In this document: positions 1 through 64,000 of the stretch, one piece after another
How positions within the stretch are numbered: position 1 is the first letter of the stretch
How the letters are laid out: each line of letters opens with the position of its first letter
Origin: Methyloprofundus sedimenti
GTDB lineage: Bacteria > Pseudomonadota > Gammaproteobacteria > Methylococcales > Methylomonadaceae
DNA length: 64,000 nt
NCBI RefSeq assembly: GCF_002072955.1
Contig: NZ_LPUF01000001.1
Span: 1,386,896-1,450,895, forward strand
Reading direction: 5' to 3'
Notes under the pieces: generated by a model
Seen by the model: the letters and a program-made list of their open reading frames with translations, nothing else
Database searches by the model: none
Told to the model about the DNA's origin: nothing
Made by a program: the position numbers and the translations under genes

Positions 1-232
1 TAGTGGGGCGAGCATAAACCAGATTCAGTTCTTTAATAAACTGGATCATCTTATCAGTGACTTTTTCACTGTTGAATACTATGACTTCAGGCATTATTTC
101 ATTAGAAATTTTATTGATATCAAGTGATTCAGAAAACAGGGTAATGGCCTGAAAATCTAGTTTATTTAGCATCGTTTCAAGTTCTTTACTTTTAGAAAGA
201 TACTCAATAACTAAAATTTTGTAAGGGCTCAT
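1..232 (-). CDS. nasT: NasT-like response regulator, N-terminal part (runs off window)
   Basis: This open frame was read directly on the minus strand from an ATG at 232 and continues past base 1, so only about 77 residues are visible. They begin MSPYKILVIEYLSKSKELE and look like a receiver domain. The usual acidic pair is reduced to a single Glu, and the phospho-acceptor position reads PEVIVFNSE, with Asn in place of Asp. In the family the receiver is followed by an RNA-binding ANTAR domain, which would lie outside the window. The divergent narK-type gene is why I favour NasT, a nitrate-responsive antiterminator of nas operons. The ANTAR part is not seen, so the family call is inference. Confidence 0.55.
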   Translation of the reverse strand, partial: MSPYKILVIEYLSKSKELETMLNKLDFQAITLFSESLDINKISNEIMPEVIVFNSEKVTDKMIQFIKELNLVYARPT

Positions 233-681
233 TATTATGGCTAGGTTGTTTATTCAAAAAGTGTCATTGCAAGTTTATTCGTAATAATAATGAAAAGCAT
301 AAAATATGCCATTATATATATCTATTGATAATTAGTGAACAGCATAAAAACTGCAAGTTAGCTGCAATCTTCGAGGATTACTACGCTGTTAAAACTACAT
401 TTTGGAAGATCTCATTCCCATGGTCAACGTGGAAATGCGTACGGAAAGCTCATCTTCTCGTGATGCAAAGCGCAGGAGCGATTGGCAATGCACTGTTTTA
501 GTGCTTTTAAATTTTAAGTAACGCACTGAAAGTGGTCGTTTGGCTGCACATCGTTGTCCAAAATTGTAAATTTGAATATTTAAAAGGAAAATGCAAAAAA
601 AAATCATATAAATCAATATGATAACTTTATGGCATGTGTTGTGCTATTGCTATAGTCAATATTACTATTTTGGATTTGATT
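233..681. other. Intergenic region between nasT-like and narK; degenerate palindromic repeat
   Basis: No gene is supported here; an open frame on the minus strand at 395-616 has no protein-like character. Bases 411-495 look like a decayed copy of the GC-rich palindromic repeat found intact at 7352-7453: the order TTCCCATG, CGTGG, GGAA, GCTC, CGTGA, GCA, AGCG is kept. A hairpin GCACT-GTTTT-AGTGC followed by TTTT at 490-508 could be a weak terminator or attenuator upstream of narK. This would fit antitermination control by NasT, but a paired hexaloop motif could not be recognised. Confidence 0.4.
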
Positions 682-2160
682 ATGAGCGCACAAGCATTAA
701 ACTTTTTTTCATTTTCGGGCAGGATGAAGATTCTGCATACGACCTGGATTGCATTTTTTATCTCATTTGTCGTCTGGTTTAGTCATGCGCCCTTAATGCT
801 GGTGATTGCAGATTCATTAGGTATGAGCAAAGCTGAAATCAAGACTATCCTGATTTTAAATGTCGCTCTGACTATTCCTGCAAGAATAATTATTGGGATT
901 TTAGTTGATAAATTTGGTCCTAAGCGGACGTATTCTATTTTATTGGCTTTGGGTAGTTTGCCTACCTTTATGTTTGCTTTTGCAAATAGCTTTGAGCAAC
1001 TCGCATTAGCACGATTTTTATCGGGTTTTGTAGGCGCAGGGTTTGTGATTGGCATACGCATGGTAGGCGAGTGGTTCCCTGCTAAACAAGTTGGCATTGC
1101 CGAAGGTATCTATGGTGGTTGGGGGAACTTTGGTTCATCTGCAGCAGCGATGACCTTACCCACTTTGGCACTGGTATTTGGTGGACCTGATGGCTGGCGT
1201 TATGCGATTGCCACTACCGGTTTGATTGCTTTGGTTTATTCGCTTATTTATTTTTTCAGTGTTAGCGACACACCGAAAGGATCTACCTATTTTAAACCGA
1301 AAAAAGCAGGTGCAATGGAAGTCACCAGTATAAGGGACTTATTTTTCTATATTCTAATGACCATTCCCTTATATGCAACGCTGACTTTATTAACCTGGAA
1401 ATTATCGCCTGCAGGTGTCAGTTTATTAAGCGATTTTTCTGCCTTATTAATTTATATCGGTATCTGGCTATTATTCATTTATAACGTGTATAAAATTGTT
1501 CATGTGAATGAAGATCACCTTGCCCAACCCATAGACGACATTCATAAATATAAGTTTAAGCAAGTAGCTATTTTAGATTTAGCTTATTTGATTACCTTCG
1601 GTTCGGAATTGGCGATTGTCTCAATGCTACCGATATTCTTTTATGAAACATTTCATGAATCACAAGGGATTACACTGGTGCAAGCGGGTCTTTCTGCATC
1701 GGGATTTGCATTTATGAATTTAATTGCACGTCCTGGCGGCGGCTGGATCAGTGATAAGTTTGGGCGTAAATTATCCTTATCAATTTTTATTATTGGTTTG
1801 ACGTTCGGCTATTATGTCATGTCATTAATTACCCCCGACTGGCCTATATATGCGGTTATTATTTTAACCATGTGTTGTTCATTCTTTGTTCAGGCAGGTG
1901 AGGGTGCTGTGTTTGCCATGGTTCCGTTAATTAAACGTCGTATGACGGGACAGATAGCCGGTATGGTTGGTGCTTATGGTAATGTGGGGGCCGTATTATT
2001 TTTAACGGTACTCTCGTTTGTTTCTCCATCTATATTCTTTTTAGTCATTGCTAGCGGTGCTTTGATTGTTCTGGTCGCAGTACAGTTTATTGAAGAACCT
2101 AAAGGCCATATGGTTGAAGTTCAGGAAGATGGTTCGGTTGAAATGATTGAACTGGATTAG
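682..2160 (+). CDS. narK: NarK-type nitrate/nitrite transporter (MFS, NNP family)
   Basis: The 492-residue inner-membrane protein belongs to the nitrate/nitrite porter branch of the major facilitator superfamily and would import nitrate or exchange it for nitrite. I see about 12 hydrophobic helices with a long central insertion (around residues 195-275). The two glycine-rich nitrate-signature helices are present: [12 protein letters not shown] near residue 155 and GAYGNVGA near residue 430. The MFS loop motif DKFGPKR (near residue 75) recurs as DKFGRK in the second half. The frame opens further upstream at 634, but ATG 682 (MSAQALNFF) matches where members of this family normally begin. Neighbours are a NasT-like regulator (divergent) and a PP2C-kinase, which fits nitrate assimilation. 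Confidence 0.88.
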
Positions 2161-2589
2161 GTTTGTACAATTCAAAGGGTGGGCAGCGCCTTTATTACCC
2201 ACCGATCATTAGCGTATTTGGCTATTTTTATTTTGCATTCATAAGGTTAGAACCTTAGCCTTTTAGGCGAACAGATTTATCTCGCATAGTCATTATGAGA
2301 AATAGAAACTTGTAGGATAGGCAAAGGGCTTTTTCGTGCCCATCTTTTACGGTATTAGTGATGGGCACGGGATAAAGCCCCTTTGCCCATCCTACGGCTG
2401 CTCAAGTTTAAGTAGTAAGCTTACATAGTAAGTACTAAATATAGGCAACAGGGCTATTGGCTTTGTATCACCACTTCCAGTCGTCAAACTTTCTAACCCC
2501 TCCGTCTTTTAGTGGGTGGTTGTTTAGTTTGTCGGGCAAAAAAAACGCTGCCTACCTTGCATTCTATATGTAAACTGGAAAAATACAGG
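2161..2589. other. Intergenic region downstream of narK, with a palindromic repeat
   Basis: No gene is seen. The stretch contains the inverted repeat annotated separately at 2312-2395. After it, 2400-2589 has no recognisable gene or RNA. Confidence 0.5.
2312..2395. repeat. 84-bp imperfect palindrome, GTAGGATRGGCAAAG family
   Basis: The left arm at 2312-2344 begins GTAGGATAGGCAAAGGGC and the right arm at 2360-2395 ends CTTTGCCCATCCTAC; the arms pair almost completely around a 15-base loop. A second, one-armed copy lies at 52399-52431 with the same preceding AACTT. This looks like a dispersed non-autonomous palindromic element in the narK-kinase gap. Confidence 0.75.
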
Positions 2590-2625
2590 ATGGCTGAAGA
2601 TCAGCATAAACAAAAGCAATTATGA
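2590..2625 (+). CDS. 11-codon mini-ORF overlapping the start of the PP2C-kinase gene
   Basis: ATG at 2590 opens an 11-residue frame (MAEDQHKQKQL). Its TGA at 2623-2625 overlaps the kinase start in an ATGA arrangement. The kinase ATG has no convincing Shine-Dalgarno of its own (AAACAAAAGCAATT precedes it), while the mini-ORF has GGA about ten bases upstream. It may be a leader that couples translation, or the remnant of a longer N-terminus. Conservation elsewhere is unknown. Confidence 0.3.
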   Translation: MAEDQHKQKQL

Positions 2626-4355
2626 CCGGACAAACACTTAAAATATCTATAGCTTCAGCGAGTGACAAAGGAATTAAAGCCAGGAATGAAGATTTTTTAG
2701 GGGCCACAATTCCCGCAGGTGCGCAACTCACACATAAAGGTATTGCCGTCGCCATCGCTGATGGTATGAGTGGCAGTGATGCAGGCCATGAGGCTAGCCA
2801 TTGTTGCGTAGACAGTTTCTTAAGTGATTATTACAGTACGCCCGATTCCTGGTCTGTTAAACAGGCAGGGCAGAAAATTCTTTCCGCTACCAATTCCTGG
2901 CTATATAGCCAGGGTCAACAACGCTACGATTCTGTTAAAGGAATGGTCAGTACCTTAAGTATATTGGTGCTTAAGTCCAACACCGCACATATTTTTCATA
3001 TAGGTGACTCCAGAATATACCGTCTACGTAAGGGTAATTTAGAGCAGATGACGCGAGATCATCGTGTCTGGATCTCCGATAAAAAAAATTATTTAAATCG
3101 CGCTATGGGAATAGAGCCTCGTTTAGAAGTCGACTACAAGGCGTTTCCGCTGGAACAAGGTGATCTGTTTTTTACCAGCACTGATGGCGTGCATGATTTT
3201 ATTGCCGAAAAAGCGCTTAAGTCATTGTTACAATCCGGGGATGATTTAGAGCACATTGCACAGCGTATTGTGCACCAGGCAAGTGATAATAAAAGTGATG
3301 ATAACCTAAGCTGTCAGGTGCTTAGGGTAGATGAGATACCGCTTGCTAAAGAAGATGAGGTATTGCGCCGCTATGCAAATTTGCCTTTTCCACCGCCCTT
3401 AGACGTGGGCATGGTATTAGATGGTTATAAAATTCAAGCAGAATTGCATGCCAGTAAACGTACTCAGATTTATCGTGCGTTAGACACAAAAACAGGCACA
3501 CAGGTTATTTTAAAAACACCGTCTGTTTTATATGAAGATGATACTTTCTATATAGAACATTTCTTGCATGAAGAATGGGCCGGGAAACGTATTAACCATG
3601 AAAATGTATTAAAAGTATTGGGTACAGACAGGGTGAAAACGTGTATCTATTATGCAACTGAATTTATTGATGGAATAACGCTAAGAGAATGGATTGATAA
3701 TCATCCGAAGCCCTATATACGAGAAGTGAGGCAAATAGTTGAACAGATTGCCAAAGGCTTGCGAGCATTTCATCGTATGGAAATGTTACATCAGGATTTA
3801 AAGCCGGAGAATATCATGCTTGATAAGCAGGGCACGGTAAAAATTATTGATTTTGGGTCAGTAAAAATAGCAGGGATTGCTGAAATGACCCCGTTCGAGA
3901 ATCAAGAAAATGAGAATGTCTTAGGTACACTTAATTATACAGCGCCTGAATATCATTTGGGTCAGCGCGGTACTGTAAAATCTGATCTCTATTCTTTAGG
4001 CGTGATTAGCTATGAAATGATCAATGGCGCTCTGCCTTTTGGTGTCGATATGCCGGAAAAGCCCAATAAAATTAACCTGGCAAAACTCGCTTATGTGCCG
4101 AGTTTTCATAAAAATGCTATGGTGCCTATATGGATAGATGGCGCTTTAAAAAAAGCGACGTCTATTTATTCGCAAGTGCGCTATGAGGAAGTCTCTGAAT
4201 TTATTTATGATTTGTCGACCCCCAATCCGCTGTTTTTAAAAGAGGCAGAGAGGAGTAAGCCGCTTATAGAACGTAACCCGATTACTTTCTGGAAAGTCCT
4301 GAGCAGCATATTGTTGCTAATAAATCTGGTTTTGTTTTATTTTGTTTTAAAATGA
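2622..4355 (+). CDS. Bifunctional PP2C phosphatase / Ser-Thr protein kinase, membrane-anchored
   Basis: This 577-residue fusion has a PP2C-type phosphatase at about residues 5-235 (ADGMSG, GMVSTLS, GDSRIYR, TSTDGVHDF). A Hanks-type kinase follows at about 265-530, with HQDLKPEN as catalytic loop (Gln replacing the usual Arg of HRD) and DFGS as metal-binding motif. The C-terminus is one hydrophobic segment of about 20 residues, consistent with anchoring the catalytic part on the cytoplasmic face. Such fusions are commonly found beside NarK-type transporters in nitrate assimilation clusters, where their substrate is not firmly known to me. The transporter immediately upstream fits that pattern. 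The start overlaps an 11-codon mini-ORF. Confidence 0.88.
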   Translation: MTGQTLKISIASASDKGIKARNEDFLGATIPAGAQLTHKGIAVAIADGMSGSDAGHEASHCCVDSFLSDYYSTPDSWSVKQAGQKILSATNSWLYSQGQQRYDSVKGMVSTLSILVLKSNTAHIFHIGDSRIYRLRKGNLEQMTRDHRVWISDKKNYLNRAMGIEPRLEVDYKAFPLEQGDLFFTSTDGVHDFIAEKALKSLLQSGDDLEHIAQRIVHQASDNKSDDNLSCQVLRVDEIPLAKEDEVLRRYANLPFPPPLDVGMVLDGYKIQAELHASKRTQIYRALDTKTGTQVILKTPSVLYEDDTFYIEHFLHEEWAGKRINHENVLKVLGTDRVKTCIYYATEFIDGITLREWIDNHPKPYIREVRQIVEQIAKGLRAFHRMEMLHQDLKPENIMLDKQGTVKIIDFGSVKIAGIAEMTPFENQENENVLGTLNYTAPEYHLGQRGTVKSDLYSLGVISYEMINGALPFGVDMPEKPNKINLAKLAYVPSFHKNAMVPIWIDGALKKATSIYSQVRYEEVSEFIYDLSTPNPLFLKEAERSKPLIERNPITFWKVLSSILLLINLVLFYFVLK

Positions 4356-4399
4356 AAGGTGGTTTTACAAGGCAATCTTAATATTCATAAGCATGCTTT

Positions 4400-4603
4400 T
4401 TATAGCTCTTCCTCATCAATATCCTGTTCTGCAAAATCCGGCAATAAATGCTGCATTCTCACAGGCCAATCCGACCGTTCTTTGATCGTCAAGAAAATCC
4501 TGACTTCTTCGGGAGTAAGGCCCAGTTGTGCAAAGGAATGCATGCCAACTATCGCTAAACGTGAGCTAATCAAGGTGGCGCTAAGGGAGTTAGTTTGATT
4601 CAT
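4400..4603 (-). CDS. Small hypothetical protein
   Basis: A 67-residue frame on the minus strand with a mixed hydrophilic composition and an acidic C-terminal tail (EQDIDEEEL). No domain is recognised, there is no clear ribosome-binding site, and it converges on the kinase gene. It could be a real small gene or the tail of a decayed one. Confidence 0.3.
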   Translation of the reverse strand: MNQTNSLSATLISSRLAIVGMHSFAQLGLTPEEVRIFLTIKERSDWPVRMQHLLPDFAEQDIDEEEL

Positions 4604-5244
4604 GGGTTCGGTTTTAAATTTAAAGGTTCTCAGATAATAAATTTCTATTTTAAATCTTTATAGCCCTTATGACTCTGATAGTTTGTTTGGCTGTGGAAGT
4701 TACTTACGCATAGGTAGCCTATCTGAAAATCTATTGCTCCTGCGCTATGACAAAGTGAAATCACTGGGATCTTTAAACCGAGGAACCGCAGTTGACCGCT
4801 ATAAAACATTATAAGTGATTGAATATAAAATATAATGATCGTAAAGGCTTGTCACCTGTTGGGTAACTATACACTGCTTCACGGTTTTGTGGATAAATCT
4901 GCGCACGAAATACTGCGTTATAGCTCTTGCCAAGGGCTACGGCCATTGCCTGCGAGCCGTGCCTTATCTTTCACACTCAGATTTTGCAGAAAATTCGTGC
5001 TCAACTGTGGTTTCTAGGTTTAATACTTCCATTGTAAATTTTTACATATTTCAGTCTGTCGATATTAGACAGCTCCTCTGAAATTAGCTGAACCTTTTTA
5101 ACATTAATTGCCTTGGATATTTTTTCTTTGCAGATCATAGCAAGCACTGGTATCACAGAAGGGGTTCGTAAAAAAGGTATAATAACTGATTAAATAAACA
5201 CCTCAAGGCGAGTCAGCCTTGATCACTTTCGAGATCATTCTACC
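4604..5244. other. Non-coding stretch upstream of topB
   Basis: About 640 bases with only short overlapping frames at 4835-5081 that have no domain character. It forms the boundary between the nitrate genes and the topB block. I see no terminal repeat, integrase or tRNA here. Confidence 0.4.
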
Positions 5245-7320
5245 TTGGTTAAAAGAGCAAACAACACATTTGAACTTTACCTTTGTGAAAAGCCCTCACA
5301 AGGGCGTGATATCGCACGTATTCTGGGTGCTAATCAACGTAATGATGGCTATCTTCAGGGCGATAAAGTGGTTGTTAGCTGGTGTATTGGCCATTTGCTG
5401 GAAATGATTCCACCCGATGAATACGATCCCAAGTATAAGCGCTGGTCATTAGACACTTTGCCGATTTTGCCTCAGGACTGGAAAATGTCGGCAAAAAAGT
5501 CGACGAGCAAACAATTAACGGTTTTAAAAAAGCTGTTAAAACGTAGCCATAGTGTGGTGATTGCAACCGATGCGGATCGTGAAGGGGAAACGATTGCCCG
5601 AGAGGTCCTGGATTATTTTAAATATACCGGTGCAACGCGTCGCTTATGGTTATCGGCTCTGGATACAGTGAGTGTGCAACGTGCACTGAAAGCGATCAGG
5701 CCGAGTATAGAAACCGAACCTTTATATCATTCAGGCTTGGCTAGAGGGCGTGCTGACTGGTTAATCGGCATGAATCTCACCCGGGCTTTTACGCTGTTAG
5801 TGAATGATCGACAAGTGCGATCAGTCGGTCGAGTGCAAACGCCTACATTAGCATTGATAGTCAATCGGGGTCGTGAAATCTCAAATTTCAAACCAGTCCC
5901 TTATTATGAAATTTCAGCTTATTTTAAAACCCATAATGGGATAGCGGGTGAATTGCTGGAAACAAAATGGCAGTTTCCAGAACAAATATCAACAGGGCAG
6001 GGCGACGAGCAAAAAAGATGTCTGGACAAGCATGTTGCACAGTCTGTTATTGATCGATGTCAAAATCAACAAGGCCTTGTCACAACTGCAACAACCGCAA
6101 GAAAGAAACAGCCACCACCCTTACTTTATAATTTGTCAGGATTGCAGCAAGAGGCTTCGCGTCGCTGGGGATATGGAGCTCTGGAAGTACTGAATCTAGC
6201 ACAATCTCTTTATGAAACTCATAAACTGACTTCATACCCTAGAAGTGATTGTGAATATTTGCCGCTCAGTCAATTTAATGATGTCAGTACCATATTGCAA
6301 GCGCTGTGTAAAAATGATGCGAGTCTTTGTGATCTCATTGCACAGGCTAATAAAGCACAGAAATCCCGAGTCTGGAATGATAAAAAAGTCACGGCTCACC
6401 ATGCCATTATTCCCACGCAGGCGACACCTGGTATTACTCGTCTCAATGTCAAAGAGTTGAATATCTACAATTTAATTCGACGCCGTTATATTGCGCAGTT
6501 TTTTGCTGATTTTGAATACGATCAAAGCACCATCATCGTCACGATTGATACAGACCAGTTTCAAACCAGCGGGCGTATAGCTCGCGTTAAAGGCTGGAAG
6601 CAAGCAATTGAAACAGAGAGCAGACAGAGTTTTTCTAAGCCAGCTGGAGAAGATAATAAGCAGGAACTTCCAGCGGTAACAAAAGGCGAACAACTACTTT
6701 GTGATCATCTCAAACTGTTAGATAAATTAACCCAGCCACCCAAGCATTATACCGAAGGCACATTGATAAAATCCATGGAAACGATTGGTACTCAGGTGAC
6801 CGATAAGGTCATGAAAAAGATATTGAGAGAAACAGCGGGATTGGGAACGCAGGCCACCCGAGCCAATATTATTCAAACACTGTTCCAGCGTAAATTTATT
6901 ATTGCAGAAAAGAAATTGCTCAAAGCAACACAGCTTGGATTTGATTTGATAGATGCGGTCCCTGACACGATCAAAGACCCAGTATTAACCGCGCAATGGG
7001 AACAGCAGTTAGATGATATTGCCAATAACAAGGGGCAGGATATTAATGGTTTTTTGCAGCAACAAATTTTGTTGCTCAATGCTATTGTTACGCAGGTTAA
7101 AAAGCCACAAACAAAGTATCAATCATCGCCTGTTTCTTCTAACAGCGTAACACCAGCAAGTGCTCATCCAGCCAAACAATACCAGGCAGGTGACCCTTGT
7201 CCAGAATGCAGTCATACACTTGAAGTGCGTACTGCTATCCGAGGCAAGAAAATTGGCCAGAATTATATAGGCTGCAGTCATTTTCCAGACTGCCGGTTTT
7301 ATGCGTGGCCTAGCCTTTAA
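5245..7320 (+). CDS. topB: DNA topoisomerase III
   Basis: The 691-residue type IA topoisomerase would decatenate or relax DNA by transient single-strand cleavage. The N-terminal Toprim domain carries CEKPSQGRDIARIL (residues 14-27) and the metal-binding DADREGE (109-115). RSVGRVQTPTLAL follows, then the active-site tyrosine in SYPRSDCEY (Y331). The C-terminus is a four-cysteine zinc ribbon (CPEC...CSHFPDC, about 653-690). The frame starts with TTG at 5245 and lacks a good ribosome-binding site, and the family normally begins closer to the ELYLCEKPS motif, so the start is uncertain. The stand-alone gene next to helicase, exonuclease and RNase H genes resembles integrative-element or plasmid cargo. 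Confidence 0.92.
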   Translation: MVKRANNTFELYLCEKPSQGRDIARILGANQRNDGYLQGDKVVVSWCIGHLLEMIPPDEYDPKYKRWSLDTLPILPQDWKMSAKKSTSKQLTVLKKLLKRSHSVVIATDADREGETIAREVLDYFKYTGATRRLWLSALDTVSVQRALKAIRPSIETEPLYHSGLARGRADWLIGMNLTRAFTLLVNDRQVRSVGRVQTPTLALIVNRGREISNFKPVPYYEISAYFKTHNGIAGELLETKWQFPEQISTGQGDEQKRCLDKHVAQSVIDRCQNQQGLVTTATTARKKQPPPLLYNLSGLQQEASRRWGYGALEVLNLAQSLYETHKLTSYPRSDCEYLPLSQFNDVSTILQALCKNDASLCDLIAQANKAQKSRVWNDKKVTAHHAIIPTQATPGITRLNVKELNIYNLIRRRYIAQFFADFEYDQSTIIVTIDTDQFQTSGRIARVKGWKQAIETESRQSFSKPAGEDNKQELPAVTKGEQLLCDHLKLLDKLTQPPKHYTEGTLIKSMETIGTQVTDKVMKKILRETAGLGTQATRANIIQTLFQRKFIIAEKKLLKATQLGFDLIDAVPDTIKDPVLTAQWEQQLDDIANNKGQDINGFLQQQILLLNAIVTQVKKPQTKYQSSPVSSNSVTPASAHPAKQYQAGDPCPECSHTLEVRTAIRGKKIGQNYIGCSHFPDCRFYAWPSL

Positions 7321-7325
7321 TCAAG
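7166..7325. repeat. Direct repeat copy 1 (end of topB)
   Basis: The last 160 bases of topB and its stop region recur at 7569-7729 with about 10 differences. This copy encodes the intact C-terminal zinc ribbon. Confidence 0.85.
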
Positions 7326-7351
7326 GTAAGTCGCAAAATAATAATATAACG

Positions 7352-7453
7352 CCTAGTTCCCATGCTCTGCGTGGGAATTCATACAGGAACGCTCTGCGTT
7401 CCGTGACGCAGAGCGTCACAAACTGCATTCCCACGCAGAGCATGGGAACGAGG
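7352..7453. repeat. 102-bp GC-rich palindromic repeat
   Basis: The outer arms CTAGTTCCCATGCTCTGCGT and its near-complement ending GCATGGGAACGAGG enclose a second hairpin (AACGCTCTGCGTT / GACGCAGAGCGTC). The double-hairpin layout resembles repetitive extragenic palindromes. A T-run follows, so it may also terminate topB transcription. A degenerate copy is at 411-495. Confidence 0.75.
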
Positions 7454-7568
7454 TTTTTTTGGGAGGGAGATTTTTGCGAGTTACCTTAATATTATTGCCA
7501 GCATATATTTTCCGACGATCTTCTGAGGTAAAGGCGTGCTTCAAATTTATTGTGCCGGACAGGCTCTT

Positions 7569-7729
7569 ATCCAGCCAAACAATACCAGGCAGGTGATTCT
7601 TGCCCAGAATGCAGTCATACACTTGAAGTGCGTACTGCTATTCGAGGCAAAAAAAATTGGCCAGAATTATATAGGCTGTAGTCATTTTCCAGACTGCCGG
7701 TTCTATGCGTGGTCTGACCTTTAATCAAG
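7569..7729. repeat. Direct repeat copy 2 (duplicated topB tail)
   Basis: A second copy of the topB 3' end, including a zinc-ribbon coding sequence with an inserted A in the run near 7651-7658, which destroys the frame. It is non-functional and lies antisense to the end of the helicase remnant. Confidence 0.85.
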
Positions 7730-8013
7730 AGTTTTACAGTAGTCTGTCTCTGACTAACATTCTGTTGCTGTATGGCCATAGATAAGGCTCTTCTAGCGCC
7801 CACAAAAACCGCCAGATCTTTTGCCCGGGTTAATCCCGTATAAATCAGATTACGATACAGCATCTTGAAATGCTGGGTAAGAATAGGAATAATCACCGCC
7901 TTAACTGCACTACCCTGAGACTTATATATGGTAATTGCATAAGCCAGATCGAGCTCCATAATATTTTCTTGCTTATAATGCACTTCTCGGTTATCTGGGT
8001 AAAAAGACACCAA
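7730..8013 (-). pseudogene. RecD/RecD2-like helicase, C-terminal fragment
   Basis: The minus-strand frame encodes LAYAITIYKSQGSAVKAVII followed by NLIYTGLTRAKDLAVFVG. These are the last motifs (V and VI) of superfamily 1 helicases of the RecD2/TraA type. Only about 95 residues remain of a protein normally over 700. The frame then reads on into the duplicated topB tail until a stop at 7615. The 5' part is missing upstream of 8013. It is a relic, probably from the same DNA-processing module as topB. Confidence 0.75.
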
Positions 8014-8115
8014 ATATGAGGTTTAGGCTTTGTTATTCTTCATACAAAAATATACCTGACATTGTGCGATTGATATTGTTCTTTTACAATCTATTGTTTG
8101 GTTATCATTTTAACA

Positions 8116-8218
8116 CGGGACATATTGAAAACTGTAGGGCGCGGCTTCAGCCCGCCAATGCCAAAGATCATTTAAAGGCGGGCTGAAGCCGCGCCCTACA
8201 AGTCTATTGAATGTCCCG
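8116..8218. repeat. 103-bp near-perfect palindrome
   Basis: The outer arms CGGGACATATTGAAAACT and AGTCTATTGAATGTCCCG flank the inner arms GTAGGGCGCGGCTTCAGCCC and its complement ending CCGCGCCCTAC (8134-8199). The inner 23 bases per arm pair perfectly around a 20-base loop. No coding capacity. It has the look of a small dispersed palindromic element. Confidence 0.8.
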
Positions 8219-8351
8219 TCTTAAGTTTGTAGCCTATTATTTCATGCATTATTCTAAATAAGGGATAATCAGTAAAAAACAGCAATGATTAAAATCCGTG
8301 AGCATCTTCTGCAAAATAGAAAATTTGAAAAGGAATGAGGGACATCTATAA

Positions 8352-8963
8352 ATGTCTATGGCAAATACTGTAATAATTCTGGATTTTGAAACTACTGGGC
8401 TCTCACCTGATATGGGAGACCGTGCTATTGAAATAGGCGCGGTGTGTATTGAGAATGGGGAAATAAAAGATCATTTCCAGGCGCTGATGAACCCTGGTCG
8501 ACGTATTGACAGTTTTATTGAAGGATATACGGGGATTACTAATAAAATGCTGGCGGATGCTCCACCCTGCGAGGAAGTAATGCTTGAATTTGCTGACTTC
8601 ATGGGTGATTATAACCTTGTGGCGCATAACGCTTCATTTGATAAGCGTTTTCTGGATGCAGAGTTAGCCAGAATATCAAGACCATACTCAGGTAAATTCG
8701 CCTGTTCAATGCTTGTGTCACGAAGAATTTATCAAGATGCGCCAAATCATAAGTTAGGAACCTTGATCAAGCATGCAAATATTCCTGTCGATGGCGTTTT
8801 TCATAGAGCATTATATGACTACCAAATGACCACAAAACTATGGATGGCAATGCTAGGCAATATAAATCAACATTATGATATACATGATATTCCATTTAAT
8901 TTGCTGCAGAAGCTGGCTAAAACCCCAAAAAAGCATGTACGCAACTTTCTGCAGAATTGGTGA
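8352..8963 (+). CDS. DEDDh 3'-5' exonuclease (DnaQ/RNase T-like)
   Basis: The 203-residue protein has a complete DnaQ-type catalytic set: D11 and E13 in ILDFETTG, D97 in HNASFD, and H151 and D156 in HRALYD. It would remove nucleotides from 3' ends with two metal ions. It has no polymerase-binding tail, so it is a stand-alone exonuclease rather than a replicase proofreading subunit. A Shine-Dalgarno-like GAATGAGGGA lies upstream. It sits with topB, an RNase H-like gene and an HTH-like gene, a set typical of mobile-element maintenance modules. Confidence 0.85.
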   Translation: MSMANTVIILDFETTGLSPDMGDRAIEIGAVCIENGEIKDHFQALMNPGRRIDSFIEGYTGITNKMLADAPPCEEVMLEFADFMGDYNLVAHNASFDKRFLDAELARISRPYSGKFACSMLVSRRIYQDAPNHKLGTLIKHANIPVDGVFHRALYDYQMTTKLWMAMLGNINQHYDIHDIPFNLLQKLAKTPKKHVRNFLQNW

Positions 8964-9053
8964 ATGCCGATTCACCCGCAAATAAGGTGTTGCAGTCGAT
9001 ACCGTATATTGACCAGCAAACACCTTGTCAACTAGCTTAGGGCTTAGTTATTT

Positions 9054-9533
9054 ATGGATGAACTCATGTTGTTTACAGATGGAAGTGTGAATACCCGATC
9101 AAAAATTGGCTATGGAGCTTACCTCGCTGTGTCTGATCCAGATTTAGCACTGGAATCGTTGCGCAAAAACATAAAAGTGCAGCGATTTGAAAATACGTCT
9201 TCAACGAAACTGGAATTACAAACTTTACTCTGGGCGTTAAGCGATATCCAGAATACAGGACGTAATGTGCTTGTCTATACGGACTCGCAAAATATTATAG
9301 GCTTACCCGATAGGCGGGAGCGTTTAGAGAAAAGTGATTATTACTCGAAGAATAATAAGCGTCTTAACAATTACGAGCTGTATAAGGATTTTTACAGAAT
9401 AACAGATCAAATTGATGTTGAACTGGTAAAAGTACGTGGACATCAAGCGACCAGGCACAAAGATGAAATTGATAGGCTTTTTACACTGGTAGATAGAGCC
9501 TCAAGGAATGCGCTAAGAAATGAAAATGGCTAA
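9054..9533 (+). CDS. RNase HI-like nuclease
   Basis: A 159-residue RNase H fold protein with the four expected acidic residues: D9 (LFTDGS), E54 (STKLELQTL), D77 (VYTDSQN) and D147 (LVDRASRNAL). It would cut RNA in RNA-DNA hybrids. The insertion around residues 82-110 (RRERLEKSDYYSK) differs from standard E. coli-type RnhA, so this is a divergent branch. It follows the exonuclease by 90 bases on the same strand. Confidence 0.78.
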   Translation: MDELMLFTDGSVNTRSKIGYGAYLAVSDPDLALESLRKNIKVQRFENTSSTKLELQTLLWALSDIQNTGRNVLVYTDSQNIIGLPDRRERLEKSDYYSKNNKRLNNYELYKDFYRITDQIDVELVKVRGHQATRHKDEIDRLFTLVDRASRNALRNENG

Positions 9534-9637
9534 TCTATTTGTTCCAAAAAAATTACAGATGCGCCTCTTCCTTGACAGAAGTTTGACGCTGGAGAGTAAA
9601 CTATACAATTCTGATACAAATAAGGCAAAAAACACGA

Positions 9638-10444
9638 ATGAGTAATGAAGTAATAAACCAGGCACCCTCAGTAGAACGGGCTAAAGAATTAGAGCAGCAA
9701 GCAAAAGAGGGCCTGAATCAGTTAAAGGCAGGGCAGGATAAGGCAATCATTGCCTGCCATAAAATGCGAGATACCAAAGCATACAGCGCTCTGGGGTTTG
9801 ATTCCTACTATGCCTGGGGAGAAAGCACGCTTAATTTGAAAAAATCCAGACTAAATGAGCTTGCCCTGGCCGGTGAAGTTCAGCAGGAATTATTAACGGG
9901 AGTTGCTGCTACAGTAAAACTTCCTGATACACCGGATTCATTTGGAAACCCCAATACATCAGAAAACAATGCACCTGATATTACTTTTACAGACTCTGAA
10001 TCAGAAGAGGAAGTAAATCAAAAAAAAGCTTCAGATAGTTTAAGTCATCAACCCGTTAAACCTGTCTTTAGCTCTTCTGATTTATCCGATATTAGTACCC
10101 CTCAATTAGTCGCCTTAGCAAAGGCCCCGAAAGGAGAGCGATTAGCCGTACTGGATAAAGCGGCAGTTGAGGCTAAAGCAGAAGATAAACCAATCACAAC
10201 AAGTACCATTAAAGAGGCTGTAAAGGCTTTGGCTAAACCCGTTGAGCTATCTATTGACGAGCAAGCCGCAGCCATTAAAAAACACCATATATCAGCAATG
10301 GGCAAGGCTAGTAAATTAGGCGAGACATTAAGAGGGCTCGATACTACACATATTAGCAGCGAGGAAGTAATCAGCTGGAAGGCCTACCTGGATGATGTTA
10401 AAGAATCTATTCAGGTACTTGAAAAGGAGCTTGGTTATGAATGA
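9638..10444 (+). CDS. Putative HTH-like protein of the mobile module, unknown function
   Basis: The 268-residue soluble protein has a helical N-terminus (about 1-90) with a segment YSALGFDSYYAWGESTLNLK. That segment looks like the helix-turn-helix of plasmid regulators of the ParB/KfrA kind. A hydrophilic Ser/Asp/Glu-rich linker (about 95-155) and a charged helical C-terminus (about 185-268) follow. I do not recognise a named family. The last 80 codons are duplicated at 20198-20445 behind a group II intron fragment. Its order after topB, exonuclease and RNase H suggests a maintenance or regulatory role in the element (inference). Confidence 0.55.
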   Translation: MSNEVINQAPSVERAKELEQQAKEGLNQLKAGQDKAIIACHKMRDTKAYSALGFDSYYAWGESTLNLKKSRLNELALAGEVQQELLTGVAATVKLPDTPDSFGNPNTSENNAPDITFTDSESEEEVNQKKASDSLSHQPVKPVFSSSDLSDISTPQLVALAKAPKGERLAVLDKAAVEAKAEDKPITTSTIKEAVKALAKPVELSIDEQAAAIKKHHISAMGKASKLGETLRGLDTTHISSEEVISWKAYLDDVKESIQVLEKELGYE

Positions 10445-10452
10445 GCTGGTAG
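10205..10452. repeat. Long direct repeat, copy 1
   Basis: This 248-base 3' end of the HTH-like gene recurs at 20198-20445 with only a handful of substitutions. The two copies are in the same orientation about 10 kb apart, making the interval prone to deletion by homologous recombination. Confidence 0.9.
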
Positions 10453-11125
10453 CATCTTGATGATTTGTATTAGTCGGAACTTGATCAAACAGACACTGCC
10501 AAACTTGATAAAAACTAATGACCGGTATTCCTTAAAGAGCAGTCAGCCGTGAATAGGATAATGACAGGTAGGTTAAGACCCATAAGAGACATAAGAGACA
10601 TAGGATAAATTATTTATGACACAGAATATCATTTAAATAACCAGCTTTTCTGATTGATTATTTTATTAATATAAAATAAGGGAAAGACTATCTTAGCTAT
10701 TTAAGGAATTGGTCTGGACGATGGGGAGCATCATATTATTTGGTTATGGCGGGTGCGACACTTCATGAGGCGGCAGATTTTAGAGCACAAATCTGAACAA
10801 ACCACGAAACGTTAAGCTCATCTAAGTACAAATCATTAAATCAGTATTAGCTGAGCGTGTAATGAGTCAAGTATTTAACGGGTAAGTTATAATTCAAATT
10901 AACCCGTCCAGGCTTGGCGGCTGAAATTAAGAATTCATCCCCCTTATTAACTGGTTCCACTCAGGAATGATGACACATAGAATGGCGTGTTTATGAGTAA
11001 TGATTTAGAAAAATATAATGGAGTAGAAGAGTTTACATTATCTGATTGGTTCCTTCAGTTTAAGCAGAAGGATTGGTTTTAAAACCTTTCTTAAAACGTT
11101 ATGCTTACAGCCCCTAGAAGCCTTA
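10445..11125. other. Non-coding stretch with decayed sequence
   Basis: No convincing gene. A 29-codon frame at 10993-11082 (MSNDLEKYNGVEEF...) follows a weak site and may be a gene fragment. Near 10588 the phrase CATAAGAGA is repeated in tandem. At 10878-10910 ACGGGT and ACCCGT form a hairpin with an AT-rich loop. Confidence 0.35.
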
Positions 11126-11404
11126 TTAGGCGCTAGTAGTAACGTTCAATACTATCAATCCCTCATCAACGAATTGATTGAGTAGTGCGTCGACATCATC
11201 TATAGGTGCTTCGGGTAAATCATATTGTTGTTGCAATAATTTAGGAATATCCTCATTAGAGTTTTTACCATCACACAACAATAAAACCAACGTTGCGATA
11301 TGGTTCAAATAATGTACTCGATCAGTATCTTGAAAATAAATCAAAAAACCGTCATCGGCTGGCGATGGCTCTAGTCCATCAATCTGTTTGGGATAAACAA
11401 TCAT
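11126..11404 (-). CDS. PqqD-family peptide-binding protein
   Basis: A 92-residue protein with the PqqD winged-helix pattern: a short beta-rich start, YLNHIATLVLLLCDGKNSNE as the core helix, then DDVDALLNQFVDEGLI near the end. In RiPP pathways PqqD proteins bind precursor peptides for a modifying enzyme; others occur with HprK-related kinases or glycosyltransferases. No radical SAM or other maturase is visible, so a PQQ role is not supported. It is on the minus strand, downstream of the disrupted plsY, about 2.2 kb from a CTERM protein and glycosyltransferases. Confidence 0.72.
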   Translation of the reverse strand: MIVYPKQIDGLEPSPADDGFLIYFQDTDRVHYLNHIATLVLLLCDGKNSNEDIPKLLQQQYDLPEAPIDDVDALLNQFVDEGLIVLNVTTSA

Positions 11405-11491
11405 TCTATAATCAAACCTTGTTTTAAAGAGAATAGTTAGTGTCAGTATTAATCTTCTTCGCTCTTTATGAGTCGAGCAATATTACCACGA

Positions 11492-11710
11492 TTACGCCAA
11501 TTCGATAATATGGCCAGTACGCTGGTGACGACAATATATGCCCTGATCGATGCTTAACCAAGTATAGACCGGCATCAGTATAGCGGAAACCAGCGCCGAT
11601 AATGAAGAAATGTTGGTTTTCTTGAAGCATGCCAGCCACGTTAATGCCACCGCCACCGCTAAACCCAGTGCCCAGTACAAGCCATATAACACGTCACAGC
11701 CTGTTGCTAT
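11492..11710 (-). pseudogene. plsY: plsY, 3' part, separated by an IS630 insertion
   Basis: This segment encodes the C-terminal part of the glycerol-3-phosphate acyltransferase PlsY: GLYWALGLAVAVALTWL, then SSLSALVSAILMPVYTW, both membrane helices. PlsY transfers acyl groups from acyl-phosphate to glycerol-3-phosphate in phospholipid synthesis. The upstream half lies at 12750-13064 on the other side of the IS, and the frame enters directly from the IS end. Confidence 0.75.
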
Positions 11711-12749
11711 TACATATCCCACTTAAATAGCGAACTTCATTGAGTGATTAACAAAGCTTTGAGCATTATCTGTACTGATGCATTTCAACCCTTCGGCATA
11801 AGCTTGATATAACGCTTCAACGGTTCGTGGTCTTTGTTTGCGTAAGTACTGTTTAATTTTATTCCATGCTAATTCAATCGGGTTAAGGTCAGGTGAGTAA
11901 GGCGGTAGGTAAATAAGCTTTGCTCCTGTCTTTTGAATAAGATCCTTAATTTCATCTACTTTATGAACTGAGGCATTATCCATCACAACATAGTCACCTT
12001 CAGCGAGTAAGGGGCAAAGAAAATGCTTCAAAAAGTAGAGGAATACAAGTCCTGTCATGGTTCCTTCAAAATTTAAGGCGGTTTTCATACCGGCTGATGT
12101 CATTGCCCCGACCATACTTATACGCTGCCCTTTAGCAACCGGCGCTTCATCATAAACACGCTGATCTGACGGTGCTCGCCCATAAAGAGGTGAGAGATTC
12201 AGTCCTGCGCCCATTTCATCAAGAAAAATGAGCTTATCGAGCGATATATCGGCGATTTCAGTGCAATAGTCTATTTTTAGCTTTTTAGTTCGGTCACAAT
12301 ATTTAGCTGGATCGTACGGACTTTTTTTTATATCGAATATTCATACGCTTAAGAGCTCTATCCATTGAACTTTTCCCCATGCTAATACCAAAGTGTTCAG
12401 CATATCGGTCACAAAGATCATTTAGTGTCAAATCAGGCTTTTTTATTAGCCATTCTTTTATCTCAAGAGCACCCGCTTCATCTACTTTTGGTGCAACATG
12501 CCCGCCTACTTTTTTGGCTGCAATCATGCCAGTTTCCTGGTAATGTTGCCATAAGGTATAAACAAAAGAATAAGAAACAGCGAAACGTTTAGCTATATCA
12601 GGTTTACTTTGTTTGTCTATCTCAATAGCATTGAGCACTTTTTTTCGAATATCGACTGAGTAAGGGGCTGGCACAAAAATATGATTGATAACGGAGAACT
12701 GGGAAAGCTATAGTACATTAAAATTCAGTTCATTAATACGGGAAATGTA
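11711..12749 (-). mobile_element. IS630-family insertion sequence inserted in plsY
   Basis: The element is 1039 bases long. Its ends begin TACATATCCC and TACATTTCCC (read inward), with further partial matches over about 35 bases, and a TA occurs at both edges as expected for IS630/Tc1 target duplication. It carries one DDE transposase in two frames. It interrupts plsY just after the DGKG motif. Confidence 0.82.
11723..12674 (-). CDS. IS630 transposase, frameshifted at an A8 run
   Basis: The first frame (12674-12303) holds the N-terminal HTH domains (SKPDIAKRFAVSYSFVYTLW). The second (12214-11723, open upstream to about 12320) holds the DDE catalytic domain: FLDEMG, VMDNASVH and DLNPIELAW. 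The frames meet at eight consecutive A residues on the coding strand (12322-12329). Reading through with one base skipped gives the continuous KKSPYDPAKYCDRTKK. Either a one-base expansion inactivated the gene, or slippage at A8 produces the full-length protein. The two cannot be told apart from this copy alone. Confidence 0.8.
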
Positions 12750-13064
12750 ATATACCTTTGCCGTCTTTAAACTCGAAAAAGATCGGATAAATATTACCCA
12801 TAAATATCACCAAGACCGTGAGTACGGCCATGGTATCTGAACTAAGGTATCGTGCCAGCGCAACTAAAATAATGCCTGAGTACATCAATAGCTAAAGTGA
12901 TGATGGCCGGTTTTTTACCAGCAATACGCATCACGTTAGTTGCACCTAAATTACCTGAGCCCTGAACCCGTGGGTCAGGCAACCCCCTTAACTTTACAAA
13001 CAATGACTGCACTTGAAATTGAACCGATCATATATGCGGCCGGTACGATCAACCATTCAATCAT
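12750..13064 (-). pseudogene. plsY: plsY, 5' part, with two frameshifts
   Basis: ATG at 13064 starts [20 protein letters not shown], the first helix of PlsY. One extra G near 12984 breaks the frame before [17 protein letters not shown], the conserved phosphate-binding loop. A second lesion near 12875 shifts it again before [24 protein letters not shown] then abuts the IS630 end. With three independent lesions the gene is dead. PlsY activity is normally needed for phospholipid synthesis, so an intact copy or PlsB must exist elsewhere. Confidence 0.8.
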
Positions 13065-13604
13065 GAATAATTCTTTACAATAAGCAGGTTAAAAAAGAGA
13101 GTAGCCTTTCTTGCATATTCTTAGCAGGGGTGTATTATCCAGCAATAGATCCCTGCTAAGAGCATACAGGGATGAAATATATATTTTTTCAAACAACGCT
13201 ATCATTTTACTTCACTTGTAATCACCCCCATTTTGACTATAAATCGTTGCGTAAGTTCTCGCATGAACTTTTATGGTTAGTTCGCAATTGAAGTATCGTT
13301 TATACTGCGAATACTTATGCAAACTATTACCTGATTACCCAGAAGCCTCCGCCAAATTAGGGTAAAGTGGCTGTAACACTCTATATAGCGCGTCATTCCC
13401 GAGGTCTTTTATCGGGAATCTATTCCTTGTTGGTTAGATTCCTGCTAAGAGCATGCAGGAATGACGTACTCAGTAGTTGGTTGTTTTAACATGGCGGAAA
13501 CTCATGGGTAATCAGGAACTATTAATACCTTTAAATAATTACACTATATATGTGTTATAATTTTACGTGGAAAATCATATTAACCTTGCCTTAGGTGACT
13601 AATC
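13065..13604. other. Intergenic region with two palindromic repeats and a possible promoter
   Basis: No gene. A palindrome spans 13391-13466, with ends CGTCATTCC and GGAATGACG. It contains CCTGCTAAGAGCATGCAGG, a motif also seen at 13151-13175 and, reversed and variant, at 63840-63861. A TATAAT at 13556-13561 could be the -10 box for the following gene; its -35 is weak. AGGTGA about ten bases before the next ATG is a good ribosome-binding site. Confidence 0.45.
13391..13466. repeat. 76-bp palindromic repeat (CGTCATTCC family)
   Basis: Ends CGTCATTCC and GGAATGACG are inverted; the right half is CCTGCTAAGAGCATGCAGGA. A related half occurs at 13151-13175 and a variant at 63840-63861. A dispersed palindrome with no coding capacity. 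Confidence 0.65.
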
Positions 13605-13952
13605 ATGACTGATAAACCAACAAAAAACCCAGATACCGAATCCCCCTTAGAACAAAATGTCGACGAAAGTCGCCGCAAACTTATCAAAATGGCCTTAGGC
13701 GGTGCGGCTATTTATAGTTTACCGCTGATGACTTCCTTTTCTATGGAAGGACTTAATTTAGGTGGCGATGCATTTGCTGATAGCTTTGGCAGTAATATGT
13801 GTATCGGGGGCAATATGACTCAGGTCGGTAATCAAACGTGTGATTTCGATTCCACACCGGAAAAAATTCCAGTGCTAAGTGTATGGTCGCTGGGATTATT
13901 AAGCCTGATGCTAGGCTTTGTTGGCCGTATTAAAGGGCGGTTTAGTCGATAA
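13605..13952 (+). CDS. Small exported protein with Tat-like signal and IPTL-CTERM-like anchor
   Basis: The 115-residue protein starts with a charged stretch, then a twin-arginine motif SRRKLIK (residues 22-28) and a hydrophobic run to about residue 46, as in Tat signals. The mature part is short, Gly/Asn/Asp rich, with two cysteines (C66, C79). The C-terminus has IPVLSVW (88-94), a hydrophobic helix and a basic tail GRIKGRFSR. This matches the layout of IPTL-CTERM sorting signals processed by exosortases. No exosortase is in the window. Four glycosyltransferases follow and a PqqD-like gene precedes. Function unknown; a glycosylated surface protein is an inference. Confidence 0.65.
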   Translation: MTDKPTKNPDTESPLEQNVDESRRKLIKMALGGAAIYSLPLMTSFSMEGLNLGGDAFADSFGSNMCIGGNMTQVGNQTCDFDSTPEKIPVLSVWSLGLLSLMLGFVGRIKGRFSR

Positions 13953-13978
13953 CAACTAATAAGCAATTAAAACGATCT

Positions 13979-14010
13979 AAATGAGGCGAACCTGTGTCGC
14001 CTCATTTATT
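13979..14010 (+). terminator. Terminator after the IPTL-CTERM gene
   Basis: AAATGAGGCGA pairs with TCGCCTCATTT around a short loop, followed by ATTTT. It separates the exported-protein gene from the glycosyltransferase gene on the same strand. Confidence 0.75.
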
Positions 14011-14061
14011 TTGGGTGCTTTATAATTCAGCTTTCAAATAAAACAAAGAGTAAAGTGGTAT

Positions 14062-15204
14062 ATGGCAGAAGCTTTTAGTCGTCAACCTACGCAGAATTTC
14101 CCCTCCCCCCTTATTTCCGCTGCTCTTATTGTTCGCAATGAAGAACAGCATTTAGACGCCTGCCTTAATTCAATACAGCATTTCACCGATGAAATCGTCA
14201 TTGTCGATACCGGCTCTACCGATACTACCGTATCAATAGCTCAGCATTACACCGATAAGATTTTTACTCTGAAATGGCAGGATGATTTTGCTTCGGCGCG
14301 TAATTTTGCACTAAATCATTGTCAAGGACAATGGATTCTCTACATTGATGCCGATGAACGATTACGCCAACAAGATTTTTCTGAGGTGCGCCAACAATTA
14401 ACCGAGTCCGAGCTTATTGGTTGTTATCTGTGGCTACATCCCACACCACGACATACCGCTTATCGTGAGATGAGACTGTTTCGCAATCAGCCGCAGGTTC
14501 TCTTTGAAGGCTGTATTCATGAAAACATTTGGCCCGCGCTTAAACGCTATCAAAAAATCAGTAATGGCAAAATCAGCTACTGTGAACTAACGTTAGACCA
14601 TGTCGGTTATGAAGGCGACCAGCAGCATAAATATCAACGCAATCTACCCCTATTATTAGATAAATTAGTCGACGATCCCGATCATACCTTTTCCTGGTGG
14701 CATTTAGGTTCTGTCTATTGGGGTTTGCAACAAACCGAAGAAGCCATTCAAGCCTGGCAATCAGGTATAGAAAGTGCGCGTAAACAAACGGGGCGTAATT
14801 GGGTAAACTCCTTAAGCTTTATCAGTATGATTGATGCTAATTTCAGTAACTCTGAAATTACTGATCCCTTACTGAATGAAACACTGCAACGCTATCCTGA
14901 TCATCCGCACTTGACCTGGTTACAAGCCCGAATAAAAATGCGCGATCAGCAGTACCTACAAGCGATTGAACATTGGCACGAAATTGTTAATTGGCAGACC
15001 AGGCCACATTTGAGCGATGGCTTTATTGCCGTGGATAGTCGCTTATTTGATTTACTCGCCTTCGATGGTTTAGCAACGTGTTATTTTCGTTTAAAAGAAT
15101 TTGATCAGGCTAAACATTATTACCAATTAGCCGGAGAACATGCGCCAGATAAAATGGAATACTCGGTTAAACAGCAATTGTGTCAACGACTGATGACTAA
15201 TTAA
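14062..15204 (+). CDS. Family 2 glycosyltransferase with TPR-like C-terminus
   Basis: 380 residues. The N-terminal GT-A domain shows ALIVRNEEQHLDACLNSI, VIVDTGSTDTT and the metal-binding YIDADERL, so it would transfer a nucleotide-activated sugar in the cytoplasm. The C-terminal half (about 200-375) is helical with tetratricopeptide-like repeats (WWHLGSVYWGLQQTEEAI; AIEHWHEI; CYFRLKEFDQAKHYYQLAGE). This GT2-TPR combination is known in surface polysaccharide and protein glycosylation loci. It converges with the minus-strand glycosyltransferase pair. Confidence 0.85.
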   Translation: MAEAFSRQPTQNFPSPLISAALIVRNEEQHLDACLNSIQHFTDEIVIVDTGSTDTTVSIAQHYTDKIFTLKWQDDFASARNFALNHCQGQWILYIDADERLRQQDFSEVRQQLTESELIGCYLWLHPTPRHTAYREMRLFRNQPQVLFEGCIHENIWPALKRYQKISNGKISYCELTLDHVGYEGDQQHKYQRNLPLLLDKLVDDPDHTFSWWHLGSVYWGLQQTEEAIQAWQSGIESARKQTGRNWVNSLSFISMIDANFSNSEITDPLLNETLQRYPDHPHLTWLQARIKMRDQQYLQAIEHWHEIVNWQTRPHLSDGFIAVDSRLFDLLAFDGLATCYFRLKEFDQAKHYYQLAGEHAPDKMEYSVKQQLCQRLMTN

Positions 15205-15222
15205 GGCATTTTGCTTTATGCA

Positions 15223-15969
15223 TTACTTATGCTTGATCTCTAAATTTGGCATACCCCATAAATATTGCCCCATATCTCTAGCCATTAAACCAAGTCCTTC
15301 TGTTTCAATGAACAAGGTATCATTAGGTAATTTAATGGGACTAGAAGGTCGGTAACGGAAAGGGGGAAATATCAAGCCATCCCTGTGCAGATCAGCGGCA
15401 ATCAACAGCATTGTGCCTCCTACACTATCAAGTTTTACTAGTGGCCCTTCATCGCGTAACTGACTTAGAAACTGCTTATTCTGACCTCGCCAAGCATTTT
15501 GATCAAAACTTAAGCCACCGTATTCCAAAACACAATTCGGATGCACAATATTTTTTTTGGTCGCTAACAATTGCTCAATAATATCAGCTGGGTATTCAAT
15601 GATATCAACATCAAGCCAAAGCACCCATTGTTGCTCCTGTAAGGCTTTAGAAAGTAAATAATTGCGACTACGAGCCAAAATGTTGCGTCGCATAGGTTGA
15701 ATACTTGGCTGCCATCGCGGTATGGTATCTGATACGTGATAACCATAATTTTTCTGCCAGATGCCAACATTACTAAAATGTTTAATTAATTCAGGCTTTC
15801 TTTGTAACACCATTTGATAACTATCATCACGACTGTCACCTTCCAGAATACCTAATGAAATATGTGCATTTGGATAGCTTAATTTTAGCAGGTTAGTAAA
15901 ATAAGTTTCCAAATGGTTTGCAGCATTTTTAATGGGAGTAAGAATTAATATTTCAGGAGCTGTGTTCAT
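15223..15969 (-). CDS. Glycosyltransferase, GT-A fold (Anp1/Mnn9-like)
   Basis: 248 residues from ATG 15969 (MNTAPEILILTPIKNAANHL); the frame is open further upstream, but this ATG overlaps the stop of the preceding gene in an ATGA. LGILEGDSRDDSY and the DxD-type WVLWLDVDIIEYP resemble the Anp1/Mnn9 mannosyltransferase superfamily, including the conserved GGTMLLI region (here VGGTMLLIAADL). Acceptor unknown. It is translationally coupled to the GT4 gene upstream. Confidence 0.75.
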   Translation of the reverse strand: MNTAPEILILTPIKNAANHLETYFTNLLKLSYPNAHISLGILEGDSRDDSYQMVLQRKPELIKHFSNVGIWQKNYGYHVSDTIPRWQPSIQPMRRNILARSRNYLLSKALQEQQWVLWLDVDIIEYPADIIEQLLATKKNIVHPNCVLEYGGLSFDQNAWRGQNKQFLSQLRDEGPLVKLDSVGGTMLLIAADLHRDGLIFPPFRYRPSSPIKLPNDTLFIETEGLGLMARDMGQYLWGMPNLEIKHK

Positions 15970-17054
15970 AATAACTTGTCGTCTTGCAAATATTGCATAG
16001 CAATGCTTGCTGCTTGATCCCAACGCCAATACCTCATCGCATCAATACGCGCATTGAGACCCTTTGCTTTAGCTGCATCAGGATTATCGACAACATAACG
16101 CATCAAATAAGCTAAGTGCTCTAAATCCGGTTGCGCCCACTCACCCCAATCCATATTTGACGGAAAAACAGCTGGATCCATGGCTTTACACATGTTTTTT
16201 ACGCGTATTAAATAACTGTTGTTATGGTTGGCGAAAACCCGATGACCACTGTAGTCCGTAACTATACAGGGCAAGCCACATGCCATGGCTTCTAAAATCG
16301 GCAAGCCCCAACCTTCGGCACGGGTGGGTAACACAAAGGCATCGCATTGCTGCATTAAAGCAATTAGCTCACCCAAAGGCTTAGGATTACTGATGACGAT
16401 CCGTGCATTTTGTTGTCCGTGTTGATGACATATCTGCTTAATTTTTGCCGCAATATTGAGCTGAGGTAAGGATAAATTAAAGCCATGAATAATGAGTTCT
16501 ATCGGTTCCTGATGTTTGAATTCACGACAAAAGGTTTTGATTAAATCGGCTATACCTTTACGTTGCTCCCATTTACCGATGCATAAAAAACGAAATACCT
16601 TGTTGTTGACTGCTGCATCGACGGGTTTAAAGCGGTCACTGTCCACACCTTCTGGCACCACTCTGATGCGGTTCGCATTTACCCCATTCTCAATAAAAAT
16701 TGATTTGCCCCATTCTGTCGGCAACCAAATCTGGTCAACAGAATCAAGATAACGTAAATAAGGTTCAGGTATCTTAGTGGTTTCCCAAACGGTGTAGGCA
16801 ATTTGAGTATTCCCTGGTATTTTGCGTTGCGCATCAATGGTTGATAAACAAATAGCTGGAGCGCTTAGATCCCAGAGTCTAGGTTTGGGCAAGGGATAGC
16901 CTTCCATATGCATTTGTGCAGGAGGACGAAAAAAATATAAGGGCGATACCTGTGCATACGTTTTTAAAACCATTGCAAAACTGCGTGCATGTCGGCCAAC
17001 ACCACCTTGGGCATGAAAATGTGCACCTAAATTGATTACGGGTTTTGTAGTCAA
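15966..17054 (-). CDS. Family 4 glycosyltransferase (GT-B)
   Basis: 362 residues. The GT-B signature is clear: the N-terminal glycine-rich loop HFHAQGGVGRHARSF, VPEGVDSDRF, IGKWEQRKG, and the donor-binding FVLPTRAEGWGLPILEAMAC with the E-x7-E arrangement. It would transfer an activated sugar onto a glycan or protein. It is the first gene of a two-gene minus-strand unit and diverges from the next glycosyltransferase gene with only 52 bases between starts, so the two share a promoter region. Confidence 0.87.
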   Translation of the reverse strand: MTTKPVINLGAHFHAQGGVGRHARSFAMVLKTYAQVSPLYFFRPPAQMHMEGYPLPKPRLWDLSAPAICLSTIDAQRKIPGNTQIAYTVWETTKIPEPYLRYLDSVDQIWLPTEWGKSIFIENGVNANRIRVVPEGVDSDRFKPVDAAVNNKVFRFLCIGKWEQRKGIADLIKTFCREFKHQEPIELIIHGFNLSLPQLNIAAKIKQICHQHGQQNARIVISNPKPLGELIALMQQCDAFVLPTRAEGWGLPILEAMACGLPCIVTDYSGHRVFANHNNSYLIRVKNMCKAMDPAVFPSNMDWGEWAQPDLEHLAYLMRYVVDNPDAAKAKGLNARIDAMRYWRWDQAASIAMQYLQDDKLL

Positions 17055-17106
17055 ATTATGTTTGCCTCGTTATCATAGGGTTTAAACGATAAAAAGAAGT
17101 AGCCAT

Positions 17107-18390
17107 ATGATACCTGATAAAGCCTTAGATCATCGGCCCAAAATTTTATTTATTAGCCCGATTATGCCAAGTGATAGCGGCAACGGGCCGGCAATGCGTG
17201 CCGCTTTATTTGTGCGCGCATTGGCAAAAAATTATCAAGTTTATCTTCATGTTATTCCCGTTTTAGGCACCGTACCTGACGCTTTAAATACCTTGAATCT
17301 TGATGATTTTTGCAGACAAGTGACAGTACAAAAATTACAGCAAGATCCCGTTTATGAATTTATAAATAACATTAGTTTAGATCGACATCGCTTGGCGGCA
17401 TTAGCTGAATATCATCAAGTTGCACTCAGCCGTTTTGCAACGCCAGAAGCACGTAGTCAAATTCAGAGCCTTTATGCATCGGTTGAATTCGCAGCTATCC
17501 ATGTTTTTCGTTTGTATATGGTGGCCTTTATCCAAGCTTATTTTGATGGTAACAAAATTCCTATTATTTTGGATATGGATGATTACGAATCTGTTACGCA
17601 TCATCGTTTTGCCGAATTATATAGGCGCAGACAAATGCCTGCCCATGCATTCTTAGAACATGCAGAAGCCGTTAAATATACACATATGGAGCAGCACTGG
17701 ATACCTTGCTTTAAGCATGTGTATCTTAGTAATGAGCAAGATTATTCAGGTCTTGTTAAGCGCTTCCCAAAAACTAAATTTCGGACTCTGGCTAATGCCG
17801 TATCGATACCCAAAACAATGCCGAAGCCAGAGCCAGGTAAGCCTTTCACCCTGCTATACATTGGGACCATGAACTATTTTCCTAATCAAGATGCCGTTAT
17901 GTATTTTTGTACAGATATTTTACCTGCATTGCGTCAAGCACTCGCCTGTGAAGTGAACCTAGTGATTGCCGGTGCCAATCCAAGTCAAAATGTTCTGGCT
18001 TTAAGCAAACAACCAGGCGTTCAAGTGACTGGGCGAGTTAGCGATTTGGCTCCGCTGTATCATCAAGCCGATATAGTGGTTGCGCCCATACGTGCTGGTG
18101 GTGGTACACGCATTAAAATTCTGGAAGCCTTTGCCTACCAACGTCCGGTAATAGCCACCACTTTGGCATTGGAAGGGATTGCAGCAATCCACGAAACACA
18201 TGTATTAATTGCTGAAAACAGCGAAGCATTTATCAAAGCGTGTATCAGTTTAATTGGTCAAGCTGATCAGGCAAAAAAATTATCGGATAATGCTTACAAG
18301 CTTGTATGTCTAAACTACAGCCAGGAAATCATCATGAAACAAATTCAGTTGTCCATGGCACGTGTATTACTTGATGACAAACCCAATTAA
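17107..18390 (+). CDS. Family 4 glycosyltransferase
   Basis: 427 residues with GT-B layout: ILFISPIMPSDSGNGPAMRA at the start, LLYIGTMNYFPNQDAV, and the C-terminal VAPIRAGGGTRIKILEAFAY followed by PVIATTLALEGI. This matches the glycosyltransferase group found in exopolysaccharide and exosortase-linked loci. The stop codon overlaps that of the opposite gene in a shared TTAA at 18387-18390, so nothing separates the two convergent genes. Confidence 0.87.
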   Translation: MIPDKALDHRPKILFISPIMPSDSGNGPAMRAALFVRALAKNYQVYLHVIPVLGTVPDALNTLNLDDFCRQVTVQKLQQDPVYEFINNISLDRHRLAALAEYHQVALSRFATPEARSQIQSLYASVEFAAIHVFRLYMVAFIQAYFDGNKIPIILDMDDYESVTHHRFAELYRRRQMPAHAFLEHAEAVKYTHMEQHWIPCFKHVYLSNEQDYSGLVKRFPKTKFRTLANAVSIPKTMPKPEPGKPFTLLYIGTMNYFPNQDAVMYFCTDILPALRQALACEVNLVIAGANPSQNVLALSKQPGVQVTGRVSDLAPLYHQADIVVAPIRAGGGTRIKILEAFAYQRPVIATTLALEGIAAIHETHVLIAENSEAFIKACISLIGQADQAKKLSDNAYKLVCLNYSQEIIMKQIQLSMARVLLDDKPN

Positions 18391-19526
18391 ATATCATTAA
18401 CAATTTCTAATAAGCGCTGAGCCGCAAGCGTCCAGTTTAGTTGACGATTTAAGCGTTGACGTATATCTGCTTGCGGCTGGTCAGTTCCAGCTATTGCCTG
18501 CTGAATAGCTGCCGCGGCTGCCTCTTCGTCAGCTTGCCACCACTGGGCATTTTGGAATAAGGAGCGGATATTTTTATCTATCTTGTTTGGGTCTATAGAG
18601 ACTTCTCGACACGGCAGTAAGCATGCGACACTGCTATCAAGATAACTTTGATAAGCGGTATGATCGGGAGCAATCAAACGCAAACCGCTGGCACCCGCTT
18701 CAGTCATCGGTTGATCCCAACCTTCGCCAAACGACATACTCCAATAATGGGTAGCCGTAGTATATAGTGCCGGCATTTGCGCATCAGTAAGCACTTGATC
18801 GGTGAATAAAATGCTCGCCGCTTGACTGCGATCTTTACCGATAGCTTTTTCCATCAGGGTTAGATCTCGCAAAAATTTAAGCAACGATGCTGGGCTATGA
18901 TTGAGCTTGATAATTAGTATGGCATCATCATCTTGATGGGTAGCTTGAATCCATACGCGAAGTAATGATAATAAATTTTTACGGGTAACAATTTCTGAAA
19001 TATTCAAAACACGTACTCGGTATTCGCTAACCGCTTTGCCATTTTTATCGGTTAAGTTCAAAGGGACAACAGTCGGTCGAAAGCGTTGGCTATCAACACC
19101 AAGCGGGCAAATGCGAATACGTTGTTCTGGAAATCCAGAATCACACCAGAAGCGTTTAGAAGATTTGGTCGGGACGATGACCAAATCATGCTGTTGATTT
19201 TGCCGTAGCCAAAACTCAGGAATACGACTGGCTTCAAACATAGTGAAATTAACGTTAGCTTTATCGACCAAAACCTTAACTTGATGAGGCATGCAAAAAT
19301 GTAAGGCAATGTTCGATTCTATCGGTTTTTCAAATTGATCAAACCATGAATCTCGTTGATCCGTCGTTAGTTTTGCTGGCGACCAATGCGCAAGATCCTG
19401 CAAATTTATACGTGCCCCAGCTTTAACAAGGTAGCGCACAAAACTGCGTACGGTACAATCATGACCACTATAGCCCTTGTAAGGTCCACGAACTAACAAT
19501 GGTAACGACTTAGCATCTGGTTTCAT
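18387..19526 (-). CDS. Glycosyltransferase, GT4-like
   Basis: 379 residues. The N-terminal region (GPYKGYSGHDCTVRSFVRYL) and the C-terminal SFGEGWDQPMTEAGASGLRL give a GT-B fold, with ICPLGVDSQRF as the hinge motif. It is similar in organisation to the other GT4 proteins here but longer in the middle. It completes a four-glycosyltransferase cluster of mixed orientation with no polymerase or flippase, so the product is likely a short glycan or protein glycosylation (inference). Confidence 0.82.
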   Translation of the reverse strand: MKPDAKSLPLLVRGPYKGYSGHDCTVRSFVRYLVKAGARINLQDLAHWSPAKLTTDQRDSWFDQFEKPIESNIALHFCMPHQVKVLVDKANVNFTMFEASRIPEFWLRQNQQHDLVIVPTKSSKRFWCDSGFPEQRIRICPLGVDSQRFRPTVVPLNLTDKNGKAVSEYRVRVLNISEIVTRKNLLSLLRVWIQATHQDDDAILIIKLNHSPASLLKFLRDLTLMEKAIGKDRSQAASILFTDQVLTDAQMPALYTTATHYWSMSFGEGWDQPMTEAGASGLRLIAPDHTAYQSYLDSSVACLLPCREVSIDPNKIDKNIRSLFQNAQWWQADEEAAAAAIQQAIAGTDQPQADIRQRLNRQLNWTLAAQRLLEIVNDI

Positions 19527-19828
19527 AAAGAGTTCGACTTTGTCGATAATTAGGTTTGGAATAAGAATATTCTACTATAAATTGATTGCCTTACTGATGC
19601 CAGTATTGACCATGATCAATGCGATATTGATCTATAAGTCAATCGGTTCCATTGCCTAAAGCTTGTGCTTAAACATCGCGTCGATACCACACCTGATGAA
19701 GTATTGGAGTGCGTGCTGAATACGGAGGCATTATGGTAGAGACAAACAAAATAACGAAAATCTAGACACTATAAACTGAATAGTCATATTGCGACGTCGC
19801 ACGTTAAAGATTCTATTCAATAACTGGG
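19527..19828. other. Non-coding stretch before the group II intron fragment
   Basis: About 300 bases without a supportable gene. Short coding-like phrases (for example around 19655-19740) suggest a decayed gene I cannot identify. Confidence 0.3.
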
Positions 19829-20197
19829 GTGTGCGGCCGAGCAATGTCGATAATTTCAGCAGGTGAAAGTCCAGCTCTGGCAAGATAGGTCAACAACCAG
19901 ATAGTAAACATCGGGCAGGCGGAGGTGACTCCAAATGTCAAGCACGATGGGCGTAAGCCAGCAGGCCGTATGCGCAAGTTGAAGTGGTTTAGCCTCGAAA
20001 TGATTTTACACAAACAGGACGACAGAGTACCCCTTTTGAAGTCCCCATTCTATGACGCGCATGAAAAGTACCATAGGGCTGCTTCGGGGTTGTAAAGCAT
20101 GGCATGCTGGAGACTGGAAATAATCGGCAAAAGCGACTCAGGAAGTCGGATGTTGGCATAGTACCAATGAAAGTGTGTAATGCGACTGGAGGGAAGA
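19829..20197 (+). mobile_element. Group II intron 5' fragment (no reverse transcriptase)
   Basis: The sequence starts near GTGTGCGGCCGAGC and continues with GGTGAAAGTCC and later GGAAGTCGGATGTTGGCATA, GTACCAATGAA and CTGGAGGGAAGACC. These are typical of domain I of bacterial group II introns upstream of the intron-encoded protein. The maturase gene and domains V-VI are absent, so the intron is dead. It abuts the duplicated 3' part of the HTH-like gene at about 20198, apparently through a deletion. Confidence 0.65.
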
Positions 20198-20436
20198 CCA
20201 ATAAAGAGGCTGTAAAGGCTTTGGCTAAACCCGTTGAGTTATCTATTGACGAGCAAGCCGCAGCCATTAAAAAACACCATATATCAGCAATGGGCAAGGC
20301 TAGTAAATTAGGTGAGACATTAAGAGGGCTCGATACTACACATATTAGTAGCGAGGAAGTAGTCAGCTGGAAGACCTATCTGGATGATGTTAAAGAATCT
20401 ATTCTGGTACTTGAAAAGGAACTTGGTTATGAATGA
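20198..20436 (+). pseudogene. Truncated second copy of the HTH-like gene
   Basis: This encodes the last 79 residues of the protein at 9638-10444 (EAVKALAKPVELSIDEQAAA onward, ending KELGYE) with a few substitutions. The frame is intact and can be read from an ATG at 20104 inside the intron fragment, but that start is artificial. The long direct repeat itself runs 20198-20445. Confidence 0.85.
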
Positions 20437-20717
20437 GCTGATAGCGCTGTAGCTAGTTATTATGGTGGAGGAAAATAAGTGGTAGATTGTTTTCATTGAT
20501 TGACTCCTTGTCGGTCAATAGGAGAAGCCATTCAGTATATGCAATATGTTATCCAGATTAGTGAAATAAGGTTTACCTTATATTGCTTCTAAATTGAGAA
20601 AGGACAAAGGTAAGATAAACAAACCAAACCCAGATAATAGCTTGTATGATAAATATTCCTTGTTAGGTGACATGACCATCCATTTTAATAATTTCAATTC
20701 AAATACAGGAAAGACAA

Positions 20718-21077
20718 ATGAGTAATGATGATATCCGGTTAATTGAATCGACAATCCAGTACTATATAAATGGCGCTAAATCTGGTAAGGGCGATGATAT
20801 GAAGCCTGTATTTCATAAAGATGCAACCATTTTTGGCTACATCGGAAGTGATTTGTTTGCAGGGCCAATTAAAAAACTTTATGATTGGAATGATGAAAAC
20901 GGCCCCGCCACTGATATCGTGGCAAATATTGCAAACATTGATATTGAAGGTTTAATCGCGACAGTAAGATTAGAATCAGATAATTGGACAGGTCATAAAT
21001 TCACTGATTTTTTTACACTACTAAAAGTTGATGGTGAGTGGAAAATTATGAACAAGGTATTTTACCTCCATGGTTGA
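20718..21077 (+). CDS. NTF2-like protein (lumazine-binding-type / SnoaL-like)
   Basis: The 119-residue protein has the NTF2 cone-fold pattern: an N-terminal helix IESTIQYYINGAKSGKGDDM, KPVFHKDATIFGYI, and the closing strands FTDFFTLLKVDGEWKIMNKV. Relatives are annotated as putative lumazine-binding proteins, but ligand and activity are unknown. Its own start is well placed (AGGAAAGACAAATG). It stands alone between the intron fragment and the molybdoenzyme. Confidence 0.75.
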   Translation: MSNDDIRLIESTIQYYINGAKSGKGDDMKPVFHKDATIFGYIGSDLFAGPIKKLYDWNDENGPATDIVANIANIDIEGLIATVRLESDNWTGHKFTDFFTLLKVDGEWKIMNKVFYLHG

Positions 21078-21340
21078 TGGTCATTTTTAGCAAATGTCAC
21101 CCTACAAGCCGCGCGTCATAGAGAAACGTTATATCTTTAGCGAGGAAATTTGGTTGAAAAACAGTAATATTGAAAAACGCTGAGATTGATGGCGGTGATC
21201 AAGCGTTTAACTGAAGAAAAATACGCTTGGAAGCTGGAAAAATAGAAACAGATGTAAATTGCTATTCGCACTATTGTTTAAAGCAATCACCTGAATATAT
21301 TGCAGAGAATTAAAAAAAATATAATAAAGAGGTATTAACG

Positions 21341-23464
21341 ATGTCCGCTCAAATAAAAAAAACTGCACATGGTGGTTGCCCACATGACTGTCCTGATACC
21401 TGTTCAATGGTCTATGAAGTTGAGGATGGAAAGCTGGTGGGTGTTAAAGGCAACCCTGATCACCCTATGACTCGCGGTGGTTTATGTGTCAAATTAAAAG
21501 ATTACGAAAAAAGGCATTACCATCCAGACCGTCTGCTATACCCACTACGTCGTACAGGTCCAAAAGGCAGCAAACAGTTCGAAAGGATTAGCTGGGATGA
21601 AGCGCTGGATGAAATCACCACTAAATGGAAAGCGATTATCGACGAGCATGGACCGCATGCGATTATGCCTAATAGTTATCTTGGCAACCAGGGTCTGGTG
21701 CATGGCTTAAATGGCGGAGATGCCTTTTTTAATCGTATGGGCGCAACGGTTACCGAACGTACATTTTGTGGTGAAGGTTCTTGTACGGCCTGGTTGTTGA
21801 CTGTCGGCCCTACGGCGGGTGTTGACCCCGAAAGTTTTATTCACTCTAAATACATCGTAATTTGGGCCTGTAATTCAGTCAGTACCAATTTACATCATTG
21901 GCATACCGTTAAAGAAGCGCAGAAAAAAGGGGCGAAAGTCATTGTTATAGATTCTTTTGCTTCAAAAACGGCCAAAGAAGCCGACTGGCATATTGCGCCC
22001 AAGCCAGGCACAGATGGGGCCCTGGCGATGGCCGTAATTCACACTCTTATTGAAGAAGGTTTGGTCGATCAGGATTATGTGGATAATTATACGGTTGGTT
22101 ATGCTGATTTAGCCGAACGTGCTAAAGCACGAACACCAGAATGGGCGGAACAAATTACCGGTATCCCAGCTGATGATATACGTAAGTTTGCCAGAGAATA
22201 TGCCACGACTCCGCCAGCCGCCATTCGTCTGGGTGTCGCCTTAGAAAGAAGCTATGGCGGCGGCCAGGCTATTCGTGCGGTGGCTTGTCTTCCTGCTTTA
22301 ATTGGTGCCTGGCGTCATGTCGGTGGCGGTGCATTACAATTCCCCGTATGGGAACATCCGTATAAGTTTGATGTTATCTGTCGCGCCGACTTAATTCCAG
22401 AAGGTACGCCTGTGGTTAATAATCTTCAACTCGGTCGCGTGCTAACAGGTGAGACAAAGCTTGATACGCCGATTAAATCAATGATGTGCTGGAATACCAA
22501 TCCAGTGACACAGGCACCTGAAACTGACAAGATTATCGAGGGATTGAAACGCGAAGATCTGTTTATGGTATCCGCCGAACATTTTATTTCTGATACCGCT
22601 GCGTATGCCGATATTGTACTACCTGCATCGATGGGCGCTGAAATGGAAGATATGGTTCTCTCCTGGGGACATCTGTATCTGACATATAATGAAAAATGTG
22701 TCGAATCCCCAGGCGAAGCTATCCCGAATAATGAGATTTTCCGTCGATTAGCGCAGCGCATGGGATATGAAGAAGAAAATTTCAAATGGTCAGATAGTGA
22801 ATGTTTAGAAAACTATGTGGACTGGGAGTCACCTGCCTGCGCAGGCATTGATCTGAATTACATGCGAGAACATGGCTTTGCACGGTTGAATGTCGGTACT
22901 AAAGATGATCGTGCGCCGCATAAAGAAGGCAACTTTCCAACACCTTCGGGTAAATGTGAATTTAAACTCGATGGTGCAACCAACTTTGTTGCAGGACCCT
23001 TTCGCCAAATGTATGAAGGTTTTCAAGCGGGTGAATTATTGGATAGTCTGCCTGATTATGTTGCTTCCAGAGAAACGGCTGAGACTAATCCAGAGTTATT
23101 TAAAAAATATCCTTTGAATATTCTTTCACCTAAAAGCCATGGCTTTCTAAATTCCTGCTATGCCAACATGGATCATAAAATTAAAGGACAAGGTGAACAA
23201 TTTGTTTTAATTCATGTTATTGATGCTGATGCTCGAGGCATTAAGGAAAATAATAAGGTACGTGTGTTTAATGGTCGAGGTGCATTTGAAGGCGATGCCA
23301 GAATTACCGATGATGTGAGTGCCGGTATTATTGTTGCAACATTGGGTTATTGGAGGCAGTTAAACAAAGGGACGGTTAACTGCATTAGTTCCGCCGAATT
23401 TGTTGATATGGGCCATGCACCGACATTTTCAGATAACTTGGTTCAGATTGAATTGGTAAGCTGA
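21341..23464 (+). CDS. Molybdopterin-dependent oxidoreductase (DMSO reductase family)
   Basis: 707 residues. The N-terminal [4Fe-4S] site is C13, C17, C21 and C49 (GGCPHDCPDTC...GGLC). Molybdopterin-binding segments follow: TFCGEGSCTAW, VIWACNSVSTN, KPGTDGALAMAVIH, and the C-terminal molydopterin dinucleotide-binding domain (LNILSPKSHGFLNS...RVFNGRGAF). No twin-arginine leader is present, so it is probably cytoplasmic. The substrate is not identifiable; no electron-transfer subunit gene is adjacent. It is unlike NasA in sequence feel and in lacking a C-terminal [2Fe-2S] domain. RBS GAGG lies nine bases before ATG. Confidence 0.87.
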   Translation: MSAQIKKTAHGGCPHDCPDTCSMVYEVEDGKLVGVKGNPDHPMTRGGLCVKLKDYEKRHYHPDRLLYPLRRTGPKGSKQFERISWDEALDEITTKWKAIIDEHGPHAIMPNSYLGNQGLVHGLNGGDAFFNRMGATVTERTFCGEGSCTAWLLTVGPTAGVDPESFIHSKYIVIWACNSVSTNLHHWHTVKEAQKKGAKVIVIDSFASKTAKEADWHIAPKPGTDGALAMAVIHTLIEEGLVDQDYVDNYTVGYADLAERAKARTPEWAEQITGIPADDIRKFAREYATTPPAAIRLGVALERSYGGGQAIRAVACLPALIGAWRHVGGGALQFPVWEHPYKFDVICRADLIPEGTPVVNNLQLGRVLTGETKLDTPIKSMMCWNTNPVTQAPETDKIIEGLKREDLFMVSAEHFISDTAAYADIVLPASMGAEMEDMVLSWGHLYLTYNEKCVESPGEAIPNNEIFRRLAQRMGYEEENFKWSDSECLENYVDWESPACAGIDLNYMREHGFARLNVGTKDDRAPHKEGNFPTPSGKCEFKLDGATNFVAGPFRQMYEGFQAGELLDSLPDYVASRETAETNPELFKKYPLNILSPKSHGFLNSCYANMDHKIKGQGEQFVLIHVIDADARGIKENNKVRVFNGRGAFEGDARITDDVSAGIIVATLGYWRQLNKGTVNCISSAEFVDMGHAPTFSDNLVQIELVS

Positions 23465-23915
23465 GTCGATTTATAAATTCACAGGCTTTATGTCAGTAGA
23501 AAATTCAAAACATAACAAGTGACAAGGGTTAAGAAAAAGTCGTTCTCTTTTTAAGCTCAACCTTTATTGGTTTAATATTAGATGAAACAGGATGCTTGCT
23601 CTGATTTTTTGAGTGACTGCTGTGAGTTGGGTATTGACCACATTGAGCTTATACTTATAATTTACCTATAACTACGAATCTGAATGGTCGCTTGATAGCC
23701 AGAAACCTAATAAACAGGGAGAGCTGCCAACAGTATTGGAGGTTTGTTTTTATCGGACTAATTGGAGTGATTTATTGGGTTTATCTAAGTGCCAAGTCTC
23801 ATCTAGTTTAACAATCTAAGCATTTCCCTAGTATCAACAATGTGAAGCATATCGGTCGAGACCGATGTAAAATATCATTGAAAGAATATTTAACCATCAA
23901 ATGTAAGCCAAGAAA
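23465..23915. other. Non-coding stretch
   Basis: About 450 bases after the molybdoenzyme gene. I see no gene, RNA or repeat I can support. Confidence 0.35.
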
Positions 23916-24365
23916 ATGAGCAGAATCATATCATCGGTGCCGGGCCGCATAAGGCTTCGCGACAAAATTTTGCGCGATCCAATCAAACTAAACGAATTGA
24001 AAAAAGCGCTATCTCAAATAGCCGTTATTACTTCGTTACAAGGCAATGCCCGTACCGGCAGCCTTTTGTTGTACTTCGACCGAAATTCTATTGCGCTTTC
24101 GACCATGGAAGCGAATATTGACTCCACTGTTGAACAAATAATTGGTCAAGCTCCGAAACCACAGTTTTTGCTGTCGAAAAAGAACTTTACCCGTTATAAC
24201 AAAATGGCAATGTTAGCGAGTTTAGGAGCGTCGTTAATAGCACTCCGTATAGAGCGCAGGAAATCTCGGATACGCTGGCATCAACTGACAGGTTATTTAT
24301 TTATTGCAAATCTGGGCGTGCATTTATTTTTCTATCGCAGAGCCTTACGTCGCACTTTTCGTTGA
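23916..24365 (+). CDS. HMA-like (heavy-metal-associated domain 2) membrane protein
   Basis: The 149-residue protein begins SSVPGRIRLRDKILRD and continues with an HMA-like beta-alpha-beta pattern including GNARTGSLLLYFD. It lacks the CxxC metal site, as in the HMA_2 group. The C-terminal half has two hydrophobic segments (MAMLASLGASLIAL and YLFIANLGVHLFF) and a very basic end (RRALRRTFR). The role is unknown; relatives occur near metal transporters and in N-termini of P-type ATPases. Confidence 0.6.
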   Translation: MSRIISSVPGRIRLRDKILRDPIKLNELKKALSQIAVITSLQGNARTGSLLLYFDRNSIALSTMEANIDSTVEQIIGQAPKPQFLLSKKNFTRYNKMAMLASLGASLIALRIERRKSRIRWHQLTGYLFIANLGVHLFFYRRALRRTFR

Positions 24366-24960
24366 GAACACCATCAATTTGTTCGGTAAATTCACTACCC
24401 AAAAATATTTCATAGTGTCTCTAAATTGAGACGCTATGAAAAAGATTAAATTAAGTCATCTCATTAATTAATAAACCCTTATATTCCAATATATTATATT
24501 CATTTAGTATTGTGTTTTTAATAGGATAATTCTACAGAAACAAATAAAACCATAATTTTTGTCTGGTAATGGGGACGATATCAAGTAGTCAGCCATAAAA
24601 TGATAGTAATTAAGACGTGCTTCACTATTGTTTTTATGTAATTGCCCCCTAACCACTTAAAGATTTTTGTTTTGATTATAAAGTTTGTTACTGGTTCAAA
24701 GTCTATGTATAGAGGGCGTTATCAGAGCTAATTGGATGCCTTTTATACAGGTATATTTTAATTACGATTAAATAGGCATAATTATTGCTTTGATAATAAA
24801 GGAGAGTTTTTCAGCCCCATTCCATCCTCGTATACAATGAAAGCATCAGCTTCAATGGTTACTCGTTATCAAAAGTGGATATAAGTTTGGGGTATCCTAA
24901 GTGAAAATCCTGCTGATATAGCGTTTAATTTAGCTTATAACATAACCATAAGAGGATCAT
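24366..24960. other. Non-coding stretch upstream of the multihaem cytochrome
   Basis: About 600 AT-rich bases. A hairpin at 24408-24441 (TTTCATAGTGTCTC / GAGACGCTATGAAA) could terminate the HMA gene, although its T-run lies on the other strand. The rest, likely holding the cytochrome promoter, shows no clear motif. Confidence 0.4.
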
Positions 24961-27540
24961 ATGCTAAATAGACTAACCCAAGTTTTCTTGCCGCAATTTC
25001 TTTGTATCATTATTATCAGCCTGGTAGGCTCTAATTTAGCTTTAGCTGATAAAAAAAGGTCGCATGAAGAAGTATCTCAGGCATTAATAGAGATTAAAAT
25101 TGATGATGCAAAATATGAGGACAACCGCCTTACTGTAAAAGGTGAGTTATCGCGATCCACTGGTGAATCAATCGCGCTGTATGATGATCAAACCGGAGAA
25201 ATACTTTCTACACGGAACAGAAGTGAAGACTCAAGGCACTTCAGTTTTAGAGTAAAGGATCTAAAAACCATTCCTTGTCGGATTAAAGTGAAGACAGGTG
25301 AGGTTAGTGCTAGCAAAGAGGTTGAACATGCTCCGGATGATTGCTCATCTCCGCAACCTCCACCCCCACCTGATAATCAAAGTCCGCTTTGTTCAATCAT
25401 CAGTCCAAATAGCAGTCTTATCAATATTGCATTAGGTGATTCAATTAACTTTAGAGGTCAAGCCAGTGATCCTGAGGGCGGTATATTAACATACGAATGG
25501 GATTTTAATGGCGGTGCAGATGCTCGCCCTAGCGTATTATCTCCAGGTAATATCTTATTTGATGTTAATAATGGCAGTTTTCTAGTTCATTTCATAGTAA
25601 CCGATGATCATAATACACGTTGTACAGCGGATATGACTGTGGTTGTTGGTACGGATGTTCCTAACCCACCGATTGATATGGTTCCTCAACAACCTGCACC
25701 TAATACCACTGGCGCAGGCGATGGCAACCATGTAGTTTTACCGGCGAATGATTTAGGCATGCACTGTGCTGACTTGGGTTCATACCCGCTAAATATCTTG
25801 CCACCTTTTAATACCGTTAATGCACATACCATTTTAAAAGGATCGACTGGAGCCAATAGACCGCTTATTTTAGATGCTAGTTCAGTCACTCTAAAATACT
25901 CGGCTGCTTCCAACCCTAACGATCCGGCAGGCTCTGGGTCAATTAACTCGACCAGTCAGAATTACCCGGTAGGCAGTAAAATTGCAGATGCGGAAATCAA
26001 AAAATCTGACTTTTGGGATGAGCTAAGAGATACAGGACAGACGATTGCTTCCTTTTTATTTCCAGATTTAAATCCTGTCCCCGATGAAGGACTTGCCACC
26101 ATTGATAATATGAGTCTGGGGCGAGGGCTTTATATGCCGGGAATAGTCGATCCTTATATGTCTAATGATCCACAAGGGTTCAGCACGTTTTTAGAAGAAA
26201 AACGCTGGTTTACAGCCCAAGGTATTCCATTGACATCGGTTGATGATACTGGGCGTTTAAATTCTTACCCAATGATGCGTATTCAGGCCATTGATAATAA
26301 TACCGGATTGACAGTAGCAACGACTGATGTGGTTACGCCTGTCTCTGGTGAAGTTGACTGCCGGGATTGTCATACAGCAGGAAAAGTGGGGGCAGATTCT
26401 GCTGCACGCACCATTCCTAATAATGCAGGTGTGCCTGCTCCGGTGTTTGTACAGCCGCTATCGAATGACCGGCTGGACGTAGAAACAGCAGCGAAAAAGA
26501 ATATCTTAATGCTGCATGACTATAAGCATGGCACGCACTTTATTGCTCAAGATAAACCTGTGTTGTGTGCGGGTTGTCATAAATCCAATGCGCTGGCTTC
26601 AGTCGGTGGCCCTGCTGGTGATCCGACACTCGACAATATGTCAAACGTAATGCACGGGTTTCATGGGCGATTAAAGGTAGATGCCGCTAGCGTGTTATTG
26701 CGTAATTTTCAAGGTGATCCGGATTTAATCGATCCGCAAAATCAGGCTAACGATGTTTCATTGATACCTTTTGGCGATAACGTACCCATGGAAGAAAATT
26801 GCTTTCAATGTCACCCGGGTAAAATCACACAATGTTTCCGAGGCGCAATGTATACCGCTGGACAAAAGTGTGATGACTGTCATGGTGGTCTGTTGGCAAT
26901 GGGCGGTGAATTTACCAGGGCAGACGGTTCGGTACGTGAACCCTGGGCAGAGGAACCAACCTGTGGGGCATGTCATAGTGGTATTGGCAGTGAAGCTGTG
27001 GCTAATTTAGCCTATGACCCTAATGATCCATCAGCAGAGCCTTTACCTGCTAAGACAACGCGTTTTGCAGAAAATGACCTGACTTTATACCGGAATAGTC
27101 TTGACGGCCATGCCAGTTTAGGTTGTGAATCCTGTCACGGCAGTCCTCATGCCATCTGGCCAAACCGAAACCCGGATGCTAACGATAATGTCACGGCTAT
27201 ACAACTGCAAGGGCACGCTGGAACGATATCTGACTGTACCGTTTGTCATGAGGATAACAGCTTTCCTAGGGGCACATTAAATGGACCTCATGGTATGCAT
27301 CCGGTGAATGATCCAAACTGGATGGATGAGGACAGTCACGGAGATTTTGCTAAAAATAGCCGGAATGGTGATCGTTGCGCTGATTGTCATGGTGCAGATC
27401 ATTTAGGTACTCGATTATCTAAAGTACCAGTAGATAGAGTACTAAAATCTAGTGAAGGTAAAACGCTTGCAACATTAAAGGCAGGCGATGAAGTGGCATG
27501 TAACTTATGTCATAGCTTAAGTAAAAGTTTTGATGACTAA
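24961..27540 (+). CDS. Secreted nonahaem c-type cytochrome with PKD domain
   Basis: 859 residues. A Sec signal peptide (residues 1-29, ending SNLALADKK) precedes a beta domain. A PKD/Ig-like domain follows (about 138-228; SDPEGGILTYEWDFNG), after a PPPPPD linker. A conserved segment VLPANDLGMHCADLGSYPL starts the cytochrome part. Nine CxxCH haem sites follow: CRDCH, CAGCH, CFQCH, CDDCH, CGACH, CESCH, CTVCH, CADCH and CNLCH. It would act in the periplasm or outside the cell in electron transfer; donor and acceptor are unknown. AGAGGA is a strong ribosome-binding site. No partner cytochrome or porin gene is adjacent. Confidence 0.88.
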   Translation: MLNRLTQVFLPQFLCIIIISLVGSNLALADKKRSHEEVSQALIEIKIDDAKYEDNRLTVKGELSRSTGESIALYDDQTGEILSTRNRSEDSRHFSFRVKDLKTIPCRIKVKTGEVSASKEVEHAPDDCSSPQPPPPPDNQSPLCSIISPNSSLINIALGDSINFRGQASDPEGGILTYEWDFNGGADARPSVLSPGNILFDVNNGSFLVHFIVTDDHNTRCTADMTVVVGTDVPNPPIDMVPQQPAPNTTGAGDGNHVVLPANDLGMHCADLGSYPLNILPPFNTVNAHTILKGSTGANRPLILDASSVTLKYSAASNPNDPAGSGSINSTSQNYPVGSKIADAEIKKSDFWDELRDTGQTIASFLFPDLNPVPDEGLATIDNMSLGRGLYMPGIVDPYMSNDPQGFSTFLEEKRWFTAQGIPLTSVDDTGRLNSYPMMRIQAIDNNTGLTVATTDVVTPVSGEVDCRDCHTAGKVGADSAARTIPNNAGVPAPVFVQPLSNDRLDVETAAKKNILMLHDYKHGTHFIAQDKPVLCAGCHKSNALASVGGPAGDPTLDNMSNVMHGFHGRLKVDAASVLLRNFQGDPDLIDPQNQANDVSLIPFGDNVPMEENCFQCHPGKITQCFRGAMYTAGQKCDDCHGGLLAMGGEFTRADGSVREPWAEEPTCGACHSGIGSEAVANLAYDPNDPSAEPLPAKTTRFAENDLTLYRNSLDGHASLGCESCHGSPHAIWPNRNPDANDNVTAIQLQGHAGTISDCTVCHEDNSFPRGTLNGPHGMHPVNDPNWMDEDSHGDFAKNSRNGDRCADCHGADHLGTRLSKVPVDRVLKSSEGKTLATLKAGDEVACNLCHSLSKSFDD

Positions 27541-27721
27541 AAAAATGAGGCTCCACTTGTTGAAGTTTCTCAAAAAGTGGAGCTAATTAAAATGGCTAAT
27601 AAATTGTTAAACCAAGTGGAACCAGAACAATCTTAATCAGGTCTGTTTTTACTTTTCCTAAATAAACCCTATAAGAAGTCGCGAATTCAAGCAATTAATG
27701 CAACACTCTGTGATTTATTTA

Positions 27722-28313
27722 GGTGAATTCAAGTTACAAGTGCAACACTTTTCATGGTGTCGCTTTCCCAATCACCAAAACGAACTCTGTCTGCCACTAT
27801 TTTAGGTTGTTCAGTAATGGATATTCGAACCTCAAATAACCTTTTTTTACTGCTCCGGCGCTGTTTCCTTCGCTTTTTATGATGCCTGACTAAGGAAAGA
27901 AAAAAATCACCACCTTGCTGCGCATCAGTAAATATCCATTGGTAGATGGTTTCGTGACTCACCTGCATTTTCTGACTACGATATTCTCTTTCTAATGGGT
28001 CAGAAATAAATTCGGGCGATTAACCTTGCCGGATATTTTTTTCGACTAAATCATAGAGTGGTTTATAAGCTTTTCTTTTTCCTGATCTTGGTTTTGATTT
28101 ACGTTCTTGACTGATATCTTCGGCGGTTTCGTACCAATACACTGAATGATGGGGTTTGTTTCTTTTTAGTTCTCGACTAATCGTGCTAGGCGAGGGGGAT
28201 AATTACTCTGCAATCGTGCGTTCCTGATTTTAAATTGTGGTAACTTAGATCTATCAGATTCTCACGATGCATTTTCAAGTTTGTAAGTGTTGCACTTGTA
28301 ACTTGAATTCACC
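27722..28313 (-). mobile_element. Internally deleted IS30-family element
   Basis: Perfect 29-base terminal inverted repeats (27722-27750 and 28285-28313, starting GGTGAATTCAAGTTACAAGT) enclose only 592 bases, about half a normal IS30. A decayed, related terminus (GAATTCAAGCAATTAATGCA) lies just outside at 27683, suggesting an earlier insertion or nested element. The 3' half of the transposase is missing. Confidence 0.82.
27729..28236 (-). pseudogene. IS30 transposase remnant
   Basis: Minus-strand translation gives SPSPSTISRELKRNKP (HTH), later SPEFISDPLEREY and MQVSHETIYQWIFTDAQQGG, and finally FGDWESDT with the first catalytic Asp. In-frame stops occur near 28022 and upstream, and the remaining D and E of the DDE triad are deleted. 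It is inactive. Confidence 0.8.
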
Positions 28314-28344
28314 AAATTCTTACCCAATGTAGGTGCCTAAGATA

Positions 28345-29619
28345 ATGACAGCAATATTAATACGTACTATCCCTTGTTTATTAGTGAGTATGGCTTTTCT
28401 TGCTGGCTGCTCATCAAGTCATAAGCTCATGCCGACACCAAACATTTATTTACAGGAAAATTCTTATCCAGCGAACCGAGTGCCACCAGATTTGCAAGAA
28501 AGTTCGGTAGATCTTCTCTATGTAACTGATCGTGCTCCTGAGCATAATGACCTAAATGAACTGAGCTATGGTGCAAAACGATCAGCATCAATGGCATTTG
28601 GTTCTGCTGTGGTTGAGATTGGGGACTATTTATCATGGGCTGATCTGGTTAAGAAGAGCGAGTCAGAGCAGCGCGATTCTTCTTCGCAACTTAATGTCAT
28701 ATCCAGAACGGAGCAAGGGAGATTTCCAGAAACGCCTTATCCTTTTTCTATTGTCGATGGCATATTGCTTAACGATGAGAAGGTCGAAGCTGAGCATAAG
28801 CGTATCGCAACAGAATTTAGAAAAGAACTCAATCGTCGCTTAATGATGAGTGATGATAAAACTGTTCTGGTATTTGTGCACGGGTTTAATAACACATTCG
28901 ATTTTGCGGCTTCATCATTGGCTGAGGTATGGCATTTTTTAGGTAGGCAGGGTGTACCAATACTTTATACCTGGCCTGCAGCCAGCGGGGGGCTTTTTGG
29001 ATATTTTACGGATCGTGAATCGGGCGAGTTTACTATCTACCATCTTAAGCAATTACTAAGACTGCTGGCATCTTACCCCGAGGTTAAAGCGATTAATATT
29101 ATTGCCCATAGTCGCGGGACTGATGTGACAACAACAGCACTGAGAGAACTTGTCATTGAAGCCTGGGCTTCCGGACATCATCCATCTCAGAGATTGCGTA
29201 TAAAAAACCTTGTGCTGGCTGCCCCTGATTTAGATCTTGGTGTTGTCCAGCAACGTCTTATGGCTGAAAAATTTGGGCCCGCTATTGGTCAAATAACTAT
29301 TTACACCACTCAGGCTGATCAAGCCTTGGGTGTTTCTGAAGCATTAATGAGCGGTGTGCGATTTGGACGCATGAAACCCACAGACCTCGGTCAACGAGCT
29401 GAGAATATTTTTAAAGAAGTGACCAATGTGAGCTTTATCGATGTGGGAGAAGTCAAAGGCTTTGGGCATGCATACTTTCGTAGTAGTCCAGCAACAAGCT
29501 CAGATCTTATACGTACTTTATTAACTGATGACCGACCTGGAGAATTAGGCCGCCCCCTGCAACATAGGCAGGGAAATTTCTGGAAGATTCCGAAGGATTA
29601 TTTATTGCAGTTCAGGTAA
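28345..29619 (+). CDS. DUF900-type alpha/beta hydrolase lipoprotein
   Basis: About 424 residues. A type II signal peptide ends in LAGCSSS, so the protein is predicted to be a lipoprotein. The hydrolase core shows VLVFVHGFNNTFD (oxyanion region) and the nucleophile elbow IIAHSRGTD (Ser in HSRG), with a late FGHAYFRSS supplying a likely catalytic His. This is the DUF900 group of esterase-like enzymes; substrate unknown. A GTG at 28333 would add four residues; ATG 28345 has AGG 11 bases before it. The IS30 remnant ends only 31 bases upstream, so the native promoter may be lost. Its 3' end overlaps the TetR gene by 22 bases. Confidence 0.82.
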   Translation: MTAILIRTIPCLLVSMAFLAGCSSSHKLMPTPNIYLQENSYPANRVPPDLQESSVDLLYVTDRAPEHNDLNELSYGAKRSASMAFGSAVVEIGDYLSWADLVKKSESEQRDSSSQLNVISRTEQGRFPETPYPFSIVDGILLNDEKVEAEHKRIATEFRKELNRRLMMSDDKTVLVFVHGFNNTFDFAASSLAEVWHFLGRQGVPILYTWPAASGGLFGYFTDRESGEFTIYHLKQLLRLLASYPEVKAINIIAHSRGTDVTTTALRELVIEAWASGHHPSQRLRIKNLVLAAPDLDLGVVQQRLMAEKFGPAIGQITIYTTQADQALGVSEALMSGVRFGRMKPTDLGQRAENIFKEVTNVSFIDVGEVKGFGHAYFRSSPATSSDLIRTLLTDDRPGELGRPLQHRQGNFWKIPKDYLLQFR

Positions 29620-30218
29620 TTTATTTGCGACTTATTGATTTGAACTGAAGATAATAGATGCTTAACAATCGCTTTAAGGCTATCAGAATCAGGCTGTGTT
29701 TTATTAAAAAGGCGTAGTCCGAAAATACCAGTGACTAAAAATTTTGCCAGTGTTTCCGGATCTTGATGTTCACCTATGTGGCCTATCGTTTGTGCCTCGA
29801 TTAATAGTTGCTGTAGTTCCTGCTCTACCTCGGCGAACATGGCCTGTAAACGTGTATTGATTTCTACATCGTTAACCGGAATTTCAGATAAGGTATTTAT
29901 CAGCAAGCAGCCTTTACGATCAGGGTCACAATACGACTCTTGAACTAGCTGATTGAAAAACTTCGTGAGGCGCTCGATAGGTGGTTTATTATTATGCAAT
30001 ACTGCAAATAGATTAAGTTTCATGGCCTCGAAATACTGGTCAAGTGCCGCAAGAAACACTCCACGTTTGTCACCGAAAGCAGCATAAAGGCTGCCTGGTT
30101 GAAGCCCTGTCGCCTCTACCAGATTTTTGATTGAAGTATTGCGATAGCCTTGCAGCCAAAATAACTGGATGGTTTGTTGTAATACATCATGACGGTCAAA
30201 GGTAGTGGGTCTGGCCAT
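29598..30218 (-). CDS. TetR/AcrR family transcriptional regulator
   Basis: 206 residues with a standard N-terminal HTH (VLQQTIQLFWLQGYRNTSIK, then TGLQPGSLYAAFGDKRGVF) and a helical ligand-binding C-domain. It resembles the AefR/ComR-like branch (RKGCLLINTLSE). The ligand is unknown. Its likely target could be the palindrome at 32585-32602 before the SRPBCC/DoxX genes, which now lie beyond an IS66 insertion; this pairing is inference. Confidence 0.85.
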   Translation of the reverse strand: MARPTTFDRHDVLQQTIQLFWLQGYRNTSIKNLVEATGLQPGSLYAAFGDKRGVFLAALDQYFEAMKLNLFAVLHNNKPPIERLTKFFNQLVQESYCDPDRKGCLLINTLSEIPVNDVEINTRLQAMFAEVEQELQQLLIEAQTIGHIGEHQDPETLAKFLVTGIFGLRLFNKTQPDSDSLKAIVKHLLSSVQINKSQINYLNCNK

Positions 30219-30260
30219 AAGCTTAAGAATACGTAGTTGTTTTGTTTGAGTCTGTGTTGG

Positions 30261-30687
30261 TTATTTTTTTAAATAATTTGCCCGTTCTGGCGGGAATTTC
30301 TTTAATAGGAACCATTTCTTCACATTGTCCCATTGCAACAACTTTTTTTCTATAGAAGCGTGCAAATGGTGCGGCGCCAAGGCCGTGTGCAATAATTCTA
30401 AAACTAATCGTGACTCATGTTTGGTGGAAATAATGCCGGAATGCGCTATCTGCTCCTGCTTTAAGATGAGTAATAGAAACAAAATAGTAGCTGGGCCCCT
30501 GGGTCCAAACCAGCTGAGAAAAAAGTACTTAATAGATTTTGTTGGCCCGAGTAAGGACAATGCAACGGAAAGCATACGGATAAGGATTAAACTTAACAAA
30601 CGCATAAATATAAGAGCGATAATGATAATGCTTAAATATTCCATGGCTGGCTTTGTTACTGTGATCAGTGGCTTAGGAACGAGAATT
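30261..30687 (-). pseudogene. Cation:proton antiporter, C-terminal fragment
   Basis: The frame encodes two membrane helices and the antiporter motif FFLSWFGPRGPATILFLLLI of the CPA1/NhaP group. It reads open upstream of the ATG at 30644 (ILVPKPLITVTKPA) right to the IS66 target duplication. The upstream two thirds are missing and do not appear beyond the IS, so insertion was followed by deletion or replacement. Confidence 0.75.
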
Positions 30688-32334
30688 GAAACTTCTCATT
30701 ATCCACGGGAAAATATTAAAAAGTTGCTTTACAATATATTCTATGAACTCGCCTAAACCTGAATTACCAGAGATAAACAAAGAAGATCGCACACCGCTAG
30801 TCGATGTGTTATTGGAAATGCTTGCCTGGCAACAAAAGCAGATTGATGAGTTAGCACAAGAGATACTCAAGCTTAAAGGTGAAACCACAAAGCCTAAAAT
30901 CAAACCGAGTACAATGGATAAGGAGGGTGCCCCAGGAAGTGATGACTCCTCATCAAAAAGGAAAAAAGGCCCAAGGCGCAGTAAAAAAGGCAACCTCAAA
31001 ATAGATGAAACCCAAATTATTCAGCCGAATGAAATCCCAGAGGGTTCACGCTTTAAAGGGTATCAGGATCGTGTTATTCAGGATATTACCTTTCAAACTC
31101 ATAACATTCGTTATCGTTTAGCAGAATATATAACGCCAGAGGGTCTTACGATTTTAGGTCAGCTTCCTGAAGACATTCAGGGAGGTAGTTTTGGTAAAAG
31201 CCTTATTGCCTTTATTCTCTATCAATACCATCACCAACATGTCACACAGCCATTACTACTGGAACAAATTCGTGATTTAGGCGTCGATATTTCGAGCGGT
31301 AAGCTCAGTTATATACTAACAGAAGATCTGGACGATTTTCATGCCGAAAAAGATGAATTACTGAAGACGGGATTATCCGTTTCTAAATATATTCATACAG
31401 ATGATACTGGCGCACGGCATAAAGGGCAAAATGGCTATTGCACACATATTGGCAATGATTTTTTTGCCTGGTTCAGTAGTACAGAAAGTAAAAGCAGAAT
31501 CAATTTTTTAAACTGTCTATCACAAGGCAAAACAACGCTTTATACATTGAACACAGGTGCCATTGAATACATGGCACAAAATAAGCTGTCTGTTGTAATC
31601 TTGGCGACACTGGAAAATATCAGTGTCTGCATTAACACGGCACCTGACTGGTGCGAATGGCTGGATCAGCAAGGCATCGTTAAACCTCGGCACAGAAAAA
31701 TAGTCACGGAAGGTGCTTTGATGGGAGGGCTGCTAGACCAAGGCATTTCCTCTGACTTTTCAATTATCAGTGATGATGCAGGGCAGTTTAACGTCTTTGA
31801 TCATGCCTTGTGCTGGATCCATGCCGAACGAGTGATTAATCGCCTGATTCCTTTAAATGACAGCCATACCAAGGCAGTAGATGACGCACGCGACCAGCTT
31901 TGGTCGATTTACCATGACCTGAAAGCTTATAAACTTAATCCTGTTACCGAACAGGCGAGCAGTATCAGGCAGCGCTTTCAAATCCTATGCAGTACCAAAA
32001 CCTGTTACGAAACGCTTAACCAGGCCCTCGGGCGAATGGGGAAAAATCAACATGAACTCCTCCGTGTACTCGACAAACCCTACCTCCCACTTCATAACAA
32101 TTTAAGCGAACGGGATATAAGGGATTACGTCAAGAAACGAAAAATCAGCGGGAGTACACGAAGTGATGCAGGGCGGAAAGCCCGTGATACTTTTGCCAGT
32201 CTCAAGAAGACCTGCCGAAAGCACGGCATGTCATTTTGGGGTTATTTAAAAAGTCGCTTACTGAAGTTAGAAGGGATTCCTCCGTTATCGGAAGTCATTC
32301 GTGCGGCCGCTGCCAGTGGATAATGAGAAGTTAC
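30688..32334 (+). mobile_element. IS66-family element with 8-bp target duplication
   Basis: The 1647-base element has ends GAAACTTCTCATTATCCAC and, at the other side, the complement of GTAACTTCTCATTATCCAC. Both sides are flanked by the direct repeat CGAGAATT (30680-30687 and 32335-32342), the 8-base duplication typical of IS66. It carries only the transposase gene and lacks the tnpA/tnpB accessory genes. Confidence 0.9.
30743..32323 (+). CDS. IS66-family transposase (TnpC-like)
   Basis: 526 residues from ATG 30743 (MNSPKPELPEINK). The protein has a coiled N-terminus (LAWQQKQIDELAQEILKLK), a basic Ser/Lys-rich linker, and the DDE core with YIHTDDTGARHKG, SDDAGQFNVF and the C-terminal LPLHNNLSERDIRDYVKKRK. 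The length fits the family and no disruption is seen, so this copy may be active. Confidence 0.9.
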   Translation: MNSPKPELPEINKEDRTPLVDVLLEMLAWQQKQIDELAQEILKLKGETTKPKIKPSTMDKEGAPGSDDSSSKRKKGPRRSKKGNLKIDETQIIQPNEIPEGSRFKGYQDRVIQDITFQTHNIRYRLAEYITPEGLTILGQLPEDIQGGSFGKSLIAFILYQYHHQHVTQPLLLEQIRDLGVDISSGKLSYILTEDLDDFHAEKDELLKTGLSVSKYIHTDDTGARHKGQNGYCTHIGNDFFAWFSSTESKSRINFLNCLSQGKTTLYTLNTGAIEYMAQNKLSVVILATLENISVCINTAPDWCEWLDQQGIVKPRHRKIVTEGALMGGLLDQGISSDFSIISDDAGQFNVFDHALCWIHAERVINRLIPLNDSHTKAVDDARDQLWSIYHDLKAYKLNPVTEQASSIRQRFQILCSTKTCYETLNQALGRMGKNQHELLRVLDKPYLPLHNNLSERDIRDYVKKRKISGSTRSDAGRKARDTFASLKKTCRKHGMSFWGYLKSRLLKLEGIPPLSEVIRAAAASG

Positions 32335-32343
32335 CGAGAATTC

Positions 32344-32476
32344 AATAATACCCGAGTCTGACTCGTCTTTTGACTTCACAGCCGCGCTAGAAAACCAGTT
32401 GCGTAGCCTGCTATGCGCCTGTTTTCCTAGCGCGGCTGTGAAGCCAAAATCCTGCGCCATATTTTCGGGTATTATT
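32344..32476. repeat. 133-bp palindromic MITE-like element
   Basis: The ends are AATAATACCCGA and TCGGGTATTATT. Inside, GACTTCACAGCCGCGCTAG and its complement (CTAGCGCGGCTGTGAAG) form long arms around a TAGCCTGCTATGCG centre. No coding capacity; a minus-strand frame across it is an artefact of the arms. It lies immediately beside the IS66 right end. Confidence 0.82.
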
Positions 32477-32584
32477 AAACCCTCGCTCCTTAGAGAAATC
32501 AGTTAGTCAGTGTGTAGACAAATCCTGTCAAGCGCATAATTATTATTGAACAATCACTCAACAAAAGATATGATGCATTTTAAT

Positions 32585-32602
32585 ATTGAATGAATATTCA
32601 AT
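32585..32602. promoter_or_regulatory. Perfect operator-like palindrome ATTGAAT-N4-ATTCAAT
   Basis: ATTGAATGAATATTCAAT lies 25 bases before the SRPBCC start codon and is a perfect dyad of the size TetR proteins bind. The nearest regulator is the TetR gene at 29598-30218. Binding is not shown. Confidence 0.5.
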
Positions 32603-32626
32603 AACTATTCTATTTAGGAGATTATC

Positions 32627-33048
32627 ATGCCACAGTGTTACCAATCCATCATCGTTCATGCACCGATTGAACAAGTATGGGAAACCCTTAAAAATTTCCA
32701 TGATATGTCATGGGCGAGTCCTGTGATTGAGCAGTGTGAAGCAGTTGAGAGATTAGTGGAACTGAGGTCGGAGCAAGACGCATACTGAACGGCGTTTTTC
32801 ATGAAACTTTGCTGGAGTGTAATGATCATGAACACAGAATGCGTTACTCCATTGATGACGGACCTTCTCCTGTTTCTGCGAGTGAAGTGAACAATTATAT
32901 TGGCCGAGTGCAACTTAAACCGGTGACTTTATCGGGTGATACCTTCGTGGAATGGAAATCAACGTGGGAGTCAAATTCTGAAGACGCACGCGATTTTTGT
33001 CATCAAATTTATGTTGCCTTATTAAAGGCTTTAGCAGAGCAGGCATAG
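32627..33048 (+). pseudogene. SRPBCC (polyketide cyclase/START-like) protein, frameshifted
   Basis: ATG 32627 after GGAG opens SIIVHAPIEQVWETLKNFHD, the standard SRPBCC start. A one-base deletion near 32745 (GTTGAGAG where GTTGGAGAG would restore the frame) leads to a TGA at 32786. The other frame continues as EISGTEVGARRILNGVF through LLKALAEQA. Two short products are all that could be made. The family binds small hydrophobic ligands. The DoxX-like gene starts four bases after its stop, so they were one operon. Confidence 0.82.
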
Positions 33049-33052
33049 AGAA

Positions 33053-33457
33053 ATGAGTCACTCTGCAAGTTTAAGATTGTCATTATTGTTAATGCGCATC
33101 AGTATTTTTACGGTCATGTTGATGTGGGCGCTGGATAAATTTATTAACCCTAGCCATTCTGCCAAGGTTTTTGAAAAATTCTATTTTATGGCAGGGCTAG
33201 AAAGTTCCATTATGGCTATTATCGCAAGTATAGAACTGGTGATATTGGCTGGTTTTATTTTGGGGATATATAAACGGCTTTGCTATGCTGTGGTGCTGAT
33301 TCTCCAAACAGTCTCTACATTATCGTCGTATCAACAATACCTCTCCCCATTTGACGGCTCTCATTTGTTGTTTTTTGCTGCCTGGCCCATGTTAGCAGGC
33401 TGTTTGATGCTTTATTTGTTACGCGAAGACGATCGTTTGTTGTCGCTGAATAAATAA
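33053..33457 (+). CDS. DoxX-like membrane protein
   Basis: 134 residues with four hydrophobic helices, WALDKFINPSHSAKVFEKFY in the first loop and a charged tail REDDRLLSLNK. This fits DoxX-type small membrane proteins, some of which accompany oxidoreductases; the role here is unknown. It sits at the end of the SRPBCC operon. Confidence 0.7.
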   Translation: MSHSASLRLSLLLMRISIFTVMLMWALDKFINPSHSAKVFEKFYFMAGLESSIMAIIASIELVILAGFILGIYKRLCYAVVLILQTVSTLSSYQQYLSPFDGSHLLFFAAWPMLAGCLMLYLLREDDRLLSLNK

Positions 33458-33712
33458 TAAGAGAGTAACGTAGTCGTACTCGTTATCTCACTTTAGCTTA
33501 AAATTTCCACCAGTTCTTTTAAACAACTAATTGTACCTCTTGTTTGTAAGTATTCCCCATTTCAAGCGACTGAATAGTTAATCAATAATCAAACGCTCTC
33601 ACTCTGTTTGAATATTTCAGATTATTGTGTGCCTGCCATCTTTCGTAAAGTTATGTCAGCTCGAAAAGCACTAGCAGCATGATTTATATACGTATAAATA
33701 AGGAGAATTATA

Positions 33713-35353
33713 ATGCAAGTATCGGCAGAATTGTTTGTTAAATGCCTGGAAAATGAAGGTGTTGAATTTATTTTTGGTATTCCTGGTGAGGAAAATCTGC
33801 ATGTAATGGATGCCTTACTGAATAGTTCTATTCAGTTTATTACGGTACGGCACGAGCAAGGTGCGGCATTTATGGCCGATGTCTATGGGCGTTTAACGGG
33901 GCGTGCGGGTGTTTGTCTGGCAACATTAGGACCTGGAGCGACTAACCTGATTACAGGTTTTGCTGACGCTAATATGGATAGAGCGCCTATTGTTGCAATT
34001 GCGGGGCAGGGCGCTACAACTAGATTACATAAGGAAAGTCATCAGATCCTGGATTTGGTGAGTTTGTTCAAGCCGATATCGCGTTACAGTACTATGGTGA
34101 TGGAGCCGGAAAACATACCTGAAATTATTCGTAAGGCATTTCAAGAGGCTCAAGGTGATAATCCAGGTGGTGTTTTCGTGTGTTTACCCGAAAACATAGC
34201 GGGAGTTAAGATTGCTAAAGACGCGAGTCCTTTGCAAGTTCATAACCTCGTATCACCTCATGCTACCGATGTAAGCATTGAATGTGCGGCTAAATTAATT
34301 TCAGCTGCACAATCGCCAATAATTATGGCAGGCAACGGTGTTATCAGAGGTCATGCATGTAAAGATTTATTGCGCTTTGCCAAACATCTTAATATTCCTG
34401 TTGCACAAACTTTCATGGCCAAAGGAGCAATTCCTTTTTCCCATGATTTGTCTTTAGGAACAGTCGGCTTACAAGCACATGATTATGTTGCTTGTGGATT
34501 TGATCAGGCAGACCTTGTTATTTGCATTGGTTTCGATATGGTTGAGTATCATCCTAATCTTTGGCATCCGCGACGCGATAAAAAAATTATTCATATACAT
34601 AAAACGTCCCCTGAAATTGATGCACATTATGCTGTTGAATCTGCAGTCGTAGGCGATATTGCTAACTCATTAATGAAAATTGCTCGGTTGACCCACCCAC
34701 AAGCACTAAAAAGGACTGACTCTCTTAGGGAAATAATTATTCATGAACTTGATGGCTATGCTGAAGAGAATAGTTTTCCTGTCAAGCCACAGCGTATTTT
34801 ATACGACACACGCAAGGCATTAGATGATGAAGACATCTTGATCTCAGATGTTGGCGCACATAAAATGTGGATTGCTCGTCTGTATCGTTGTGAAGCACCT
34901 AATACCTGTATTATTTCTAACGGCTTTGCGTCCATGGGTATTGGTGTGCCGGGCGCTATTGCTGCTAAACTGGTCTATCCGGATCGTAAGGTTTTAACAA
35001 TTACCGGTGATGGTGGGTTCATGATGAATTCACAGGAAATAGAAACGGCCTTACGTTATCAGATTCCCATAGTGATTATGATCTGGAACGACAGTGAATA
35101 CGGATTGATCAAGTGGCATCAACAACGCCGTTTTGGGCGTACCGGTTTTACTGGGTTTACCAACCCTGATTTTGTTAAATATGCTGAATCATTTGGTGCC
35201 AAAGGGTATCGGGTAAATACAGCAGATGAGTTGTTACCTACGCTACAGCAGGCTTTTGCCGATAATACAGTGGTTGTGATTGATGTGCCCGTTGATTATT
35301 CTGAAAATATGCGCCTTACCGAAAAACTCGGTAAACTACTTTTGAACTCTTAA
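33713..35353 (+). CDS. Thiamine-diphosphate enzyme, acetolactate synthase large-subunit type
   Basis: 546 residues with the three domains of the family: the N-terminal catalytic Glu in VRHEQGAA (E48), a central Rossmann-like domain, and the C-terminal ThDP/Mg site GDGGFMMNSQEIETAL ending in WNDSEYG. It has no FAD-synthase regulatory partner (ilvH) and resembles the catabolic AlsS type, condensing two pyruvates to acetolactate. The following aldehyde dehydrogenase, 15 bases on, suggests a shared pathway in which an aldehyde is made or used; the real substrate is uncertain. AAGGAGAATT is a strong ribosome-binding site. Confidence 0.85.
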   Translation: MQVSAELFVKCLENEGVEFIFGIPGEENLHVMDALLNSSIQFITVRHEQGAAFMADVYGRLTGRAGVCLATLGPGATNLITGFADANMDRAPIVAIAGQGATTRLHKESHQILDLVSLFKPISRYSTMVMEPENIPEIIRKAFQEAQGDNPGGVFVCLPENIAGVKIAKDASPLQVHNLVSPHATDVSIECAAKLISAAQSPIIMAGNGVIRGHACKDLLRFAKHLNIPVAQTFMAKGAIPFSHDLSLGTVGLQAHDYVACGFDQADLVICIGFDMVEYHPNLWHPRRDKKIIHIHKTSPEIDAHYAVESAVVGDIANSLMKIARLTHPQALKRTDSLREIIIHELDGYAEENSFPVKPQRILYDTRKALDDEDILISDVGAHKMWIARLYRCEAPNTCIISNGFASMGIGVPGAIAAKLVYPDRKVLTITGDGGFMMNSQEIETALRYQIPIVIMIWNDSEYGLIKWHQQRRFGRTGFTGFTNPDFVKYAESFGAKGYRVNTADELLPTLQQAFADNTVVVIDVPVDYSENMRLTEKLGKLLLNS

Positions 35354-35368
35354 TGAAAGGAACTTGAT

Positions 35369-36799
35369 ATGCATTTTTCAATAAAAGTACCGGGGGCTAA
35401 GCAGGAAGGTACCCTTTTAGTGACATCACCTTTCGATGGCTCTGAAGTCGGCAGTGTTGCAACTGTTGGACTCTCTGGTGTAGACCAAGCACTAAGCAAT
35501 TGTGAGACACTATTTCATAGTCGCTCTACCTGGCTGTCAGCAGAGCAGCGCGCAGATATTCTGGAAGATGCGGCTAGATTAATGGCAAGTCGTTACGAAC
35601 AACTCATTTCTGTCGCAATCGCTGAAGGGGGGAAGCCTTACCGGGATACTGAAGCAGAGTTAAGCAGAGCGATTGATGGCTTAAAGAGCTGTAGAGAATG
35701 CATTCGTTCTCATCAGGGTAGTGAAATCCCCATGCAGCTTAATAAGGCTTCCTTAAATAGGCTAGCATTCACACATCGTGAACCGATTGGTCCGGTAGTT
35801 GCAATAAGTGCTTTTAATCATCCGATCAATTTAATCATCCATCAGGTTGGGCCAGCTATTGCATCTGGCTGTCCGGTGATTATCAAGCCGGCTGAAAAAA
35901 CACCTTTATCTGCATTCCTGCTGGTTGATATTTTGCGTGAAGCAGGCTTGCCTGATGTGTGGTGTCAACCCTTATTGACTGAAGATCTGGATGTGGCTGA
36001 AGCACTAGTGACGGATCCCAGAGTTGCTTTTTTTAGTTTTATTGGCAGTGCTAAAGTTGGCTGGCACTTGCGCTCTAGGCTTGCTCCAGGTGTCCGTTGC
36101 GCTTTAGAGCATGGTGGTTCAGCACCTGTTGTAGTAGCAGAAGATGCGGATCTGGATGCAATGTTACCATTATTGATTAAAGGCAGTTTTTATCATGCAG
36201 GGCAAGTGTGTGTCTCTGTGCAACGTATTTATGCTCATCGATCGATTGCCAGAAAACTAGCAGAAGGACTGATTCAATTAGCAGATGCTTTAATTGTGGG
36301 TAACCCGGCTAATTTAGATACCGAAGTGGGGCCTTTGATTCGTCCACAAGAAGTTGATCGTGTTTCGAGCTGGGTTAGTGAAGCTATAACTGAAGGGGCC
36401 GAATTACTAACAGGTGGCAAAATAATATCGGAGTCACTGTATTCGCCAACGGTCTTATTTAATCCCGCTGAGAAAAGTAAAGTCAGTCAGCAGGAAATAT
36501 TCGGCCCTGTCGTTTGTATCTATGAATTTGATGAGATAGAGGATGCGATCACACGGGCGAATGCTCTACCTTATGCGTTTCAGGCCGCTGTGATGACGCG
36601 CAGTATTGATACCGCTTTTTTTGCATTCAAACACATTCAGGCTTCAGTCGTTATGATTAATGATCATACCGCGTTCCGTGTGGACTGGATGCCGTTCGGG
36701 GGTCTTAAGCAATCGGGTTACGGAACTGGAGGCATTCCTTATACATATCGGGATATGCAAATAGAAAAGATGGCTGTTTTTCATTCCTCAACTTTATAA
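35369..36799 (+). CDS. NAD(P)-dependent aldehyde dehydrogenase
   Basis: 476 residues, full length for the superfamily. The visible catalytic residues are the general base Glu in ALEHGGSAPV, the nucleophile Cys in HAGQVCVSVQRI, and the Asn in SAFNHPINL. IGSAKVGWHL holds the dinucleotide loop. It forms an operon with the acetolactate-synthase-like gene. Its alignment feel is with the phosphonoacetaldehyde/lactaldehyde dehydrogenase group, but the substrate is not defined. Confidence 0.87.
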   Translation: MHFSIKVPGAKQEGTLLVTSPFDGSEVGSVATVGLSGVDQALSNCETLFHSRSTWLSAEQRADILEDAARLMASRYEQLISVAIAEGGKPYRDTEAELSRAIDGLKSCRECIRSHQGSEIPMQLNKASLNRLAFTHREPIGPVVAISAFNHPINLIIHQVGPAIASGCPVIIKPAEKTPLSAFLLVDILREAGLPDVWCQPLLTEDLDVAEALVTDPRVAFFSFIGSAKVGWHLRSRLAPGVRCALEHGGSAPVVVAEDADLDAMLPLLIKGSFYHAGQVCVSVQRIYAHRSIARKLAEGLIQLADALIVGNPANLDTEVGPLIRPQEVDRVSSWVSEAITEGAELLTGGKIISESLYSPTVLFNPAEKSKVSQQEIFGPVVCIYEFDEIEDAITRANALPYAFQAAVMTRSIDTAFFAFKHIQASVVMINDHTAFRVDWMPFGGLKQSGYGTGGIPYTYRDMQIEKMAVFHSSTL

Positions 36800-36827
36800 A
36801 TTGCCATTTTAGTGTGAAAATATATCA

Positions 36828-37341
36828 ATGATTAAAAATTTGATGATGGTGTCATTATGGCTACTGTTTTTTTAGCTAACAGGTGTTTTACGCAAAGTAA
36901 AAACGGGTTCAATCCTGAAAGCGCTTTGCTGCCAGTAGGTCATATTCTAAGTGGTGGACCGGGTAAAAATAGCGTTACCGCTATCGATAAGCCAGCATTC
37001 GTTTCAACAGATAAGGCTTATCCGATAAATATTCTTAATTGGCACGAGATTGTTAATGATCAGTTTAATGGAAAGCCAGTCGTTATTACTTTTTGTCCAT
37101 TATGCGGTAGTGGAATGACCTTTTTGTCTTACATCAATGGCAAGGCACTCACTTTTGGTGTACCAGAGCTTTTATATAACAGTGATGTATTGCAATACGA
37201 CCGGCAAATCCTGTCGTTGTGGTCTCATTAATGACGCAAGCAATTAGTGAGAGACAGAAAGGGCAGAGCCTTGTATGACTGTCAGTGCTGCATACAACTT
37301 GGCAGGATTGGAAGTCAAAATACCCGGATCTCGTTTAGATT
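36828..37341 (+). pseudogene. DUF3179 protein, frameshifted
   Basis: ATG 36828 starts a signal-peptide-like MIKNLMMVSLWLLFF that hits a stop in a run of seven T (36867-36873). The main frame (from ATG 36857) carries LPVGHILSGGPGKNSV, PVVITFCPLCGSGMTF and LLYNSDVLQYDRQ, the DUF3179 core with its conserved CPLCGS. A further one-base loss near 37228 converts the normal SLWSQLM into SLWSH-stop. The remaining tail (TTWQDWKSKYP-like) is detectable to about 37341. Function of the family is unknown. Confidence 0.72.
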
Positions 37342-37344
37342 AAT

Positions 37345-38232
37345 ATGGATTCAAATCATAGCGTAGTAAAAACGATATTTTATACTAGCCTTGCATTATT
37401 AGCCTTTGCGGCTAATTCGGTGCTGTGTCGATTAGCATTGGGAGCAGGGGCTATTGATGCCGCGAGCTTCACTGTCATACGCTTACTCTCTGGAGTGATA
37501 ATTCTCTTAGTCATTATTAAAATGGCTAATCATAAAACGAGTTCTCCCCTACAAAATGGTAGCTGGTTTGCCAGCCTGATGCTATTTTTGTATGCCACTG
37601 CTTTTTCTTTCGCCTATATTACTCTGGATACAGCAACAGGTGCGCTCATCTTATTTGGATCGGTGCAAATAACCATGGTATTGCTATCACTTATTTCAGG
37701 AAACAGATTACATATTTCTGAGTGGTTAGGTGTATTCATTGCTTTTGCTGGCTTTGTATATTTGATGCTACCAGAGATTACGATGCCATCTATAAACGGT
37801 TTTTTGCTGATGAGTCTGGCTGGTATTGCATGGGGTATTTATACGCTTATAGGACGAGGGGCAAACAATCCCTTAATAGACACGGGCGATAACTTTATTA
37901 GGACGATTCCCCTGGTTTTAATTTTGTTAGTGATCACCGTTAAAAATGCAAATTATTCTTCAGAAGGAATTTTATTAGCTGTCTTATCAGGCGGTATTGC
38001 ATCAGGGATGGGTTATACCGTATGGTATCTTGCTCTTAGAGGTCTTTCAGCCACACAGGCTGCGGCTGTTCAGTTGTTAGTACCCGTTATTGCAGCACTG
38101 GGTGGCGTTATATTTATATCAGAAACAATCACGCTTCGTTTGATGGTTTCAGCTTCTATAATGTTAGGCGGTATTTTTCTGATGATATTAGGGCGATATA
38201 AGTTTTTCTCAAAATATAAATTTTTTAAATGA
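37345..38232 (+). CDS. EamA/DMT-family transporter
   Basis: 295 residues with ten hydrophobic helices in two EamA halves. FAANSVLCRLALGAGAIDAA is typical of the first helix pair, and LSATQAAAVQLLVPVIAALG of the second half. The exported or imported metabolite is unknown. It follows the DUF3179 remnant directly. Confidence 0.82.
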   Translation: MDSNHSVVKTIFYTSLALLAFAANSVLCRLALGAGAIDAASFTVIRLLSGVIILLVIIKMANHKTSSPLQNGSWFASLMLFLYATAFSFAYITLDTATGALILFGSVQITMVLLSLISGNRLHISEWLGVFIAFAGFVYLMLPEITMPSINGFLLMSLAGIAWGIYTLIGRGANNPLIDTGDNFIRTIPLVLILLVITVKNANYSSEGILLAVLSGGIASGMGYTVWYLALRGLSATQAAAVQLLVPVIAALGGVIFISETITLRLMVSASIMLGGIFLMILGRYKFFSKYKFFK

Positions 38233-38334
38233 TTGTAAGGAGTCCTGTATCTTTACGACTCATTTTCTAATTTTTCATAAAAAACGTGCTTTCAAAAAGA
38301 TTTCGGTCGCGTCACTACTTATTCCGAAGCTTAC

Positions 38335-38682
38335 ATGAACGACACAGCAATCAGTGAATCAGTACAAAACTATTATGGACAGGTCTTGCAATCCAGTCAG
38401 GACTTGAAAACCAGCGCTTGCTGTACATTAGACTCTGTCCCTGTACACTTACGCCCTTTATTATCTGACTTGCACCCTGAAGTCGTTGCCCGTTATTACG
38501 GTTGCGGAACGCCTTTATCACCTGCTTTAGAAGGCGCTACGGTCCTGGATCTTGGTTGTGGCACGGGCCGTGATTGTTATTTATTGTCACGTTTAGTCGG
38601 TGAGTCAGGTCATGTAATGGGTATTGATATGACTGAAGAGCAACTGGCTATGGATAACAAGTACAGTGTATCTAGCTATTAG
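38335..38682 (+). pseudogene. Arsenite methyltransferase-like protein, truncated
   Basis: 115 residues: an ArsM-like N-terminus (VQNYYGQVLQSSQDLKTSAC with adjacent CC) and the SAM-binding motif ATVLDLGCGTGRDCYLLS, then MGIDMTEEQLAMDNKY. The frame ends abruptly where the family continues for more than 200 residues with further cysteines. No continuation is found before the metalloprotease gene, so the 3' part has been deleted. Confidence 0.75.
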
Positions 38683-38751
38683 GTCAGATAGCAAACACAA
38701 CATAAAATCCTGTTGCGGGGACGAAGTGAAGAGATGGAGGGGGTAAAATAA

Positions 38752-40503
38752 TTAATTCTCGGAGTTAAATAATTCTAATGGTTTTTTCTTATTGGTTTCG
38801 AATAATGAGTCAGAATGGACAGATTGCATAAACCCGGCAACGGCTGTTGCAGCGTAGTTTAAAGATAGAGCATTGTCGGCTGGGTTTTCTTGTTCTACAT
38901 CAACCCCACAGGGTTGGTCTAGACAGGTGATGCCTGGGTTAGAAAAAAGACCAAGCTCAGCAGCCGAGTAACTCATGATTGTTCCATATTGTCCGTCAAC
39001 ATTATGACCGTAGGAATAAGGAAATATGCCTTGATAACTTGCATTTTCCCGGTCATGAGAACTGCCCATATTATGACTGAGTTCATGAACAAAAGTATAA
39101 TCCGTACAATAGTGAAAATCGTCAATACCATTACTGACAACTGAATAAGCCTCAGCAGAATTAAACTTGCGTCCTCCTGCACCACCGATCCAGGCAAGGC
39201 CACAGCCTTTGTGTATTTCAGCGTCAAAGGGTCTAATAAAGCTAACCAGGTCAGCACCATGAGTTATGCGTAAAGCATCAAAGCCGGTTAAGGTTTTTCG
39301 CCCAAAACTCAAGTCGTAAAGCGCAGTCTCATTTGAGGTAGGATAGGGGTAATAAACACGTTGTGTATGCACCAGGCGTAATTGGATTTGCACATGACTG
39401 TCTTTAAATGCCTGATTAGATATCTCAATCAGGTTTTTGATTCGAGCTGTCTCCAGTCCTTCCGTAAATAGTACCATGATATCAATTGTTACTATTTTTG
39501 CTGGTATACTCTTTGCAGCGATTGGCAGGGATTGCTTGTTTGCATGCGTTACCGTTGTAGATTTTTTTAAATCCTTGGCTGTAATGTTGGTGTTAACAAC
39601 ATAAGAAGTAGGCTGTTGAATTTTCAAAGGATTGATATTATTGGTTAATTCTGTATCAGTACCAGACTGTTCCGCGACAGGAAGTTGATTCACAATCGTA
39701 TCTTCCTGTAGAGGTTCAGGATTCAAGCCTGCACCTTCAACGTCCACCAGCCAGTCTACACCGGCACTGGTTTCTACACGGAACACGCCATAAGGCGTTT
39801 GAATTCTCCCAAAACTATGATTATTGTCAAAGGTTAGTATGACCCTGCTTTTAGGGAATGCCCCTTCAATATAGCCAATCCAGGTAAAATCACCGTTTTT
39901 ATCAGACACGAAATTATCATGAATGACATTAAACTGCCCTATGGGTAATGATAAGGGAAGTGCATCGCCCAGAACCATATTTTTTAGCATTGATTTATTG
40001 AAATTAATCCTGATAACTGACCCGTCAGGCAGTTTTTTTAGATGATCAGGTATTTTCTGCAACACATTGTTTTCTGAATAGTTGAAAAGGTCTTCAGGTG
40101 AGGTAATGGAATCACTGCCATTACCGTTTATTCCGGTCACTAGAATTCGACTAGTCCGTCCATATTTATCAATAAATCCAGCCCGGTTATAATTATTTAA
40201 TAACTGGGCTATTGCGTTTTCCCAGCTACTAGCATGGATATCAGCAGTGATCAGTTTATTTTGCAGAAAGGGTACTATTTGAATCTTGATATTGCTTTGT
40301 TGTTCAATTGAAGTGGCAATTTCAGAAAAAGGTTTGTTAGTAAACTTTATAATGATAGGCTGTGTATCATCAGGGAGTGAGCTAACCTTAGCTTTGGATG
40401 CAGGCGAGGGTAGCGTTGCCTGGACTTCAAATGAGATTTGTAAGAGCATTCCGCATATTAAAAAGGTATAGAGTCTATTTTCTTGAAAAATCATTATATT
40501 CAT
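38752..40503 (-). CDS. Secreted M12-type zinc metalloprotease
   Basis: 583 residues. A signal peptide is followed by a secretin/TonB-short-like segment (FTNKPFSEIATSIEQQSNIK, about 50-110), then a linker, then a reprolysin-like catalytic domain. Zinc ligands are in HELSHNMGSSHD (about 473-484), with the Met-turn IMSYSA downstream. Cysteines near the catalytic site probably form disulfides. It would act in the periplasm or outside. The STN-like N-terminal domain on a metzincin is an unusual combination. Confidence 0.83.
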   Translation of the reverse strand: MNIMIFQENRLYTFLICGMLLQISFEVQATLPSPASKAKVSSLPDDTQPIIIKFTNKPFSEIATSIEQQSNIKIQIVPFLQNKLITADIHASSWENAIAQLLNNYNRAGFIDKYGRTSRILVTGINGNGSDSITSPEDLFNYSENNVLQKIPDHLKKLPDGSVIRINFNKSMLKNMVLGDALPLSLPIGQFNVIHDNFVSDKNGDFTWIGYIEGAFPKSRVILTFDNNHSFGRIQTPYGVFRVETSAGVDWLVDVEGAGLNPEPLQEDTIVNQLPVAEQSGTDTELTNNINPLKIQQPTSYVVNTNITAKDLKKSTTVTHANKQSLPIAAKSIPAKIVTIDIMVLFTEGLETARIKNLIEISNQAFKDSHVQIQLRLVHTQRVYYPYPTSNETALYDLSFGRKTLTGFDALRITHGADLVSFIRPFDAEIHKGCGLAWIGGAGGRKFNSAEAYSVVSNGIDDFHYCTDYTFVHELSHNMGSSHDRENASYQGIFPYSYGHNVDGQYGTIMSYSAAELGLFSNPGITCLDQPCGVDVEQENPADNALSLNYAATAVAGFMQSVHSDSLFETNKKKPLELFNSEN

Positions 40504-40544
40504 CCTACTAAAGAGAAGGTTAAGCTAAGATTGTTAATTAAATA

Positions 40545-40977
40545 AGGTAAACCACCAGCTATGCTGGGGAGACTCTCATAGGTTTTACCGTTATCGGTAG
40601 TATCGCAGTATCTTTGAATTTCGACCAAGAAATTTAAGGATATGATAATGAAAGACTATAAGAGTTTGTTGCATACTAAGTGGGATTGCAAATAGCATAT
40701 TGTATTTATTCCGAAAAAAAGAAAGAAAGTCATCTATGGCAATTTACGAAACTACCTTGGAGAGATACTTCATGAGCTTGCAAAGCAAAAGGGTATTGAA
40801 ATATTAGAAGGTCATTTGATGAGAGACCATGTGCATATTTGTTTGAGTATCCCACCTAAATTTGCAGTATCAAATGTAGTGGGTTATATAAAAGGGAAAA
40901 GTGCCTTTGCGATTGCACGTAAATTTAGAGGAAAGCAAAGGAATTTTACGGGAGAGAACTTTTGGGCAAGAGGGTAA
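40545..40977 (+). mobile_element. IS200/IS605-type element remnant
   Basis: A left-end hairpin CCACCAGCTATGCTGGGG (40552-40569) typical of IS200-like elements precedes a Y1 transposase relic. The right end is missing. Confidence 0.7.
40648..40977 (+). pseudogene. IS200-type TnpA transposase, nonsense-mutated and truncated
   Basis: Reads MKDYKSLLHTKWDCK, an in-frame TAG where the family has Tyr, then HIVFIPKKRKK and the HUH site in GHLMRDHVHICLSIPP. NVVGYIKGKSAFAIARKF follows, ending at NFWARG. The catalytic tyrosine helix after FWARG is lost. It is inactive. Confidence 0.82.
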
Positions 40978-41104
40978 CTTAATTTACGAAGCAGGGAGTG
41001 AAGGCCCAAAGGCTGCTGATGAGCTATTGGCGCGTAATGGCCACCAATGGCGGTTACTAGGCAAAAAAGATAGCGGCACTGAGCAAACAGGGACAAAATA
41101 ATCA

Positions 41105-41251
41105 TCATGACAAACAATTCAACAACACGTACGTAAACGAAACACTTTTGGGTGAAATGAGAAAATCAAGATTTTCCTTACCTGGAATACCGGAAATATA
41201 GTCCACAACTCCGGATTCCAAAGCTTTAATTAAGAGATCAGGCGTTTTCAT
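41105..41251 (-). pseudogene. Second acetolactate-synthase-like gene, N-terminal stub
   Basis: ATG 41251 overlaps the end of the GltB-like gene by 14 bases and starts MKTPDLLIKALESGVVDYIS, then GIPGKENLDFL. This is the N-terminal pattern of acetolactate synthase large subunits (compare the intact gene at 33713). After about 32 residues the similarity stops and the IS200 remnant lies beyond, so the rest was lost. It was once the downstream partner of the GltB-like gene. Confidence 0.65.
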
Positions 41252-42917
41252 TTTTTAATTCCATCTGGTCGTTGGTATGAATGCAGGGCTCAATTGCCTG
41301 AAATTCGTCATCCAACCGGGTTAAACAATGCGTTGGCATAAAGCTGGTTGATGTTGCTTCCTGAACATAAAGAGCAAATGCTTCAGGCAGGTCTTCTGAT
41401 AACAGTTGTTTTGGCTTCATATAAGGAAATATTTGATCATAACGCTGAATCTGGTTTTGGCTGACACGGCGATAAATATGCGTTCGATTTAGTTCGCTGG
41501 TATGACTCAGACCTGCTGAAGTAATAAGATCAACTGCCGCATGCACGGTCTTTTCGTGAAACTGTGCAACCCGTTTAGCCTTGTCAGTCACCACCAGACC
41601 CCGATAAAGTTCTGGATTTTGTGTGGCAACGCCGGTTGGACAATGATCACTGTTGCAGGTGAGTGATTGCACACAACCGAGAGCAAACATCATACCCCGG
41701 GCACTATTACAAAGATCAGCACCTAAAGCCAGGTTTTTAACCAGATGAAAGGCAGTAAGCACTTTTCCTGAAGCAATGATGCGGATATGTTGTCTCAGTC
41801 CGAAACCGATCAGTGCATCATCGACAAATGCCAGCGCCTCACGTAATGGCATCCCTACCGAATTGGTATATTCCAATGGCGCCGCGCCGGTACCCCCTTC
41901 ACCGCCATCGATAGTAATAAAATCAGCGACAATGCCTGTTTCGACCATGGCTTTGCAAATGGCAATGAATTCACTTTCTCTACCAATGCAGAGTTTGAAA
42001 CCTATCGGTTTACCTTCTGCGAGATCACGCAGTTGTGCAATAAATTTCATTAGACCGAGCGGCGAATCAAATGCGCTGTGCGTGGGTGGTGAGATAATAT
42101 CAGTGGCGGCCGTTACGCCTCTGATTTTGGCTATCTCCGGAGTATTTTTATCCGCTGGTAAAATACCACCATGACCGGGCTTGGCACCCTGCGACAGTTT
42201 AATCTCAATCATGCGTACAGAATTCAGTTTGGCTTTTTCAGCAAAAAGTTCAGGCGAAAAATGACCGTGTTTATCCCGACAGCTAAAATAGCCGGTTCCT
42301 ATCTGCCAGACTAGGTCGCCATCATTTTTTAAATGGTGCTCACTCAGACCACCTTCCCCGGTATTGTGATAAAAACCGCCTTTTTTCGCACCGCTATTAA
42401 GCGCCATAATGGCATTGCGACTTAAAGCGCCAAAACTCATCGCTGAAATATTGAATATGCTTGCCAGATAAGGTTGCTTACAATCGGGTCCACCTATGCA
42501 TACGCGCAGGTCAGGATCCAATGTTTCTACATCTATGGCAGAAAGGGAGTGTCCAATCCATTCATACCCGGTACGATAGGTATCTACCCGCGTACCGAAA
42601 GGCACAGTTTCCCGGGCATTTTTGGCCCTTTGGTAAACAATTGAGCGGAACATCCGGTTAATCGGACTGCCGTCAATATCGGATTCAATAAAATACTGGC
42701 GGATATAGGGCCTGATTGCCTCCATAATCCAACGACTACGACTGAACAGTGGAAAGTTTCTCCGTAGCGAATGGCGGGACTGAAACATATCATGGAGACC
42801 CAAAAGCACTAGCGGGACTACAATGAGGAGTGACCACAGCACAGGAGGCCAAACAAATTTAATTGCCAGGATAAAAGCGAGAATACAAACTGAGATTAAA
42901 ATAAAGCGAATACGCAT
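41238..42917 (-). CDS. FMN-binding glutamate synthase (GltB)-like protein, membrane-anchored
   Basis: 559 residues. Two N-terminal hydrophobic segments (about 4-45) anchor a glutamate synthase central/FMN domain: ISAMSFGALSRNA, GEGGLSEHHL, GAKPGHGGILP and ITIDGGEGGTGAAP. An iron-sulfur cysteine set CVQSLTCNSDHC follows near residue 424. Neither an amidotransferase domain nor a GltD subunit is present, so it is not a normal glutamate synthase. It may be an oxidoreductase using an unidentified electron donor. A broken nrtS-like gene precedes and an acetolactate synthase stub follows. Confidence 0.82.
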   Translation of the reverse strand: MRIRFILISVCILAFILAIKFVWPPVLWSLLIVVPLVLLGLHDMFQSRHSLRRNFPLFSRSRWIMEAIRPYIRQYFIESDIDGSPINRMFRSIVYQRAKNARETVPFGTRVDTYRTGYEWIGHSLSAIDVETLDPDLRVCIGGPDCKQPYLASIFNISAMSFGALSRNAIMALNSGAKKGGFYHNTGEGGLSEHHLKNDGDLVWQIGTGYFSCRDKHGHFSPELFAEKAKLNSVRMIEIKLSQGAKPGHGGILPADKNTPEIAKIRGVTAATDIISPPTHSAFDSPLGLMKFIAQLRDLAEGKPIGFKLCIGRESEFIAICKAMVETGIVADFITIDGGEGGTGAAPLEYTNSVGMPLREALAFVDDALIGFGLRQHIRIIASGKVLTAFHLVKNLALGADLCNSARGMMFALGCVQSLTCNSDHCPTGVATQNPELYRGLVVTDKAKRVAQFHEKTVHAAVDLITSAGLSHTSELNRTHIYRRVSQNQIQRYDQIFPYMKPKQLLSEDLPEAFALYVQEATSTSFMPTHCLTRLDDEFQAIEPCIHTNDQMELKNENA

Positions 42918-42979
42918 GATACAGGTTACCTCTATATTGTTTGTTGTAAATACTTGAGTTGATAAAAGCTACAAGATTA

Positions 42980-43314
42980 TTATTTATCCGATCTTTTTAC
43001 TTTTTTATTTTCCTTTTTCAATTTCATCCGGGGCTGACATTGTGTGAATGCGCCTTTTGCACCGGAGTATGCTGAAACGCAAAATGGCACAAAAAAATCG
43101 AGTAAAAATTGTTCCAATTGACACCTGTTTCCTTCACATTAAACGAAGCTTGTCCCTGTCGAATTAGATGAAATATAGCTTGTCCAAACGCATATAATGT
43201 CTGCCCGTTATTGATAAGATTCAAGAGTAAACCGACTACCAGCGCAGTTTTAATCGAATCATATAAAATGGGTGGCGATAGGGCTTTTCTTATAAAAGAA
43301 AAAGAACGTTTCAT
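42980..43314 (-). pseudogene. NrtS-like nitrate/nitrite transporter, probably frameshifted
   Basis: ATG 43314 opens a basic start followed by SIKTALVVGLLLNLINNGQT, the hallmark helix of NrtS-type small membrane transporters. Near 43110-43125 the reading frame seems to slip: the annotated frame continues with polar residues, while the next frame gives QLEQFLLDFFVPFCVSAYSG, a plausible second helix, and stops at 42980. NrtS assignment rests on the first helix only. Confidence 0.5.
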
Positions 43315-43360
43315 AGGTTTAAGTTTATGATTTCATGTGTTTGTAAATTCGGTTATTAGT

Positions 43361-44104
43361 TTAGTTTTTTACTTCAAGTAAGTTTGCTACTAACCTAGTC
43401 CATCCGGTTTGATACGATGTTCCGACACCGCATCCATTGTCACCATGAAAATATTCATGAAACAGAACATAATCTTTAAAATGCGGGTCCGTTTGCAGCT
43501 TTTCATTAGCGCCAAATACGGGTAGTTGTCCCGATTTATCACGCCAGAACAATCTTGTTAAGCGTACGGCCAGTTCATCGGCGATTTTATTGAGAGTCAA
43601 GTACTGTCCAGAATGGGTGGGACATTCGATTTTAAAATCTTCACCATAATAAGTGGCGTAGCGTTTTAGCTAGGTAATCAGTAAGTCGTTAACTGGAAAC
43701 CAGACAGGACCACGCCAGTTGGAATTGCCTCCAAAAATACCAGATTCGGATTCGCCTAGCTGGTATTGCACCGACACAAGATGATCACAGCAGTTGAAAA
43801 CGTAGGGCGTATCCAAATGAGACCGTGATAACGAACGGATGCCATAGTCGGATAAAAATTCAGTTTCATCCAGCATACGCAGCAATAATTTCTTCATGCG
43901 ATGTCCGCGCAACAGCGATAATAAACGCCGATTGCCATGACCTGGCTCAGTCCAGTGTGATACCAAACCTGCGAGGTCGGGTCGATAGTTTAAAAACCAT
44001 TTTAGCCGTCGTTTGAAGCCTGGTAGTTTTTCCAGTATTTCCGGCTTTATGATAAGCGCACTCTGCAACCAGCTCTCGATATGTATCTGGGTTAACCGCT
44101 TCAA
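43361..44104 (-). pseudogene. MGH1-like glycoside hydrolase (GH63-type), C-terminal remnant
   Basis: EKLPGFKRRLKWFLNYRPDL, EPGHGNRRLLSLLRGHRMKK, SDYGIRSLSR and FGGNSNWRGPVWFPVNDLL are characteristic of the C-terminal (alpha/alpha)6 barrel. A TAG at 43670-43672 interrupts the frame, which continues as LKRYATYYGEDFKIECPT to NLLEVKN. Only about 245 of roughly 850-900 residues remain and the N-terminus is missing. In intact relatives it would hydrolyse alpha-glucosides. Confidence 0.8.
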
Positions 44105-44170
44105 TATAAGTATCTTGAGGTAAATTAGTGTTAGTCAGGTTTTTTCCTGTTTCGATTGATTTGAGCTAAT

Positions 44171-44617
44171 TCAGTCTTTATCTGCATTTGCGCAATAACT
44201 ATTTTTTCCTATAACAACACCGAGCAACCCACCATAAACGAGATGCCCCATCAATGCTGCCATAGCCGCTTTGATACCGCCTATTTCAGACATAAAAAAC
44301 CCTGCGCCAGCCATTGGCATGATGACTGTTGCAGCCATCAACCATAAAATAGTGCCAAACAACATACCTTTTATAACCGGTGCTCCCGGTAGAAAGCGCA
44401 AGAATAAAAAAGCATAGATCAATGGAAAAACCACAATGCCAAGCATCATATGGGCAGCCATGCCTAAGGCATATACTCCGCCCATCATATTGCCCAGCAT
44501 GGCGGCTATATCCATTGGGTGCCCGATTAACATTGGTGCTGCAAATTTCATCATAAGTGACATCATCAGAGTACCGACAAAGCCACCTAGAATAGTTTTT
44601 GTAATATTTGATTTCAT
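44171..44617 (-). CDS. DUF6789-like small membrane protein
   Basis: 148 residues from ATG 44617 (MKSNITKTILGGFVGTLMMS), chosen because GAGG lies about ten bases upstream; a longer frame opens at 44668. Four hydrophobic, Met- and Gly-rich helices are visible (MMLGIVVFPLIYAFLFLRFL; AALMGHLVYGGLLGVVIG). The function is unknown. Confidence 0.65.
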   Translation of the reverse strand: MKSNITKTILGGFVGTLMMSLMMKFAAPMLIGHPMDIAAMLGNMMGGVYALGMAAHMMLGIVVFPLIYAFLFLRFLPGAPVIKGMLFGTILWLMAATVIMPMAGAGFFMSEIGGIKAAMAALMGHLVYGGLLGVVIGKNSYCANADKD

Positions 44618-44810
44618 AACGAATACCTCATTTAAGTATTTAAGTGAAAGTTTGAATATTAAATTCACTGATTAGTCATTCGATTGCCGTATTCCTTACA
44701 AAATTAATTCAACGAGGTTAAACGCTGCAAACTGAATTTTTTATCTTCAGTAAGGTTTTGTTGTGACTGGCGACTAATAAGCCAATAGTAACGATCTGGA
44801 TAAGCATTTC

Positions 44811-45947
44811 ATGACTAACAATAACTTACATAGTGCTACTACACCGGGCATGATCTTTCCAGAGGAGGGCAATGGAAATCTGATTATGCTAGAAGGGCAA
44901 TGGACTTTGCGCACACTGGCAGAGTCGATAAAGTTGCGCCAGGCGATTAAAAAACTGGGTACTCGTAAAGATAAACAGTGGGATATAAGTCAGGTAGATC
45001 GACTGGATAGTGCTGCGGCCTTTCTGCTCTGGCAGGCCTGGGGTAAACAACTGCCAAGTAATTTACATATGCGTGAGGAACATCGACGCTTATTCGAGCA
45101 ATGGCACGGGCGCAAAATCCCAGAGCCACAAATGATGCTACCTGATCTGTCCATGGTATTGCATTTCTGGGAGGCAATGTTTTTAGGATTTTATCAACAT
45201 ATTTGCGCCTGGCTTACCTTATTTGGCCGCTTGACGCTTGATATGATTTATTTGTTAGGCCATCCACGTGCTATTCCTTTTAAGGAGATCTCCTTAACGA
45301 TATATAAAGCAGGTGTCAGTGCCCTGGGCATTACCGCACTGGTGGGTTTATTAGTGGGTGTCTCAATGAGCTATCTGTCTTCGCTACAACTACAACGCTT
45401 TGGCGCAGAAATTTATATTATTGATTTACTGGGGCTGAGTATTATTCGAGAGCTGGGACCTATGCTTGCAGCAATTATTATTGCCGGACGTTCTGGTTCC
45501 TCAATGACAGCTGAAATTGGCATTATGCGCGTGACTCAGGAGCTGGATGCGCTATCTGCTTTAGGTATTTCCCATTCGCTACGCCTGGTTTTGCCTAAAG
45601 TAGTTGCCTTATCTTTGGTTATGCCCTTATTAATAGTCTGGACCGATGTGATTGCCTTGATGGGCGGTATGGCTTCGGCTCAATTAGCACTGGATATTTC
45701 TTATCAGCAATTTTTTGAGCAATTGCCTAAATCGGTGCCTGTGGTTAATGTTTATATAGGTCTGGCCAAAGGCGTTATGTTTGGCATGATGATTGCGATG
45801 ATTGCCTGTCATTTCGGATTTCTGATTAAACCTAATACTGAGAGTCTGGGTAGTGAAACGACACATGCGGTAGTTGCTAGCATTACGGCAGTGATTATGG
45901 TTGATACTGTTTTTTCCATTGTCTTTAGAAATGTGGGGTTTCCATGA
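44811..45947 (+). CDS. MlaE-type ABC permease with N-terminal STAS-like domain
   Basis: 378 residues. An N-terminal STAS-like domain (about 15-95; LEGQWTLRTLAESIKL, VDRLDSAAAFLLWQAWG) is fused to an MlaE permease with the conserved RELGPMLAAIIIAGRSGSSM and MRVTQELDALSALG motifs. It forms the inner-membrane channel of a lipid transporter of the MCE/Mla kind. In E. coli the STAS subunit MlaB is separate; this fused form is common in other proteobacteria. The next gene overlaps by four bases (ATGA). Confidence 0.9.
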   Translation: MTNNNLHSATTPGMIFPEEGNGNLIMLEGQWTLRTLAESIKLRQAIKKLGTRKDKQWDISQVDRLDSAAAFLLWQAWGKQLPSNLHMREEHRRLFEQWHGRKIPEPQMMLPDLSMVLHFWEAMFLGFYQHICAWLTLFGRLTLDMIYLLGHPRAIPFKEISLTIYKAGVSALGITALVGLLVGVSMSYLSSLQLQRFGAEIYIIDLLGLSIIRELGPMLAAIIIAGRSGSSMTAEIGIMRVTQELDALSALGISHSLRLVLPKVVALSLVMPLLIVWTDVIALMGGMASAQLALDISYQQFFEQLPKSVPVVNVYIGLAKGVMFGMMIAMIACHFGFLIKPNTESLGSETTHAVVASITAVIMVDTVFSIVFRNVGFP

Positions 45948-46726
45948 ACAAACCGCATGCAGTAGAGCTAGAACATATCTGGACTTATTTTGCTGATCAA
46001 TTGGTGCATCAAGATATTAGTTTATGTCTTGAAGAAGGTGAAATACTTGGGCTAGTGGGGGCGTCAGGTAGCGGAAAAACCACACTGATGCGTGAGATCA
46101 TTGGTTTGGAAACACCTAGCAAAGGGACGCTTAAAGTATTGGGTGAGCAGGTGCAGGAATCGTGTGCTACAGAATGTAGAAAGCGGCGCAATCAAACCGG
46201 CGTGTTATTTCAAAACGGTGCGCTGTTTAGTGCTCTGAGTGTGTTTGACAATATTGCCTTTCCTTTGCGGGAGTTAGGTATCAACGATGAAACATTGGTA
46301 AAACAAATGGTGTGTATGAAATTGGCTATGGTGGGCTTAGATTCTCAAGCTGCGATGCGTAGTCCCTCTGAATTATCCGGCGGAATGGTCAAGCGAGCTG
46401 CTTTAGCCCGCGCATTGATTCTGGAGCCAGAATTATTATTACTGGATGAGCCCACTTCTGGCCTTGACCCGATTGCCAGTGAGGATTTTGTAACCCTGCT
46501 GCGCCAATTGCATCAGGAATTGAATTTTACAGTGGTGATGATTACCCACGATTTACATATTTTACGGGATCTTTGCAGTAAAGTTGCAGTATTGGCTGAT
46601 CATCAGCTGATTGCCTTCGATACTTTAGAAAAGGTGCTTAGCTGCGAGCATCCTTTTATCAAACTTTTTTTTCACAACCACCGCGCTGAGCGGGTTTTTA
46701 ATGCATTGGAGGTTAATCATGGGTAA
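45944..46726 (+). CDS. MlaF-type ABC transporter ATP-binding protein
   Basis: 260 residues with Walker A GASGSGKTT, Q-loop LFQNGALFSALS, signature LSGGMVKRAALARAL, Walker B LLLLDEPTSGLDP and the switch His in MITHDL. It powers phospholipid movement by the MlaE-type permease. Overlaps with both neighbours indicate a tightly coupled operon. Confidence 0.92.
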   Translation: MNKPHAVELEHIWTYFADQLVHQDISLCLEEGEILGLVGASGSGKTTLMREIIGLETPSKGTLKVLGEQVQESCATECRKRRNQTGVLFQNGALFSALSVFDNIAFPLRELGINDETLVKQMVCMKLAMVGLDSQAAMRSPSELSGGMVKRAALARALILEPELLLLDEPTSGLDPIASEDFVTLLRQLHQELNFTVVMITHDLHILRDLCSKVAVLADHQLIAFDTLEKVLSCEHPFIKLFFHNHRAERVFNALEVNHG

Positions 46727-47645
46727 AGATAGCTTCGCGTTGGTGACTGGCTTGTTTATGACTATTTTGATCGCAGGTGTTGTGATTATCAGTATCTGGC
46801 TGGGAGGTGTGCAGCATCAAACGCAAACGTATATAGCCGAAACACGATCATCTGTGACCGGACTTAAGGCCGGTTCCACTATCTATTATCGTGGCATCGA
46901 AGTCGGTAGAGTCAAAAGCATAGCTTTCGATCCGGATAATCCCGCACTTATTGTTGTCCCTATGGAAATAAACAAGGGAGTTCAGTTTACTCGGGGTATT
47001 TATGCCACTCTGGATATGAAAGGTGTGACAGGCTTAACACAAATCGCACTGAAGGATAATGGCGATAACCCGGAACTGCTGCCAAGCGGCAGCCAGCCTG
47101 GCAATCGTATTCCAATCAAGCCTTCACTTATTGAGCGCTTGACAGTGTCGGGCGAAGAAATGCTAAGCCAGACACATGAACTGATGATCCGATTGAATCG
47201 TTTGTTGAATGACAAAAATACTCAGCATGTGGAACAGATTCTGGTGAATGTTGAAACGGCCACTGATAAATTCAATCATTTACAAGATAACGCTGAAAAA
47301 GTACTCGCCCAAGTCCCTGTATTAACGGCAGATGCACATCATTCTTTGAATAAAATGAATCATTTGACTGATGAATTTACACGATTGAGTCAACAACTGC
47401 GCAAAGAGTTGGCTACCTTATCCAGACAATCTAGCGAACTAATACTCACGGGCACAGCAGTAGGTCAGCAGTTGCTACAGACCACTTTGCCTAAGGCAAA
47501 TACTCTGATTATGCAATTGCAAGCAACTACTCGTCGTTTCGATCGCGTAGGCACCCTGATAGAAACCGAACCGCAAATGTTCTTATTTGGCGCTGAGCCG
47601 CTACAACTTGCACCTGGTGAACCAGGATTTAAGGAGGCACTATGA
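46719..47645 (+). CDS. MCE/MlaD-family substrate-binding protein
   Basis: 308 residues from ATG 46719 (MGKDSFALVTGLF), the start nearest the GGAGG ribosome-binding site. One N-terminal membrane helix precedes a single MCE domain (about 38-125; VTGLKAGSTIYYRGIEVGRV, GVTGLTQIALKD). A long periplasmic helical region with heptads (about 150-280) follows, likely a shaft toward the outer membrane. It presents lipid to or from the permease. Confidence 0.9.
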   Translation: MGKDSFALVTGLFMTILIAGVVIISIWLGGVQHQTQTYIAETRSSVTGLKAGSTIYYRGIEVGRVKSIAFDPDNPALIVVPMEINKGVQFTRGIYATLDMKGVTGLTQIALKDNGDNPELLPSGSQPGNRIPIKPSLIERLTVSGEEMLSQTHELMIRLNRLLNDKNTQHVEQILVNVETATDKFNHLQDNAEKVLAQVPVLTADAHHSLNKMNHLTDEFTRLSQQLRKELATLSRQSSELILTGTAVGQQLLQTTLPKANTLIMQLQATTRRFDRVGTLIETEPQMFLFGAEPLQLAPGEPGFKEAL

Positions 47646-48199
47646 AACGCATCATAAATAAAATGTTAGCCCTATCGCTTTTGGGAATAGTGACGGCCTG
47701 CAGTGTCGGCTCCCATCCTGCTATACCGGTCAGTCATGATCTTGGACCAATAGTCTTAGCTAAGGCTGACAGTATTCCGGTAACGTTGAGTGCCCCTGTC
47801 TGGTTGTGGAGTGAGCGTATTCGCTATCGTTTGCTTTATAAAGATGCGACGGCTGTTGCCTATTACAATCTGGATCGTTGGGAAGCACCATTGCCTGCTT
47901 TATTAGAGCGCCGGATAAAAGTGACTGGAAAGCAGCCAGCGCTTAAATTACAGATTCGATTAACTGAATTTGAGCAGCAATTTGAATCGATAAATAACGC
48001 GCAAGTTGTGATGACATTTACGGTCAGTGCTTTTTCAGGTGATAGCAACAGTTTACTTGCTAAGCGCTCGTTTACATTGTCGCATAAGACGGCTACAGCT
48101 GATGCAAATGGCGCTATTGCAGGTTTTGTGGTTTTGACGGAGCAGGCTAATAAAGAAATTGCAGTGTGGTTAACGTCTCTAGCCAAAACGAAAAAATAA
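47642..48199 (+). CDS. ABC-type transport auxiliary lipoprotein (PqiC-like)
   Basis: 185 residues. Lipoprotein signal with LLGIVTACSVGS (lipobox Cys about residue 20). The body shows WSERIRYRLLYKDATAVAYY and WEAPLPALLERR, a pattern of the PqiC/DUF330 group that works with MCE transporters at the outer membrane. ATGA overlap with the MCE gene supports function in the same complex. Confidence 0.83.
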   Translation: MKRIINKMLALSLLGIVTACSVGSHPAIPVSHDLGPIVLAKADSIPVTLSAPVWLWSERIRYRLLYKDATAVAYYNLDRWEAPLPALLERRIKVTGKQPALKLQIRLTEFEQQFESINNAQVVMTFTVSAFSGDSNSLLAKRSFTLSHKTATADANGAIAGFVVLTEQANKEIAVWLTSLAKTKK

Positions 48200-48323
48200 A
48201 TACAGCCATTGTTCTTGCTAAGGAAATGTCGCTTATGGACAAAATATCAGAAAAAAACAGTAAGGTTTCGGCTATTGCCACGACCTATCATTACTAATTA
48301 TTGTGTTATAAGTAAGGTGTTTT

Positions 48324-49067
48324 ATGAAAAATTCAGCGTTAAAAGTGATTGCGGGTTTATTGTTAGCAAACAATGTTGCAGCAGTAGAACCAGACTGGAA
48401 AGATTATACCAGCGTGTTGAGTGCTGTTAAGCAAGGTGAAAAGCATGGCACGCCATTAGCCTTGGTTGATTACGCTGCTTTGAAGAAAAATGGTCTGGTA
48501 GACAAAGTTTATCAGCAGATTTCTGCGTTTCCTGTGGAGTCATTGAGCGGTAGAGATGAAACGTTAGCGTTCTATATTAATACTTATAATATTTTAGCGT
48601 TAAAAACCGTGGTTGATCACTGGCCTGTAGAGAGTATTAAAGATGTCGGTAGTATTTTTAGTCCTGTCTGGGGAAAAGAAGCGGGAATGATTGGCGGCAA
48701 AAGCGTTTCTTTAGATGATGTCGAGAATAATCTTATTCGACCTATGGGTGAACCGCGTATTCATTTAGCGATCGTATGCGCATCAGTGAGTTGCCCTGAT
48801 TTAAGAAACGAGCCCTATACGGCAGCGAAACTCAATAATCAGCTTGATGAGCAAGCGAATGCCTTCTTGCGTAATGATAAAAAAGGATTGTATATCGCTA
48901 AGGATGAAGTCGTGGTTTCTAAAATATTTAAATGGTTTAAGCAGGATTTCGATAAAGTAGGGGGCGTAGAGTCTTTTATTCGCAGGTATCGTACTGATTT
49001 GCCGGTATCATACCCTTTTGATGCGGACATTGATTATGACTGGTCGATTAACGCTGTCAGTAAATAA
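48324..49067 (+). CDS. DUF547 protein, secreted
   Basis: 247 residues with an N-terminal signal (AGLLLANNVAAVEP). The DUF547 core is FYINTYNILALKTVV, HLAIVCASVSCPDLR (conserved Cys pair) and FLRNDKKGLYI. The function is unknown; the fold is cysteine-peptidase-like in some predictions. A good AAGG site precedes. It is co-oriented with the TVP38 and flavoprotein genes, a neighbourhood I recall as common for this family. Confidence 0.85.
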   Translation: MKNSALKVIAGLLLANNVAAVEPDWKDYTSVLSAVKQGEKHGTPLALVDYAALKKNGLVDKVYQQISAFPVESLSGRDETLAFYINTYNILALKTVVDHWPVESIKDVGSIFSPVWGKEAGMIGGKSVSLDDVENNLIRPMGEPRIHLAIVCASVSCPDLRNEPYTAAKLNNQLDEQANAFLRNDKKGLYIAKDEVVVSKIFKWFKQDFDKVGGVESFIRRYRTDLPVSYPFDADIDYDWSINAVSK

Positions 49068-49127
49068 ACTAAGTTACTAGAGTGCCACACGACTCATACT
49101 AAAATAATTTATTCCAACAAAAATACT

Positions 49128-49811
49128 ATGACATCTTCACGCATTATTTTACTGATTTTTATCGCTGCCTTTATAGGGGCTTTTTTTTACTTTGACTTAG
49201 GAAGTTACTTAACTTTAGAAGCCTTGAAAGCGCAGCAATCAGCAATAGAAAACTATCGAGCCGCACATCCTTCATTAGCCATTGCTATTTATGCACTGAT
49301 TTATATCGCTGTAACCGGTTTATCTCTCCCGGGAGCAACAATTTTAACCTTGGCGGGCGGTGCTGTTTTCGGTGTGTTATGGGGAACTTTAATTGTTTCT
49401 TTTGCTTCGACTATCGGTGCAACCCTGGCCTTTCTGGCGGCACGGTTTTTATTCCGTGATAGCGTTACAGAAAAATTCGGCGATTCCCTTAAAGACATTA
49501 ATGAAGGGGTGGAGCGCGAAGGCGGGTTTTACCTGTTTTCTTTACGCTTAGTCCCGCTGTTTCCTTTCTTTATGATTAACCTGTTAATGGGCTTAACCAA
49601 TATGAAAACCTGGACTTTTTATATGGTAAGTCAGATAGGTATGTTGGCTGGTACCGTGGTTTATGTCAATGCAGGGACTGAATTAGGTAAAGTTAAATCT
49701 CTGGCTGGTGTTTTATCACCTGCATTACTTGGCTCTTTCATATTATTAGGACTTTTTCCTCTGCTTGCCAAAAAAATTGTCACAGCAATCAGGAGCAAAG
49801 AAAATGGATAA
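49128..49811 (+). CDS. TVP38/TMEM64 family membrane protein (DedA superfamily)
   Basis: 227 residues, about six hydrophobic helices, with the family motif LPGATILTLAGGAVFGVLWG and the loop SLRLVPLFPFFMINLLMGLT. The superfamily includes DedA and lipid scramblase-like proteins; the transported species here is unknown. Its stop overlaps the start of the flavoprotein gene by eight bases, so the two are coupled. Confidence 0.88.
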   Translation: MTSSRIILLIFIAAFIGAFFYFDLGSYLTLEALKAQQSAIENYRAAHPSLAIAIYALIYIAVTGLSLPGATILTLAGGAVFGVLWGTLIVSFASTIGATLAFLAARFLFRDSVTEKFGDSLKDINEGVEREGGFYLFSLRLVPLFPFFMINLLMGLTNMKTWTFYMVSQIGMLAGTVVYVNAGTELGKVKSLAGVLSPALLGSFILLGLFPLLAKKIVTAIRSKENG

Positions 49812-51276
49812 GAAATGGCAAAAACCTAAAAAATTCGCTAACAATATTGTTGTCATTGGTGGTGGATCGGCGGGGCTGGTGACCTCTTATATCGCAGCGG
49901 CGGTTAAGGCGAAAGTGACTTTAATCGAAAAACATAAAATGGGCGGGGATTGTTTGAATACCGGTTGTGTGCCTTCTAAAGCCTTGCTCAAATCCAGCAA
50001 ATTATTATCCCTGTTAAAGCGCTCAAAAGAATTTGGCATTAATGAAATTAAAGCGGATTTTAAGTTCAGCGACGTTATGGAGCGTGTACAAGGGGTTATA
50101 CAAACGGTTGCTCCCCATGATTCGGTGGAACGCTATACTGAATTAGGCGTTGATGTCGTTATTGGTGAAGCAAACATTATTTCACCGTGGGAAGTTGAAG
50201 TTAAGACCGCAGAAGGTACGAAAACTATCACCACACGCTCTATCGTCATTGCCGCTGGTGCTCGTCCGCTTGTACCACCGATACCTGGGCTGGATAAAAT
50301 AGATTATTTAACGTCGGATAACGTCTGGAACTTACGTGTACAGCCTAAACGTATGCTGGTATTAGGCGGTGGACCGATTGGTAGCGAGTTAGCACAGGCA
50401 TTTGCCCGTTTAGGTGTTAATGTGACACAGGTTGAAATGGCACCGCGTTTGCTGATCCGCGAAGATATTGAAGTTTCGGAAGCCGTCGCGGCCAGGTTTA
50501 TCAAAGAAGGTATTGACGTCAGACTGGGGCATACTGCTAAAGAGTTTATGATCGAAAAGGGCGAAAAAATTCTGCTGGCAGAACATAAAGGTGAGCAAGT
50601 ACGTATTCCTTTTGATCAAGTATTATTAGCCATTGGGCGTGTTGCCAATACTACCGGCTATGGTCTGGAAGAATTAGGCGTGCAATTATCCGATCGACGT
50701 ACCGTACAAATTAATGATTTTCAGGAAACCAATTTTCCAAATATTTACGCCTGTGGTGATGTTTCAGGGCCTTATCAGTTTACCCATACGGCAGCACATC
50801 AAGCCTGGTATGCCTCGGTCAATGCTTTATTCGGTGCATTTAAAAAGTTTAAAACTGATTATTCAGTGATTCCGTGGGCCACTTTTACTGATCCTGAAGT
50901 AGCGCGTGTCGGCCTCAATGAACAAGACGCAAAAGAGCAGGGCATTGCCTATGAAACCAGTGTCTATGGGATAGATGATTTAGACCGTGCAATTGCCGAC
51001 GGTGAAGCGGATGGTTTTGTTAAGGTCTTGACCGTGCCTGGAAAAGACAAAATATTAGGGGTAACCATAGTCGGGGAACATTCAGGCGATTTAATTGCCG
51101 AATTCGTTCTAGCGATGAAATATAAACTGGGCCTGAATAAAGTTCTGGGTACGATTCATATCTACCCCACCATGGCAGAAGCCAATAAATATGTCGCGGG
51201 TGTGTGGAAAAAGAATCATCAGCCCGAGAAATTATTGCAGTGGGTTGCCAGATTCCATGCCTGGAAGCGAGGATAG
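49804..51276 (+). CDS. Pyridine nucleotide-disulfide oxidoreductase (Lpd/mercuric reductase-like)
   Basis: 490 residues from ATG 49804 (MDKKWQKPKKFANNI), preceded by GGAG. The FAD-binding VVIGGGSAGLVTSYIAA, redox-active pair in GGDCLNTGCVPSKA, NAD(P) loop LVLGGGPIGSELAQAFARLG and FAD motif IYACGDVSGPYQFTH are all complete. The C-terminal dimer interface has IHIYPTMAEANKY. There is no second Cys pair as in true mercuric reductase and no E2/E3 partners, so the substrate is unknown. Coupled to the TVP38 gene. Confidence 0.9.
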   Translation: MDKKWQKPKKFANNIVVIGGGSAGLVTSYIAAAVKAKVTLIEKHKMGGDCLNTGCVPSKALLKSSKLLSLLKRSKEFGINEIKADFKFSDVMERVQGVIQTVAPHDSVERYTELGVDVVIGEANIISPWEVEVKTAEGTKTITTRSIVIAAGARPLVPPIPGLDKIDYLTSDNVWNLRVQPKRMLVLGGGPIGSELAQAFARLGVNVTQVEMAPRLLIREDIEVSEAVAARFIKEGIDVRLGHTAKEFMIEKGEKILLAEHKGEQVRIPFDQVLLAIGRVANTTGYGLEELGVQLSDRRTVQINDFQETNFPNIYACGDVSGPYQFTHTAAHQAWYASVNALFGAFKKFKTDYSVIPWATFTDPEVARVGLNEQDAKEQGIAYETSVYGIDDLDRAIADGEADGFVKVLTVPGKDKILGVTIVGEHSGDLIAEFVLAMKYKLGLNKVLGTIHIYPTMAEANKYVAGVWKKNHQPEKLLQWVARFHAWKRG

Positions 51277-51354
51277 CTATATCGAATAACAAGGGGATGA
51301 TAGATGCGTATCATTTATAATTAATGCTACTCATCTATTTGAATGGATATTCTT

Positions 51355-51924
51355 ATGACTCAGACAGACACATCACCTGAAAACTGGCTTAACGACTATG
51401 GTGATATTCTGTATCGTTACGCGTTAATACGGGTACGTTCAGAAGCGACGGCAGAAGATTTGGTACAAGAAACCCTGCTTGCAGGACTACAGGCCGTTGA
51501 TCGGTTTTCAGGTCAATCCACAGTAAGAACCTGGTTAGTCGGGATTTTAAAGCACAAAATCATTGATCATTTTAGAAAAAACCGGCATGAAATCACAACC
51601 TTAAATGATGATGAAACAGCTGAGAATGTATTAGCCTATCAATTTGACCAACAGGGACACTGGAAAATTAATCTGATTGAATGGGGGACGCCCGAAAAAA
51701 GCATGCACGATGAACAGTTCTGGGTCGCGTTTAATGACTGCCTTTCGCGTTTACCACAACGTATGGCAGATCTGTTGTTATTGCGTACCGTTGATGGCCT
51801 GGAAACAGAAGAATGCTGCGCTTTATTAGGCTTTGAAACAGATAACCAGCTATGGGTGACTTTATCACGTACCCGCGTAAAACTAAGACTATGTCTGGAA
51901 ACAAACTGGTTTAGTAAGGAATAA
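51355..51924 (+). CDS. ECF-type sigma-70 family RNA polymerase sigma factor
   Basis: About 189 residues. Region 2 is YGDILYRYALIRVRSEATAEDLVQETLLAG with the core-binding and -10 helices. Region 4 is LPQRMADLLLLRTVDGLETEECCALLG, then SRTRVKLRLCLE. The spacer between is unusually long for ECF factors (about 60 residues). ATG 51355 is favoured over the in-frame 51343. A small zinc-finger gene follows by three bases, forming a sigma/anti-sigma pair. Confidence 0.87.
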   Translation: MTQTDTSPENWLNDYGDILYRYALIRVRSEATAEDLVQETLLAGLQAVDRFSGQSTVRTWLVGILKHKIIDHFRKNRHEITTLNDDETAENVLAYQFDQQGHWKINLIEWGTPEKSMHDEQFWVAFNDCLSRLPQRMADLLLLRTVDGLETEECCALLGFETDNQLWVTLSRTRVKLRLCLETNWFSKE

Positions 51925-51927
51925 CTT

Positions 51928-52182
51928 ATGTATAAATGTAAAGAAATAATAGAACTGACATCACAGAATATGGATACCACGCTACCCTGGGCGACACGAA
52001 TGGAACTGAAATTGCATTATCTGATATGCAAAACCTGTCTTCGCTATGCACGGCAATTGGGTATGATACAAAAGGCGTTAGGCGATATGGACGGACATAC
52101 TGTCTCTTGTCAGTTACCTGAAGCGGCAAAGCAACGTATAGCAAAGAAACTGCAGCAAGCTAAAGAAACATCTGAGTCATGA
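51928..52182 (+). CDS. Small zinc-finger anti-sigma-like protein
   Basis: 84 residues with Cys at residue 4 and the zf-HC2 pattern LHYLICKTCLRYARQL (HxxxCxxC, residues about 29-44). No membrane segment is present, so it is a soluble anti-sigma-like partner. AGGA lies eight bases before ATG. Pairing with the ECF factor upstream is by context. Confidence 0.75.
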   Translation: MYKCKEIIELTSQNMDTTLPWATRMELKLHYLICKTCLRYARQLGMIQKALGDMDGHTVSCQLPEAAKQRIAKKLQQAKETSES

Positions 52183-52612
52183 GGCTGTGATGTAGTCTTG
52201 TTTTCTGTAAGGATATGATCTTATATACGTTAAAAATATCCTTAAGAAAAGCAAATGTTACCGGTTTGTTGTGGGAGCAATTAGACATGTAGCGTCAATG
52301 CGCTTGGGTTCATGCAGATGAAGCCAAGGCAAAAAAAACATTACAGTTCTGCTGAATGCCGATGCTAAGGAACATGCACGAAATAATATGAGCAACTTGT
52401 AGGATGGGCAAAGGTCTTTTTCGTGCCCATCTTTATATAGTATAGCCATCAGTCTATCTAGGGTAGCTGTGGTGGCAAAGGGCTATTGGGGTTGATTAGC
52501 TTTTATTGACTAAAACATAGAGCTATAAAAATCAGAAAGTGCGGTCGTTAAGTGTGGAATTTTATATAGCAAGAGCGTATAAATTAATTTAGCGCTAATA
52601 TAGGGGGTAGTT
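52183..52612. other. Intergenic stretch with a partial dispersed repeat
   Basis: No gene. Bases 52399-52431 are one arm of the palindrome seen at 2312-2395 (GTAGGATGGGCAAAGGTC... CGTGCCCATC). The rest of the stretch is unassigned. Confidence 0.5.
52399..52431. repeat. Half copy of the GTAGGATRGGCAAAG palindrome
   Basis: Matches the left arm at 2312-2344 with two differences; the right arm is absent. The preceding AACTT is also shared. Confidence 0.75.
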
Positions 52613-53008
52613 ATGAGAGCCACTGAGTTTTTAGAGTTAATTTCTAATATATATCACTTAGATCATATTCAACGTACCAAATTGATTACGACATTGGATG
52701 AATTGCCAGGTGAGCCTGAGGTTTATGAAGTGATTGACACTGCCTTTGCTGCAAATAGAATATGCCCTTACTGTTCGCATACAGAAATGTTTCGGCATGG
52801 CTTAAGTAATGGGCTCCAGCGTTATCGGTGTAAGGAGTGTAAGAAAACATTTAATGCATTAACGGGTACGCCTCTTGCCCATCTTCGACAGAAGTCTAAG
52901 TGGCTTGATTACCTAAATGCCTTAAATCAATCTTCGACTGTTCGTAAGGCCGCATCCAATCTTAATGTTCACCCTAATACTATTCTCCGTTGGAGACATC
53001 GGCTCTAA
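52613..53008 (+). pseudogene. IS1595-family transposase, N-terminal part
   Basis: 131 residues: a zinc ribbon ICPYCSHTEMFRHG...YRCKECKKTFNALTGT and a helix-turn-helix VRKAASNLNVHPNTILRWRH. In the family this is followed by the DDN/K catalytic domain of about 170 residues, which is absent. It ends about 85 bases before the tRNA-Phe repeat. Confidence 0.78.
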
Positions 53009-53091
53009 GTCTGAGTTGAATAAATTTGATTGTGGTCGCTAAGGTTGTTTGGAAAATTTTTCACCAACCCGATCGGAGATCGACAGGAAAA

Positions 53092-53204
53092 TATTTCAGA
53101 CATAAAAAAGGCCCGGTAAGAATAATCTTATCAGGCCTTGATTTATTTGGCTTTAGCATGGTGCCCAGGGGCGGAATCGAACCGTCGACACGAGGATTTT
53201 TAGT
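53092..53204. repeat. Direct repeat: tRNA-Phe 3' fragment with terminator, copy 1
   Basis: These 113 bases match 58843-58956 nearly perfectly. The right part (53159-53204) is the last 46 nt of tRNA-Phe on the minus strand, from the CCA end to the anticodon arm; the 5' half is missing. The left part carries the same rho-independent terminator (53103-53139). Together with the complete tRNA on the other side this looks like an attachment-site duplication around 53205-58842. Confidence 0.85.
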
Positions 53205-53468
53205 ACCCTACTAAATTTATAAATACCAATAAATCAATTCCTTGCAGGAATCGCCCAACCAATTCCTACTACACTGATGCTACACCAAACGTCACTTAAA
53301 TTTTAACCGTGTGACAATTCTACTACAGATCAAAAAATACTTTCTTTGTTAAGTCTACCTAAACACAAGTTAGGTTAGTCTCTATTATTATAGAAGTTCA
53401 GTAGTAGGCTTGCTTTTCAATTCAGCATAAATCAACTCCGCTAGAAACTCTGTAAAAGGAGCTTTATT
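53205..53468. other. Non-coding stretch beside the tRNA fragment
   Basis: No gene is seen between the tRNA fragment and the end of hipA; in particular no integrase. Confidence 0.4.
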
Positions 53469-54513
53469 TTAAACTTCAATCCGAAAATCAGCTTGAAGTT
53501 TAAGCCAGTGTGCTTTTAGTTTGTTTTTATGCTCTTCTTCCATCGGCAAATTTTTCAGAGCTTCAGGCCATAATGTTCGCACCTTTTCCATAGTGTCATC
53601 AATATGCGGTTTGAGCGCACGCCATGGAATACCAGACTTATTAGCCCAATATTGGAAATTGTCTTCCGTCACTGTAAACCACTCTTTCGTTTTACCAAGA
53701 TTCAGGGCAAATTGAGTTTCATTGTCGAAATAAACGCTGGTGGTTACGATATCGTATGCGGGAGACAGTCTTGGTGTAACTTGATCTTGATACAGAAGGC
53801 TCCAGTTTTTTAGATGAGCATCGCCATTAGCCAGCAAAATATTTACTAGTAAGCGCCTGGCAAATTGTTGTGCATCAGATAGTCCATCGCCGGAAAAATC
53901 GTAAATCACCTTGCCAATTTGCTCATAATTAGCGGAATCGTATTTTTTATGCGGATATTTCACTAAGACTTGGGCAAAGTCTTCCATATGAATTCTTGTA
54001 TTGCCATCACGATCAAAACGCTTGATTGCAAAAGCAAGCTTTTCATCGGGTAGATTAATTTGTGGTAACTTATCCAGTTTATTCAACTCAATGAGCCTGA
54101 TATCTGGGATATCAACACTGGCCAAAGCGGCAAGGGACATTGCGGTGAATTCGTTTAAAGGCACATTTTTATGTTTGGTGGATGGAGTTTTGATAATCCA
54201 GTCACCTAGCTCGCCATTTTTAGCCAGGTTATAGCGTCCATCCTTTTCCTTCATGGAAAACTTCATCTGAATGCCTGCCAGGGAAAATTTATTTTCTTGG
54301 TTGCTGTCTTCGAATTGTATGGCTTTAGCCTGGCCGTGGGTGGTCAGTACACTCATCGGTACATCTTTGGGTTCCATCGGTGTGGCAAGCAATGCGCCTG
54401 GTAAGTCTTGACCCAGATAAGAGAACATCTGAAACTCATTGTCGATATGGGTTTTTAAGCCCTGGGCGATTAATTCCCGTAATGCACCTTCTGGGAGTAG
54501 ATACTCTATTAAA
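53469..54513 (-). pseudogene. hipA: hipA, C-terminal part, cut by IS110
   Basis: The frame reads open from the IS110 junction as VLIEYLLPEGALRELIAQGL and goes on through MFSYLGQDLPGALL. The HipA kinase core follows: FSLAGIQMKFSM, AFAIKRFDRD and LLANGDAHLKNWSLLY (catalytic Asp), then LSPAYDIVTT. HipA kinases phosphorylate a tRNA synthetase or related target and act as toxins. Only the part from ATG 54428 could be translated alone, without the N-terminal subdomain. Confidence 0.85.
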
Positions 54514-54545
54514 ACGCAAGCGTGAATGCATAAAAATTTATATTT

Positions 54546-55547
54546 TTATGCATTTATAGTGATAGGTAACGTATAAAAACGAGCCCCATCGAATTTTTTG
54601 TTAGTACGTAACATGCCATGGATGGCGTGTAATAATTTACGCATCACAGCACAGACCGCTTGTACTTTCTTTAAGCCATTATCCTCAATCAAGTGATGAT
54701 AATAGCCTTGAATATTCGGCTCGAATCGGCTGGCAACCAAAGCTGGCATATACAAGGCCTGACGAATATATTTATTACCCACTTTGCTAATGCGTGGCTT
54801 TTTAGATACGCTACTACCTGAATCAAATATCCTTGGATCCAACCCTGCATGAGCAACCCACTGCCGCGCAGTCATATCCTTAGGCAAGATCATCAGTTCA
54901 CTCAGTATTTGTACCGCTGAGGCTTGTGCAATCCCTTTGATGCCGGTGATTAATGAATGAGCCTGCTTCAGATCTTCATTTTGATGAATGATATTAAGTG
55001 CACTGTCGCGCAAGGTTTTAATTTGTGCGTCTAAAATATCAATCAACTGCTCTGTCTGTTCAATCACTAGCACGGGTGTTTCCACTGTTGATTCCAAAGC
55101 ATGAAGCTGGTTTTTAGTTTGTGTTTTTTGCTTACTTAAGGCGGCAATACGACGCGCAGTCGCTCTTAAGCTAATACATTCATCGGCTGGACGCTCCCAG
55201 GCTTCAAAAGGCATTCTTTCAGCATAAATCGCTAAATTCTCTGCATCAATCGCATCGGTTTTGCTGCGCGTCATTAAGGCTTTAGCAAAGTTGTGTGCAG
55301 CTTTGGGGTTAATCACCATCACTTCAATACCGTCTGCTCGACTAAGAGCGACAGCTAAATCAAAATGATAGATGCCTGTTGCCTCGATGCAAACCTTTGT
55401 TTCTCCTTTAAGTTTTGTTAAAGACTGAATAATTGATTGATGACCTAAAGGGGTATTATCAAAGGATTTCGCTTTACGTGCCTTACCATTAACCATGACG
55501 ACAACAACTAATTCCTTGCAACTCACATCAATTCCGACAGTATTCAT
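54546..55547 (-). CDS. IS110-family DEDD transposase
   Basis: 333 residues, intact. The N-terminal RuvC-like domain has TVGIDVSCKELVVVV (first Asp), VCIEATGIYHFDLA (Glu) and KTDAIDAENLAIY (Asp pair). The C-terminal transposase domain has the Ser motif HAGLDPRIFDSGSSVSKKP and GNKYIRQALYMPAL. The family recombines DNA guided by a bridge RNA transcribed from the element's non-coding end. The copy looks complete and could be active. Confidence 0.92.
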   Translation of the reverse strand: MNTVGIDVSCKELVVVVMVNGKARKAKSFDNTPLGHQSIIQSLTKLKGETKVCIEATGIYHFDLAVALSRADGIEVMVINPKAAHNFAKALMTRSKTDAIDAENLAIYAERMPFEAWERPADECISLRATARRIAALSKQKTQTKNQLHALESTVETPVLVIEQTEQLIDILDAQIKTLRDSALNIIHQNEDLKQAHSLITGIKGIAQASAVQILSELMILPKDMTARQWVAHAGLDPRIFDSGSSVSKKPRISKVGNKYIRQALYMPALVASRFEPNIQGYYHHLIEDNGLKKVQAVCAVMRKLLHAIHGMLRTNKKFDGARFYTLPITINA

Positions 55548-55574
55548 TTTTTATCCCATATTAAGTATTATAAT

Positions 55575-55760
55575 GATCACTGGTTTCCCAACCCTGACAC
55601 TTCACCTACCGTCCTTGTGAATGCAGACTCAGAAGCATAGCTTACAGGTCTCAGATACTCCACGGCATGGATGACGAGGGTGGGGAGCCAATCTACGAGC
55701 AAGCTCAAAGCTTAAGGTTGGGCCGGCTTCCCCAGAAAATCAGTTATTACTATAATTGTT
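55575..55760 (-). ncRNA. Candidate bridge RNA of the IS110 element
   Basis: This lies in the 5' non-coding region, same strand as the transposase. Read on the minus strand it contains CCAACCTT (55714-55721), identical to the hipA sequence just outside the element at 55804-55811. It also contains TGCATTCAC (55617-55625), identical to the element's far end at 54522-54530. Directly after that, ACAAGG (55613-55618) is complementary to CCTTGT at the near junction (55802-55807). These are the matches expected for left-target, left-donor and right-donor guides. No right-target match was found and the fold was not computed; exact ends are guesses. Confidence 0.55.
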
Positions 55761-55803
55761 TTGTGTTAAATAATCTTGTGTTTAAGAGATATGTTTAATA
55801 TAC

Positions 55804-56061
55804 AAGGTTGGATAAAACGGGGTGTAGTCTCTGGTTGTTTACCCATGGCTGTGACATGAGCTTTACAGAATTAGGAAAGTTCGGGTGCGTAATCAGGCTG
55901 AATGTGGGGCGGAAAGGGTCATCCTTAAATTCAGCAGCAAAGCTCAAAACATTACGACCGCTTTGAAAGCCAGCCAAATATCCTACGAGCTTGCCATGCA
56001 AAGTCAATTTAAGAACATTAATTTCATCTATTTGATCACTTTCTTGATTATGAGGACTCAT
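55804..56061 (-). pseudogene. hipA: hipA, N-terminal part, cut by IS110
   Basis: ATG 56061 overlaps the hipB stop (ATGA). The frame reads DEINVLKLTLHGKLVGYLAG, ALSFAAEF-like strands and NNQRLHPVLSN, the N-subdomain of HipA, then runs into the IS110 end and stops. The two hipA parts together account for a full kinase. Confidence 0.83.
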
Positions 56062-56387
56062 TCTTCACCCCCCAGCAAATTCTTCCATGGATCATTTGCA
56101 AGTGTGCTTGCCTCACTTTGTTTAGAGGCTGTATTTTTTAATGTTGGAGATGATAATGTTTCATTCTCCAGAATTTCTTTTACAAGGTTCAGTTTTTCTG
56201 TAGGGATCAATATCAACTCACTTTTCAGCCCTTTGGCAATGAGTTCAAGGGTGTTTAGTCTAGGGTTGCCCTTGGACTCTAAATGCTGATACTGTTGGCG
56301 TGATACGCCGATGCGAAGCATCATGTCTTTTTGCTTTAAGCCAAGGGCTAGTCTGCGTTTTTTTAGTTGTTCAAGTAATGGCTTCAT
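56058..56387 (-). CDS. hipB: HipB-like antitoxin / HTH regulator
   Basis: 109 residues with an XRE-type HTH: LALGLKQKDMMLRIGVSRQQYQHLESKGNP, then LNTLELIAKGLKSELILIP. A Ser/Asn-rich tail ends in DPWKNLLGGEE. As in hipBA pairs it would bind and repress its own promoter and neutralise HipA. With hipA broken the antitoxin is an orphan, though still intact. The stop overlaps the hipA start. Confidence 0.83.
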   Translation of the reverse strand: MKPLLEQLKKRRLALGLKQKDMMLRIGVSRQQYQHLESKGNPRLNTLELIAKGLKSELILIPTEKLNLVKEILENETLSSPTLKNTASKQSEASTLANDPWKNLLGGEE

Positions 56388-56855
56388 CGTAGGAAACTAA
56401 ACTGTTGCTTTTTAGATATAAGAAATATATTAGTTTCTTTTTTATTGAAAAGCAATATATGTATTGCTATATATGTTTTCATGAAAATAGCCTGTATGAT
56501 AAAATCTGCTGAAGGGCAACAAAGCGGCCAAGAGCAGACACATTAAGTTCTTTTTTTAAAAAATTATCATCTCGACTAGGGGGAGCTATATATTAATATC
56601 ATAAGATTTCTCGCTTACGCTCATAATGATTGATTCAAGCTATTGATCATACTTAGACTGTAAAATTGTTAGCCCATCTTCGCAGCTTTTAATTCTATAA
56701 GTCATTGATCTGTTGTTCATTGCTTTTTTGTCAAAAAATCCTTGATAATAGAAAGTGATATTGATGTTAAGAAAATATTTGTCTAAATTCAACGATTTGC
56801 TAAAAAATACAAAATTTGTAGTGCCAACTGTACGCTTTTTTAAAAATTCAAGATA
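56388..56855. other. Upstream region of hipB and mtgA
   Basis: About 470 AT-rich bases holding the divergent promoters of hipB and mtgA. The dyad described separately is the only motif recognised. Confidence 0.4.
56393..56437. promoter_or_regulatory. Possible HipB operator pair
   Basis: GAAACTAA (56393-56400) and TTAGTTTC (56430-56437) form an inverted pair just upstream of hipB, a layout like autorepressed hipBA promoters. Not proven. Confidence 0.35.
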
Positions 56856-56918
56856 TTGATTTATAAGGATAGAGGATCCAAAAGTGACGAAGGTGGGTTA
56901 GGAGCAACAGTCAAACTT

Positions 56919-57617
56919 ATGCTTATAAAACTTAGAAAGACCTTTCTCAAAGGGGTAAAGCGGTTATTGCTGTTTCTTATAGTTGCCTTCGTTGCTTCAT
57001 CATTATTACTGATTGGTGTTTTCCGGTATTTACCGGTGCCAGTAACGACTTTTATGTTTTATCGGCAGATGACAGGCTTTCAGGAAGGTAATAATTTTAA
57101 GGCTATTAATCATCACTGGGTAGACAGCGACAAGATTTCCAAACACGCCTTTGCAGCGGTTATTGCAGCCGAAGACCAGTGGTTTTATCAACACCATGGT
57201 TATGATACCGCCTCGATGATATCAGCGATCGAAACCTGGTTGGATGGAGGCCGCCTTAGAGGTGCGAGTACCATCAGTCAGCAAGTGGCAAAGAATCTTT
57301 TCTTAGTACCCACACGAAGCTTTTGGCGCAAAGGTTTTGAGGCCTGGTTTACGGTATTGATTGAGGCATTCTGGAGTAAAGAACGTATACTCGAAGTCTA
57401 TCTGAATAGTGTTGAGTTCGGTGATCATTTATTTGGCATTGAAGCCGCTAGTCAGCATTATTTTGGTATTTCATCCATGCGCCTATCTAGAAAACAGGCT
57501 GCATTACTAGCAGCATCGTTACCAAATCCTATAAAATTTAATACAGCTAAACCTTCAGCCTATATGCTTCGACGCCAGTCATGGATACTGCTACAAATGA
57601 ATAATTTGGGTTATTGA
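56919..57617 (+). CDS. mtgA: Monofunctional peptidoglycan transglycosylase
   Basis: About 232 residues from ATG 56919; an in-frame TTG at 56856 would add 21 polar residues. One N-terminal membrane helix (LLLFLIVAFVASSLLLIGVF) precedes a GT51 domain: AVIAAEDQWFYQHHG (catalytic Glu), RGASTISQQVAKNLFL, and KERILEVYLNSVEFGDHLFGIEAASQHYF. It polymerises lipid II glycan chains in the periplasm. It is a housekeeping gene, which makes its position inside the tRNA-Phe repeats odd. Confidence 0.88.
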   Translation: MLIKLRKTFLKGVKRLLLFLIVAFVASSLLLIGVFRYLPVPVTTFMFYRQMTGFQEGNNFKAINHHWVDSDKISKHAFAAVIAAEDQWFYQHHGYDTASMISAIETWLDGGRLRGASTISQQVAKNLFLVPTRSFWRKGFEAWFTVLIEAFWSKERILEVYLNSVEFGDHLFGIEAASQHYFGISSMRLSRKQAALLAASLPNPIKFNTAKPSAYMLRRQSWILLQMNNLGY

Positions 57618-57663
57618 AAATAGGGTTGATTTGTCGATTGAAAATCATACTTGTTTTTCAAGT

Positions 57664-58516
57664 GGGTGGTGGGTCAAATCTGTGATTTGTCCCATACATT
57701 AGGTTAGCGACTGAATTGATAGCATAATATTTAAATGACATGCTATCAAGAAATTATCTGCCCGAATTGTAGTTGTAACATTATCATGAAATCTGGGAAA
57801 AACGCGTACAATACTCAGCGATATCGCTGCCAGAATAATGAGTGTGCCACCCAAACTTTCATGCTCAAGTACCGCTATAAAGGATGCGAATCAGGAATTA
57901 AGAAAATAGTCGTTGAAATGGCAATCAACAGTAGTGGTATCCGAGATACGTCACGGGTTCTTGGAATTCACAAAAATACCGTCATCAGTATTCTAAAAAG
58001 CAAAGAAGATAGCCTAGTACAGGTAAATCCTCTTTTCCTACAGACACATACAGACACACCACTGGATGTCAGGTTTGAATTGGTCTGCGATGAAGCAGAG
58101 GTAGATGAACAATGGTCATTTGTAGGAAAGAAATCAAACCAGCGATGGTTATGGCATGCCGTTGATCATGCAACCAATACGGTGATTGCTTATGTCTTTG
58201 GGAAACGTAAAGATACTGTTTTTCAAAAACTAAAATCCTTACTTTCTCCTTTCAATATTAGTCGCTACTATACCGACGATTGGGGCGCTTATGAGCGACA
58301 TTTGAATGCAGAAGAGCATGAAATAGGAAAAAGAAACACACAAAAAATTGAGCGGAAAAATCTAAAGTTTAGAACATGGGTTAAGCATTTAACACGCAGA
58401 ACTATTTGTTTTTCAAAGTTAGAAAAAATACATGACACTGTGATCGGATTATTAATCAATAAAGTAGAGTTTGGCCGAGACATCCATGCTTAGTAACAGA
58501 TTTGACCCGCCACCCG
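57664..58516 (+). mobile_element. IS1-family element
   Basis: The 853-base element has 20-base inverted ends GGGTGGTGGGTCAAATCTGT (57664-57683) and its near complement (58497-58516), one mismatch. No clear target duplication. It lies right behind mtgA. Confidence 0.85.
57735..58493 (+). CDS. IS1-family transposase, single-ORF type
   Basis: 252 residues with an N-terminal zinc ribbon (CPNCSCNIIMKSGK...YRCQNNEC), an HTH (RDTSRVLGIHKNTVISIL) and the DDE domain: CDEAEVDEQWSFVG, YYTDDWGAYERHL and IERKNLKFRTW. InsA- and InsB-like parts are in one frame, unlike classical IS1 with its programmed frameshift. It appears intact. Confidence 0.88.
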   Translation: MTCYQEIICPNCSCNIIMKSGKNAYNTQRYRCQNNECATQTFMLKYRYKGCESGIKKIVVEMAINSSGIRDTSRVLGIHKNTVISILKSKEDSLVQVNPLFLQTHTDTPLDVRFELVCDEAEVDEQWSFVGKKSNQRWLWHAVDHATNTVIAYVFGKRKDTVFQKLKSLLSPFNISRYYTDDWGAYERHLNAEEHEIGKRNTQKIERKNLKFRTWVKHLTRRTICFSKLEKIHDTVIGLLINKVEFGRDIHA

Positions 58517-58756
58517 TATAACAAGGCGCTGCTGTCGGACAAATTCCCCAAAGTGACTCTTGTTGATTTCCCGTTGCTTTTTTTTCGCAAATGAAGGATT
58601 TAGTGGTTGCGCTAACTCGAGTGCCGAATCGGTTGAGTTGGGAATTTCAATAGAATTTTTGTCCCTTCTCAGAATGGGGGGGGGTTCGAACAAACTGATT
58701 TGTGAGGTTGAATTTTGGCATAAGTGTTTAGAGAATTTTTTATTGTCAATATTCAC
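58517..58756 (-). pseudogene. Unidentified gene start truncated by IS1
   Basis: ATG 58756 starts MNIDNKKFSKHLCQ and continues with PILRRDKNSIEIPNST to FGEFVRQQRLV, then runs into the IS1 end. No family is recognised; composition is protein-like but this could be a chance frame. A run of nine G on the plus strand near 58677 lies within it. Confidence 0.25.
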
Positions 58757-58842
58757 TTATAGTCAGGTTTTGCTTAAATGGTTCTACCGCACGATAAAAA
58801 CCAATGTTTCTTTGATTTTGCGCATACTATAGGCATACTAAT

Positions 58843-58986
<144 letters not shown>

Positions 58987-59349
58987 TTGCTAAAGAGACG
59001 CCATTATTCCAGTTATCCTTTTTGTCGTCAACCTTTTTTTAAGTATAATTTGTTAAATATTATCTATCTTGTTGATTAATTGTACGTTTCATATAAATTA
59101 TTTTTTTAGCGTATATAGGACGTGGAACATGTTTATTTTTGTTTCTTATAAAAAAGCCAGATGGGTTTTGATGGTCATTAAGGAATCCTCGTATAGACAT
59201 GTCATTGTAGGGTTGATATTAATATATCTAATGGAGTGCCTGGACACGGGTTCGAGTAAATCAATGGTTTTTGAGACTAATTTTTAAAATGAAGCCGGTA
59301 GTATTTATAGTATAATTAAGAAATTTTCATTTATTAGAGTTAGGGCACA
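58987..59349. other. Intergenic region upstream of argG
   Basis: Contains the promoters for tRNA-Phe (minus) and argG (plus). A 72-residue frame at 59069-59287 has no protein-like features and is not called. TATAGTATAATTAAG near 59307-59321 could hold the argG -10 box. Confidence 0.4.
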
Positions 59350-60561
59350 ATGTCAGATACCAAAAAGGTAGTTTTAGCTTATTCAGGTGGTTTGGATACT
59401 TCGGTGATTCTGAAGTGGTTGCAAGATGAGTATGCTTGTGAAGTGGTTACATTTACAGCGGATTTAGGGCAGGGCGAGGAAGTTGAGCCGGCGCGGGAAA
59501 AGGCAAAGTCTTTAGGCATTAAAGAAATTTATATTGATGATTTACGCGAAGAATTTGTGCGTGATTATGTGTTTCCTATGTTTCGAGCCAACGCTATTTA
59601 CGAAGGCGAGTATTTATTAGGCACTTCGATTGCACGTCCCTTAATTGCCAAACGCTTAATTCAAATTGCTAATGAGACGGGTGCAGATGCAGTTTCTCAT
59701 GGTGCGACGGGTAAAGGTAATGATCAGGTGCGTTTTGAGTTAGGTGCTTATGCTTTACGTCCGGATATCAAGATTATTGCGCCATGGCGTGAGTGGGATT
59801 TGAATTCCAGACAGAAGTTATTAGCTTACGCCGAAAAGCATGGTATTCCGGTGGAAATGAAGAAAGGCAAGGCTTCACCTTATTCTATGGATGCTAATTT
59901 ATTACATATTTCCTATGAAGGGGGTATTTTAGAAGACCCTTGGAGCGAACCTGAAGACGATATGTGGCGCTGGAGTGTGTCACCTGAAGCTGCACCGGAT
60001 CAAGCGACTTATATAGAGTTGACTTATGTTAAAGGTGATATTGTTGCTATTGATGGCGTGCCGCGTTCGCCTGCTGAGGTACTGACTCAATTAAACAAGG
60101 TCGGTGGTGATAATGGTATTGGCCGTTTAGATATCGTGGAAAATCGTTATGTGGGCATGAAGTCACGCGGTTGTTATGAAACGCCTGGTGGTACGATTAT
60201 GCTGCGTGCGCATAGAGCGATTGAGTCATTGACTTTGGATCGTGAAGTTGCGCATTTAAAAGATGAGTTAATGCCACGCTATGCAACGCTGATTTATAAT
60301 GGTTATTGGTGGAGTCCTGAACGTGAATTGCTACAGACTATGATTGATCAGTCGCAGTTGAGCGTTAATGGTAAAGTCAAATTGAAGCTTTATAAAGGTA
60401 ATGTCGATGTTGTCGGCCGTATGTCTGATACGGATAGTTTATTTGATGAAGCGATTGCTACTTTTGAGGATGATGAAGGCGCTTATAACCAGAAAGATGC
60501 TGAGGGATTTATTAAGCTAAATGCTTTAAGAATGCGGATTGCAGCCAAGCGGCTAAAATAG
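59350..60561 (+). CDS. argG: Argininosuccinate synthase
   Basis: 403 residues, full length. The N-type ATP pyrophosphatase loop is [32 protein letters not shown] binds ATP/aspartate, and [20 protein letters not shown] and [19 protein letters not shown] are conserved. It joins citrulline and aspartate in arginine biosynthesis in the cytoplasm. A terminator follows. Confidence 0.97.
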
Positions 60562-60570
60562 TTTTGCAAT

Positions 60571-60608
60571 AAATCCCGTTCTCTGCCAAAGTGAACGGGA
60601 TTTTTTTT
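60571..60608 (+). terminator. Terminator of argG
   Basis: AAATCCCGTTC and GAACGGGATTT pair around CTCTGCCAAAGT-type loop, followed by a run of eight T. Confidence 0.85.
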
Positions 60609-60667
60609 GTTAAACTTGTATAATGAATGAGCTTGGGATTGTTTATAGGGGATGAGGTTTAGGTTTA

Positions 60668-61297
60668 ATGAGCGACTTACGCAAAAATAATAAGAATAAT
60701 AAACCAGTGCGTAATTTGGCCGTTTTAAATTCAGCGACAGAGCTTAGTGTGCTGAAGATGAACCGGCTGGTATTAGCTCTGCTTGTCGGTTTGATGGCAA
60801 TGGTTGTTTTTATGGGTATGTTACTGATGCCTGCAGGAAATACTATCAAGCAAGCTGCTGAGGCTGCGAAGGCAGCTGAGTTGTATGAAGTGCAGATGAA
60901 TCCGGTTTTATCCGCAGAGGTGGATGCTTTAAAATCTCAATTGGTTGGCTTGGTTAGTGGTTCTATTGAAAGCAAGCTTAAGGTTTTAGAAGAATCACTG
61001 CACAGTGGAACAATTTCCGAGACGGGTCTGGATACAATTCATGCTTTACAGAATGATTTGGTGGTTTTGAAAACCTACTCTGAAACAGGAGCGGGACGTT
61101 TAATTGCTCAGAAATATTTACCCCAGCCAAAAAATATTGAAACTGTCGCTTTAGCTGAGCAGGTCTCGCAGCTCAAAGGGCTGGTAAATTTTCTGATTAC
61201 TTCGTGTGGTTTGATGTTTGCTGTTATTGGTGGAGTCTGGGTGCGTAAACGCTATGCGCTGGAAGATCATTCCAGTGATCAGAAAAAAATATCATAG
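60668..61297 (+). CDS. Membrane protein of unknown function
   Basis: 209 residues. A hydrophilic N-terminus (MSDLRKNNKNNKPVRNL) is followed by a membrane helix (LVLALLVGLMAMVVFMGMLL, about 34-56). A periplasmic helical domain of about 110 residues with coiled-coil-like heptads comes next, then a second helix (FLITSCGLMFAVIGGVWV), ending in a charged tail. No family recognised. It stands between argG and a bidirectional terminator. Confidence 0.6.
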   Translation: MSDLRKNNKNNKPVRNLAVLNSATELSVLKMNRLVLALLVGLMAMVVFMGMLLMPAGNTIKQAAEAAKAAELYEVQMNPVLSAEVDALKSQLVGLVSGSIESKLKVLEESLHSGTISETGLDTIHALQNDLVVLKTYSETGAGRLIAQKYLPQPKNIETVALAEQVSQLKGLVNFLITSCGLMFAVIGGVWVRKRYALEDHSSDQKKIS

Positions 61298-61353
61298 CAG
61301 ATTTCTGCTGACTGCAAATAGCTAAAGCGATTGTATTCTTAAGTAGCAAGACA

Positions 61354-61395
61354 AAAAAAAGCCGTTCCAGGGCAAACCCTGGAACGGCTTTTTTT
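61354..61395. terminator. Bidirectional terminator
   Basis: AAAAAAAGCCGTTCCAGGG and CCCTGGAACGGCTTTTTTT form a long stem with A and T runs on both sides. It serves the plus-strand membrane protein and the convergent cytochrome gene. Confidence 0.92.
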
Positions 61396-61418
61396 ATGGA
61401 TATTACTTCTTTACACGC

Positions 61419-61754
61419 TTACTGTGCTAAGAAACTCCATACAGCATCGATAGCCTGTTGTTCAGTATATCCAGCTTTTTTTACAGGTCCAACAGCCATA
61501 ATCGCATCTACTGCTTTTGGCATGCCGTTTTTACCTTCTTTCAAAGTTGTAGTAAAGCTGGCTTTCGTTAGGTCGCCAGATTTGATCAATGCAACTAATT
61601 GTGGGTTTGAGGCAATATCATGACAAGCGCCACAACCACGACCGAAAGCACGGTCATAGATTTTTTTACCTATTTTAATCTCTTCGCTTGCAGAAGCTTG
61701 CGCGCCTAAGCCTAGTAGAGCAACTGTAGAAACAGCTAATAATATTTTTTTCAT
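61419..61754 (-). CDS. Small periplasmic monohaem cytochrome c
   Basis: 111 residues from ATG 61754 (MKKILLAVSTVALL), preceded by GAGG; signal peptide ends near ASASEE. One haem site RGCGACHDI, a following GMPKAVDAI that probably supplies the Met ligand, and a C-terminal helix DAVWSFLAQ. This is class I, cytochrome c5-like. An electron carrier; partners are not evident. Confidence 0.87.
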   Translation of the reverse strand: MKKILLAVSTVALLGLGAQASASEEIKIGKKIYDRAFGRGCGACHDIASNPQLVALIKSGDLTKASFTTTLKEGKNGMPKAVDAIMAVGPVKKAGYTEQQAIDAVWSFLAQ

Positions 61755-61961
61755 TTTGACCTCTTCCTCTTTTAGTAATAATAAAATAACCATGTTTTTT
61801 TTATTGAATGTTATTCATAAAAACACAGTTTAGAAAAAAATTGACTAGTAAATGATAGATAATTTAGACAATTTTTTCAACTACTATTGTCAGTTTCCTC
61901 AGTAGCATCTGTAAATAGCAGCATTCTCCACGCAATATACTCTGGATTACATAGTGCTAGT

Positions 61962-63368
61962 TTATTCACGGTGATTATTTTCTGGATGGAACCATTTTAA
62001 TGAGTCGTGCAAGGAAACAACGGTGCCTATAATAAATAAGGTTGGCGCCTGAATACCCTGGCCTTTAAGCTTTTCTGGTAAAGTGCCCAGCGTTCCGGTA
62101 ATCACTCTCTGTCTATGCGTCGTACCTTGTTGTATTAATGCAATCGGTAAATCAGAGGAAGCTCCATGCTGAATCATGGATTGGCAGATTATCTCCAGTC
62201 CTACAAGCCCCATATAAATTACGATTGTTTGGTTTGGAGCAGATAGCTGTTGCCAATTTAAATTAACGGAATTATTTTTTAAATGACCGGTAATAAAGGT
62301 ACATGATTGGGCGTGGTCTCTGTGAGTAAGGGGAATGCCTGCATAGGTTGCACAGCCAGATGCTGCTGTGATACCGGGGACTACCTGGAAGTTGATATTT
62401 TGCTCGACCAGTGTTTCAATTTCTTCACCACCGCGACCAAAAATAAAAGGGTCTCCCCCTTTTAAGCGCACAACGCGTTTGCCTTTTTTTGCCAGGCGGG
62501 CCAGTAATTCATTAATCGATTCCTGAGCCAGGCTATGATTGTCACGTTGTTTTCCAACATATATTTTTTCTGCATCACGACGAACCAGCTGCAGAATCTC
62601 CTCAGAAACCAGGCGATCATAAACAACCACATCGGCTTGCTGCATCAAACGTAAAGCGCGAAAGGTCAGTAAATCAGGGTCGCCAGGCCCAGCGCCAACT
62701 AGATAAACTTCACCTGTATTGTCCAGGTTCTCAGGGTTTTCAAGTATTGCATTTTTTAAGCGTGCTTCTGCTTCGGCCTCTTTGCCTGAGTAAAATAGCT
62801 CGGCAATTGAACCTTGCAATACGTTTTCCCAGAATATGCGTCGTTGTGCGGGGGGATTAATGTGCTCTTTAACTAATGCCCTGTATTTTTCAGCAAGTTT
62901 AGCCATTCTGCCAAAAGCAGGCGGGATAAGGCTTTCCAGTTTTGCGCGTAATAAACGGGCGAGTACTGGTGATGCACCTCCTGAGGAAACGGCTGCAACT
63001 ATCGGTGAGCGGTCAATAATTGCCGGAACAATAAAGCTACACAGGGCAGGGTTATCCACAACATTGACGGGTATATTGTGTGCATCAGCCGTTGCTGCAA
63101 CCAATATATTAATATCGGCTTGATTAGTTGCTGAAATAATCAGACGTTGTTGAGTAATGTCATCAGGACTGAATTTTTTCAGCTGTATTTTTATATCTGG
63201 ATTATTTGCCGCTAACTGATAAACACTATCACTTATTTCTGGCGCAATCACTGAAATAATCGCCCCTGCTTTGGCAAGTAATTCAATTTTTCGTGCAGCA
63301 ATATCACCCGCACCAATAACCAGGCAGTTTTTGTTTTTTAAATCGATAAAAAGTGGAAAATAGTCCAT
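61962..63368 (-). CDS. cysG: Sirohaem synthase (trifunctional)
   Basis: 468 residues, full length. The N-terminal precorrin-2 dehydrogenase/ferrochelatase part has CLVIGAGDIAARKIELLAKA and SAVSSGGASPVLARLLR-type sequence (AAVSSGGASPVLARLL). The C-terminal uroporphyrinogen III methyltransferase part starts at about residue 215 with VYLVGAGPGDPDLLTFRAL and has VRLKGGDPFIFGRGGEE. It makes sirohaem for sulfite or nitrite reductases, which ties to the nitrate genes at the window start although no such reductase is present here. The region upstream faces tusA divergently. Confidence 0.95.
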   Translation of the reverse strand: MDYFPLFIDLKNKNCLVIGAGDIAARKIELLAKAGAIISVIAPEISDSVYQLAANNPDIKIQLKKFSPDDITQQRLIISATNQADINILVAATADAHNIPVNVVDNPALCSFIVPAIIDRSPIVAAVSSGGASPVLARLLRAKLESLIPPAFGRMAKLAEKYRALVKEHINPPAQRRIFWENVLQGSIAELFYSGKEAEAEARLKNAILENPENLDNTGEVYLVGAGPGDPDLLTFRALRLMQQADVVVYDRLVSEEILQLVRRDAEKIYVGKQRDNHSLAQESINELLARLAKKGKRVVRLKGGDPFIFGRGGEEIETLVEQNINFQVVPGITAASGCATYAGIPLTHRDHAQSCTFITGHLKNNSVNLNWQQLSAPNQTIVIYMGLVGLEIICQSMIQHGASSDLPIALIQQGTTHRQRVITGTLGTLPEKLKGQGIQAPTLFIIGTVVSLHDSLKWFHPENNHRE

Positions 63369-63468
63369 GTAATGATAATAAATCTATAAGTTCATTGTTC
63401 AGGAAAAGTCTTGTGATGCTATTATATATGCTCTTTATAAAGCATGATTGAGAAAATTTAAAATCAGA

Positions 63469-63699
63469 ATGATTGAATTTAATATTGAAGTAGATGCCGC
63501 TGGTTTACATTGTCCTTTACCCTTATTGCGCTTAAAAAAAGCCTTGAAAGGTATGCTCTCAGGTGAAATTGTGCGGGTTATTGCTACTGATCCCGCTGCA
63601 CATCTGGATTTTGGTGTTTATAGTGAGCAAACGGGCCATGAAATTATCGAATATATCCGTGAAGAGGAGCAGCAAATTTTTTATGTGCAGAAAAAATAG
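63469..63699 (+). CDS. tusA: TusA-family sulfurtransferase
   Basis: 76 residues from ATG 63469 (MIEFNIEVDAAGLHCPLPLL); the frame opens at 63448. The active-site Cys lies in HCPLPLLRLKKAL, the family CPxP signature, and GEIVRVIATDPAAHLDFGVY completes the fold. It relays sulfur for tRNA thiolation or sulfur metabolism. It diverges from cysG with about 100 bases between the starts. Confidence 0.85.
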   Translation: MIEFNIEVDAAGLHCPLPLLRLKKALKGMLSGEIVRVIATDPAAHLDFGVYSEQTGHEIIEYIREEEQQIFYVQKK

Positions 63700-64000
63700 T
63701 CGATGGTTACTGGCTAAAACTAACGAAAGGCAGGCTAAATTTCTTTTCAATCGATAAGTATTTTCCTGTGACCTTGTTTAGTTTAAAACTTAGCGTTTAC
63801 TTTTCCTGTTCAAATGACAATATGAGTGACGGGCTCGTTATTCCTGCATGTTGTTAGCAGGCATCCAGGTGGCTATTGACTAGATTCTCGTTGAAGGATC
63901 TCGCGACTGACAGGGTGATGATTTATTGATGCAGGAAAAATAACATAAGTATGCAGATTATATTTAAAGAATACAGCAAGGTCATCTGGCAGAAAAAATG
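63700..64000. other. Unassigned window end with a repeat fragment
   Basis: No gene is supported. At 63840-63861 ATTCCTGCATGTTGTTAGCA GG is the reverse of the CCTGCTAAGAGCATGCAGG repeat seen at 13151-13175 and 13441-13466, with two changes in the loop. Confidence 0.4.

Follow-up and report, generated by a model that had tools for sequence, protein, structure and literature searches.

An IS621-like IS110-group element in Methyloprofundus with a predicted bridge RNA, and scars in its relatives that may record guide DNA used in excision

The window, by which we mean the whole 64,000-nucleotide stretch that was analysed, most probably holds an IS621-like insertion sequence of the IS110 group, with a predicted bridge RNA whose guides would pair with both target and donor DNA; we put this reading at roughly 95%. 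The element is a further member of an already described, IS621-like group. What matters more than the element itself lies outside the window, in relics of its relatives that stop at one of their own guides and continue directly into the right target.

Results and discussion

The element and its insertion site

The genome contains five near-identical copies (L034 and L037-L040). What these share runs from TGTATATT to GAGTAT-CT-AC, and outside it their flanks differ. The genome's other insertions of the family are a split copy (L086), an older one (L087) whose transposase is 87% identical to that of the window, and a relic (L114). Four of these eight (L037, L040, L086 and L087) sit in copies of a palindromic repeat of 152 bp whose inverted ends measure 18 bp, three at one end of the repeat and one at the other. 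An intact, unoccupied copy of the repeat (L101) reads ..CACCCCAACCT/ACGGAACC.. (slashes mark junctions), that is, an empty site ..CCAACCT/ACGG.., and at the repeat sites the single CT of the empty site is found as a CT core at both ends of the element. The repeat (L101:1408-1559) is MITE-like and carries the target CCCCAAC-CT-AC at each end.

Because of the shared extent of the copies and the L101 empty site, the core was assigned to CT at 55805-55806 and 54499-54500. The body between the two cores (54501-55804) is 1304 bp long, and its non-coding ends are of 257 bp on the left and only 45 bp on the right. The sequence-only reading had placed the far end at 54514, about 15 bases from the true end at CT 54499-54500; 54514 is the edge of a -35-like hexamer rather than an element end. 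The features of the element and its surroundings are as follows.

54499..55806, minus strand: whole IS110-group insertion including both CT cores, from the shared extent of the copies, the empty site and the IS621-type ends
55805..55806, minus strand: left core CT, with left target bases 1-7 (ATCCAAC) at 55807-55813 and right donor TGTAT at 55800-55804
54499..54500, minus strand: right core CT, with left donor AGAGTAT at 54501-54507 and right target ACTCC at 54494-54498
54546..55547, minus strand: transposase (recombinase), 333 aa, PF01548 and PF02371 by domain search
54514..54519, minus strand: -35-like TTGCGT, facing the -10-like TATATT at 55797-55802 across the circle junction, 17 bp apart
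53469..54428, minus strand: ORF matching the HipA_C domain, the downstream piece of the split hipA-like gene
55795..56061, minus strand: ORF presumed from its position to be the upstream hipA-like piece
56058..56387, minus strand: HTH_3 protein, candidate hipB-like antitoxin, uninterrupted, with NCBIfam matches below the cut-off

In its Methyloprofundus host, the element appears to split a hipA-like gene, of which the upstream piece is presumed, and to leave the adjoining hipB-like gene intact. The presumed upstream ORF extends a few codons into the element and has no Pfam or NCBIfam match of its own. Also close by are an IS1-type transposase gene (57735-58493, plus strand) and, separate from it, an InsA-like zinc-ribbon fragment (52613-53008, plus strand).

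The recombinase consists of a DEDD_Tnp_IS110 (RuvC-like) domain and a Transposase_20 domain and is named 'IS110 family RNA-guided transposase' in NCBIfam (NF033542). Its residues D7, E55, D98, D101 and S243 align with D11, E60, D102, D105 and S241 of IS621, following the catalytic residue numbering of PMC11208158. Two relatives of solved structure were found at E up to 0.001, namely ISCro4 (9t56, E 2.4e-44) and IS621 (8wt6, E 1.9e-40). Joining the two ends in an excised circle would rebuild a sigma-70-like promoter, TTGCGT-17-TATATT, from which the RNA is expected to be transcribed. The pattern TTG-N3-17-TAT[AG][TA]T is present at the joined ends of all 14 lineages built (of 24), and a circle-junction promoter has been reported for IS621 (PMC11208160, PMC11208158).

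Several other copies are rearranged. A DDE transposase gene has entered L087 (994-2327), where it separates the bridge-RNA gene from the recombinase gene; this copy is about 96% identical to the window's element at the left end and about 85% elsewhere, so it may be a mosaic. L086 (G000:C3:32500-39500) is split by other transposons with IS66-type and DDE_Tnp_1_3 genes. L145 (G011:C111, reverse strand) is a mini-element of about 630 bp with both ends and the bridge RNA, in which the recombinase gene is internally deleted; its genome, of the same genus, has no recombinase match at E 1e-60. The Methyloprofundus genome also holds six copies of another IS110-family transposase of 411-463 aa (L007-L012).

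A predicted bridge RNA with four guides

The left end of the element contains the segments listed below, with the guides placed by the IS621 numbering given in PMC11208158.

55578..55747, minus strand: predicted bridge RNA gene, from the extent of the match to covariance model R1
55682..55733, minus strand: target-binding loop, stem GGGGAAGCCG / TTGGCTCCCC
55715..55723, minus strand: left target guide (LTG) GCCCAACCT, positions 1-9 in IS621 numbering
55693..55696, minus strand: right target guide (RTG) GTAG, pairing with CTAC, from relatives and IS621 numbering
55697..55699, minus strand: variable extension of the RTG, CTC
55691..55692, minus strand: target-loop handshake AT
55605..55670, minus strand: donor-binding loop, limits approximate
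55654..55661, minus strand: left donor guide (LDG) GGAGTATC, followed by T at 55653
55614..55622, minus strand: right donor guide (RDG) ATTCACAAG, discontinuous (AT / A CAAG) as in IS621
55612..55613, minus strand: donor-loop handshake GA

The recombinase would use this RNA, encoded between the left end and its own gene. The target-binding loop would pair with LT-CT-RT (left target, core, right target), here the hipA-like site ATCCAAC-CT-AC, and the donor-binding loop with AGAGTAT-CT-TGTAT, formed where the ends of the element meet in the excised circle; exchange of both DNAs at the CT core would then yield LT-CT-[element]-CT-RT. Transcription, the RNA-protein complex, strand exchange and circle formation are inferred here by analogy with the IS621 work.

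The donor side of the RNA is nearly constant among the relatives described below. GGAGTATC equals the true end AGAGTAT-C except at position 1 and is the LDG in 56 of 57 loci, the remaining one (L026) having AGAGTATC. The CAAGG of the RDG is invariant across 27 aligned RNAs, and the base after the LDG is T in 19 of them. On the DNA, the right flank can be read at 53 loci; in 52 the core is followed by AC and in L072 by AT. The right ends of L036 and L046 deviate from GAGTATCT.

An IS110 element with a bridge RNA, together with the position of its left target guide and a right donor guide that contains ACAAG, had already been proposed from the letters of the window, and relatives, the hold-out elements and covariation now bear all of this out. 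The complementarity of ACAAGG to CCTTGT at the near junction was likewise confirmed by reading. The proposed target guide was CCAACCTT at 55714-55721, identical to 55804-55811; the identity is real and a target guide does lie there, but the last T of the match (55804) belongs to the element and not to the target. The right target guide, described as not visible, was found as GTAG, and all four guides can be placed.

The left donor guide had been sought in TGCATTCAC (55617-55625), which equals 54522-54530. This nine-base identity is present as described and would suit an element that stops at 54514 with TGCATTCAC as its left donor guide, a reading that we consider next to impossible, since the sequence common to the copies extends to 54499, where the empty site also places the end. 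Furthermore, only the window's own right end, of 24 lineages, has TGCATTCAC; the other 23 show at least 3 mismatches to it in the 45 bases before the right end, whereas the stretch in the RNA itself is conserved with 0-3 mismatches across lineages. We therefore rejected TGCATTCAC as the LDG. A shuffled right end has some 9-mer in common with the RNA in 5% of trials, and on this comparison the TGCATTCAC pair is a coincidence. The RNA stretch covers the 5' part of the discontinuous RDG (AT..A-CAAG, as in IS621).

Folded by minimum energy, the stretch of 181 nt forms two internal loops in which the guides lie opposite one another, and its single-sequence folding energy is no better than that of shuffles (z 0.41). 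In an alignment of 27 sequences, 99.3% of cells are paired, compared to 22-50% in slid controls, and there are 56 double-change cells against 18.1 in shuffles, in a test biased in favour of the structure because it was derived from the same 27 sequences. Changes on both sides occur in 6 of 27 pairs, and further pair types number 10 against 12.5 in shuffles, a measure that points in the opposite direction. The two-loop fold, whose absence would have counted against the sequence-only reading, is predicted here and kept by compensatory changes. A search of the RNA region against Rfam gave zero matches at E up to 1.

The target guide changes with the insertion site

With E 1e-60 as the threshold, relatives were found in 3 of 18 genomes of the same genus, the window's own among them; the family gave matches in 32 of 201 genomes, and public contigs gave 17 loci. 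The training set comprises 57 loci, 56 of them with a left flank (L048 is without that end), from 26 lineages with 35 distinct sites and 19 distinct LTGs. L045 has two left-end motifs in tandem, of which the outer one was chosen by hand. Excluded were L027 and L028 (ends not recognisable), L029-L033, L050, L067 and L068 (incomplete or at a contig edge), L058 and L066 (guide pattern unmatched), and L053-L057 together with other same-place duplicates.

Across the 26 lineages, LTG positions 2-6 agree with the left flank at 0.74-0.94 per position, compared to 0.31-0.62 in shuffles and reached in 0 of 5000 shuffles each, counts that are not exact probabilities because the lineages are related. Agreement over these positions is 0.86 in register and falls to 0.16-0.37 when the flank is slid by 1-6 bases. 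Position 1 gives no signal in either the training or the hold-out set, and positions 7-9 are CCT throughout the training set. The RTG extension (positions 12-14) agrees weakly with the right flank, at 0.478 against 0.305 (1 of 3000 without wobble, 18 of 3000 with wobble allowed). Variation in the RNA is concentrated at the same place: in a 17-sequence alignment, LTG positions 1-6 have a mean column entropy of 1.24, against 0.22 in the other 149 columns.

The covariance model, built from 27 sequences, matches 52 of 201 genomes in a search with stricter filters, and 32 of its further matches, not all, were retrieved. From the 32 model matches besides L034 (33 sources searched), 25 were scored as a hold-out set, some of them sharing genomes with training elements; L168 was dropped because its LTG was already in training, and L148, L159, L162, L164, L173 and L175 for want of a 9-base guide or a left end. 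Positions 2-6 again agree with the flank, at 0.768 compared to 0.546 in shuffles (0 of 10000, n=25). Positions 5 and 6 are individually strongest (27 and 1 of 10000), position 4 is not significant (804 of 10000), and exceptions to CCT occur at positions 7-9.

Some guides fit their flank poorly, namely L047 (4/9), L060 (5/9), L076 and L100 (both 6/9) in training and L165 (4/9), L155, L161 and L166 (all 5/9) in the hold-out set. To these belong L038 (5/9) and L039 (6/9) from the window's own genome. The sequence-only reading had held that finding the same CCAACCTT whatever the flank would count against it; these two copies go some way in that direction, but across relatives the pattern is absent. 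There, as it had predicted, the target guide changes with the site and the donor guides stay near-constant.

Two side observations concern single guides. The relic left end L114 (G000:C4:116590-116744) has an LTG, ACCCAACCT, that is unlike the window's and matches its own flank at 9/9. In L163 (G001:C110), position 7 is T in LTG and target alike (GTCCGCTCT), against C in nearly every other element, possibly reflecting covariation with the handshake base.

Could the recombinase protein alone recognise palindromic repeats ending CCTAC, with the likeness of RNA and flank a by-product? CCT-AC is nearly invariant, several sites lie within palindromic repeats, and contacts of the IS621 protein to the core are known (PMC11208158). 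Such a protein-only reading leaves the lineage-by-lineage, in-register match at positions 2-6 unexplained, and we consider it very unlikely; for IS621, target choice has been reported to follow LTG changes with the same protein (PMC11208160). We find it similarly hard to credit that the left non-coding region is a mere regulatory leader of the transposase with guides arising by chance. The region does lie directly upstream of the transposase gene, but the covariation, the hold-out result and the homologous IS621 segments argue for a guide-bearing RNA.

Comparison with known systems

The IS621 element read from an E. coli record has LTG ATCGGGCCT, RTG GTAG, LDG ACAGTATC and RDG ATTTGCAAG, with ends ACAGTAT-CT-AC and CT-TGTAT. 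The window's element resembles IS621 (8wt6 and others) in its CT core, its predicted left-end bridge RNA, the order LTG/RTG/LDG/RDG, the donor ..AGTAT-CT-TGTAT.., the discontinuous RDG, the handshake AU, the putative circle-junction promoter, the same five catalytic residues and insertion in palindromic repeats; a preference of IS621 for repeats has been reported (PMC1525189). It differs in that the recombinases are only 33.0% identical (IS621 record H36), the target sequence is different, and the IS621 copy read has A after the LDG where the window has T (core CT). A nucleotide search with the window's RNA region gave zero matches in the E. coli and plasmid collections. The ISCro4 transposase (9t56) is the best solved-structure match, over residues 3-324, a likeness drawn from protein sequence alone. 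An IS110 from an E. coli plasmid (L179) was set aside as a comparator because an AGTATCT end was not found.

The IS1111 group shares the DEDD recombinase superfamily and RNA-guided targeting (PMC11187229, PMC11208160), and according to PMC11208160 most of its RNAs belong to the right end and its subterminal repeats are longer. Unlike these, the window's element has its predicted RNA in the left end, upstream of the gene, and a right end of 45 bp.

Scars at guides in relatives

Outside the window, three relics break off exactly at their own LTG, at its CT, and then continue into the right target (L188:561-690, L191:250-380 and L186, at G053:C2:599436), and two stop at their own LDG in the same manner (L168:239-420, G092, and L167:253-420, G167). 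In E. coli, a widespread IS621 relic stops at the LTG, its left end being matched only to base 80 in 15 of 60 matches spread over the list. One of these 15 (L181) and L191, located between znuB and ruvB, read TATCCGACCT/TGTATT...TATCCGACCT/ACGG; the second guide copy is preceded by GCCG in L191, and in L181 a T replaces that G. The znuB-ruvB locus is empty in strain NEBExpress (L190) and holds an intact element with the same LTG in strain C9 (L189). L188, between a rod-binding protein gene and flgK, reads ATCAGGCCT/TGTATT...GCCGTATCGGGCCT/ACGAG. At this locus LTG and left target are not identical, which identifies the DNA at the joint as that of the guide. This scar with its flanks is present in 39 records at at least 80% coverage, and its site is empty in NZ_CP148289 (L192). 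Each E. coli locus was treated as one event, record counts not being event counts.

In the methanotroph G053, L186 ends CTCAAGCCT/ACATGGATGTATTCACCC, close to the right target of its siblings. The right target of L168, ACATGGATGTATTCAC, is close to that of 13 sibling insertions, and that of L167 starts with AC, with no further check on it as a target. Among 311 genomes of the window's order, two LTG-scar patterns matched six places, one of which is a scar (L186), and the LDG-scar joint pattern matched only at the L167 and L168 places. Of the remaining candidates, L182, L184, L185 and L187 lack the left end upstream. L183 is the same place as L167, where the LTG is followed by AC by chance and the bridge RNA continues to the LDG. 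L169 and L176 end CT/AC or TT/AC at internal points outside guides, and L114 breaks after the RTG and not at the core.

With an E. coli LDG probe, no scar was seen in the best 8 of 1321 matched records (best place in each), a search that misses IS621 variants unlike the probe. The probe reached at most 69 of 72 bases among the matches listed (L193), and L193 is no LDG scar, as its bridge RNA continues with one base lost and an IS621 gene behind. The LDG of IS621 is followed by A, and is thus without a CT core.

How might such joints arise? The bridge-RNA gene would carry DNA copies of two half-sites, the LTG copying the left target and the LDG the left donor. In normal excision, LT-CT-RD (right donor) would be joined to LD-CT-RT. 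Were LTG-CT or LDG-CT used in place of the true site, the result would be a scar LT-CT-[left end up to the guide]-CT-RT and no clean empty site. If LTG-CT is mistaken for LT-CT, the chromosomal product is exactly the scar, which would mean that target-guide pairing selects the left excision partner. We give even odds to the scars being mis-excisions of this kind, in which the recombinase takes guide-gene DNA as a half-site and joins it to the right target; we infer from the joints that the recombinase was responsible and acted in cis.

The scars could also have arisen without the recombinase, through deletion or template switching where guide and empty sister site share a short homology, or through slippage from one 8-base repeat to another. 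For L167 and L168, an 8-base repeat, GAGTATCT, is expected at both breakpoints, and LTG and left target have most of their 9 bases in common, so that an empty sister could be the partner. We regard this as a real possibility, though on balance a doubtful one. If the right ends that were lost resembled those of relatives, the two breakpoints of an LTG scar have, in cis, nothing but CT in common, yet both fall exactly at core dinucleotides, and the LTG-scar pattern recurs at three loci in two bacterial orders.

Mis-excision by the recombinase would touch a point on which the literature is cautious. The role of the IS621-RNA complex in excision is called unclear in PMC11208158, and IS110 excision is described as scarless in PMC11208160. 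For an engineered target site and donor site placed on the same molecule, guided excision has been reported (PMC11208160); a natural insertion presents a different pair, its junctions being hybrid. Among the matches listed in a search of the open-licence literature, no mention of guide scars was found, including in the available parts of PMC11208160, PMC11208158 and PMC11187229.

Implications

The lineage is a natural reprogramming series, centred on Methylococcales, in which the LTG has changed many times and the landing site has changed along with it; that the target can be changed through the guide is already published (PMC11208160, PMC11187229). The scars, with guide DNA in place of the left target at the joint, offer natural evidence on bridge-RNA-guided excision and make the question of guided excision testable in laboratory E. 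coli. If mis-excision is the true origin of the scars, natural excision would be steered by the target guide, and the guide gene would be a built-in self-destruct site of the element. For tool builders this would be a warning that a bridge RNA encoded beside its cargo may act as a pseudo-site.
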